Below are positions 1 to 36,633 of a stretch of DNA of 36,633 nucleotides, in pieces. The DNA comes from Deltaproteobacteria bacterium (GTDB taxonomy: Bacteria > Desulfobacterota > Desulfovibrionia > Desulfovibrionales > Desulfomicrobiaceae): the NCBI GenBank assembly GCA_009930495.1, contig RZYB01000008.1, forward strand, positions 1-36,633. Reading direction: 5' to 3'. Within the stretch, counting starts at the first letter, position 1, and each line of letters starts with the position of its first letter. Under the pieces are notes generated by a model. The model searched no databases. It was not told the DNA's origin and saw nothing but the letters and a program-made list of their open reading frames with translations. The position numbers were made by a program, and so were the translations under genes.

Positions 1-1476
1 CTTGTCAAAAGGCAGCGCTTTCCCGGAACTGAGCAAGCGCAACACCGCGCTTTCACCATGCACCGTGGGCAGGGTGGCCACGCGCAGCTCCAGTTCCCGC
101 CCCTTGAATCGGACCCGGGCCTTGCCATCCTGGGGCAGACGCTTTTCGGAAATATTGAGATTGGACATAATCTTGATGCGAGACACAACGGGCTTGATGA
201 CGCTTTCCGGCACGTTCAAAACCCGCTCGCAGCTCCCATCCACACGCATGCGCACCACGCCGGGGCGGCCTATTCTGGAAGGCTCGATATGGATATCCGA
301 TGCTCCGATTTTATGCGCGTGCATGATGATCTTGTTCACGAACTGCACGGCCAGTTGACGACTTTCAAGCGAGATATCCTCATCCTCGATTCGGGAAAGC
401 TCCAAATTTTCCTCGGCCGCATTCTCCAAATCCGCCAGGGTATCGCCCAGGTCGTCATTGTCGTCAAAATTTTCCTCGGCGTCATCATTCTCGGCAAAAG
501 CGGCATGATGCCCGGCTCCAGTTGCCTCGCCATTTTGGGCATCCTTGGGCACCAAACTAAAATCTCCAAGAAAGGCGCGGATTTCCTCCGGCAGCGCTAC
601 TCGAAATTCATAGGCCTTGGCATTTAAAACCCGCCGTATTTCCTCGATTCTGTCCATGTCGTGGGGATCGGGAACCAAAACCACGACCAATGCGTCGGAA
701 ATTTGCAATGGAAGCCAAAGATTATTGAGCAAATACTGACGATTGATGCCCTTGAGAGACTGCTCTGGAATAGGCGCGCCCTGGAAACGGACAAAAGGAG
801 TTTGGTAGTAAAGCTCCAATGACCGACCGATGTCATCGGGATCAAGGCCGAACTCGGACCGCAATATCCACGACAGCGGCTGCTGACGCTTCGCCGCCAA
901 ATTCTCCGCCTGCTCCAATTGCTCTCGTGCAAGCAGATCGCGAAAAATCAAATTTTCATACGGCCCCTTGGGGAGATTACTGTCCTCGTGCAGTCGACGC
1001 CCCATGAAGCTGACGATCAAACGACAAAAAGCCTCGTCTTCCCGGCTAAAATCGCCCTGTTTTTTATTCAAAACCTGAAGCACGCCCATGAGCGAACTCC
1101 CATGCTGGATGGGCATGGAAATCATGTTTCGGGCTTCGAGTCCGACAGCCCTGTCGCACCGCAGGTCATAGGCCAAATCAGGATGCACCTGTTCCAACAC
1201 GTTGGTTTCCAGGGAATTCAAAACAAGAGGTGTACAGGATAAAGCCGTGTACCCCGCCACGCTGGCCATGGAAAAAGGCAGACGGAGCTCTTGTGGTCGA
1301 CCTGCGACAGGCACGTGAATAAAAAGCTCGGATTTTTTGGAATCGCGCTTGAAAAGCCGAAATTCCTCGGCTCCGAGCAACGCCTGCAATTCAGGCAGGG
1401 ATTGCTCCCAGGCTGCCTCGAAACTCGTGGCTTGTTGGTAGATATGATTGATCGAAATCAGCCGTGTCTTGCCCAT
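1..1476 (-). CDS. GAF-domain PilB/GspE-type secretion ATPase (3' part outside window)
   Basis: This is a type II secretion/type IV pilus assembly ATPase of the GspE/PilB family, cut by the left window edge after 492 codons. I read it by reverse-complementing the sequence; it has no stop inside the window. Residues about 15-165 look like a GAF domain, with the typical ARNMISMPI and GVLQVLNKKQGDFSREDE signatures. Residues about 180-310 resemble the MshEN/GspE N-terminal domain (PLSWILRSEFGLDPDDI). A very acidic linker follows, and then the start of the ATPase domain with SDIHIEPSR and SEKRLPQDGKARVRF. The Walker A and B motifs would lie beyond the edge, so activity cannot be judged. The ATG at 1476 has GGGGA about 8 bases upstream. 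It lies just downstream of a strong terminator, so it may have its own promoter or depend on read-through. The N-terminal GAF domain is not part of standard PilB. Confidence 0.85.
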   Translation of the reverse strand, partial: MGKTRLISINHIYQQATSFEAAWEQSLPELQALLGAEEFRLFKRDSKKSELFIHVPVAGRPQELRLPFSMASVAGYTALSCTPLVLNSLETNVLEQVHPDLAYDLRCDRAVGLEARNMISMPIQHGSSLMGVLQVLNKKQGDFSREDEAFCRLIVSFMGRRLHEDSNLPKGPYENLIFRDLLAREQLEQAENLAAKRQQPLSWILRSEFGLDPDDIGRSLELYYQTPFVRFQGAPIPEQSLKGINRQYLLNNLWLPLQISDALVVVLVPDPHDMDRIEEIRRVLNAKAYEFRVALPEEIRAFLGDFSLVPKDAQNGEATGAGHHAAFAENDDAEENFDDNDDLGDTLADLENAAEENLELSRIEDEDISLESRQLAVQFVNKIIMHAHKIGASDIHIEPSRIGRPGVVRMRVDGSCERVLNVPESVIKPVVSRIKIMSNLNISEKRLPQDGKARVRFKGRELELRVATLPTVHGESAVLRLLSSGKALPFDK

Positions 1477-1500
1477 GAGCCATCCCCAACAAACACAAAC

Positions 1501-1542
1501 AAAACAAAAAAAAACGGGATCAATACAAGGCATTGATCCCGT
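1501..1542 (-). terminator. Rho-independent terminator after the receiver protein
   Basis: An 11-bp perfect inverted repeat (arms 1514-1524 and 1532-1542, ACGGGATCAAT / ATTGATCCCGT) with a 7-base loop is followed, on the minus strand, by a T-rich tract at 1501-1513. It lies 15 bases after the stop of the receiver-only gene and closes the signalling block, separating it from the ATPase gene. Confidence 0.9.
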
Positions 1543-1557
1543 GCCGGAGACACCGCC

Positions 1558-2070
1558 CTAATCCAGATAGGGCGAAGAAATTTCCCCTGTGTCCTGATTG
1601 GGCATGGCGCGTAACTTCATGATGGCCTCGTCCCGCTGCTGCTTGAAGATATACCGCTCGGAATGGCAACGGATACGGGCCACGAGCTCGGTCTTGTCCG
1701 GAAGCTTGATCATGTAGTCATTAGCCCCAAGCGCAATGGCTTTTTTCTTCAGCTCTGGTTCCTCGCGGGCAGAGAGCACGATCAACGGCACATCCCGAAA
1801 ATCCTCGCTGCTTTTGAAGAACTTAACCATGGTCAAGCCATTTACCCCGGGCATGACCAGATCAAGCATAATCACCGTGGGCTGGGCGCTAAAAGCCTTT
1901 TCCAATGCCTTGTCGGGCTCTTTGCAGTAATGAAAGGTTATATCGTGCTCGCTGGCCAGTTTGATACGCATTGCCTCGCCGATCAAAAACTCATCGTCGA
2001 TCAACAGCACGGAAATAGGAATGCGCCTGACATACTTATCCACCACGGATTCCACATCTTGAATATACAT
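1558..2070 (-). CDS. receiver-only response regulator, WspR-like REC without output domain
   Basis: This is a single receiver (REC) domain of 170 residues. It has the acidic pair in VLLIDDEF, the phospho-acceptor Asp in VIMLDLVMPG, the conserved Ser in LIVLSA and the Lys in YMIKLPD. The residues after the domain (HSERYIFKQQRDEA) look like the linker that in WspR/PleD-type proteins joins REC to a GGDEF diguanylate cyclase, but the protein stops soon after and the terminator follows, so no cyclase remnant exists. I chose the ATG at 2070 because it follows the kinase stop by one base (TGATATG) and has GGGAAGG upstream; an in-frame ATG at 2106 would lie inside the kinase gene. It is probably translationally coupled to the kinase and is a likely phosphate acceptor for its HPt domains. 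Confidence 0.88.
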   Translation of the reverse strand: MYIQDVESVVDKYVRRIPISVLLIDDEFLIGEAMRIKLASEHDITFHYCKEPDKALEKAFSAQPTVIMLDLVMPGVNGLTMVKFFKSSEDFRDVPLIVLSAREEPELKKKAIALGANDYMIKLPDKTELVARIRCHSERYIFKQQRDEAIMKLRAMPNQDTGEISSPYLD

Positions 2071-2071
2071 A

Positions 2072-5000
2072 TCAGCCTTCCCGTTGAACGATCTGAACCT
2101 TGCCAAGATACGCTATCATTTCATCAAGCAGAGCCCTGATTTCGCGGTCTTCCTTTTGCATTGCGGCCGTCTCTATCTTAAAGCCGACATGGCCGAGATA
2201 ATCGAACCCATAGGTGCTCCCCAGGCCTTTCTGGCTATGGCCATGCCGACAAATGGTATCGTAATCCTTGGACGCCAGGGCCGACTCCATCTCCTCGACA
2301 TTGGTCTTCATGGTATCCATGAACAGTGGTACCAACTCGTACAGTTCCGCGTCCACCTCCACGAGCAGGTTATCCGCCCGATCCTGAACGGCATCAACGG
2401 CGACAGCTCCGGGCACGGGCTCCTCGATAGGCTGATCGTCGAGTTCCGGCTTGGCCTCGTAAATGATGTCAACCCGGTCCAGATAGGTTTCCAGGGCGCC
2501 AAACAGCTTGACAAGCTGGGCCTCGTCACGACCTTCGGCCGCGCGCTGGATACGCAACCCCACGCTGCTGATGAAGTCAAAACCGTAGGTGCTGCCAAAA
2601 CCTTTATGGCTGTGACCAAAGCGCCTGACCGTGGTGAAATCCTTCTGCTCCAGCGCTTTTTTCATCAACTCCAGATCCTTCTGCATGGCATCCATGAGGA
2701 AGGGGATAAGCTCGGACATTTCTTGAGACACATGAACCGTGTAACGCCGGCTGCCCGTTGTTTCCAAATCATCCGCCGCATGGGCGTCCTCTCCGCCGGC
2801 GGTTTGGATCTTTGGTGTCTCGCCGGTGTTCATGAACACGGCCAAATGGTTGAAGGCTTCGGAGATGACCGCGACCTGACGACCCCGGGCCGCGGTTTCG
2901 ATGATCCGACCGGACTGACTGATTTCATCGACCGCGTATGTACTGCCCAACCCCTTGAGGCTATGCCCGCAACGCTGAATCGTTGGGAAATCACCTGCGG
3001 CCAGGGCATCGGCGATCTGCGTCTGGAAATCACGCACCGTGCGCAGAAAAAGCGGCCGCAAATCCTCCAACTCAGGATCGATCTGAACCGGCGAATCGAG
3101 TTCAACGGTAAAATCGAGAGGGACCTGAATTTCCGAGGGGCTGGGCACCTCTTCCTGGGCCACGACCGGCTGGGCCTTACTGGTCAAGGGCTCCCTCTGT
3201 CCCGCGAACATGTCGATCACGCTGATCAGAGCCTGCTTTTTGATCGGCTTGGCCAAAAATTCCGTGCACCCGGCGTCCATGGTTTTCTGGCGATGTTCCT
3301 GGAAGGCATGGGCCGTCAAGGCGATGATCGGCGTCCGATATTCGCGCTTCTCCTCTTCCCACAACCGAATGCGGCGCGTGGACTCCAGACCATCCATGAC
3401 GGGCATTTCCATGTCCATCAGAACCAAGTCGAACGGCTCTTCCGTGAATTTCTCCAAGGCGACCTTGCCGTTCTCGGCGTGCACCAGCGTCACATTGGTG
3501 GACTTGAGAAACAACTCCACAACCCGACGGTTGGCCTCGACGTCATCGACCAGCAGCACTTTCCACCCCTTGCCGCCGCCCTCGACTATGCGTCGCCGCT
3601 GAGCCTCGCCGACAATATCCAGCACCATGCCTTGCAGGTGCGCATTGCGCTCATCCCGCAATATATAGGAAAGCGGACCAAAAGACGCGGCGTCCGGCAA
3701 CGCGGCCAGATCCTGGACTGTGTTCACGACCAGTACCATGCGCGGCACGTCCCCGCCTTGGCCGACAAGCAGGTGGGCGGCGCTGATGCCCGGTTCTCCG
3801 TCAACCTCGGAATCGATCAAAATCGCGTGAAAGGCGGCATCACCCGCGTGCTGCCCCAAGATATCAACCACCTCGCCAACATTTTTCTTGGAAATGGGAA
3901 CAAGTCCCCAACTGCGCACCAGGGCCGAAAGGCTGTCGTGAGCGCCGGGATGATCTTCCAGGACAAGCAACTTGGTGCCAGCGGGCATTGAGGGCCGGAC
4001 ATCCTCGACCTGGGTCTGGAAATCGGGAACCAGGGGCAGCTTGAAGAAAAATGTCGTTCCCTTGCCCGGGAAGCTCTCGACCCAAATCTCCCCGCCCATG
4101 AGCTCCACCAACTTCTTGGAGATGGCCAGACCAAGGCCGGTTCCGCCAAACTCACGCGTTGTCGAGGAATCCGCCTGGGCAAAACTCTCGAAGATAGTCT
4201 GGGTCTTGGCTTCGGCAATACCGATACCCGTATCCTTGACCGAGAAGAGACAGCACGGGGCGCCGTCCTCGTTGACCGACTCGTCGACGCGCAAACTGAC
4301 GCCGCCGGTACTCGTGAACTTGATGGCGTTCCCCAACAGATTGATCAAAATCTGACGGATACGCGTGGGGTCGCCGACATAACGCTGGGCAAGGCCGCCA
4401 GCCACGTGCATGTTCAAATCCAGGCCTTTCTCCTCGGCCCGGTAGACAAACAGCTTGCTCACGTCGCTGACAAGATCGTTCAGATTGAACGGAATGGATT
4501 CGAGCTTGATCTGCCCCACCTCGATCTTGGAAAAATCGAGAATGTCGTTGATGATCCCCAGCAACAGCTCGCCGGCCGAGCTGAAGGTCTTCACGTACTC
4601 AGCCTGTTCCTCGTTCAACCCGGATTCCTGGAGCATCTCGGCCATGCCCAAAATGGCGTTCATGGGAGTTCGTATTTCGTGGCTCATGCGCGCCAGGAAT
4701 TCACTCTTGGACCGGGTGGCCTTGTCCGCGTCCTCCTTGGCGACGCGCAAGTCCTCGGCATGCTGACGCAACAATTCGCTGGCCTTTTTCCGTTCGGAGA
4801 TGTCCTCCAAAACAAAGATCACGCCCTTGCCAATATCCTCGGGGTCAATGGCCTTGGCCGAAACCTGGCTCCAAAAAACTGCTCCATTCTTCTTGCGAAA
4901 CTGATATTCCAGCTGGGCGATTTCTGTTTCATGTAAGCGATTGTAAAATTTCTCCACGAAGAGATCAAAATCGCGACCGGAAATGTGAAACTTTTCAGGA

Positions 5001-5881
5001 CTGACCTGCGGCATTTCTTCCGGCGCGTATCCAAAAATACTGGCAAAACGACTGTTGGCTCGAATCACGCGGTGGTCCGAGGAAAGTACCGCGATACCCA
5101 CCAGGGAGTTATCGAAAATAGCCTCCAACTCATGATAGGCGTTGTTCAAGTCCTCGGTTCGGGCGTCGACCTTCTTTTCCAGATTCTTATACAATTCCTT
5201 GAGACTCCGGCTCATGTTGTTGAAGCCCTGGGCCAGGACACCCAGTTCGTCGTTACGCCGGTCCAAGTTGGTGGTCACGAACTCACCGCGAGACAGACTT
5301 TCGGTGAGCATCGACAGGTTGACGACGGGCAAAATAAGCAGGCGGTTCAAAAAGACGTACAAAAACAACGCGATGACACCGAGCACGGCGGCAAAGGCGG
5401 CGACCAACTGAATGGTGCTGGTCTGCACTTCCTTGCGCGCCTTGTCGATGAACATCCCCATGCGGACCTGACCCAGGTTCTGTCCGTTGAAGGCGATATC
5501 CTTGGTCACCACGGTCACGTCCTCGACGCTGAAGGCATTGGCCAAGTCGTCGCGAGTCAGTCCAGACCGCACCTGCCCCCGCAGCAAGGACGAACCCGCC
5601 GCGTCCACGATCTGGCAATAGGCCACCAACGGTGAATACTCGACCCTCGTGGCCAGCTCTTCCAAAAGATAATAGCTTTCGCGCTGAATCGGGGCGACGC
5701 TGGCCTCGGCAACCATTTCGGCCTGCTGGGAGCCCTGCTGGCGGATGTCGGTGATGAGAAAGTTCAACTGCGTGACGTAGATAAAATAACCCAACGCGAA
5801 AAAACAGGCCGCGAGGATAAACTGGATACCCACGTGGATCTTGAGCTGCAGCAAATTAAAGAACGATTTTTTTCTTTCCAT
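2072..5881 (-). CDS. hybrid sensor histidine kinase with two REC and three HPt domains
   Basis: This is a 1269-residue inner-membrane hybrid kinase. In order: a transmembrane segment (about 19-38), a periplasmic sensor region of about 115 residues, a second membrane segment (about 155-180), HAMP, a PAS domain (about 250-370), HisKA with H401 in MSHEIRTPMNAIL, HATPase (DPTRIRQILINLLGNAIKF; DTGIGI; GTGLGL), a degenerate receiver (about 640-760; the expected Lys reads YILRDE), an intact receiver with D823 in LVLMDMEMPVMDG and Lys in FLAKPIKK, then three HPt domains with His at about 973, 1090 and 1215. Each HPt keeps the pattern H-S-x-K-G-x-G-S-T-Y. The ATG at 5881 is preceded by a weak AGGA. 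Kinases of this class autophosphorylate and pass phosphate His-Asp-His-Asp. The single-domain receivers on both sides are the obvious final acceptors (inference). The input signal is unknown. Confidence 0.95.
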   Translation of the reverse strand: MERKKSFFNLLQLKIHVGIQFILAACFFALGYFIYVTQLNFLITDIRQQGSQQAEMVAEASVAPIQRESYYLLEELATRVEYSPLVAYCQIVDAAGSSLLRGQVRSGLTRDDLANAFSVEDVTVVTKDIAFNGQNLGQVRMGMFIDKARKEVQTSTIQLVAAFAAVLGVIALFLYVFLNRLLILPVVNLSMLTESLSRGEFVTTNLDRRNDELGVLAQGFNNMSRSLKELYKNLEKKVDARTEDLNNAYHELEAIFDNSLVGIAVLSSDHRVIRANSRFASIFGYAPEEMPQVSPEKFHISGRDFDLFVEKFYNRLHETEIAQLEYQFRKKNGAVFWSQVSAKAIDPEDIGKGVIFVLEDISERKKASELLRQHAEDLRVAKEDADKATRSKSEFLARMSHEIRTPMNAILGMAEMLQESGLNEEQAEYVKTFSSAGELLLGIINDILDFSKIEVGQIKLESIPFNLNDLVSDVSKLFVYRAEEKGLDLNMHVAGGLAQRYVGDPTRIRQILINLLGNAIKFTSTGGVSLRVDESVNEDGAPCCLFSVKDTGIGIAEAKTQTIFESFAQADSSTTREFGGTGLGLAISKKLVELMGGEIWVESFPGKGTTFFFKLPLVPDFQTQVEDVRPSMPAGTKLLVLEDHPGAHDSLSALVRSWGLVPISKKNVGEVVDILGQHAGDAAFHAILIDSEVDGEPGISAAHLLVGQGGDVPRMVLVVNTVQDLAALPDAASFGPLSYILRDERNAHLQGMVLDIVGEAQRRRIVEGGGKGWKVLLVDDVEANRRVVELFLKSTNVTLVHAENGKVALEKFTEEPFDLVLMDMEMPVMDGLESTRRIRLWEEEKREYRTPIIALTAHAFQEHRQKTMDAGCTEFLAKPIKKQALISVIDMFAGQREPLTSKAQPVVAQEEVPSPSEIQVPLDFTVELDSPVQIDPELEDLRPLFLRTVRDFQTQIADALAAGDFPTIQRCGHSLKGLGSTYAVDEISQSGRIIETAARGRQVAVISEAFNHLAVFMNTGETPKIQTAGGEDAHAADDLETTGSRRYTVHVSQEMSELIPFLMDAMQKDLELMKKALEQKDFTTVRRFGHSHKGFGSTYGFDFISSVGLRIQRAAEGRDEAQLVKLFGALETYLDRVDIIYEAKPELDDQPIEEPVPGAVAVDAVQDRADNLLVEVDAELYELVPLFMDTMKTNVEEMESALASKDYDTICRHGHSQKGLGSTYGFDYLGHVGFKIETAAMQKEDREIRALLDEMIAYLGKVQIVQREG

Positions 5882-5949
5882 GTCCTACTCGTGCACAATG
5901 CCGACCACGGCACAGACAAAGGGTTTACGGAGGCACTCCAAGGAGCGGG

Positions 5950-6321
5950 TCAGGGTAATGCAAGGACCTCGGTGACCGCGGCGAGAAGATCCTCGCGCTT
6001 GATGGGCTTGCTCAAGCACTTCTTGGCACCCATGAGGCGGGCCCACTTCAGGTAATCCGTGGCTCCCCCCCGTCCACCAGCCGACATGGCGATGATCCGG
6101 ATCTTGTTGTTTTCCTTGCGCAGCTCGCGGATGATCTGAATCCCTTCCTTGTCCGGCATGATCAAATCCGTGATGATCAGATCAAAATTTTGGGTTCGAT
6201 GGTAGCTCAACCCCTCGTCCCCGTCCGAGGCCTGCACGACATTGTACCCGGCTGAAATCAAAATTTTGGCCAAGGCAAGACGCATGAGCTTGTCATCATC
6301 GATCACCAAAATAGTCTGCAT
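5950..6321 (-). CDS. single-domain response regulator (CheY-like)
   Basis: This is a receiver domain of about 123 residues with no output domain. The N-terminal MQTILVIDDDK supplies the acidic pocket, LIITDLIMPDKEG carries the phospho-acceptor Asp, IIAMSAGG the conserved Ser and CLSKPIKRE the conserved Lys, so phosphorylation should be possible. I placed the start at 6321, where AGGGA stands 7 bases upstream and the domain begins in the usual way; an ATG at 6345 with GGAG upstream is a fair alternative that adds eight residues. It lies between the PstS-like/OmpA gene (41 bases before it) and the kinase (68 bases after it), all on one strand, so it probably works with that kinase as a shuttle or CheY-like output. 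Confidence 0.9.
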   Translation of the reverse strand: MQTILVIDDDKLMRLALAKILISAGYNVVQASDGDEGLSYHRTQNFDLIITDLIMPDKEGIQIIRELRKENNKIRIIAMSAGGRGGATDYLKWARLMGAKKCLSKPIKREDLLAAVTEVLALP

Positions 6322-6362
6322 GGTGCTCTTTCCCTGTTCCGTCATCTGTAGCTCCATATCGA

Positions 6363-8222
6363 TCACTTGATCCAAATTTCAGCGCGCCGGTTTTGCTCCC
6401 GGCCCGCTCTCTTGGCATTGGACACCAAGGGAAGTTCCTCGCCCGCGCCAAGCACCATGACCACTTCGGCACCCCTGGCCCGGGCAGCCGCAGCCAGCAC
6501 TTCCGCCCGCTTGAGCGAAATATCCTGATTTCCCAGATAGCTGCCGTATGAATCCGAAAAACCGACCACGATCATCTTTTTCCCCATCCGTTCCGGTGTC
6601 CGCATCGTTTCCATGACCAAATCCAGATCCTTGAGCGCCTGGGAGTCCAGAGCGCTGCTGCCCAGCTCGAAATGAAAAACCTGGGGCAGATGTTCCGCGC
6701 CGAGAACCGCCTCGCGAAACGCGCCGTAGACCTTGCGCCGGGTGGCTTCCGGGACGGTTTCGCCATCGACCTGGATCAAATGCGGCAACGTTTCGGGTAT
6801 TTCATAAATAGGGCTCGTGGCGTTTAAGACCAGCGTACCGGCCTGCGCCGTGGCGTTCAAAACACGCCCCGCGCCGGATTCGATGACCGCGCTCGTGTCC
6901 GGAGCCTCGGGCGCGGACGTCGCGTTTTTTTGATCCCGAGGCACCTCGGTCGCACCAGTGGTCACGGAAACGGTCTTGGACCCGGACGAATCAGCCTCCG
7001 CCTCATCCTTGAGCCCGACAAAACCGAACCTATGCACCACTTCCTGCCCAGCCGGGCTGCCGCACGCCAAGGCAAAGTCCCGCGCATAGACGTTCTTGGA
7101 TTCCGACCGCGCATACAGGTACAAGCCCCGGAAAGCGGGATACGTCCGGTCCCTGATCGCCCGGGGAGAAGGCAACACGGGGTCACCATCGGATCCGCTC
7201 CTGATCGCCACTTCGCGCGCCTGATGCACAAAGGCCAAGCTACAGAAACCAATGGCCTGGGGATCCTGGGCCACCAAATCCGCCACCTGGGCATGCGCCT
7301 CCACTTCCCGGACAGTGGACGCCAACGACTGGCCACCCATGAATTTGTCCTCGAAAAAGGCTCTGGTCCCGAATGAATCCCGTAGCGCGATTCCCTTGAT
7401 AGGCAAGGATTCTCCACCAAGCTGACTCCAGTTGGTGACCTCCCCGCTAAAAATTTGCCGCACCTGATCCACGCTCAGCCCCTTGGCCTGCACGGAATTA
7501 CTCGGATTGACCACGATGGCCACGGCATCCATCGCCACAGGGAATTCGGCATCAGGAGTCAGGAGCCTTTCGGCCCATCCCCCTTCCGTGGCCACGGAAG
7601 CGCGGCGCACGGACATGGCGATATCACAGGCACCAGACTCCAGATCAGCGAAACCAGACGGCGTGCCCTTGCCCGAGATATCAATGGTTTTGATTTCCTT
7701 GGTGGAATAAAAAATACCCTGCAGCGTCAACTCATCGGCGGCCTTGCCCGGAACCTTGCGCACCTCGTTGGCGCCGATATGCCGCAGATAAAATTCCGCC
7801 AATTCCGGAACAAGGCGGTGCGCCATGGTGCTGGCTCCGGCCAAGGAAAAAAGGCGTTGCTCGGAAAATGCCACTTCGCGATACACGCCCTCGACCCGGG
7901 CCACGGGCGCGCCCTTGCGGAGCACTACCGGCGCCGGAGCTTCCCAACCAGGAATCGGCTTGAATTCCACCAAATAAAAGCTTCCCTCTTCCTGAAAATC
8001 GCCACTTCCCTGCCATTGACTGACCACGCGCCACTGGGCCCCGCCCACGACAGCCTCCTGCGGGGAAATGGACACCGCGTCGACAATTCGGTTTTTTCCA
8101 AGGGAAAACACTTCGGGCTTCAAGGCAAGACCGATGGCCAGCCCAATGAGAATCACCGCCAAGACCGACAGCAGGATGTTGAGCGCTCTGCCGCTCGACC
8201 GCGGTGCATCAAATTCTGCCAT
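6363..8222 (-). CDS. PstS-like substrate-binding domain fused to OmpA domain
   Basis: This 619-residue envelope protein has an N-terminal membrane anchor (ALNILLSVLAVILIGLAIGL, near residues 13-32). A periplasmic phosphate-binding-protein-like domain follows (GASTMAHRLVPELAEFYLR; SGACDIAMSVRRAS; VDQVRQIFSGEVTNWSQLGG; GFCSLAFV), then a Ser/Thr/Ala-rich linker, and a C-terminal OmpA domain (FHFELGSSALDSQA; VVGFSDSYGSYLGNQDISLKRAEVL; EQNRRAEIWI). OmpA domains bind peptidoglycan; PstS-type domains bind phosphate or other small anions. The anchor, solute-binding and wall-binding parts in one chain suggest a sensor or scaffold rather than a transporter subunit, and no pstCAB genes are near. The ATG at 8222 has AGGAG 8 bases upstream; an ATG at 8228 is too close to that site. 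Gene order suggests it feeds the downstream kinase (inference). Confidence 0.9.
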   Translation of the reverse strand: MAEFDAPRSSGRALNILLSVLAVILIGLAIGLALKPEVFSLGKNRIVDAVSISPQEAVVGGAQWRVVSQWQGSGDFQEEGSFYLVEFKPIPGWEAPAPVVLRKGAPVARVEGVYREVAFSEQRLFSLAGASTMAHRLVPELAEFYLRHIGANEVRKVPGKAADELTLQGIFYSTKEIKTIDISGKGTPSGFADLESGACDIAMSVRRASVATEGGWAERLLTPDAEFPVAMDAVAIVVNPSNSVQAKGLSVDQVRQIFSGEVTNWSQLGGESLPIKGIALRDSFGTRAFFEDKFMGGQSLASTVREVEAHAQVADLVAQDPQAIGFCSLAFVHQAREVAIRSGSDGDPVLPSPRAIRDRTYPAFRGLYLYARSESKNVYARDFALACGSPAGQEVVHRFGFVGLKDEAEADSSGSKTVSVTTGATEVPRDQKNATSAPEAPDTSAVIESGAGRVLNATAQAGTLVLNATSPIYEIPETLPHLIQVDGETVPEATRRKVYGAFREAVLGAEHLPQVFHFELGSSALDSQALKDLDLVMETMRTPERMGKKMIVVGFSDSYGSYLGNQDISLKRAEVLAAAARARGAEVVMVLGAGEELPLVSNAKRAGREQNRRAEIWIK

Positions 8223-8254
8223 GGACATTGCTCCTGTTGCTATGCTGCATAAAA

Positions 8255-8746
8255 CTATTTGGTGAGAATATATTTGTTCAAAACAGTGTCAAAAACATTC
8301 GTGTCGGCAAAACGGGCTCCGAAGCGCCCCCGCCGAACCGATTCGATGATAATTTCCTTTTCCACCTCGGTGTCGGAAGAATCATCCAGAAAAAATCTGA
8401 TAATAAAAATATTTTCCGGATGAACCATGGGCGCATTCCCAGAAAACCCCAATCCCTCCAAGGAGACATCGGTGACCGTGATCGCGGCCAACGGCTCCCG
8501 CGCGCCGCGAGATGAAAAAAGAAATCCAGAAAGGCGACCCGGTTTACGGTAATATTTCCGCAAGTTGAACGACACGTTAAAGACATGCGAGCATCGCTTG
8601 CAGGTCGCGCCGACAAGGCGATAGCCCGACGTTGGAATGCTTTCAACGTCTATTTCTTTTTCCAACTTGCAATTTGGGCACGTAATAATAACTTTCTTTT
8701 TTTTGTGCACAAACACTTCGACATGTGTATCCATGATACAATCCAT
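8255..8746 (-). CDS. zinc-ribbon PilZ domain protein
   Basis: This is a 163-residue cytoplasmic protein. Two Cys pairs (C23/C26 in TCPNCK and C49/C52 in TCKRCS) form a likely zinc ribbon. The PilZ domain begins at R63, with the c-di-GMP-binding pattern RxxxR (R63 to R67, RKYYR) and DxSxxG (D93 to G98, DVSLEG), followed by beta strands ending in RFGARF. Both motifs are intact, so c-di-GMP binding is expected from family knowledge. It is the first gene of the minus-strand signalling block, 32 bases before the PstS-like/OmpA gene. The ATG at 8746 has no good ribosome site; the in-frame ATG at 8734 is an equal alternative. Confidence 0.88.
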   Translation of the reverse strand: MDCIMDTHVEVFVHKKKKVIITCPNCKLEKEIDVESIPTSGYRLVGATCKRCSHVFNVSFNLRKYYRKPGRLSGFLFSSRGAREPLAAITVTDVSLEGLGFSGNAPMVHPENIFIIRFFLDDSSDTEVEKEIIIESVRRGRFGARFADTNVFDTVLNKYILTK

Positions 8747-9111
8747 ATTTTTTCAAGTTTAGCACATAACATTCCGTATCATGAAAAACAAAATCAAAGG
8801 CGGGACAAAATTTTGCCCCGGGGTATCGCAATGAATGTCACAAGGCAAAAACGGGGAGCAAACCTCCCGCGCAAGTGCCGAGACTGTCGTCGGGGCCGAA
8901 GGCCACGGCCCAAATAATTGCAGCACCTACGCCATATTTTTGTATTTATCAAACACCAAACCGGCGTGGCCCCGAATAAAACATGCATGGGTCATTATCA
9001 AAAACAGGGTATAACGCAATCCAAAGGATAACGTGGTCCACTGTGACCAAGGCATGCACGACCGCCTTGGACCGAATTGACAGCCCAAACGAACTGAACA
9101 AGAAAACACCA
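8747..9111. other. divergent intergenic region
   Basis: About 365 bases lie between the divergently transcribed PilZ and RlmN-like genes and hold no convincing gene. They are more AT-rich than the surroundings near the PilZ start. Two structures stand out: the 20-bp near-palindrome listed separately, and a 6-bp GC hairpin (GGGCCG 8893-8898, CGGCCC 8906-8911) with no T-tract on either strand. A weak minus-strand sigma70-like pair (TTGTTT, 17 bases, TATGTG) ends about 20 bases before the PilZ start. In-frame codons upstream of the RlmN-like start do not resemble the missing RlmN N-terminus. Confidence 0.5.
8801..8820. promoter_or_regulatory. 20-bp near-perfect palindrome, possible operator
   Basis: The arms CGGGACAAAA and TTTTGCCCCG are reverse complements at 9 of 10 positions with no spacer, centred between 8810 and 8811. 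It sits 55-75 bases upstream of the PilZ start, in the space shared with the plus-strand RlmN-like gene. The lack of a loop and of an adjacent T-tract argues against a terminator and for a dimeric regulator site. The cognate protein is unknown. Confidence 0.35.
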
Positions 9112-10074
9112 ATGAACCTCATCCTTCCCGTGCACGCCACGAATGCTCCTTGCGGACCAAGACATTTCTGGAGCGAGAACGCCAGCCCAAGACTTCCAGT
9201 CATCGATCGCCACGCCAGCACCGACGGGACCACCAAGCTTTTACTGGAACTGGCCGACGGCCATGCCATCGAAAGCGTGGCCATGGCCATGCCGACCACC
9301 CACACGCTCTGCCTGTCCACGCAGGTAGGATGCCCTCTCGGATGTGTCTTCTGCGACACGGGCCGCTCCGGCTATATCCGCAACCTGACCACATCCGAAA
9401 TAATCGCCCAGGCGCGGTCCACGGCTCAAGCCGTGCATGCCGCCACCCAGACATGGCCCGAACGAATTGTCTTCATGGGCATGGGCGAACCGTTGCTCAA
9501 TCTCGACAATCTCCTGCCGGCCCTTCGCCTGCTGACGTCCCCCCATGGACCCAATCTCTCCTGGCGCAAGATCATCGTGTCCACGGTGGGAATCCCGGAT
9601 GGACTGCGTGCCCTGGCCTCGGAGCGTCTGGCCCTGCCCGCCATTTCGCTGCACGCGCCCACCCAGGAACTGCGCGACCGACTCATGCCCGGAACGCGCC
9701 GCTGGCCCCTGACAACGCTGATTCCCCTTCTCGAATCCTACCCCCTGCCAGGCCGGGAGCGCATTCTTATCGAGTATATCCTGATCCCAGGCGTCAACGA
9801 CACCGGGAACCATGCCACGCGCGTCCATGCCCTGCTTGGCCGTCTCCGGACCAAGATCAATCTCATCCCATGCAACCCCTCGCCAGGAACATCCTTCCAA
9901 AAACCGCCCCAACTGGCGATCGATACTTTTGCCCGCCGTCTGCGCGATCTGGGGCAGACCGTATTCGTCCGGCGCGATCTGGGGACGGATGTCCACGCGG
10001 CCTGCGGCCAACTGCGATTGGCGCGAAAACTTGTTCCCGACCATCTTGATGCATGCGCGGAGGCCCCCTCATGA
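9112..10074 (+). CDS. rlmN: RlmN/Cfr-family radical SAM RNA methyltransferase, short N-terminus
   Basis: RlmN methylates C2 of A2503 in 23S rRNA (and A37 of some tRNAs) by radical SAM chemistry. The 320-residue product has the Cys triad CPLGCVFC (C74, C78, C81 from this start), the family motifs RNLTTSEII, FMGMGEPLLN, AISLHAP, KINLIPCNP, and the substrate-linked Cys in AACGQL (C298). Relative to E. coli RlmN it begins about 50 residues late, so most of the N-terminal accessory domain that contacts RNA is absent; the DGT-K strand before the core is present. The ATG at 9112 has no strong ribosome site. The open frame extends back to 8983, but those codons look non-coding. The stop overlaps the photolyase start (ATGA). 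It could be a paralogue of a full-length RlmN elsewhere, or a Cfr-like enzyme. Confidence 0.85.
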   Translation: MNLILPVHATNAPCGPRHFWSENASPRLPVIDRHASTDGTTKLLLELADGHAIESVAMAMPTTHTLCLSTQVGCPLGCVFCDTGRSGYIRNLTTSEIIAQARSTAQAVHAATQTWPERIVFMGMGEPLLNLDNLLPALRLLTSPHGPNLSWRKIIVSTVGIPDGLRALASERLALPAISLHAPTQELRDRLMPGTRRWPLTTLIPLLESYPLPGRERILIEYILIPGVNDTGNHATRVHALLGRLRTKINLIPCNPSPGTSFQKPPQLAIDTFARRLRDLGQTVFVRRDLGTDVHAACGQLRLARKLVPDHLDACAEAPS

Positions 10075-11420
10075 ACCCACGCCGTTACCGAGTCCCCGAA
10101 TCCAGGCCAGAACGTCCGGGGCCAGTGCTTTACTGGATGCATCGCAACCTGCGCGCCAGCGACAACTGGGCCCTGATCCATGCGCGCGAACAAGCCCTGG
10201 CCAGGCACGCCCCCGTGGGCGTGGTCTTTTGCCTGGCGCCGCGTTTCCTGGACGCCACCCTGCGCCATTTCGACTTTCTGCTGCGCGGACTCGGGGAAAC
10301 CCTCGCCCGCTTGGCCAATGCCAATATCGCGTGCTTTGTCCTGACCGGCGACCCCGGCCTGGAAGTGGCCCGCTTCGCGCGCGAGGCCGGCGTCGGGCTC
10401 GTGGTCACGGACTTCGACCCACTCCGGGCCAAGCACGGCTGGCGGACCCGCTTCCTGGAAGCCAGCCCCGTTCCCCTGCACGAAGTGGATTCGCGCAACA
10501 TCGTGCCCTGCTGGGTCGCTTCGGACAAACGCGAGTACATGGCCAAGACCATCCGCCCTAAAATCAAACGCCATCTCCAGGAATTTCTGGAACCGTTTCC
10601 AGATTTCGAGCCCCACCCCCTGACATGGCCGGGCGCCCCCGGCATCCCCGACATCGACGCGCTGCAAGCCTCCCTCGAGATGGACACGACCGTCCGCCCC
10701 GTGACCTGGATCACGCCAGGGGAACAGGCCGGCCACGATCTGCTCCGGACATTTCTGGACAAACGGCTGCGCCACTATGACCAACGCAACGATCCCAACC
10801 AGGACGTCTGCTCCAACCTGTCGGCCCATTTGCATTTTGGGATGCTGTCGGCCCAGCGCGTGGCCCTGGAAGTCATGGCCCAGCCACGTCAGGACGAACA
10901 GGCGGATGCTTTTATCGAAGAACTTATTATTCGGCGGGAACTGGCCGACAATTTCTGCGCCCATGCCCCGGACCATGACCGCGTAACCAGTTTTCCGGTC
11001 TGGGCCCAGGAAACCTTGAGCCGCCACGAACGAGACCCCCGCCCCGCCATCTATTCTCCCGAGGAGTTTGAGTTCTCCCACACCCACGATCCACTTTGGA
11101 ACGCGGCGCAGCGACAAATGGTCGTCACCGGCAAAATGCACGGATACCTGCGGATGTACTGGGCAAAAAAAATCCTGGAATGGAGCGAGGACGCGGCTCA
11201 AGCCATGGCCACGGCCATCCGCCTCAACGATCGGTATAGCCTCGATGGACGGGACAGCAATGGTTACACCGGTATCGCCTGGTCGCTGGGCGGCGTGCAC
11301 GACAGGGGATGGACCGAGCGTCCGATTTTCGGCAAGGTTCGCTACATGAACTACCAGGGAGCGCGGCGCAAGTTCGATGTCGACGCCTTTGTCCGGACCT
11401 GGCCGCTCCAGGCCGTTTAA
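10071..11420 (+). CDS. phr: class II CPD deoxyribodipyrimidine photolyase
   Basis: This light-driven flavoenzyme splits cyclobutane pyrimidine dimers in DNA. The 449-residue protein has the N-terminal Rossmann part (VLYWMHRNLRASDNWAL) and the FAD-binding part with class II signatures: SNLSAHLHFGMLSAQRVALE, EELIIRRELADNFC, THDPLWNAAQRQMV, GKMHGYLRMYWAKKILEW, NDRYSLDGRDSNGYTGIAWS and FGKVRYMNYQG. These match class II rather than class I enzymes and appear complete. The ATG at 10071 overlaps the RlmN-like stop by four bases and has a strong GGAGG 7 bases upstream, so the pair is translationally coupled. tamA follows after 23 bases. A photolyase in a likely anaerobe implies exposure to light or at least to UV damage. 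Confidence 0.95.
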   Translation: MNPRRYRVPESRPERPGPVLYWMHRNLRASDNWALIHAREQALARHAPVGVVFCLAPRFLDATLRHFDFLLRGLGETLARLANANIACFVLTGDPGLEVARFAREAGVGLVVTDFDPLRAKHGWRTRFLEASPVPLHEVDSRNIVPCWVASDKREYMAKTIRPKIKRHLQEFLEPFPDFEPHPLTWPGAPGIPDIDALQASLEMDTTVRPVTWITPGEQAGHDLLRTFLDKRLRHYDQRNDPNQDVCSNLSAHLHFGMLSAQRVALEVMAQPRQDEQADAFIEELIIRRELADNFCAHAPDHDRVTSFPVWAQETLSRHERDPRPAIYSPEEFEFSHTHDPLWNAAQRQMVVTGKMHGYLRMYWAKKILEWSEDAAQAMATAIRLNDRYSLDGRDSNGYTGIAWSLGGVHDRGWTERPIFGKVRYMNYQGARRKFDVDAFVRTWPLQAV

Positions 11421-11443
11421 GTCAACCGACCAAGGACACACGC

Positions 11444-13210
11444 ATGCCCGGCTTGATCGTTCGGGTCTTCATCTTTTTCTGGCTTCTCCTCTCCGCCCTG
11501 CCCGGACGAAGCTTGGCCAAGGAAAACTCCTACCAAGTCGATTTTTCCGGCCTTTCGGCCGAGCTGACGACGACGTTGTCCTCGGTTTCGGACTGCGTCA
11601 CCCTGCGCGGCACGCCACCCGAAACCATGGGCCTGCTCGCCACCCGCATGCGCAATGACCTCAAGGCATTCACCAGGGCGCTTGATGCCCTGGGCTATTT
11701 CAAGGCCCGCGTCGCGGGAGATGTGAACCAGGACGCATCTCCGCCCATTGTCCGGTTTCGCATCGATCCAGGACCACGCTTTGTCCTGGGCCAATCCGAA
11801 GTCCGATTCTTCCCGGCAAACCCCGAACTCCAACGCCCGGCCCGACAAATCCTGGACATGCTGAAACCCGGCACCAAATACGCCGCCGGCCTGATCCTGG
11901 ACGTGGAAACCGCGCTGCTCGACGAACCGCGCAGGCGTGGGTATCCCACCCCGTCCATGGCCCGTCGATCGGTGATCGCCGACCACGCCACCAACACCGT
12001 GAATGTTGTTTTCACGATGGACACAGGCCCCGCGGCCGCCTTTGGGCAAACTGTTTTCGATGGGCTGGAGCGCGTGACACGCGATCATGTTCTCGGCCGG
12101 GTGGCGTGGCAAACGGGCAGGCCCTTTGATCAACGACTGATCGACCGCACCCGCGAAGACCTCATCCGCACCGGCCTGTTCCGCTCCGTGACCGTGGAAA
12201 CGGACCGGGTCGAGTCGGGACGGGTGGACATGCTCGTCCATGTCCTGGAAGCGCCGCACCACGCCGTGCGCACGGGTCTGTGGCATTATTCGGACCTGGG
12301 GCTGGGCGGCAGCGCGGGCTGGACTCACCGCAACCTGTTCGGGAGTGGCCAGAAATTCGACGTCGAGGCCAAGATATCCGAAAACCAGCAATCCACCATC
12401 GCCTCGCTGACCATGCCCGACATGTGGCATCCGGATCAAAGCCTGGGCCTGGCCGCGACCTGGGACCACGAGCGCACCGACGTCTATGCCTCGCGCCGTC
12501 TGGCCTTGTCCGCGATCCTGACCAGGACTTTTGCCAAATTCCGCCTGAGCCAGGGGCTCGCCTATCGCCGGGACGACGTCGACGAGGACGGTGCCCGCCA
12601 GTTCAACCTCGTGTCCATTCCCCTTGGGGCGGACCTGAGCACTGTCGATACCCCTCTGGACCCGACCTCGGGCTTCACTCTCGCCTCGCGGCTCGAACCG
12701 TTCAAAGCCATTGGCGGCCGGAGCTCCTCCTTTATCCTGTGGTCCATCAGCGGCTCTCATTTCCTGGAACTGGCGGCGCCCGGAAAACTGATTCTGGCCA
12801 CCCGAGGGCGCTACAGCGTTCTGGCCGGAACGGGCCGGGAAAGCGTGCCCGAAGACCTGCTGCTGTACGCCGGGGGCGGTGGATCGGTACGGGGTTACGC
12901 CTACCAATACGCGGGACAGTTGGACGAGGACGACGAACCCGAAGGCGGGCTGAGCAGCGTGGATCTCACGGCCGAGTTGCGTTGGCGCATGGCCAAGGAT
13001 TTCGGAGCCGTGCTTTTTGGTGACGGAGGTCGATCCTTCACGGACAGAAATCCTGGTCGTCTCGCGGACTATTTCTGGGCCGTGGGCACGGGTCTGCGCT
13101 ATTACACGCCCATCGGCCCCATTCGGTTGGACGTGGCCATGCCCCTGGATCGACGCGACGGAGTCGACGCGCCCTTCCAGGTCTATGTCAGCCTGGGGCA
13201 GGCATTCTGA
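11444..13210 (+). CDS. tamA: TamA, outer-membrane translocation and assembly protein
   Basis: This is an Omp85-family outer-membrane protein of 588 residues. A signal peptide (hydrophobic IVRVFIFFWLLLSALPG, cleavage probably after SLA near residue 26) leads into POTRA domains: RFRIDPGPRFVLGQSEVRFF, FTMDTGPAAAFGQTVFDGL and LIRTGLFRSVTVETD. A C-terminal beta-barrel follows (GLGGSAGWTHRNLFGSGQKF; GGGGSVRGYAYQYAG; GTGLRYYTPIGPIRLDVA), ending in an aromatic Phe as outer-membrane proteins do. The VRGY motif marks Omp85 loop 6. The adjacent TamB partner makes TamA a better call than BamA. The ATG at 11444 has AAGGA 7 bases upstream; a longer open frame from 11309 overlaps the photolyase and is unlikely. 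Confidence 0.93.
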   Translation: MPGLIVRVFIFFWLLLSALPGRSLAKENSYQVDFSGLSAELTTTLSSVSDCVTLRGTPPETMGLLATRMRNDLKAFTRALDALGYFKARVAGDVNQDASPPIVRFRIDPGPRFVLGQSEVRFFPANPELQRPARQILDMLKPGTKYAAGLILDVETALLDEPRRRGYPTPSMARRSVIADHATNTVNVVFTMDTGPAAAFGQTVFDGLERVTRDHVLGRVAWQTGRPFDQRLIDRTREDLIRTGLFRSVTVETDRVESGRVDMLVHVLEAPHHAVRTGLWHYSDLGLGGSAGWTHRNLFGSGQKFDVEAKISENQQSTIASLTMPDMWHPDQSLGLAATWDHERTDVYASRRLALSAILTRTFAKFRLSQGLAYRRDDVDEDGARQFNLVSIPLGADLSTVDTPLDPTSGFTLASRLEPFKAIGGRSSSFILWSISGSHFLELAAPGKLILATRGRYSVLAGTGRESVPEDLLLYAGGGGSVRGYAYQYAGQLDEDDEPEGGLSSVDLTAELRWRMAKDFGAVLFGDGGRSFTDRNPGRLADYFWAVGTGLRYYTPIGPIRLDVAMPLDRRDGVDAPFQVYVSLGQAF

Positions 13211-16200
13211 TGGCGAATCGACGCGGCGTGCGCATCATTGGGTGGTCCTGCTTGGCCCTGCTTCTCCTGGCGTCGCTGTTCGTCACGCTGACCTTGTCGA
13301 CCGACATGGGCCGACGCGCCCTGCTCTCGATAATCAGCGCCCTCGCCGCCGGCCCTGATCTGCGGGTGGAAGCACGCGACCTGGATTTCAATGACGGACC
13401 AAGGCTGGGTTACCTGGCCATTTCCGACGCAACCGGAATCTGGCTGGAAGCCCGGAACATCGTCTTTGTCCCGGAGTTGTGGCCAATGCTGCGCGGCAAA
13501 CCGAGCCTGCGCCGCTTCAGCGTCGCGGAGATACGCCTAGAACGATTGCCCGGTACAAACAGTTCCACGGCGGCCAGCCCCCCGGATCCGATGTCGATCC
13601 AAATCCGGCAGGCCCGCGTGGAACGCCTTCTTCTGGGGCAACACGTTTTCGGGCAACAGGCGAGCTTGGCCGTGCATGGCGGCATGCGCCTCGGCCCGGA
13701 CAAAAGCACGGTTCACGCCACCATCACCCGCCAGGATCGAGCCGATGCCGCCAGCCTCGCGGCCACATTGACCTCCGCCGAGATCCACCTCGCATTGGAA
13801 CTGCGGGAAAATCCAGGCGGTCTGCTCCACTCCCTGCTCGACCTCTCCGAGGGAGAGGGCATCACGGCGCGCGTCGCGGGACATGGCCCACGCCATGCGT
13901 GCCCGATCCAAATCTCGGCCTCGGTATCCCGCTTGTTCGACCTGGCCGGCAACGCCACCCTCGCCCTGACAGACACCCTGGATACAACATGGGACGTCCG
14001 CCTCGATCTCGGAGCAGGCCTGCTCCGCCATGCCCCGAATTTTCCGCCGACCATCGAAACGACAGGTCGCGCACGCTGGCGCAAAGGAAGGGCAAACCTG
14101 TCCAAATTGGAGCTACGAAACCAGGCCATGACCATGTCCGCGAACGCAACCTGGGAAAACAACATCCTGGAATTGAAAACCCAAGGCACGGCCACAGATC
14201 TGGCCTGGCTCATGCCCAAAGGCGTGCGGACGGGAAAAACCGAGGCCAACGCAACCCTGCGCCTGGACCCTCGGAACGTGACCCTCACGGCCACGACCCA
14301 TATCGAGGATTGGGCCATCCAGGACCGGCCCGTTTCCGGACATCTCAACGCCACCTGCGCCCTGACCCCGAACCTGAAAACCTGGCGGACCAAAGCCTCG
14401 GCCGTGCTCTGGCAACAACGCCCGGATCACGAGGCAATCAAGGCCAATGCCACCTTGGCCGGCAACGCCACCGCCATCAGCCTGGAAGGCCTGAACCTGA
14501 GCACCTCCCGCCTGCATCTGGACATGACCGGCGGCATCGACGAGCGTGTCCGTCTGGACTCGGATCTGAAACTACGCGATCTGTCCCTTCCCGGAACCGG
14601 ACCGCTGCGGGGTCGGGTTCAGACCCGCGTGAGCGGCGTTCTGAAAAACGACGGCCCTTGTTTCTCAGGAAGAATCACGGCTTCGGCCGAGCATCTGACC
14701 GGTCTGCCCGAGGTGGCGCGACTTCTCCTCGGCCCCAAGCCAGAACTCGACGCGGCCATCAGCATCTCGCCGGATCTGATCCGAATCAACCCCGTCCGCC
14801 TCGCGGCTCCGACCACAGTCACGCTTCACGGAGAATTTCACCCCCGCGACAGTTTGTTTTCCGCGCGCGTCAAGGCCTCGCGTCCGGAGCTTCAATCCCA
14901 TGGAATAAAGTTGCAAAGCCCAAGCCTTGACGGAAACGTCACCGGCACGCCGTCGGACTTCGCCATCAACCTAGCCGCCCGGGCTCGTGATTTTTCCCAG
15001 GACAACATCGTCCTGACCAAACCCAAACTTTGGGGTAAAATCACGGGCCTGCCCGAGCGGCCCCATGTCGATCTCACCGTCCAGGCTCAAGCCGGGGGGG
15101 AAGCGATTGATTCGCGAATCCGGGCCGATTGGGTCAACAACCAGCTCGTTGTCGCAAACGCCACGCTGTCCCTGCCCGGAACGCACGCCCGATTTTCGGG
15201 GTCGGTTGATCCAGTGGCGACCCTGCCAACCGGAACCGTCATCCTGGACAGCGAACGCCTCGACGCCCTGGGCCGCGCCCTGGGCCTGGAGCTCCGGGGA
15301 TCGCTGTCTGGAACCGCGCACCTGACGCGGGACAAATCCGGATCCATGGCCCGATTTCAGGGGCAGGCATCCCGCCTGAGCTGGGACAGTCTGAAGATTG
15401 GCAGTCTGAATCTGGACGGCATCCACGGCCCCGATCGGCCCGAGGCCACGCGCCTGAATCTCGTGGTCCGCGACCTGACCGCGTGGAACGCACGCGCCGA
15501 CCACTTCGCGGCCACGATCACGGGCACGCCCCAAGGGCTTTCAGCCAAACTGACCCTGGACCACGACGCAAGCCGCACCAAATTCAGCACGGCGGCCAAC
15601 GTGACATTTCCAGCGTCGACGCGTCGCGTCGAAGTGCACGATCTCCATGGCCACATCCTGGGGCAAAAGCTCCATCTGTCACGGCCCCTGCGGATCGACG
15701 CCGCCCCCAATCGACTGGGTTGGAACGAAATCATGCTGGGCTGGGGAGCGGCCACGATCCGAACCTCGGGCCAGATGGCGGCACGCAACACGGCCACGGT
15801 CGCCATCCATGGCCTGGATCTGGATGCCTTGAGCCTGATTTTTCCTGACATGCCCCACGGCCAGCTCGATGCGCGCCTGGAATTGGCCGGTTCTGACCCA
15901 CGACCGGAACTGGACCTGCGTCTGGACGTCACCGAACTTCGCGTCGACGACACAAACAGCGACCTGCCGCCTTTGGCCGCGAACATCACGGCGGGACTGC
16001 GGAACAACACGCTCTCGGTCACGGGAACCATCACGACCCCGCGCATCGACATGCGTGCCAAGGGCGATTTTTCCTGTCCCGTGAAACTCGCCCTGGAGCC
16101 GTTAACCCTGGACCTGCCCCCGAGCACGCCCATCACGGGTTCCATCGCGGCCAATCCCGACCTCTCCCTTATCCCCCGGTTGCTGCGCCTGGATGCCCAA

Positions 16201-17400
16201 AGCGCCAGCGGTCAGGCCAATCTGCATTTCCGGATTGGTGGCAGCCTGGGCGCGCCAACCCTGACGGGCTCGGCCCAGGTCGCCAACGCAACCTATGAAA
16301 ACCACCGCACCGGGACCCGGCTGACCGGTATCCAGGGATCGGCGCGGGCCGACAACTCCACGATCACGCTGGCCCTGACCGGCGCCGACGACCAAGACGG
16401 GCGCGTCGAAACCCAGGCCACGATCGATCTCCAAAGCCGGACCCATGCCGCCGCCATCTCACTGCGCAAGGCCCGGCTTCTGCGTCTGGACTCCATGCAC
16501 AGCACGATCGACGGCATCCTGAACATACGTGGCCAGAAAACCCAAACCCGGATTCGCGGCGACCTGACCCTTGATCCATCGGAATACCGACTGCCCCGTT
16601 CCACCCCGGCCAACCTGCCCGACATCGATGTCACCCGGATCAACGCGCCGGCCACCCAAACGCCTCCGCCGCGCCCGCCAAGCGCCCTTGGCGTGGACCT
16701 GGACATCGGACTGAACATACCGGGGCGCTTTTTCGTCACGGGACGGGGGCTGAACTCCGAATGGTCCGGCGCGATCTCGATTCAAGGCGCGCATGTGGCG
16801 CCACGCATCGCCGGAACAGCGCGCTTGATCCGGGGCCGGTTCGAGTTTCTGGACCGGATTTTCAATCTGACCCAAGGTTCGCTAAGCTTGGACGGATCAT
16901 CTCCGCCCAACCCCTATTTGGACGTCACCGGTCAAACCAGGGTTCTGGAAACCACGGCCATGGTCCACCTGCACGGACCGGCCAAAAACTTCCGCGTCAG
17001 CCTGTCCTCGAATCCGGTCCTGCCCGCCGACGAAATCCTGGCCCTGGTTCTTTTTGGTCGTTCCTCGCACCAGATTTCGCCGCTCCAAGCCGTCCGGCTG
17101 GCAGGAGCCGCAGCCGAGCTGACCGGCATCGGCGCGACTCCGGAATTCTTCGGCGCGATAAAAAAGAGCCTGGGCTTGCAGGAGATAACCGTGGACAAGG
17201 ACGAGGACGAGGACGACGCCACCAATGTCGGCCTTGGAGGGTATGTGGGCGACACCTACTATGTCCGCACCCAGCGCAGCGTATCCGGGCAGGACAAAAC
17301 CAAGGTCGAAATCCAGCTGACACCGAGAATCAGCGTTGAAACAGAAATCGGCGCGGACTCCCGCCAGGGCGGCGGCGTAACCTGGAAGCACGAATACTGA
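13210..17400 (+). CDS. tamB: TamB, inner-membrane partner of TamA (DUF490)
   Basis: This is a very long envelope protein of 1396 residues. It has one N-terminal membrane segment (WSCLALLLLASLFVTLTL, about residues 12-29), a long periplasmic stretch of alternating beta strands rich in Asn/Thr/Leu as in AsmA/TamB-like lipid-transfer tubes, and a C-terminal TamB (DUF490) domain with ARLIRGRFEFLDRIFNL, GSLSLDG, LPADEILALVLFGR and a terminal VTWKHEY. TamB bridges the inner membrane to TamA and is linked to outer-membrane protein insertion and phospholipid transport. An acidic run (DKDEDEDD) sits near residue 1335. The start overlaps the tamA stop (TGATG), so the two are translationally coupled. 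No internal frameshift was seen. Confidence 0.94.
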   Translation: MANRRGVRIIGWSCLALLLLASLFVTLTLSTDMGRRALLSIISALAAGPDLRVEARDLDFNDGPRLGYLAISDATGIWLEARNIVFVPELWPMLRGKPSLRRFSVAEIRLERLPGTNSSTAASPPDPMSIQIRQARVERLLLGQHVFGQQASLAVHGGMRLGPDKSTVHATITRQDRADAASLAATLTSAEIHLALELRENPGGLLHSLLDLSEGEGITARVAGHGPRHACPIQISASVSRLFDLAGNATLALTDTLDTTWDVRLDLGAGLLRHAPNFPPTIETTGRARWRKGRANLSKLELRNQAMTMSANATWENNILELKTQGTATDLAWLMPKGVRTGKTEANATLRLDPRNVTLTATTHIEDWAIQDRPVSGHLNATCALTPNLKTWRTKASAVLWQQRPDHEAIKANATLAGNATAISLEGLNLSTSRLHLDMTGGIDERVRLDSDLKLRDLSLPGTGPLRGRVQTRVSGVLKNDGPCFSGRITASAEHLTGLPEVARLLLGPKPELDAAISISPDLIRINPVRLAAPTTVTLHGEFHPRDSLFSARVKASRPELQSHGIKLQSPSLDGNVTGTPSDFAINLAARARDFSQDNIVLTKPKLWGKITGLPERPHVDLTVQAQAGGEAIDSRIRADWVNNQLVVANATLSLPGTHARFSGSVDPVATLPTGTVILDSERLDALGRALGLELRGSLSGTAHLTRDKSGSMARFQGQASRLSWDSLKIGSLNLDGIHGPDRPEATRLNLVVRDLTAWNARADHFAATITGTPQGLSAKLTLDHDASRTKFSTAANVTFPASTRRVEVHDLHGHILGQKLHLSRPLRIDAAPNRLGWNEIMLGWGAATIRTSGQMAARNTATVAIHGLDLDALSLIFPDMPHGQLDARLELAGSDPRPELDLRLDVTELRVDDTNSDLPPLAANITAGLRNNTLSVTGTITTPRIDMRAKGDFSCPVKLALEPLTLDLPPSTPITGSIAANPDLSLIPRLLRLDAQSASGQANLHFRIGGSLGAPTLTGSAQVANATYENHRTGTRLTGIQGSARADNSTITLALTGADDQDGRVETQATIDLQSRTHAAAISLRKARLLRLDSMHSTIDGILNIRGQKTQTRIRGDLTLDPSEYRLPRSTPANLPDIDVTRINAPATQTPPPRPPSALGVDLDIGLNIPGRFFVTGRGLNSEWSGAISIQGAHVAPRIAGTARLIRGRFEFLDRIFNLTQGSLSLDGSSPPNPYLDVTGQTRVLETTAMVHLHGPAKNFRVSLSSNPVLPADEILALVLFGRSSHQISPLQAVRLAGAAAELTGIGATPEFFGAIKKSLGLQEITVDKDEDEDDATNVGLGGYVGDTYYVRTQRSVSGQDKTKVEIQLTPRISVETEIGADSRQGGGVTWKHEY

Positions 17401-17406
17401 GCAGGG

Positions 17407-17643
17407 CTATTCCTCGTCGGCGGCGATTTTCTTGTTCACCAACGCCGCGATATCCCGTACCAACTGGCCGCGTTCCTGGGCCAGCTGCTTCCATTTCTTC
17501 TTCTCTTTTTTGACCGCTTCGATTGTTTGCAATAAATCCTGAATGGTATTGGCTGGATAGCCATATTTCCCATGCTTGCCCTTGCGCAGTTCTTCATCAT
17601 TGCGCTCTTTCAGGGCACGGAGTTGGCTGGAGGATAGAATCAT
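17407..17643 (-). CDS. small coiled-coil protein of unknown function
   Basis: This gene encodes 78 residues, strongly charged, with heptad-like Leu/Ile spacing through its second half (TIQDLLQTIEAVKKEKKKW) and a Lys/Gly-rich patch (KGKHGKYG) near residue 22. There is no signal peptide, membrane segment or known motif. It starts 39 bases after the stop of the PilB-like ATPase on the same strand and ends 6 bases from the convergent tamB stop, so co-transcription with the ATPase is likely. No clear ribosome site precedes the ATG at 17643. The amino-acid pattern looks like a real soluble protein rather than a shadow frame, but I do not recognise the family. Confidence 0.6.
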   Translation of the reverse strand: MILSSSQLRALKERNDEELRKGKHGKYGYPANTIQDLLQTIEAVKKEKKKWKQLAQERGQLVRDIAALVNKKIAADEE

Positions 17644-17682
17644 TGGATTTTGGTTGGATACAATTTATGAAAAACCATGCGA

Positions 17683-19785
17683 TCACCCCGTGGCGGCCCG
17701 AATCTGATCCATGTCCGTCAACCCCCGGAGCATCTTGAGCATGCCATCCTGTTTCAAGGTCAACATACCATCGGCCACGGCCTGCCCACGGATTTCCTCG
17801 GTGGGCTTGCGATGCTTGATGAGCACCTTGAGCCCCGGCGAATTGACCATCAGCTCGTGCACGCCGATGCGCCCCTTATACCCGCCGACACACTGGGGAC
17901 ATCCGACCTTGCGGTACAGGGTTCGCGGGCCGTTCAAAAATTCCTTGGCCTGCTCCTCGAATCCCGGACCGAATTCCTGGGCCAGTTCGTCCAACTCCAT
18001 GTCGCTGGGCACATAGGCCTCCTTGCAGTTTGGACACAAGGTCTTGACCAAACGCTGCGCCAGGACGCCCAGCAGGGAATCCGCGAAATTGAACGGGTCC
18101 AGGTCCATGTCCAATAACCGGGTCACGGTTTCCGGCGCCGAATTGGTATGCAGGGTGGACAGCACCAAATGGCCGGTCAAGGACGCCTCGACGCCGATAT
18201 GCGAGGTTTCCTTGTCGCGCATTTCACCGATCATGATCACATCGGGATCGGCGCGCAAAAATGAACGCAGGGCCGAGGCAAACGTCAGGCCGATCTTGGG
18301 CTGGACCTGGACCTGACGCAGGCCTTCCTGGGTGATTTCCACGGGGTCCTCGGCCGTCCAAATTTTCCGCTCCGGAGTATTGATGTAACTCACCGCCGAA
18401 TGAAGCGTTGTCGTCTTGCCGGAGCCGGTAGGCCCGACCACCAACAACAAGCCATAGGGCTTGTAGACCATGCGCTCGAAATTGTTTTTATTTTGGGGGG
18501 TGAGCCCAAGCTTGTCCAAGGGCAGGGGTTTGCCCGAAGCCAACACGCGCAAAACCACGTCCTCCATCCCTTCCAGGGTGGGAATGGTGGCCATGCGATA
18601 TTCCACGACCTTGTTCCGATCCGGCAACTTGATCTTGATCTTGCCATCCTGGGGCAAACGGCGCTCGGCAATATCCAGATTGGCCATGATCTTCAGGCGG
18701 GAGACAATGGGCTTGGCCAGGGCCAGGCGGACCCGACGAAACTCGAAACAGGTCCCGTCCAGACGGAAACGAAACAGACAGTACCGGGAATGCGGGTTGG
18801 GTTCGATGTGGATGTCGGACACGTTCTTTCGCCACGCCTCGACCAGCAAGGCGTTGACCATGCGCACCACCTCGCTGTCCTGCTCGGTCAACTCGCCGTC
18901 CATCTCCTCCATGGCCTCGGCATCGCTGTCGACCTCCTCGTCAAAGGCCGCGGCCAGGGCCTCGCCCGCTCCGAGCTGCTTGTAAAAATGCTCGATGAAC
19001 TGTTCCAGATCCGGGGCCAGGGTCACCTTGGCACGGATTCCGGACGTGCCATAGATGAATCGAATCTCATCGAGACGACCAAGGTCGAAGGGATTTGTCA
19101 TGAGCACGATGATCGCGTTGCCGTCCTGCTCGTAGGGGACCCACCCATACTGCTTTAAAAAATCCGGATCCAGCCGGCGCTTCTCGAACAACTCAAACGG
19201 CGGTTCCTTGCCCGCCGAAAAAGGCACGAATTCCGTTTTGTAGAAACGTGCCAGACTTTCCCCCAGATCGGCTTTCCGAATCTTGAACGACGCCATGAGT
19301 GCCGCGTCCGGGTCGTTGTCCGTGTCGGCCAAAACCGTGTTCAGTTGCTCTGGAGTGACCAGTTTTTGATCGAGCAGATAGGAGTACCGGCTGGAACTGG
19401 TTGGCGCCGGGCGAGGCGCCAAGGCCTTGATACGTTGCTCGATCCCCGGGAAATCCGGATCGAGCTGCATGACCTTCTCGAAAATTTCCCGCGCCGTGTG
19501 CGGATCATCCTGGTGCTGATAAATGAGACCTGCCCGAAAATAGAGCTTGGCCGCGATTTTAGGGGGATATTCATTCTCGCCAAGAACCTTCAGCGTGACC
19601 TCGGCCTGCTCCTGGACCTTGCCAAGCTTGCTCAGGCTGTCGAGCATCAGTCGGACCATGTCGTAACTGCGCACCCCCTGGGCATAGCCGGTTCTGCAGA
19701 CGCGCACGACGCCGGCGTGGTCATCATTGGCGAACAAAGACCACGCCTTGGACAATAATTGTTCCTCGGTCAACGGAGTATCCAT
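17683..19785 (-). CDS. PilB/GspE-type ATPase with TPR-like N-terminus
   Basis: This is a hexameric ATPase of the type IV pilus/type II secretion family, complete at 700 residues. Residues about 1-125 form helical TPR-like repeats (AKLYFRAGLIYQHQDDPHTA). An MshEN/GspE N-terminal domain follows (LLDQKLVTPEQLNTVLAD), then an acidic stretch, then the ATPase: SDIHIEP, ERRLPQDGKIKIKL, Walker A GPTGSGKTTT, Asp box TAEDPVE, Walker B DPDVIMIGEMRD and His box LVLSTLHTNSA. A C-terminal tetracysteine (CPNC and CPQC) binds zinc. All catalytic motifs are intact. The ATG at 19785 has GGTGAG 8 bases upstream; a GTG at 19794 lies too close to that site. No pilC, pilT, pilin or gsp genes are adjacent, so I cannot tell pilus from secretion use and give no symbol. 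Confidence 0.93.
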   Translation of the reverse strand: MDTPLTEEQLLSKAWSLFANDDHAGVVRVCRTGYAQGVRSYDMVRLMLDSLSKLGKVQEQAEVTLKVLGENEYPPKIAAKLYFRAGLIYQHQDDPHTAREIFEKVMQLDPDFPGIEQRIKALAPRPAPTSSSRYSYLLDQKLVTPEQLNTVLADTDNDPDAALMASFKIRKADLGESLARFYKTEFVPFSAGKEPPFELFEKRRLDPDFLKQYGWVPYEQDGNAIIVLMTNPFDLGRLDEIRFIYGTSGIRAKVTLAPDLEQFIEHFYKQLGAGEALAAAFDEEVDSDAEAMEEMDGELTEQDSEVVRMVNALLVEAWRKNVSDIHIEPNPHSRYCLFRFRLDGTCFEFRRVRLALAKPIVSRLKIMANLDIAERRLPQDGKIKIKLPDRNKVVEYRMATIPTLEGMEDVVLRVLASGKPLPLDKLGLTPQNKNNFERMVYKPYGLLLVVGPTGSGKTTTLHSAVSYINTPERKIWTAEDPVEITQEGLRQVQVQPKIGLTFASALRSFLRADPDVIMIGEMRDKETSHIGVEASLTGHLVLSTLHTNSAPETVTRLLDMDLDPFNFADSLLGVLAQRLVKTLCPNCKEAYVPSDMELDELAQEFGPGFEEQAKEFLNGPRTLYRKVGCPQCVGGYKGRIGVHELMVNSPGLKVLIKHRKPTEEIRGQAVADGMLTLKQDGMLKMLRGLTDMDQIRAATG

Positions 19786-19811
19786 CGAATGCACTCACCA
19801 CGATTTGAAAA

Positions 19812-19841
19812 TCATTACGCTTTTGATCATCCCCCTAACAA
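19812..19841 (-). promoter_or_regulatory. possible sigma70 promoter for the TPR-PilB ATPase
   Basis: On the minus strand TTGTTA (19841-19836), 18 bases and TAATGA (19817-19812) lie about 27 bases upstream of the ATPase start. The -35 part overlaps the T-tract of the ilvC terminator. Both hexamers are imperfect, so this rests on position as much as on sequence. Confidence 0.3.
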
Positions 19842-19872
19842 AAAACCGGATCGCCCGAAAGGGCAATCCGGT
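19838..19872 (-). terminator. Rho-independent terminator of the ilv operon
   Basis: A 12-bp stem with one mismatch (arms 19845-19856 and 19861-19872, ACCGGATCGCCC / GGGCAATCCGGT) carries a tetraloop. On the minus strand it is followed by a run of T at 19845-19840. It lies 48 bases after the ilvC stop and ends the long minus-strand operon. Confidence 0.92.
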
Positions 19873-19920
19873 GTCGCGACAAACCGACAGCAACCACCAA
19901 GGACGGGTGGTCGCGCCAGA

Positions 19921-20922
<1,002 letters not shown>

Positions 20923-20969
20923 TCAGTGATTGTTTCCCGCCCATTGGGGCAAGTCTTTATCGATCGGAA

Positions 20970-21458
20970 TCAGTCCGCCAGCTGCATGCTGCGACGCATG
21001 GCCACCGTGCCGGCCCGGACAAACTCCTTGATGCCGAAACGCTGCAACAAGGTGACGATGGCCTTGATCTTTTCCTGATCCCCGGTCACTTCCAGGGTCA
21101 GTTCGTCGGCGCTGACGTCCACGACCTTGCAGCGAAAAATATCGGCCACCCGCAGAATTTCCGCCCGTTTGGAGTCGTCCGCGCCGATTTTCATGAGCAC
21201 GATCTCCCGTTCCACGGCCTGAAGGTGGGTCAAATCGACGACCTTGACGACCGTGACGAGCTTGTGCAGCTGCTTGATGATCTGTTCGATGATCTGCTCA
21301 TCGCCGCTGGTGCAAATAGTGATATGTGAAACCCCGTTTTCCAGGGTCGGACCGACGTTCAGGGTTTCAATATTGAAGCCACGGCCGCTGAACAGCCCGA
21401 CCACCCGGGACAGCACGCCAGGCTCGTTCTCCACCAGAATTGAAAGAATGTGTCGCAT
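20970..21458 (-). CDS. ilvN: acetolactate synthase small (regulatory) subunit
   Basis: This regulatory subunit activates the IlvB catalytic subunit and confers feedback inhibition by branched-chain amino acids. The 162-residue protein starts with the ACT domain (HILSILVENEPGVLSRVVGLFSGRGFNI begins the first, quoted here as HILSILVENEPGVLSRV) and has the conserved tail ELTLEVTGDQEKIKA followed by GIKEFVRAGTVAM. The length matches the full two-domain IlvH/IlvN form. AGGAGG stands just upstream of the ATG at 21458, and the gene begins 8 bases after the ilvB stop, so coupled translation is likely. Confidence 0.97.
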   Translation of the reverse strand: MRHILSILVENEPGVLSRVVGLFSGRGFNIETLNVGPTLENGVSHITICTSGDEQIIEQIIKQLHKLVTVVKVVDLTHLQAVEREIVLMKIGADDSKRAEILRVADIFRCKVVDVSADELTLEVTGDQEKIKAIVTLLQRFGIKEFVRAGTVAMRRSMQLAD

Positions 21459-21466
21459 TCGCCCTC

Positions 21467-23155
21467 CTAGACCAGAAGCATTTCAGACAAGGCCGCGCCA
21501 GCGGGCACCATGGGCGCCACGTTCTCCTCGGGCTCGACCCGCACATCCACCACCACCGGTCCTGGATGGGCAAAGGCCTTGCGTAGGGTCGGCTCCAAAT
21601 CCTCGGGATTCTCGACAAGAAAGCCCTCGGCGCCGTACGCCTTGGCCAAGGCCACGAAATCCGGATTGGTGTGCAAACAGGTGGCGCAATAATTCCGGCC
21701 ATAGAAAAGTTCCTGCCATTGCCGGACCATGCCCAGATAGCCATTGTTGAGAATGACGATCTTGACCGGCACCTTGTAGCTGACCACCGTGGCCAGCTCC
21801 TGAATGTTCATCTGGATGGAGCCGTCGCCGGCGATATCCACGACCAGCTTGTCCGGAAAGGCGAACTGCGCGCCCACGGCCGCCGGAAACCCATAGCCCA
21901 TGGTTCCCAATCCGCCCGAGGTGAGCAGGGTGCGAGGTTTCCGGTACGTGTAGAACTGGGCGGCCCACATCTGATTCTGACCGACCTCGGTGGAGATGAT
22001 CGCCTCGCCGTTCGAGAGCTCGTGAATCTTCTCCACCACCCACTGCGGTTTAATGTACTTCCCGTTCCGGGCATAGCTCAGGGGATGTTCGGTTCGCATC
22101 CGGGCCAGGGAGTCAACCCAATCCCCGTGCCTGGCGGTCCAGTCCGAAATGTTCATCTTGTCCAGCTCTTCCATGCAGCCGGCCAACCCCTGCTTGCAAT
22201 CCGCGACAATGGGCACGTCCACCTCCACATTCTTGCTGATGGACGTGGGATCGATGTCGATATGGATGATCTTGGCCTTGGCGGCAAAAGCGTTGACCCT
22301 TCCCGTGACCCGATCATCGAATCGGGCGCCCACGGAAATGAGCAAGTCGCAACTGTTGATGGCCATGTTGGCCGTGTACGTGCCGTGCATGCCCAGCATC
22401 CCCAGCCACAACGGATGGTCGCCGGGAAACGCGCCCAGTCCCATCAGCGTGGTGGTCACGGGCAGGTGAAACTGTTCGGCCAGGGCGCGCAACTCCGGGG
22501 CGCTGTCCGAGGACACGACCCCGCCGCCAGCGTAGATGACCGGCCGGGAGCTCTGGGCAATGAGTTCGGCCGCCTTGCGCAACTGCTTGCGATTAGGACT
22601 GTAGTTGGGGTTGTAACTGCGCATGGAGATCGTTTCCGGATAGGAGAACTCCGTCTTGGCGTTGACCACGTTTTTCGGCAGATCGACCAGGACAGGGCCT
22701 GGGCGCCCTGTCCTGGCGATATAAAAGGCCTGCTTGATCGTCGCGGCCAGATCCGCGACATTTTTCACCAAATAGTTATGCTTGGTGCAGGGCCGGGTAA
22801 TGCCGACGATGTCGGCTTCCTGAAAGGCGTCGTTGCCGATCAGCTGCGTCGGCACCTGCCCCGTGAACACGACCAAGGGAATGGAATCCATGTATGCCGT
22901 GGCGATTCCGGTCACGGTGTTGGTCGCGCCGGGACCGGAAGTGACCAGACAAACGCCCACCTTGCCCGATGCCCTGGCGTATCCATCGGCGGCATGAACC
23001 GCGGCCTGTTCATGACGAACCAGAATGTGACGAATCGGATGCTTGGGAAGTTCATCGTAAATATCGATAACCGCCCCTCCGGGAAATCCGAAAATAAGGT
23101 CCACTCCTTCCCGCTTGAGACACTCCATCAAAATTTGGGCACCGGTGAGCACCAT
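21467..23155 (-). CDS. ilvB: acetolactate synthase large (catalytic) subunit
   Basis: This thiamine-diphosphate and FAD enzyme condenses two pyruvates, or pyruvate with 2-oxobutyrate, at the start of branched-chain amino-acid synthesis. The 562-residue protein has the N-terminal ThDP-binding part with the catalytic Glu in [16 protein letters not shown], the central FAD domain ([10 protein letters not shown]), and the C-terminal ThDP motif starting [12 protein letters not shown] and ending [12 protein letters not shown]. All key parts are present and unbroken. The ATG at 23155 lies 6 bases after the DUF465 stop and is preceded by AGGAGG at a rather long spacing. No leader-peptide attenuator is visible, because genes are packed directly upstream. 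Confidence 0.98.
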
Positions 23156-23161
23156 GACGTC

Positions 23162-23392
23162 CTACGCCTCCTGACGCTTGTATTTCTCGAGAAGAGCCTG
23201 AATCTTGGTTTTTCCGGCCAGCTTCTTTTTCTTGTATTCCTTCACCTCGAGTTCCTCGCCGGGCGACAAGGCCGCCTTGCCGGAATACCGTTCCAGGATT
23301 TTTTCAAATCCGACATGTTCTTCCCACAGAGCTCTGAGTTCCTCGTCGTGCTCCAGATGAGCCGCCACTAGTTCGAGGTCTTGCTGTTCCAT
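23162..23392 (-). CDS. DUF465 (YdcH-like) small helical protein
   Basis: This 76-residue charged protein is predicted all-helical. The C-terminal half (EVKEYKKKKLAGKTKIQALL) has the Lys-rich pattern of the DUF465/YdcH family, whose role is unknown. The N-terminal half is acidic. It ends 6 bases before ilvB and starts 30 bases after the DUF167 gene, with AGGA-type bases upstream (GAACGTCC region is GGAGAACG on the minus strand). Its place in the ilv operon may be only for co-expression. Confidence 0.85.
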   Translation of the reverse strand: MEQQDLELVAAHLEHDEELRALWEEHVGFEKILERYSGKAALSPGEELEVKEYKKKKLAGKTKIQALLEKYKRQEA

Positions 23393-23422
23393 AGGACGTT
23401 CTCCTTACCGTTATGGTTTACC

Positions 23423-23728
23423 TTATGCCCGAGTAAGAATCAGATCCCACTCGGGCTCTTCCTCTGTGTGCAGAAGCAGACTTTTCTGCCGCGACGTGAG
23501 TCCCTGGTCCAGGCTGACTTGACCGGGCCGCAACCCCAAGGCCTTGGCGACAAAAGCGGTCAGCGCCGCGTTGGCCTTGTTGTCCACGGCCGGGGCCTGG
23601 AGGCGAATTTTCAGAAAATCACCGTGCATGCCGGCCAGTTCTGTTTTTTTTGCCCCGGGCTGAACCCAAACCGAAAGCCGCCATCCCTGTCTGGACCGGG
23701 TCGCATAAACCGGGCGCGCCGTCGTCAT
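23423..23728 (-). CDS. DUF167 (YggU) family protein
   Basis: This 101-residue protein has the DUF167/YggU core: VWVQPGAKKTEL near residue 21, then LKIRLQAPAVDNKANAALT and the final SRQKSLLL. The family is widespread and small, and its function is not established. It begins 3 bases after the yggT stop, so the pair is coupled; yggT-yggU adjacency is common in bacteria. There is no signal peptide or membrane segment. Confidence 0.92.
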   Translation of the reverse strand: MTTARPVYATRSRQGWRLSVWVQPGAKKTELAGMHGDFLKIRLQAPAVDNKANAALTAFVAKALGLRPGQVSLDQGLTSRQKSLLLHTEEEPEWDLILTRA

Positions 23729-23731
23729 TGA

Positions 23732-24025
23732 TCAGAACGCCACCTGCGTGAGCAGACGAGCCAGAAAAATCTGCACGAACTTGATACCCAGGACTACGAC
23801 AAAAGGAGAAAAATCAATACCACTAATATAGGTAAACGGCATCCATTTCCGGATGCGGTAAAAAACCGGTTCCGTCAGGGCGCGAATGCCCCGGACAATG
23901 GGATTATATGGATCGGGGTTGACCCAGGACAGAACGACTCCGGCGATGACAACCCAAAAATACAGGGACAAAACGGTGTCGACCACATAATAGATCGCGG
24001 CCGCGAGACTCGAAAAAACAGGCAT
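23732..24025 (-). CDS. YggT family integral membrane protein
   Basis: This 97-residue protein has two hydrophobic segments (about 6-32 and 72-92) on either side of the family signature VLSWVNPDPYNPIVRGIRAL plus TEPVFYRIRKWMPF. YggT proteins are inner-membrane proteins with suspected roles in osmotic tolerance or cell-envelope organisation; the exact role is not known. A GGAGGGG site stands 8 bases before the ATG at 24025. The gene follows the HAD phosphatase by 43 bases and precedes DUF167. Confidence 0.92.
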   Translation of the reverse strand: MPVFSSLAAAIYYVVDTVLSLYFWVVIAGVVLSWVNPDPYNPIVRGIRALTEPVFYRIRKWMPFTYISGIDFSPFVVVLGIKFVQIFLARLLTQVAF

Positions 24026-24068
24026 GAATGATTCCCCTCCAGCTCCAAAAGAATCGATGATCGATTAT

Positions 24069-24749
24069 TTAGCAAAAATCCCTCTCAAACCATTGCCGCA
24101 GTTCATGGAAACTGTCCACATGCAGCTTGGCCCGCAAATTCGGGTTGCGGTATGCCCAAAACGACACGCCGGCGCCAGCCGTGGTCAGCTGATCGACCTC
24201 TGAGTCTCCGATATAGGCCAGAGCGTCCACGGGCATCCCCCACGAACGCACGATAATGTTCAGCCCCTCCGGATCGGGCTTGGGGCGGGCCACCTTGGCC
24301 GCGGTCATGACCGGATCGAAAAACCGGGTCATGCCGAATCGTTCCAGAACCATCTCCATGGAATTGCGGCGGTTGGTGTTGATCGCCAGACGCATCCCAA
24401 GCCGTTCCAATCCGGCCAAAAGCTCGAAAATGCCAGGCTCCGGGATCATGCGGTCGATAAAATCCGCATAGGTCATGTGATGCTGCACGGCCCGGGCTTG
24501 GTCCATGCGTCCCGGCGGAATGATCCGGGCCAGGGCCGCGTCCACGGTATGCATGAAGGCATAGTCCTCGTCCTCGACGCTCATTTCCGGCAAACCCAGG
24601 GTGAAAAGGATATGATTATAGTAGTGCCGATTCACGTCGCGGGAGTCGAACAAAACCCCGTCGCAATCAAACACCACGCCCCGCACCTGACGCAAATCCG
24701 GTCGGTGCCTGGTCCGCAATGCGGCCGCGCCCACGGCGACGACCGTCAT
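24069..24749 (-). CDS. HAD-superfamily phosphatase (phosphoglycolate phosphatase-like)
   Basis: This is a 226-residue HAD hydrolase. The nucleophile motif [12 protein letters not shown] is near residues 25-36, motif II is INTNRR, motif III contains the Lys in [13 protein letters not shown], and motif IV is [16 protein letters not shown]. The helical cap between motifs I and II makes it a subfamily I enzyme of the Gph/PGMB type, acting on small phosphorylated metabolites; the substrate cannot be read from sequence. About 22 residues precede the domain and are Arg/Ala-rich. The ATG at 24749 overlaps the stop of the acyl-CoA ligase (ATGA), so translation is coupled. Confidence 0.9.
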
Positions 24750-26398
24750 TTCATGGCCTCGGGAAAAAGCTCCGCCGCCAATTCACGCAGCTTGTATTTC
24801 TGGATCTTGCCGCTGGCGGTCATGGGGAACTGGTCCAGGAACGCCACGTACTTGGGAATTTTGTAGCGGGAAATCTGACCGCGACAAAAATCCTTGATGT
24901 CTTCCGGCGCGTAGTCGAAACCCTCCTTCAAGATGACGAAAGCGCCCACTTCCTCGCCGTACTTGCGGCTGGGAACGCCCGCCACCTGGACATCCTTGAT
25001 GCCCTCCATGCGGTAGAGAAATTCCTCGATCTCGCGTGGATAGACGTTCTCGCCGCCACGAATGATCATGTCCTTGAGACGGCCAGTGATGGTCACGTAG
25101 CCGGCCTCGTCCATGGTCCCGAGATCGCCGGAATGAAGCCAGCCATCGGGGTCGATGGCCTGGGCCGTGGCGTCGGGGTTGTTGTAGTACCCCTTCATGA
25201 CGTTGTAGCCCCGGCAGCAAAGCTCGCCCTGCACTCCCGGCCCCGCGGGTTCGCCGCTTTCCGGGTTCGTGATGCGCACCTCCACCTCGGGCATGGCCCG
25301 TCCCACGGTCGAGGTCCGTTGCGCCACCGTGTCGTGGACCCTGGTCTGGGTCATGACCGGCGAAGATTCGGTCAGACCATAGCAGATGGTGATTTCCTTC
25401 ATGTTCATGACGTCCATGACCTTCTCCATGACCGGCACCGGGCAGGGCGAGCCAGCCATGATGCCCGTGCGCAAGGAGGAATAGTCGTAGCGGGAAAAGG
25501 ACTTGTGCTCCAAAACAGCGATAAACATGGTCGGCACGCCGTACAACGCCGTGCACTTTTCCTCTTCGATCGCGGTCATGACCAGCAACGGACTGAAACC
25601 CTCCAGGAGGACCATGGTCGAAGCGTGACTGACGCAGGCCAGCACGCCCAGAACACAACCAAAGCAATGGAAAAGCGGCACGGGCAGGCAAACCCGATCC
25701 TTATGGGTGAAGACCTGGTTCTCGCCAATCCAAAAGCCATTGTTCCCGATATTGTAGTGGGTCAGCATGACTCCCTTGGGAAAACCTGTGGTGCCGGAAG
25801 TGTATTGCATGTTGACCACGTCGTGCGGATCCAGGGAGGCTTGACGAGCCCGGTAATCCTCTTCGGAAATCAGCCGGCTCAGAGCCAGGAGCTCGGGCAT
25901 GGAGTACATGCCCCGGTGCTTTTCCTGCCCCAGGAAAAAGACCCGCTTCAGGTCCGGAAAACGCTCGGAACGCAAATAACCGCGTTCCTGGGTTTTGAGT
26001 TCCGGCACCAAGTCGTACACGGTCTGAACATAATCCGTGTCGCGAAAGGAATCGATCAACAGCAGATTTTCGGTCTCGGATTGCTTGAGCAGATATTCCA
26101 ACTCGGCCTTCTTGTAGAAGGTATTCACGGTCAGGAGCACGGCCCCGATCTTGGCCGTGGCAAACTGAAACGCCACCCAATAGGGCACGTTGGTGGCCCA
26201 GATGGCCACTTTTTCTCCCTTTTGCACTCCCATGGCCATGAGGCCCTTGGCCAGATTATCCACGAGCTCGCCAAACTCGCGATACGTCAGGCGAAAATTG
26301 CGATCGACATAGACCACGGCCTCGTTGTCCGGATGCCGCGCGATGGCTTCGTCAAGCATCTGGCCCAGGGTGATCCCTCGCAGTGCAGGTCTATCCAT
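24746..26398 (-). CDS. AMP-binding acyl-CoA ligase (FadD-like)
   Basis: This adenylate-forming ligase activates a carboxylic acid with ATP and joins it to CoA. The 550-residue protein has the P-loop-like [18 protein letters not shown], the core YGLTESSP, the hinge and C-terminal domain motifs [28 protein letters not shown] and the catalytic Lys in [14 protein letters not shown]. The overall pattern fits medium/long-chain fatty acyl-CoA synthetases, but the acid cannot be fixed from sequence. I chose the ATG at 26398, which follows GGAGGAGG by 4 bases, over a GTG at 26422. It follows the XRE-cupin regulator by 26 bases, which suggests that regulator controls it, and overlaps the HAD gene. Confidence 0.93.
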
Positions 26399-26424
26399 GA
26401 GTCCTCCTCCTTTCGCTTCCACGG

Positions 26425-26994
26425 CTATTCCGGGAAATACAGCACGGCATAGATGGACGCCGGCGAATCGCCAGCACAGGTCACGTGATGTGGCACGATG
26501 GAATTAAGATAGATCGAATCGCCCTTGTCCAGAATAAAAACATCGCGCCCGTAGGTCACCTGGATGGCCCCGTCATGGACAACGATGAACTCCTCGCCCT
26601 CATGACTGGACAGTTTGCATTCCCCATTGGCCGCTGGCGCCAGCTCGACGAAAAAAGGCTCCATGTGGCGGTCCTTCTTTCCCCGGCCCAGGGAATAAAA
26701 CTTCATATCCACGGAACACCCCTTGCCGCCGAGCATGTGCAGGCCTTCCTCGCGCTGTCCCAAGCGCACGACAAGCGGATCCTGGCCCAGTTCGTCGTCC
26801 AGAAACGTGCCCAGGCGCACGCCCAGACCTCGGGCGACCTTGAGCAGGGGCCCCAGGGACGGATACACGGAATCATCCTCCAGGGATTTCAAAAACCCAA
26901 GTTCCAGGCCCGTGCGCTCGGCCAACTGCTCCAAACTGATCTCGTTCAATTCCCGAAGGCGCTTGATACGCGGTCCGAGTTGTTCTTTGGTCAT
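26425..26994 (-). CDS. XRE-family regulator with C-terminal cupin domain
   Basis: This is a 189-residue DNA-binding protein. An N-terminal helix-turn-helix (about 7-62: [20 protein letters not shown]) is joined to a cupin domain (about 110-186: [19 protein letters not shown] and [11 protein letters not shown]) that probably senses a small molecule or metal. Such XRE-cupin proteins often regulate an adjacent metabolic gene; here the acyl-CoA ligase follows after 26 bases. I chose the ATG at 26994, which overlaps the TAA of the preceding gene by one base (TAATG); the open frame runs back to 27159, but the extra 55 residues lie in the upstream gene and look non-coding. The ribosome site is weak, which fits coupled translation. 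Confidence 0.92.
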
Positions 26995-27788
26995 TACCGG
27001 TTCTCGCTGGTTGAAGGGTTTGAGGGATTGGCCAGAATCCTGACGAAGTGGGGCAATTCGACCCGCTCGCCGCAGACAAGCTCCAGGCCGGCCGCGTCCA
27101 TGTCGCAACACCAGAAATCGCGACCCTTCACGACACACGGGGCAAAGGCCAGGCCGCAAGCCTCAAGCTCCCGAAACACGTCCGCGTCGGAGACAAAAAG
27201 GCTGGCCCCGCCCGGCAAAAAAGCGAACACGCGCGGGAGCAGACTTTTCCATGGCAAGTCCACGCCGGCGCGCGGAAAAAGAACGTCATCCGAAACGCCG
27301 AGCTCGGCGAAGGACTCTTCGTCGCCCAGGCCAAGCGTCCGGGCGAACCCGTCCCGGGCCTGGGCGAAGCGGGTCTCCTGGTCGCGCATGCCCATGAAGT
27401 GCTCCTCGCGGAACAAGGCCAGGGCCAACACGATTTGAGCCTGCCGCAGCGCGTCGTCCAGGGAGACTTCGGCCGACTTGGCGCCACCGGTCAGCTGGGA
27501 CAGGATGTCCATGGTCGTGTCGGTATAAAAATTATCGATGCCGGCGGCCCGGTAGGCCTGCATGTCCGAGGTTTTGGGAAAACGCTCCGCGAACTGAAGG
27601 TATTCGCGCACCATGCGGCGCACCTCCTCGTCCGAGTAGGGCAGGGTCGGTGGACGCCACCGCGCGGGGCCTTCCGGCAAGGCCACCCCGGGATCGAGCC
27701 ACAGCACCCATTCGGGCAGATCCGGTCCGGCCAATCCAGGATTCATCCAGGGAAAATGCACGACAAGGTCATCCATCAACGTATACAC
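26994..27788 (-). CDS. conserved-looking protein of unknown function
   Basis: This is a soluble protein of about 264 residues that I cannot assign to a family. It is Trp/Pro-rich at the N-terminus (LPEWVLWLDPGV) and helical in the middle (SLDDALRQAQIVLALALFREEHF). There are four Cys near the C-terminus (ACGLAFAPC and FWCCDMDAAG). No signal peptide or membrane segment is seen. The GTG at 27788 follows the cysteine-rich gene's stop directly (TGAGGTG) and has AGGAG 4 bases upstream; the ATG at 27776 is a good alternative. The frame continues upstream to 28082, but that part overlaps the cysteine-rich gene. It is translationally linked to genes on both sides, so it probably works with the cysteine-rich protein. 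Confidence 0.8.
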   Translation of the reverse strand: MYTLMDDLVVHFPWMNPGLAGPDLPEWVLWLDPGVALPEGPARWRPPTLPYSDEEVRRMVREYLQFAERFPKTSDMQAYRAAGIDNFYTDTTMDILSQLTGGAKSAEVSLDDALRQAQIVLALALFREEHFMGMRDQETRFAQARDGFARTLGLGDEESFAELGVSDDVLFPRAGVDLPWKSLLPRVFAFLPGGASLFVSDADVFRELEACGLAFAPCVVKGRDFWCCDMDAAGLELVCGERVELPHFVRILANPSNPSTSENR

Positions 27789-27789
27789 C

Positions 27790-28170
27790 TCACTCCTCGA
27801 AATTTCGGCCCGGTCGGGCCAGTTCATAGTGGCGACAACGCCCTCCGCAACAGGGAAATCGGAGCAGACACAGGCCCTCGACAAAATGCGCGCACCGACC
27901 GAAAGCGTCCCCCGCGCCCAGGGCATACTCCGGGCAGGTCCAATCAACGACGTCCCCGCCCCACCCCTGCCAAATCCGCCCGGCCGCCTCAAGCCCGATT
28001 CCCATGAGCTCGCACCGCTCCACCAACGCGTCGAATCGACGCTCCAGCCGGGCCAAAACCTGGCAACAAAACGCACTGTCAAGCCCTGGATTCATGTATT
28101 CCGCATACATGCAACGTCCCCGCAGATAAAAACCACACCCCGCTCCTGGCAGCCGCACGACCTCGCGCAT
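27790..28170 (-). CDS. cysteine-rich small protein of unknown function
   Basis: This 126-residue cytoplasmic-looking protein has eleven Cys (12, 20, 35, 36, 53, 79, 93, 101, 107, 108, 112), including GCGFYLRGRC at the N-terminus and FPCCGGRCRHY at the C-terminus. Spacing and number suggest metal or Fe-S binding, but no known CxxC cluster signature fits and I do not recognise the family. The ATG at 28170 has GGGAG 5 bases upstream. It is the first gene of the long minus-strand run that ends with ilvC, and its stop is immediately followed by the start of the unknown 264-residue protein. Confidence 0.8.
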   Translation of the reverse strand: MREVVRLPGAGCGFYLRGRCMYAEYMNPGLDSAFCCQVLARLERRFDALVERCELMGIGLEAAGRIWQGWGGDVVDWTCPEYALGAGDAFGRCAHFVEGLCLLRFPCCGGRCRHYELARPGRNFEE

Positions 28171-28282
28171 GGGATCTCCCTAGACGCCCCAACCCGCCAC
28201 CCCACCGCGACAGGAAAATGGGACACGCATAGAATACACGCTATACACCTGGAAACCAAGGTTTTTCTTCTCCAGATGCGTA

Positions 28283-28312
28283 TTGACCTCGGGAAAGGGC
28301 TGTGTGTATATG
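28283..28312 (+). promoter_or_regulatory. likely sigma70 promoter of tatA
   Basis: TTGACC (28283-28288) and the TATATG/GTATAT box (28306-28312) are separated by 17-18 bases, about 30 bases upstream of the tatA ATG. The -35 hexamer matches consensus at five of six positions. It lies in the 170-base gap between the divergent cysteine-rich gene and tatA. Confidence 0.55.
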
Positions 28313-28340
28313 AGGCGCAATCATTTCCGAGGAGGCATAC

Positions 28341-28538
28341 ATGTTTGGCATTGGTATCCCAGAACTGCTCATCATCCTGGTCATCGTCCTGATTATCTTC
28401 GGAGCCAACAAGCTTCCGGAAATAGGTTCGGGCATGGGGCGGGCCATCAAAAATTTCAAAAAAGCGACCAGCGAACCCGAAGAAATCGACGTTTCGCCCA
28501 ATTCCGAATCCAAGGACGATCCGGACAAAAAAGCCTGA
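28341..28538 (+). CDS. tatA: TatA, twin-arginine translocase pore subunit
   Basis: TatA oligomerises to form the passage for folded proteins carrying twin-arginine signals. The 65-residue protein has a short N-terminal membrane helix ([16 protein letters not shown], about 6-21), the hinge and amphipathic helix [20 protein letters not shown], and a charged, soluble tail. The FG and LPEIG elements are the family hallmarks. GGAGG stands 5 bases before the ATG. It is transcribed alone, with its own promoter candidate and terminator; tatB and tatC are not in this window. TatA and TatB are hard to separate by sequence, but the Gly/Pro pattern and short tail favour TatA. Confidence 0.95.
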
Positions 28539-28559
28539 TCACCGCCCTCTTGGCCCCCC

Positions 28560-28584
28560 AATCCCGGTTTCACCGGGATTTTTT
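28560..28584 (+). terminator. Rho-independent terminator of tatA
   Basis: A 9-bp perfect stem (AATCCCGGT 28560-28568 and ACCGGGATT 28572-28580) with a 3-base loop runs into six T (28579-28584). It lies 22 bases after the tatA stop. On the minus strand the sequence after the stem is G-rich, so it does not terminate the opposing gene. Confidence 0.92.
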
Positions 28585-28603
28585 ATTTCAAGCCGCCGGC
28601 AGG

Positions 28604-29470
28604 CTATTTGATCTCAATGTCCAGTCCCTGAGCCTTGGCTGCGTCACGCAACCGGATGACCAGGGCATCCTTTCGCTTGGCCTGGATTTTCCAGACACCG
28701 ACCAAGCCACCTGGTCCCATTTCCACTCCGGTCAGGGCCCGTTGTCCGATTTCAGCCGTCCAACCGTCCAGCATGCGATCAAATTCCATGGGGCCCATGC
28801 TGGACAACCAGCCCGAAACGCTGACGGTCAGGGCGTCACCCCCCATCCGGCCCTCGGACCGAGAAAAAAAACCCTTCCATAAATACCACCACATTTCTTC
28901 GAGTGTCCTGGCCGTGCGAACCGATTTCCAGGTTCCATGGGTCAGCACGCCCGTCCAGGAACCCGGAGGCTCCTGGCGCAGCTCCAGGACCGGCACGTCC
29001 GGACCGGCCGAGGATACGGGGCGCAGCCCGGAAATCATCTGCAGGGGTTCCAGCCGCCGCGTGCGGGACGGGTCCACGCCAAGAAGGCGCAACACATACG
29101 ACCTGGGGCTGGAGACGGTGTACAACACACCCATTTCGGCCAAGCGCCGCCGGATTCCGGCCGTGTCCGCGTGTACGTCCAAAACAATGCTTCCCTCGGT
29201 GGCATTGGCCGGAACGGACAACTCGTTGTAATCAAGGATCAGAGTCGAGCGCTCCGCGACCAGAACGCGGGCAACGGCGGCCAGACGTTCCGGGGGCAGG
29301 GTGACGTCCACGATGTCGCGCACGGTTTGGGCCATGGCCTGCTCCAATCCTTTTTCGATCAACCGCTCGCGAGTGGTCGCATCGACGCCAGGAGCCAGCA
29401 CCACCCGTTGCCCGGCCATGGCGGGGACCGTCAGCAACACGCAACACACCATCAAGAAAAAACATTTCAT
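28604..29470 (-). CDS. secreted protein of unknown function, DUF2066-like
   Basis: This 288-residue protein has a clear signal peptide (MKCFFLMVCCVLLTVPAMAG, cleavage probably after AMA). The mature part has an Ala/Leu-rich N-terminal segment (EKGLEQAMAQTVRDIVDV), a VLDVHADTAGIRRRLAEMGV strand-helix region, and a C-terminal part with VSVSGWLSSMGPMEFDRML. The layout faintly recalls DUF2066 or FlgT-like periplasmic proteins, but I am not sure. The ATG at 29470 has GGAGG 12 bases upstream; the ATG at 29482 touches that site directly and is less likely. It follows miaA by 26 bases and is the last gene of that operon. No terminator is seen after it. Confidence 0.75.
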   Translation of the reverse strand: MKCFFLMVCCVLLTVPAMAGQRVVLAPGVDATTRERLIEKGLEQAMAQTVRDIVDVTLPPERLAAVARVLVAERSTLILDYNELSVPANATEGSIVLDVHADTAGIRRRLAEMGVLYTVSSPRSYVLRLLGVDPSRTRRLEPLQMISGLRPVSSAGPDVPVLELRQEPPGSWTGVLTHGTWKSVRTARTLEEMWWYLWKGFFSRSEGRMGGDALTVSVSGWLSSMGPMEFDRMLDGWTAEIGQRALTGVEMGPGGLVGVWKIQAKRKDALVIRLRDAAKAQGLDIEIK

Positions 29471-29496
29471 CGCCGCACTCATCCTCCGTGAAGCCC

Positions 29497-30426
29497 TTAC
29501 TCCCCAGGTTGGTCCAGAAATACCCTGGCGCGGGCAATCATGCCGTCCACCTCGCCTGGAGCGAACCAGGCAATGTCCGCGTCCTTGCGAAACCATGTCA
29601 ACTGCCGCTTGGCATAGGCGCGGGTATTGCGCAACCAGACCGTCTTGGCTTCATCCAGGCAAACGCCATCCAACAACACGGACAAGAGCTCCGGGCAGCC
29701 AATCCCCGAAAAACCTGGAGCCGAGCGGTTCGGATGGGCGGCGTGGACCCGGGCAACCTCGTCCATGGCTCCCAAATCCAGCATGAGATCGATGCGTTGG
29801 GCCAAGCGCGGCGCCAGGGTGTCCAGATCCGTCGCCAACCCGATCTTGAGCGCCCGCAGCCCCGTGGGACGGGTGGTGCGGGCATGCCACTGGCTCAGGG
29901 TTTCTCCCGTGGCCATGAACACCTCCAGTGCCCGACATATTCGCTGGGGATCGTTGGGGTGAATTTTGGCCGCGTACTCCGGATCAATGGCGCGCAGCCT
30001 GGCATACAAGGCCGGCGCCCCAAAGGCCCGGCATTCATCGACCACGCGGCCGCGTATCCCTGGATCGATATCCGGAATGGGCGCCAGCCCTTCAAGCAGA
30101 CTTTTCAGGTACAACCCGCTGCCACCCACCAAAATGGGCACCATGCCCCGCGCCTGCATGGCCCGCGCGGCGGCCAGGACGTCCTGGGCGAAAGCCCCGG
30201 CCCGAACCGATTCGGACACCGGCACATGCCCATACAACGCGTGCGGACACACCCGCCGCTCCTCTGCCGTGGGCTGGGCCGTGACCACTTCCAGACCGGC
30301 ATACACCTGACGCGAATCAAAATTGACAACGCCCCCGCCCAGGGCCCGGGCCAACCCCAGGGCCGCCGCGGTTTTTCCCGTGCCCGTGGCCCCGACCAAA
30401 CACACCAGGGACAACGCCGTGGTCAT
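29497..30426 (-). CDS. miaA: tRNA dimethylallyltransferase
   Basis: MiaA transfers a dimethylallyl group to A37 of tRNAs that read codons beginning with U. The 309-residue protein has the P-loop GATGTGKTAAAL near residue 12, the DSRQVYAGLEVVTAQP motif, the Gly-rich ILVGGSGLYLKSLLEG, HPNDPQRICRALEV and a C-terminal RNTRAYAKRQLTWFRKD. All are family hallmarks. Its ATG overlaps the coaD stop by four bases (ATGA), and GGGA precedes it, so it is coupled to coaD. Confidence 0.97.
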   Translation of the reverse strand: MTTALSLVCLVGATGTGKTAAALGLARALGGGVVNFDSRQVYAGLEVVTAQPTAEERRVCPHALYGHVPVSESVRAGAFAQDVLAAARAMQARGMVPILVGGSGLYLKSLLEGLAPIPDIDPGIRGRVVDECRAFGAPALYARLRAIDPEYAAKIHPNDPQRICRALEVFMATGETLSQWHARTTRPTGLRALKIGLATDLDTLAPRLAQRIDLMLDLGAMDEVARVHAAHPNRSAPGFSGIGCPELLSVLLDGVCLDEAKTVWLRNTRAYAKRQLTWFRKDADIAWFAPGEVDGMIARARVFLDQPGE

Positions 30427-30953
30427 GGTTTCCCGCTATCCCCGGCCTGGAGCGCGCGCCATTCATCCATGCGCCGCGTGACCCGACCCTGGATGGCTTC
30501 CGGAACCAAGCCCTCGATGCTCCCGCCAAGCCGGGCCACGTCCTTGATGATGGTCGAGCTGATGTACAGCCAACGATAGTCCGTCATCATGAACACAGTG
30601 TGGATGCTTGGCTTGAGCTTGCGATTCATGAGCGCCATCTGGAATTCGTACTCAAAGTCCGAGACAGCGCGCAGGCCGCGCAAAATCGTATTCGCGCCAG
30701 TGCTCGGGACATAGTCCACCAAAAGGCCGGCAAAGCCCTCCACCGCCACCCTGGTCTGTCCCCGGAAAGCCTCGCGAATCATCTCCACCCGCTCCTCCAG
30801 GCTGAAAAGCGGATTTTTGCCCGAATCCTTGGCCACGGCCACGATGACCCGGTCAAAGACTTCGAGACCACGGCGCACCAAACTCAGATGCCCGTTGGTG
30901 AACGGATCGAAGGTCCCGGGATAGACGGCTATGCGCTCTTCCTTAAGCCCCAT
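30423..30953 (-). CDS. coaD: phosphopantetheine adenylyltransferase
   Basis: CoaD makes dephospho-CoA from 4'-phosphopantetheine and ATP, the penultimate step of CoA synthesis. The 176-residue protein begins with AVYPGTFDPFTNGHLSLVRR, containing the nucleotidyltransferase TxGHxS-like motif (TNGH), and has ILRGLRAVSDFEYEFQMA and the ISSTIIKDVA motif with the conserved Ser-Ser-Thr. It is slightly longer than the E. coli enzyme at its C-terminus. I chose the ATG at 30953 (AAGGA 7 bases upstream) over a TTG at 30959. The start lies inside rsmD, an overlap of 25 bases; rsmD-coaD adjacency is common in bacteria. Confidence 0.97.
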   Translation of the reverse strand: MGLKEERIAVYPGTFDPFTNGHLSLVRRGLEVFDRVIVAVAKDSGKNPLFSLEERVEMIREAFRGQTRVAVEGFAGLLVDYVPSTGANTILRGLRAVSDFEYEFQMALMNRKLKPSIHTVFMMTDYRWLYISSTIIKDVARLGGSIEGLVPEAIQGRVTRRMDEWRALQAGDSGKP

Positions 30954-31498
30954 ATGCAAATCCTTGTCTGTCCATAAAGTTTATTCCGGATTGGTTCCAA
31001 AACCGGGAGCGGTGGATCGGGCAGATCCAGGCCGGCCTCGACTTCGGCGCAAATCAGCCCGTCCGGCGCTAGGCCGCCATTCTCCACAAGCAGGCGCACC
31101 GATGGCAGCAGCAAGTCCCGGCCATAGGGCGGGTCGATGAAGACCAACCCATATCGGCCCACGGCCGTGGCGCCAAGCCAGCGCAAGGCATCGCCCTTGA
31201 TCAGCTGCCAGCGGCCCCGATCCACGCCCAAGTCTTCCAGATTGGCCCGGATCAAGGCGGCCGCGGCGGCCGCCTTTTCCACGAACACCGCGCCCCGCGC
31301 GCCCCGGCTCAAGGCCTCGATGGCCAAGGCCCCGCTGCCCGCAAAAATGTCCGCGACAAGGGTATCGGGCCAGGACACGCCCAGCGATTCGAGCATCGAA
31401 AAAACCGACTCCCGGACCCGGCCCGTGGCGGGCCGGTATCCAGGGCCGGACGTGGTGCGCAGCCGACGGCCACGATAGGTTCCGGCGATGATCCGCAT
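30929..31498 (-). CDS. rsmD: 16S rRNA (guanine966-N2)-methyltransferase
   Basis: RsmD methylates N2 of G966 in 16S rRNA using S-adenosylmethionine. The 189-residue protein starts with MRIIAGTYRGRRL, then RPATGRVRESVFSML, the SAM-binding DIFAGSGALAIEALSRGA and the catalytic DPPY in LVFIDPPYGRD (near residue 120). It starts 7 bases after the stop of the beta-CASP nuclease and overlaps coaD by 25 bases, so it is in the middle of a coupled operon. Confidence 0.96.
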   Translation of the reverse strand: MRIIAGTYRGRRLRTTSGPGYRPATGRVRESVFSMLESLGVSWPDTLVADIFAGSGALAIEALSRGARGAVFVEKAAAAAALIRANLEDLGVDRGRWQLIKGDALRWLGATAVGRYGLVFIDPPYGRDLLLPSVRLLVENGGLAPDGLICAEVEAGLDLPDPPLPVLEPIRNKLYGQTRICIWGLRKSA

Positions 31499-31505
31499 TC
31501 CGCGC

Positions 31506-33140
31506 TCACTCGCCCTGTTTCTGCTCGAACATCAGCTCGGACAGAATGGAGGTGAAACGGGAGTTGATATCGAGCAGATTGCCCCGGATCTCAACCTGAT
31601 TGGTCAGGCCCATGCGCTTGATGTAATCCACGCGATCCTGGACCTGGGCCAATTTCGCCGAGGTTTCACCCAACAGGTAATCCCAATCGATGCGCGGAGC
31701 AGCCAGGCTCGGCCGCGAGGTGAGTTCGAAACGGCCGCTTTTGTCGAGCAGGAATTCGTCCAGGTAGTCCGGGATATGCACGGCCAGATTGAAACGCTCC
31801 CGGATCAATTCGGCCAGGACCTTTTGTCCGGAATGCTCGCCATGCACCAAATAGACCTGCATGTCCGGATTGCGAAAATGCGACAGCCATTCCAGCAGCT
31901 GGGTCTGTCCGGCATGTCCGGAAAAACCGCCAATGGTGAAAACCTTGGCCTTCACCGACAATTCCTCGCCCAGGATGCGGATGGTCGGCGCCCCGTCCAC
32001 GATGCGCCGGCCCGGCGTGCCCTCGGCCTGAAAACCGACAAAAACGATGGCCGCGCCCGGCTTCCAGATGTTGTGCCGCAAATGATGCTTGATGCGTCCG
32101 GCATTGGCCATGCCGCTGGCCGAAATGACAATGGCCGGGCCCTGGGAGGTGTTGATGGCCCGCGACTCGTCGGCGGTCAGGGTGTAGCGCAGGTTGGCCA
32201 ATTCCAACGGATTTTCGCCGTTCTTGACCAATTGCTTGGTCTGGTGGTCGTAGTAATCCCAGTGCCGGCGGAAAATCTCCGTGGCCTTGATGGCCAAAGG
32301 ACTGTCCACGTAAATGGGCATGTCTCCGGGAAGCTTGCCCTCTTTTTCGAGCAGGTACAAACTATAGAGCACCTCCTGGGTCCGTTCCACGGCAAAGGCC
32401 GGGATAATGACCTTTTCCCCGTGCCGGTAACTGTAGGCGATGGCCTCGGCCAGCTCCTCGCGGCTTTGGGTTTCATTCTTGTGGTTGCGGGAGCCGTAGG
32501 TCGATTCGAGAAAAAGAAAGTCCGCCGTTTCCACCGTCTGCGGATTGCGCACCAACAGCTGATTGGGCCGCCCCAGGTCGCCGGAAAAAACCAACTTGTA
32601 TTCTTCGCCCTTTTCCTTGAGCCAAATCTCGATAAAAGCCGAGCCCAAAATATGGCCGGCATCGTTGAAAATAACCCGAATTCCGGGGACCGGCTCGAAG
32701 ACCTGATTGTATTCCTGGATTTCGAGCCGGGCCAAGGCCCGCTGCGCGTCCTCCACGGTATAAAGGGGCTCCACCGGCAAATCCCCGGCCCGCATTTTCT
32801 TGGTGCTGCGCCACTGGGCCTCGGTTTCCTGGATGCGGGCACTGTCTTCGAGCATGATCCCCAACAGATCGCGCGTGGGCGGTGTGGTGTAAATAGGGCC
32901 GGAAAAGCCCTTGGCGACCAGGCGCGGCAACAATCCGGAATGATCGATGTGCGCGTGGGTCAGCAAGATGAAGTCCAGACTTTCCGGGTGGTACACGCCG
33001 TTTTCGTCCCAGTTGCGCATTTCGATGACCCGATTCCCCTGATGCATGCCGCAATCAATGGAAAAACGCGCCGTCTCGCACTCCACGACATGACAAGACC
33101 CGGTCACGGTTCGGGCCGCGCCCAAGAAACTGATCTTCAT
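31506..33140 (-). CDS. beta-CASP metallo-beta-lactamase-fold RNA nuclease
   Basis: This 544-residue protein belongs to the CPSF73/Ysh1-like beta-CASP group, which processes RNA with a two-zinc centre. Visible motifs are THAHIDHSG (HxHxDH, about residues 69-77), DAGHILGSA, FSGDLG, then the beta-CASP part: PAFAVERTQE, SASGMANAGRIKHHL, GFSGHAGQ and VYLVHGE. The His in the final motif is typical of RNA-specific members. The C-terminal 100 residues end in a helical region of unclear role. The ATG at 33140 has GGAGG 5 bases upstream; an earlier start at 33164 is less likely. It is the first gene of an operon with rsmD, coaD and miaA, all linked to RNA or cofactor metabolism. A clear promoter was not found in the gap upstream. 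Confidence 0.92.
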   Translation of the reverse strand: MKISFLGAARTVTGSCHVVECETARFSIDCGMHQGNRVIEMRNWDENGVYHPESLDFILLTHAHIDHSGLLPRLVAKGFSGPIYTTPPTRDLLGIMLEDSARIQETEAQWRSTKKMRAGDLPVEPLYTVEDAQRALARLEIQEYNQVFEPVPGIRVIFNDAGHILGSAFIEIWLKEKGEEYKLVFSGDLGRPNQLLVRNPQTVETADFLFLESTYGSRNHKNETQSREELAEAIAYSYRHGEKVIIPAFAVERTQEVLYSLYLLEKEGKLPGDMPIYVDSPLAIKATEIFRRHWDYYDHQTKQLVKNGENPLELANLRYTLTADESRAINTSQGPAIVISASGMANAGRIKHHLRHNIWKPGAAIVFVGFQAEGTPGRRIVDGAPTIRILGEELSVKAKVFTIGGFSGHAGQTQLLEWLSHFRNPDMQVYLVHGEHSGQKVLAELIRERFNLAVHIPDYLDEFLLDKSGRFELTSRPSLAAPRIDWDYLLGETSAKLAQVQDRVDYIKRMGLTNQVEIRGNLLDINSRFTSILSELMFEQKQGE

Positions 33141-33284
33141 GCAATCCTCCGTTTTCCCGCACACCGGCTGACGCCATCCGGGCCCATTGCCCTATGCCGT
33201 ACCCATGTGGTAGTTGTGTCAGAAATGAATCGCGCCGTGTGATTCGGCTTCACATCCAATCTTTTGCCTTCGTCACGATATCTC

Positions 33285-34136
33285 ATGCTCAATCTCGACA
33301 ATCTCAAGGACACCGATCTCCCCCCCCTCAAACCCATGGTCGCCAAGCTGTGGGGATTGCTCAACGCTCCTGACACACGCTTGGCGGAAATCGCCGAAGC
33401 CATGGGCGCGGAGCCCGTTCTTTGCGCCCGGATCATGGCCGTGGCCAATTCGCCCATCTACCGGGGCACCGACGAGATCACCTCGGTCCACAAAGCCCTG
33501 GTCCGGCTCGGGCTGCAGGAAGTCAAGGGTGTTGTCTATTACCTGACCCTGGCCGGTTCCGTGCGTAAAAACACCCTGCCCGCCAGCTTTTCCATCCGGC
33601 GCTTCTGGACCCACAGCCTGTGCACGGCGCTTCTGAGCGAAAAACTCATCAAATTCCACGCCAACCTTTTTCCCATGACCCAGGAAGAACAGGAAGGCGC
33701 CTATCTCTCGGGCCTGCTCCACGACATGGGCTACGTGGTCATGGGCACCCTCATGCCCGAGGCGTTCACCACCCTGGCCCAGTCCTGGGAACATGGCGGC
33801 CACGACCCACTCCAACTCGAGGAAAGCCTGTTTGGCGTGGCCCATCCCGTCATCAGCGCGAAGGCGCTCAAACTGTGGAAATTCCCCAAAAATGTCCAGC
33901 TCGCGGTTTACGCCCACCATCGGGACGTCACCACCGGCAATCCTCCGGCCGTGGTCACCCTGCTCAAGGTGGCGGATTGCCTGGCGACGGGAGCCGGCTA
34001 CCATTTCAACCCAATGTTCACGCTGGACATGAAACAGTCGACCATCCCCGCCGGCCTGATGGACAACGATTTTCAGCCCATCGTCGAGGAAGTTTCCCTG
34101 AAAGTGGAATTGCTGGTTGGCCAAAATTTTTCCTGA
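33285..34136 (+). CDS. HDOD domain signalling protein
   Basis: This 283-residue protein is mainly one HDOD domain (about 5-230). It shows LPPLKPMVAKLWGLLNA, the ARIMAVANSPIYRG helix pair, SVHKALVRLGLQEVKGVVYY, then WTHSLCTALLSEKL and LLHDMGYVVMGTL. HDOD domains are HD-related and usually non-catalytic, and take part in signalling, often with c-di-GMP or chemotaxis systems; here a His-Asp pair (HDMG) is kept. The C-terminal part is unassigned. I chose the ATG at 33285 over a TTG at 33264; neither has a strong ribosome site. It is transcribed away from the beta-CASP operon and converges on the degenerate receiver/GGDEF gene. Confidence 0.9.
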   Translation: MLNLDNLKDTDLPPLKPMVAKLWGLLNAPDTRLAEIAEAMGAEPVLCARIMAVANSPIYRGTDEITSVHKALVRLGLQEVKGVVYYLTLAGSVRKNTLPASFSIRRFWTHSLCTALLSEKLIKFHANLFPMTQEEQEGAYLSGLLHDMGYVVMGTLMPEAFTTLAQSWEHGGHDPLQLEESLFGVAHPVISAKALKLWKFPKNVQLAVYAHHRDVTTGNPPAVVTLLKVADCLATGAGYHFNPMFTLDMKQSTIPAGLMDNDFQPIVEEVSLKVELLVGQNFS

Positions 34137-34158
34137 TACCTCAAAATTTTTCGCTAAA

Positions 34159-35121
34159 TCAAAAATCCAATTCAAGTTCCAAGGCCACCCGCCCGGAGTC
34201 TCCATCAATTCCGGGGGACAGCGGCTCGGCGAGGCGGGTTTGTAACCACGTCCAAAGCACCTCTCCGGTCCGGTCGAACTGTTTGTAATTGCCCAGGACC
34301 CGCACGCATAAATATCTGGCGCGCAGCTCCAGGCCCGTGCCTTGTCCATTGGGCTCTCGAAAGCTGTATTCGTCCAGGGCCCCGCTCAGCCGTCCCAGAA
34401 GCGCCCTGGTACCGCGCGCGTCCAAATCGGGCGAAACCAGAGCCAGCATTTCGCCATTCAAAGCGGCCAGGCGGTCGTAATTGCGGAGTTGGCGCCGCAG
34501 ATAGTCCCAAATCCCGGATTTGAACCATGCCAGCCAATCCTCGCCAAAGCTGGCGCGCAGGCCGGCGTTATCCGGAATGGCCAGCACGGAAAGAGAAAAC
34601 CAGCCGTGCCGACGTCCCACGCGGTTGACTTCCTGGAACAAAAAGGCTTTGAGGCCATCCGGGGTCAACAGGCCGGTCGTGGGATCGACCACGGGCTCCA
34701 GCGCCCCCTGCCCGGTCAGACGCAAGGTCCGAACCGCCCGTTTGACCTGCCAGCCGAGTTCCAGATCCAGCAACGGCCCGACCAGATACGAATCCATGCC
34801 CGCGTCCGAGGAAAGAATGGGCACCAAATCGGAACGGGCGCCAAGCATGATGACATAGGCCGGACGGGCGCGACGCCGGGCCTCGCGCGCCCGCAGCATG
34901 GCGCACAACTCCAACCCGGAAATATCCAGCCCCTGAACCGCGACAATCAGACACGGCCAGGGATCGTCCTCGGTCAGCGCCAGGGCCTTGGAATGGCTGG
35001 TCACATGCATGGCGCGCAGGCCGAGCTCCTCCACGACGGCACATATTTCCCGGCCCTGATTTTCGTCGGGATGGACCACGAGAACCCCGTACTCTTGGCA
35101 ATCTTGCGTGAAAAATGTCAT
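34159..35121 (-). CDS. degenerate receiver plus degenerate GGDEF protein
   Basis: This is a 320-residue cytoplasmic protein. Residues about 10-135 follow the receiver fold (GVLVVHPDENQGREICAVV; SGLELCAMLRAREA), but the phospho-acceptor position reads LIVAVQGLD, and the Lys position reads YLVGPLL, so Asp and Lys are lost. Residues about 145-260 follow a GGDEF domain (DPTTGLLTPDGLKAFLFQEV; NYDRLAALNGEMLALVSPD), with GGDEF replaced by NGEML. Neither phosphorylation nor cyclase activity is expected. The frame continues upstream to 35964, but that part is antisense to the Smr gene and is rejected. The ATG at 35121 has only a weak GGGA. It may act as a binding or scaffold protein. Confidence 0.82.
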   Translation of the reverse strand: MTFFTQDCQEYGVLVVHPDENQGREICAVVEELGLRAMHVTSHSKALALTEDDPWPCLIVAVQGLDISGLELCAMLRAREARRRARPAYVIMLGARSDLVPILSSDAGMDSYLVGPLLDLELGWQVKRAVRTLRLTGQGALEPVVDPTTGLLTPDGLKAFLFQEVNRVGRRHGWFSLSVLAIPDNAGLRASFGEDWLAWFKSGIWDYLRRQLRNYDRLAALNGEMLALVSPDLDARGTRALLGRLSGALDEYSFREPNGQGTGLELRARYLCVRVLGNYKQFDRTGEVLWTWLQTRLAEPLSPGIDGDSGRVALELELDF

Positions 35122-35295
35122 GCGTGTCCCGTGCGGTTTACGGTACGCCCCAAAAGCGGGACGTTTCCCGGCAGGAACCCCGGCTAGCAAATTATCCGCC
35201 GCACTGTCCACAAGCCCGCCAGGGCCGGCGCTTTTCAAGCTTTTGCCCTCCACCCCCAATTTGTATATACACGCGCCCTGACCATCGTGAGCACC

Positions 35296-35958
35296 ATGCA
35301 CAATCCGTTTCAATCCCTGAAAAAAGATCAAAGGATCAAGGCGTCCCTGGGCAAACGAGCCCGCGCGCGGCAGGAAAAGGCATCCACCGGCGATGACGTC
35401 CTCTTCCTGGGGGCCATGTCCGACGTGGCCCCCCTGGCCAAGGGCGGTCGGGAGGTGACGCCGCCAGCCGCCGTCACCAAGGCCAACCTGTCCGAGCCGA
35501 AAACATTCGCCCGCTTGCTCGAGGAAAATGTCGAATTCGAAATGGAGCACACCCACGAATTCATTTCCGGCTTGATCAAGGGGCTGGACGCCAAAATTTT
35601 CCGCAAGCTGAAAAATGGCCAATACAGCGTGCAAGGGCACCTGGACCTGCACGGCATGAACACGGAACAGGCCAAACTTGGGGTCCAGGAATTTCTGCGC
35701 CGAGCCTACATGGAGGGCAAACGCTGTGTGCTGATCATTCCGGGACGGGGCCGCAACTCCCCGCTCGGCCAGGGCGTCCTGCGCCAGGAGCTGTCGACAT
35801 GGCTGACCCAGGCCCCGCTCAAACGCATCGTCCTCGCGTTCGCCACCGCCCTGCCCCGGCACGGCGGAGCCGGGGCCCTGTATCTGCTGCTGCGTCAAGC
35901 CCGCAAGGACAAGGGCAAAATCATTTGGGAAGACATTTTCACGGATCTTGAAGGCTAA
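35296..35958 (+). CDS. Smr-domain protein
   Basis: This 220-residue protein has a charged, basic N-terminal 60 residues, a helical middle, and a C-terminal Smr (small MutS-related) domain beginning near residue 115: HLDLHGMNTEQAKLGVQEFL, then VLIIPGRGRNSPLGQGVLRQ and the end ALYLLLR. The DLHG and G-x-G-x-x-S-x-x-G elements are intact; Smr domains bind or nick DNA or RNA. I chose the ATG at 35296 over a GTG at 35287. The 174-base gap upstream holds an AT-rich box (TATATA at 35264-35269) with TTGCCC 15 bases before it, a weak promoter candidate. ftsY follows after 17 bases. Confidence 0.9.
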   Translation: MHNPFQSLKKDQRIKASLGKRARARQEKASTGDDVLFLGAMSDVAPLAKGGREVTPPAAVTKANLSEPKTFARLLEENVEFEMEHTHEFISGLIKGLDAKIFRKLKNGQYSVQGHLDLHGMNTEQAKLGVQEFLRRAYMEGKRCVLIIPGRGRNSPLGQGVLRQELSTWLTQAPLKRIVLAFATALPRHGGAGALYLLLRQARKDKGKIIWEDIFTDLEG

Positions 35959-35975
35959 CCACAAAGGACTACATC

Positions 35976-36633
35976 ATGGGTTTTTTCTCTCGTATCAAAA
36001 AACTCTGGGGCGGCGACGCGACTCCGGCCGATCACACTCCACCGCAGTCAGCCCAAGAGGCCCCCGCCCAAACCGAGCCCATCGAGGCCATCGAACCGGC
36101 TCCCGCCCCGGCGGCCCAACCCGAACCCGGACCAGCCGGCGCGGCCCAAGATGAACAGGCCGTCACGCCAAAAACCATCGCGGCCGAAGTCGAGCCCGAA
36201 ACAGCTCCCGCCCTCGCGTCGGAACACGCCACGGCCGGGCCGGTTCGCACCGAACTGGAACCGACTCCGGCGGTCCAGCCCGAACCCGGGCCAGCTGGCG
36301 CGGCCCAAGCCGAGCAAACAATTTCACCAGAAGCCTTCGAAGCCGAAATCGGGCCCGAAGCAGCTCCTGCCCTCGCGCCGGAACACGCCACGGCCGGGCC
36401 GGCTCGCGTCGAATCGGAGCCAGCCCCGACGGTCCAGACCGAATCCGAGCCAGTCGGCGCGGCCCAACCCGAAGCTGTTGCCGCACCAGAGAGCGAGCCC
36501 TTCACTGAAACGATTTTGGAACCGGCCAAGGACAAGGAACCCATGCCGGAACCGATCCGGACTTCAGAAACCACCAACGAGGTGGACTTCGCCCCGACCC
36601 AGGCCAAGACATCGGGATGGCGCCGTTTTTTGG
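35976..36633 (+). CDS. ftsY: FtsY, signal recognition particle receptor (3' part outside window)
   Basis: FtsY is the membrane-associated GTPase that receives SRP-bound ribosomes. Only the first 219 codons are in the window, without the NG GTPase domain. The N-terminus MGFFSRIKKLWGG is the typical amphipathic membrane-binding helix, followed by a long acidic, Pro/Ala/Glu-rich A domain. At the right edge KTSGWRRFL begins the next basic helix, which usually opens the N domain (Trp-Phe or Trp-Arg-Arg). AAGGA stands 7 bases before the ATG, and the gene follows the Smr gene by 17 bases. The assignment rests on these features because the GTPase part is not visible. The A domain is unusually repetitive. 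Confidence 0.8.
   Translation, partial: MGFFSRIKKLWGGDATPADHTPPQSAQEAPAQTEPIEAIEPAPAPAAQPEPGPAGAAQDEQAVTPKTIAAEVEPETAPALASEHATAGPVRTELEPTPAVQPEPGPAGAAQAEQTISPEAFEAEIGPEAAPALAPEHATAGPARVESEPAPTVQTESEPVGAAQPEAVAAPESEPFTETILEPAKDKEPMPEPIRTSETTNEVDFAPTQAKTSGWRRFL
36111..36473 (+). repeat. 159-bp tandem repeat inside ftsY A domain
   Basis: Two full copies (36111-36269, 36270-36428) and a partial third (36429-36473) of a 159-bp, 53-codon unit. Each contains the segment encoding PEPGPAGAAQ (ESEPVGAAQ in the third) and, in full copies, APALA-EHATAGP. Copies differ mostly by single substitutions, and the exact 159-base period keeps the reading frame. Confidence 0.85.

Follow-up and report, generated by a model that had tools for sequence, protein, structure and literature searches.

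Organization of the rlmN2 locus

The DNA analyzed here, a stretch of 36,633 nucleotides hereafter called the window, belongs to a genome assembly (G000) of 493 contigs that is 97.55% complete. It carries rlmN2, a gene encoding a short protein related to the radical SAM methylase RlmN and immediately followed by a photolyase gene. The surroundings of rlmN2 are organized as follows:

8255 to 8746, minus strand: divergent gene for a zinc-ribbon protein, a conserved neighbor (Zn_ribbon_4; synteny in 10 of 10 other loci)
8983 to 9111, plus strand: open frame upstream of the rlmN2 start, read as non-coding (no RlmN_N domain, codon-position GC, stops in the orthologues)
9077 to 9102, plus strand: promoter-like element TTGACA...AACTGAACAAG, just 5' of rlmN2 (match in eight of the 16 genus genomes)
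9112 to 10074, plus strand: rlmN2, short RlmN-like radical SAM methylase of 320 amino acids without RlmN_N (open reading frame, motifs, Pfam, NCBIfam, AlphaFold)
10071 to 11420, plus strand: phr, class II deoxyribodipyrimidine photolyase, overlapping rlmN2 by ATGA (TIGR00591, sequence overlap)
11444 to 13210, plus strand: tamA-like gene, a conserved neighbor (tblastn synteny, 10 of 10 other loci)

The phr product scores 565.5 bits against TIGR00591, which we take to be the class II photolyase model, and exceeds its cut-off of 550.05. The zinc-ribbon protein matches Zn_ribbon_4 (E 1e-6) with 29.0 bits, slightly under the cut-off of 30.3, and the gene at 11444 to 13210 is presumably TamA-like, as the next one is presumably tamB-like. 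The genus of the five genomes that carry rlmN2 is presumably Desulfomicrobium. Photolyase was found in 11 of the 16 genomes of this genus, and in all 11 the gene order is the same: zinc-ribbon gene (divergent), rlmN2 when present, phr, tamA-like gene and tamB-like gene. The five carriers (G000, G003, G008, G012 and G014) hold rlmN2 at this one locus and share the same ATGA junction with phr, and the gene is found in none of the five genomes without photolyase, of which G007 is only 63% complete. Among the matches listed for other RlmN genes (80 loci, many of them short), none had a photolyase alongside. The phr of G012 is broken into two frames and yields two matching pieces (G012:C16:45812-46961, locus L035), next to an intact rlmN2. 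Elsewhere in the window, positions 2072 to 5881 of the minus strand encode a protein of 1,269 amino acids that by eye resembles a hybrid sensor kinase carrying several phosphotransfer-like repeats toward the end.

The promoter-like element (TTGACA, then AACTGRACAAG) has one match in each of eight of the 16 genomes, always at this locus, and its reversed control has zero matches in the same 16. In four carriers it precedes the rlmN2 start by 8-9 bases, and in four non-carriers it precedes phr by 140-143 bases; by eye, diverged versions occur in G008 and G009 and none in G001. Because a sigma-70 consensus scan of positions 8700 to 11600 returned 0 promoters, the word promoter is only a reading of this conserved element. 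Should the element at 9077 be one, the rlmN2 message would be nearly leaderless. A distinct non-coding block, ATATCATTACAAATTCGAG, is located between the zinc-ribbon gene and phr in loci L131 to L136 (for instance L131:3791-3811). It occurs once in each of the six genomes of the genus that possess phr without rlmN2, with an exact match in none of the 10 others, and five of these six loci show an extended version of it. This block could serve to regulate phr. Judging from their position, rlmN2 and phr are probably made together from a shared transcript. Co-production with the photolyase would mean that the use of rlmN2 may be connected with exposure to light or UV, a link read from the photolyase position only.

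Coexistence with a full-length RlmN and distribution

The initial annotation had proposed to search the genome for a second, full-length rlmN. The outcome favors that annotation: such a gene is present on contig C4 (G000:C4) and its product, 46% identical to rlmN2, contains RlmN_N (residues 12-67, Pfam E 3.5e-17) and scores 369 bits against TIGR00048. The idea that rlmN2 could be the only RlmN of the genome was rejected on the basis of this copy. A canonical RlmN is encoded by all 16 genomes of the genus, the five carriers included, and that of G010 is spread across two contigs. The four orthologues of the window protein are 56-57% identical to it over the whole alignment and 59-61% over the matched part.

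A search of 297 genomes of the class, including 14 of the 16 of the genus, with profile A2 gave scores above 560 bits only in five genomes of the genus among the matches listed, the next match reaching 342.7 bits. Of 395 genomes sampled from the phylum, a single one, G000 itself, reached E values of 1e-108 or better. Neither sample revealed a short rlmN2 outside the genus among the matches listed. In a wider contig collection, the best identity was 47% among the matches listed (80 loci), with query patterns that are not specific to the short clade. Titles and abstract openings listed from the open-licence literature gave no account of a short rlmN2 gene. Within the genomes sampled, rlmN2 is a genus-restricted paralogue of RlmN.

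Two other RlmN genes deserve mention. Genome G017, from the same family, encodes a different second RlmN (L037:4578-5690), 40% identical to rlmN2 and with an N-terminus of normal length, 3' of a gene that by eye resembles a response regulator. In G029 (C1:2176262-2177170), the RlmN match consists of two pieces 90 bases apart within one open frame of 407 amino acids, a pattern suggestive of an in-frame insertion.

Catalytic core and family assignment

The catalytic residues are encoded at the following positions:

9310 to 9312, plus strand: Cys67, equivalent to E. coli RlmN Cys118, which resolves the protein-RNA crosslink (alignment)
9331 to 9354, plus strand: CX3CX2C iron-sulfur motif, Cys74/Cys78/Cys81 (sequence motif, alignment)
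10003 to 10005, plus strand: Cys298, equivalent to E. coli RlmN Cys355, the methyl-carrying cysteine, within AACGQL (alignment)

The core catalytic motifs announced by the initial annotation, including the cysteine triad and the AACGQL cysteine, were all recovered: Cys67, Cys74/78/81, Cys298 and, by reading of the sequence, MGMGEP. In the alignment, Cys67 is intact in the five short copies and shared by at least 95% of the 65 canonical rows (a set from which G017b was excluded). More generally, 48 positions each conserved in at least 95% of these rows are all intact in the five short copies. According to an excerpt of PMC9692996, class A radical SAM methylases are defined by a single radical SAM domain and two catalytic cysteines; rlmN2, in which Radical_SAM is the sole Pfam domain, fits this definition. 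It is highly likely, judging from these residues, that rlmN2 operates by the RlmN mechanism.

Against the NCBIfam model TIGR00048, rlmN2 scores 282.9 bits for a cut-off of 290, with positions 71-346 of the 355 of the model aligned, and none of the five short copies reaches this cut-off. Three Cfr models gave 168.6-174.6 bits, versus 282.9 for the best RlmN model; TIGR04432 and NF000424, with 168.6 and 174.6 bits, remained far from their cut-offs of 550 and 530. A Cfr-like resistance enzyme was rejected on account of these low scores and of the nesting of rlmN2 within the RlmN of its order, in a tree without Cfr rows.

Replacement of the N-terminal domain

The RNA-contacting N-terminal domain had been reported as lost from rlmN2; this loss is borne out and is shared by the five genomes. 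A domain search found no RlmN_N, an RNA-binding domain of HhH type, in any short copy; the domain is present in 38 of 40 canonical proteins, and the remaining two (L023 and L031) gain it from an upstream non-ATG start. The figure of about 50 missing residues given initially is correct relative to E. coli RlmN, where Cys118 takes the place of Cys67. More exactly, about 66 residues (median of the canonical rows) are swapped for about 30 unrelated residues in rlmN2.

The further claim that no upstream frame supplies the domain also held. An N-domain HMM built from 35 rows, for which two positive controls gave E values of 6.4e-35 and 3e-33, detected nothing when run on all six frames of the 1,000-base stretch preceding each of the five short genes (best E 2.9). 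In a survey of 160 partly redundant loci that matched RlmN and had a motif fit for use, the longest distance from a start to CX3CX2C was 71-74 amino acids in the four orthologues and at least 91 in canonical genes, two contig-end cuts excepted. The longest reading of the window gene gives 116, but the sequence upstream of 9112 was judged non-coding. The corresponding 363-residue protein starting at 8983 matches only Radical_SAM in Pfam, without RlmN_N. GC content by codon position is 0.35/0.51/0.56 in 8983-9111 versus 0.65/0.51/0.72 in rlmN2, and 44 open codons have a probability of about 0.11 of occurring by chance at the local base composition. In the other four genomes, an in-frame stop is encountered 10 to 18 codons before the rlmN2 start codon, at about the matching place. 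A hidden upstream N-domain or a frameshift was rejected on the strength of the blank HMM search, the non-coding GC pattern, the stops in the orthologues and the Pfam result.

The AlphaFold2 model of rlmN2 (45 rows) has a mean pLDDT of 90.3, with values below 50 for residues 1-13 and 311-318. Ahead of the core, it predicts only one five-residue helix (17-21) and no helical N-domain. The closest PDB chain to this model is E. coli RlmN 5hr7 (Foldseek E 3e-32, 37% identity); the top ten matches are all RlmN structures (E. coli and Sphaerobacter), Cfr comes eleventh and spore photoproduct lyase appears at rank 50.

Substitutions in the RNA-binding pocket

Two further positions distinguish the short copies in the alignment:

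9463 to 9465, plus strand: Arg118, Asn in 64 of 65 canonical rows and Arg in all five short copies; aligns with Cfr Ser151
9574 to 9576, plus strand: Ile155, Thr in 61 of 65 canonical rows and Ile or Leu in all five short copies; aligns with Cfr Ser187

Counted in the alignment, they are Asn172 and Thr209 of E. coli RlmN. At eight of the positions conserved in at least 90% of the 65 canonical rows, the short clade does not fully keep the canonical residue: five show mild exchanges between similar residues, Gly146 is retained in three of five copies and two changes, Arg118 and Ile/Leu155, are radical and complete. The contacts made by the RlmN pocket were read by proxy from the contact residues of Cfr. 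In the Cfr-rRNA structure, as excerpted from a preprint (PMC13001441), the target is followed on its 3' side by U2504, whose phosphate is bound by Ser103, Ser151, Ser153 and Ser187; helix H91 is held by the N-domain of Cfr.

Arg152 of rlmN2 is retained; its E. coli equivalent, Arg206, contacts tRNA G29 in the excerpted account of PMC5130265. The same excerpt indicates that RlmN reads distal parts of the tRNA and does not methylate the isolated anticodon stem-loop, so that an enzyme devoid of the N-domain would be expected either to depend on a partner or to work on an RNA that is smaller or held in another way. The suggestion of the initial annotation that specificity may differ gains independent support from the two pocket substitutions fixed in the five copies.

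Evolution and selection

A tree of the catalytic core (71 rows, quick method, SH-aLRT values only, several long branches flagged) groups the short copies in one clade (100), which has a stem of 1.73, is nested in the order's RlmN (100) and stands next to a sister group of moderate support (92/88). Inside the clade, G012 and G014 pair together (99) and are joined by G003 (89), without conflict with the full copies or with a concatenated four-gene tree, from which the split photolyase of G012 was excluded. This nesting indicates that rlmN2 arose within the order's own RlmN lineage.

Short copies are under purifying selection and are constrained, less so than the full copies. Their dN/dS ratios (NG86) range from 0.24 to 0.35 over all 10 pairs, versus 0.09-0.18 for the full copies of the same 10 pairs; these values are rough because distant pairs have high dS. 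The neighboring phr evolves nearly as fast (0.17-0.28 in six pairs), so the faster rate is only partly special to rlmN2. A pseudogene is unlikely in view of this constraint and of the intact catalytic residues.

The six genomes with phr and without rlmN2 lie on one side of a branch of the four-gene tree (100/100). This pattern fits a single loss if the root is near G000/G008, as in the RlmN tree; gain or loss depends on rooting. rlmN2 was probably lost once, in the sister clade. A search for remnants in the six empty loci gave nothing credible: the best hit (E 0.26) lies on the wrong strand, and 14 residues resembling the rlmN2 C-terminus (302-315) shortly before phr in L132 (E 0.79) are a hint at most.

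Proposed function and alternatives

We favor, with somewhat better than even confidence, the reading that rlmN2 is an adenosine-C2 methylase in trimmed form, that its RNA target is unlike that of the housekeeping RlmN and that it is probably co-made with the photolyase. It kept the class A core, shed the N-terminal domain that clamps the RNA and altered two residues of the pocket that grips the RNA just 3' of the target adenosine. In the reaction, a first SAM would methylate Cys298 and a second would be cleaved at the [4Fe-4S] cluster to yield the 5'-deoxyadenosyl radical; the resulting methylene radical would attack C2, rather than C8, of the adenosine and Cys67 would resolve the crosslink. 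The target would be an RNA loop, either distinct from the A2503/tRNA-A37 pair of full-length RlmN or more restricted than it. A different target is favored because the changes in domain and pocket went hand in hand, with no change in the catalytic core and with the full RlmN kept. Against it, the retained Arg152 also suits an unchanged tRNA target, and faster evolution with one loss would also be expected of a redundant enzyme for which there is little need.

Redundant activity is the main rival, although we find it rather unlikely. rlmN2 would then be a back-up RlmN acting on the same A2503 and/or tRNA A37, its N-domain dispensable, expressed along with the photolyase. The conservation of the entire catalytic core and of the tRNA-contacting arginine agrees with such a role; the replacement of two near-universal pocket residues in all five copies does not, nor does the keeping of a short copy in five of 16 genomes despite a canonical RlmN in every one. 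The excerpts quoted above, on distal tRNA reading and the unmethylated stem-loop (PMC5130265) and on the hold of H91 by the Cfr N-domain (PMC13001441), also argue against a dispensable domain.

It is improbable that rlmN2 acts on something other than RNA, such as DNA or damaged bases, teamed with the photolyase. Spore photoproduct lyase, a radical SAM enzyme of other bacteria, offers an analogy, and the adjoining phr in all five carriers, the lost RNA-gripping domain and the altered phosphate pocket would all be compatible with it. However, the core is clearly that of RlmN, as are the ten best PDB matches, neighborhood alone is weak evidence, and six relatives keep phr without rlmN2. A decaying duplicate with a deleted N-terminus would account for the long stem, the faster evolution relative to the full copy and the absence from the sister clade; it is nevertheless improbable for a gene that is open in five of five genomes, with constrained dN/dS, intact catalytic residues and a truncation at about the same place. 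An annotation artefact, with a true start upstream or a sequencing error concealing the domain, is suggested by the frame open to 8983 in the window and is extremely improbable given the blank six-frame search in all five genomes with working positive controls, an upstream stretch that is not coding-like and the stops in the other four genomes.

A bolder claim is possible and is held here only tentatively: rlmN2 could be a minimal, domain-stripped enzyme derived from RlmN that modifies a new nucleic-acid target to C2-methyladenosine or something related and shares its control with the photolyase, in other words a light- or UV-linked epitranscriptomic or repair enzyme of one genus.

Whatever its target, rlmN2 constitutes a natural experiment on the role of the RNA-clamping domain in RlmN and Cfr. 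Full-length and domain-less versions coexist in one cell and the sister clade lacks the short one, which makes the role of domain and pocket in target choice directly testable. A new target would add a site or a condition for m2A; an identical one would show that the N-terminal domain is dispensable.

Comparison with known systems

rlmN2 shares with E. coli RlmN (TIGR00048) the CX3CX2C motif, both catalytic cysteines, MGMGEP and the fold. It differs by the absence of RlmN_N, by the changes of Asn172 to Arg and of Thr209 to Ile or Leu (E. coli numbers), by its coexistence with a full RlmN and by its position next to phr. The class A radical methylase core is also common to Cfr (TIGR04432, NF000424), but Cfr possesses an N-terminal HhH2 domain, as described in the excerpted preprint (PMC13001441), with no such domain in rlmN2, and Cfr Trp101 lies in an insertion relative to the short copies in the alignment. 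The second RlmN of G017 is likewise an extra RlmN in a near relative; unlike rlmN2, it keeps a normal-length N-terminus and branches outside the RlmN clade of the order, on a long branch of unsure place. Finally, Arabidopsis RLMNL1-3, presented in an excerpt of PMC10838301 as single-substrate m2A methyltransferases, provide a precedent for RlmN paralogues of one organism splitting rRNA and tRNA targets, although these enzymes are eukaryotic and operate in different compartments.
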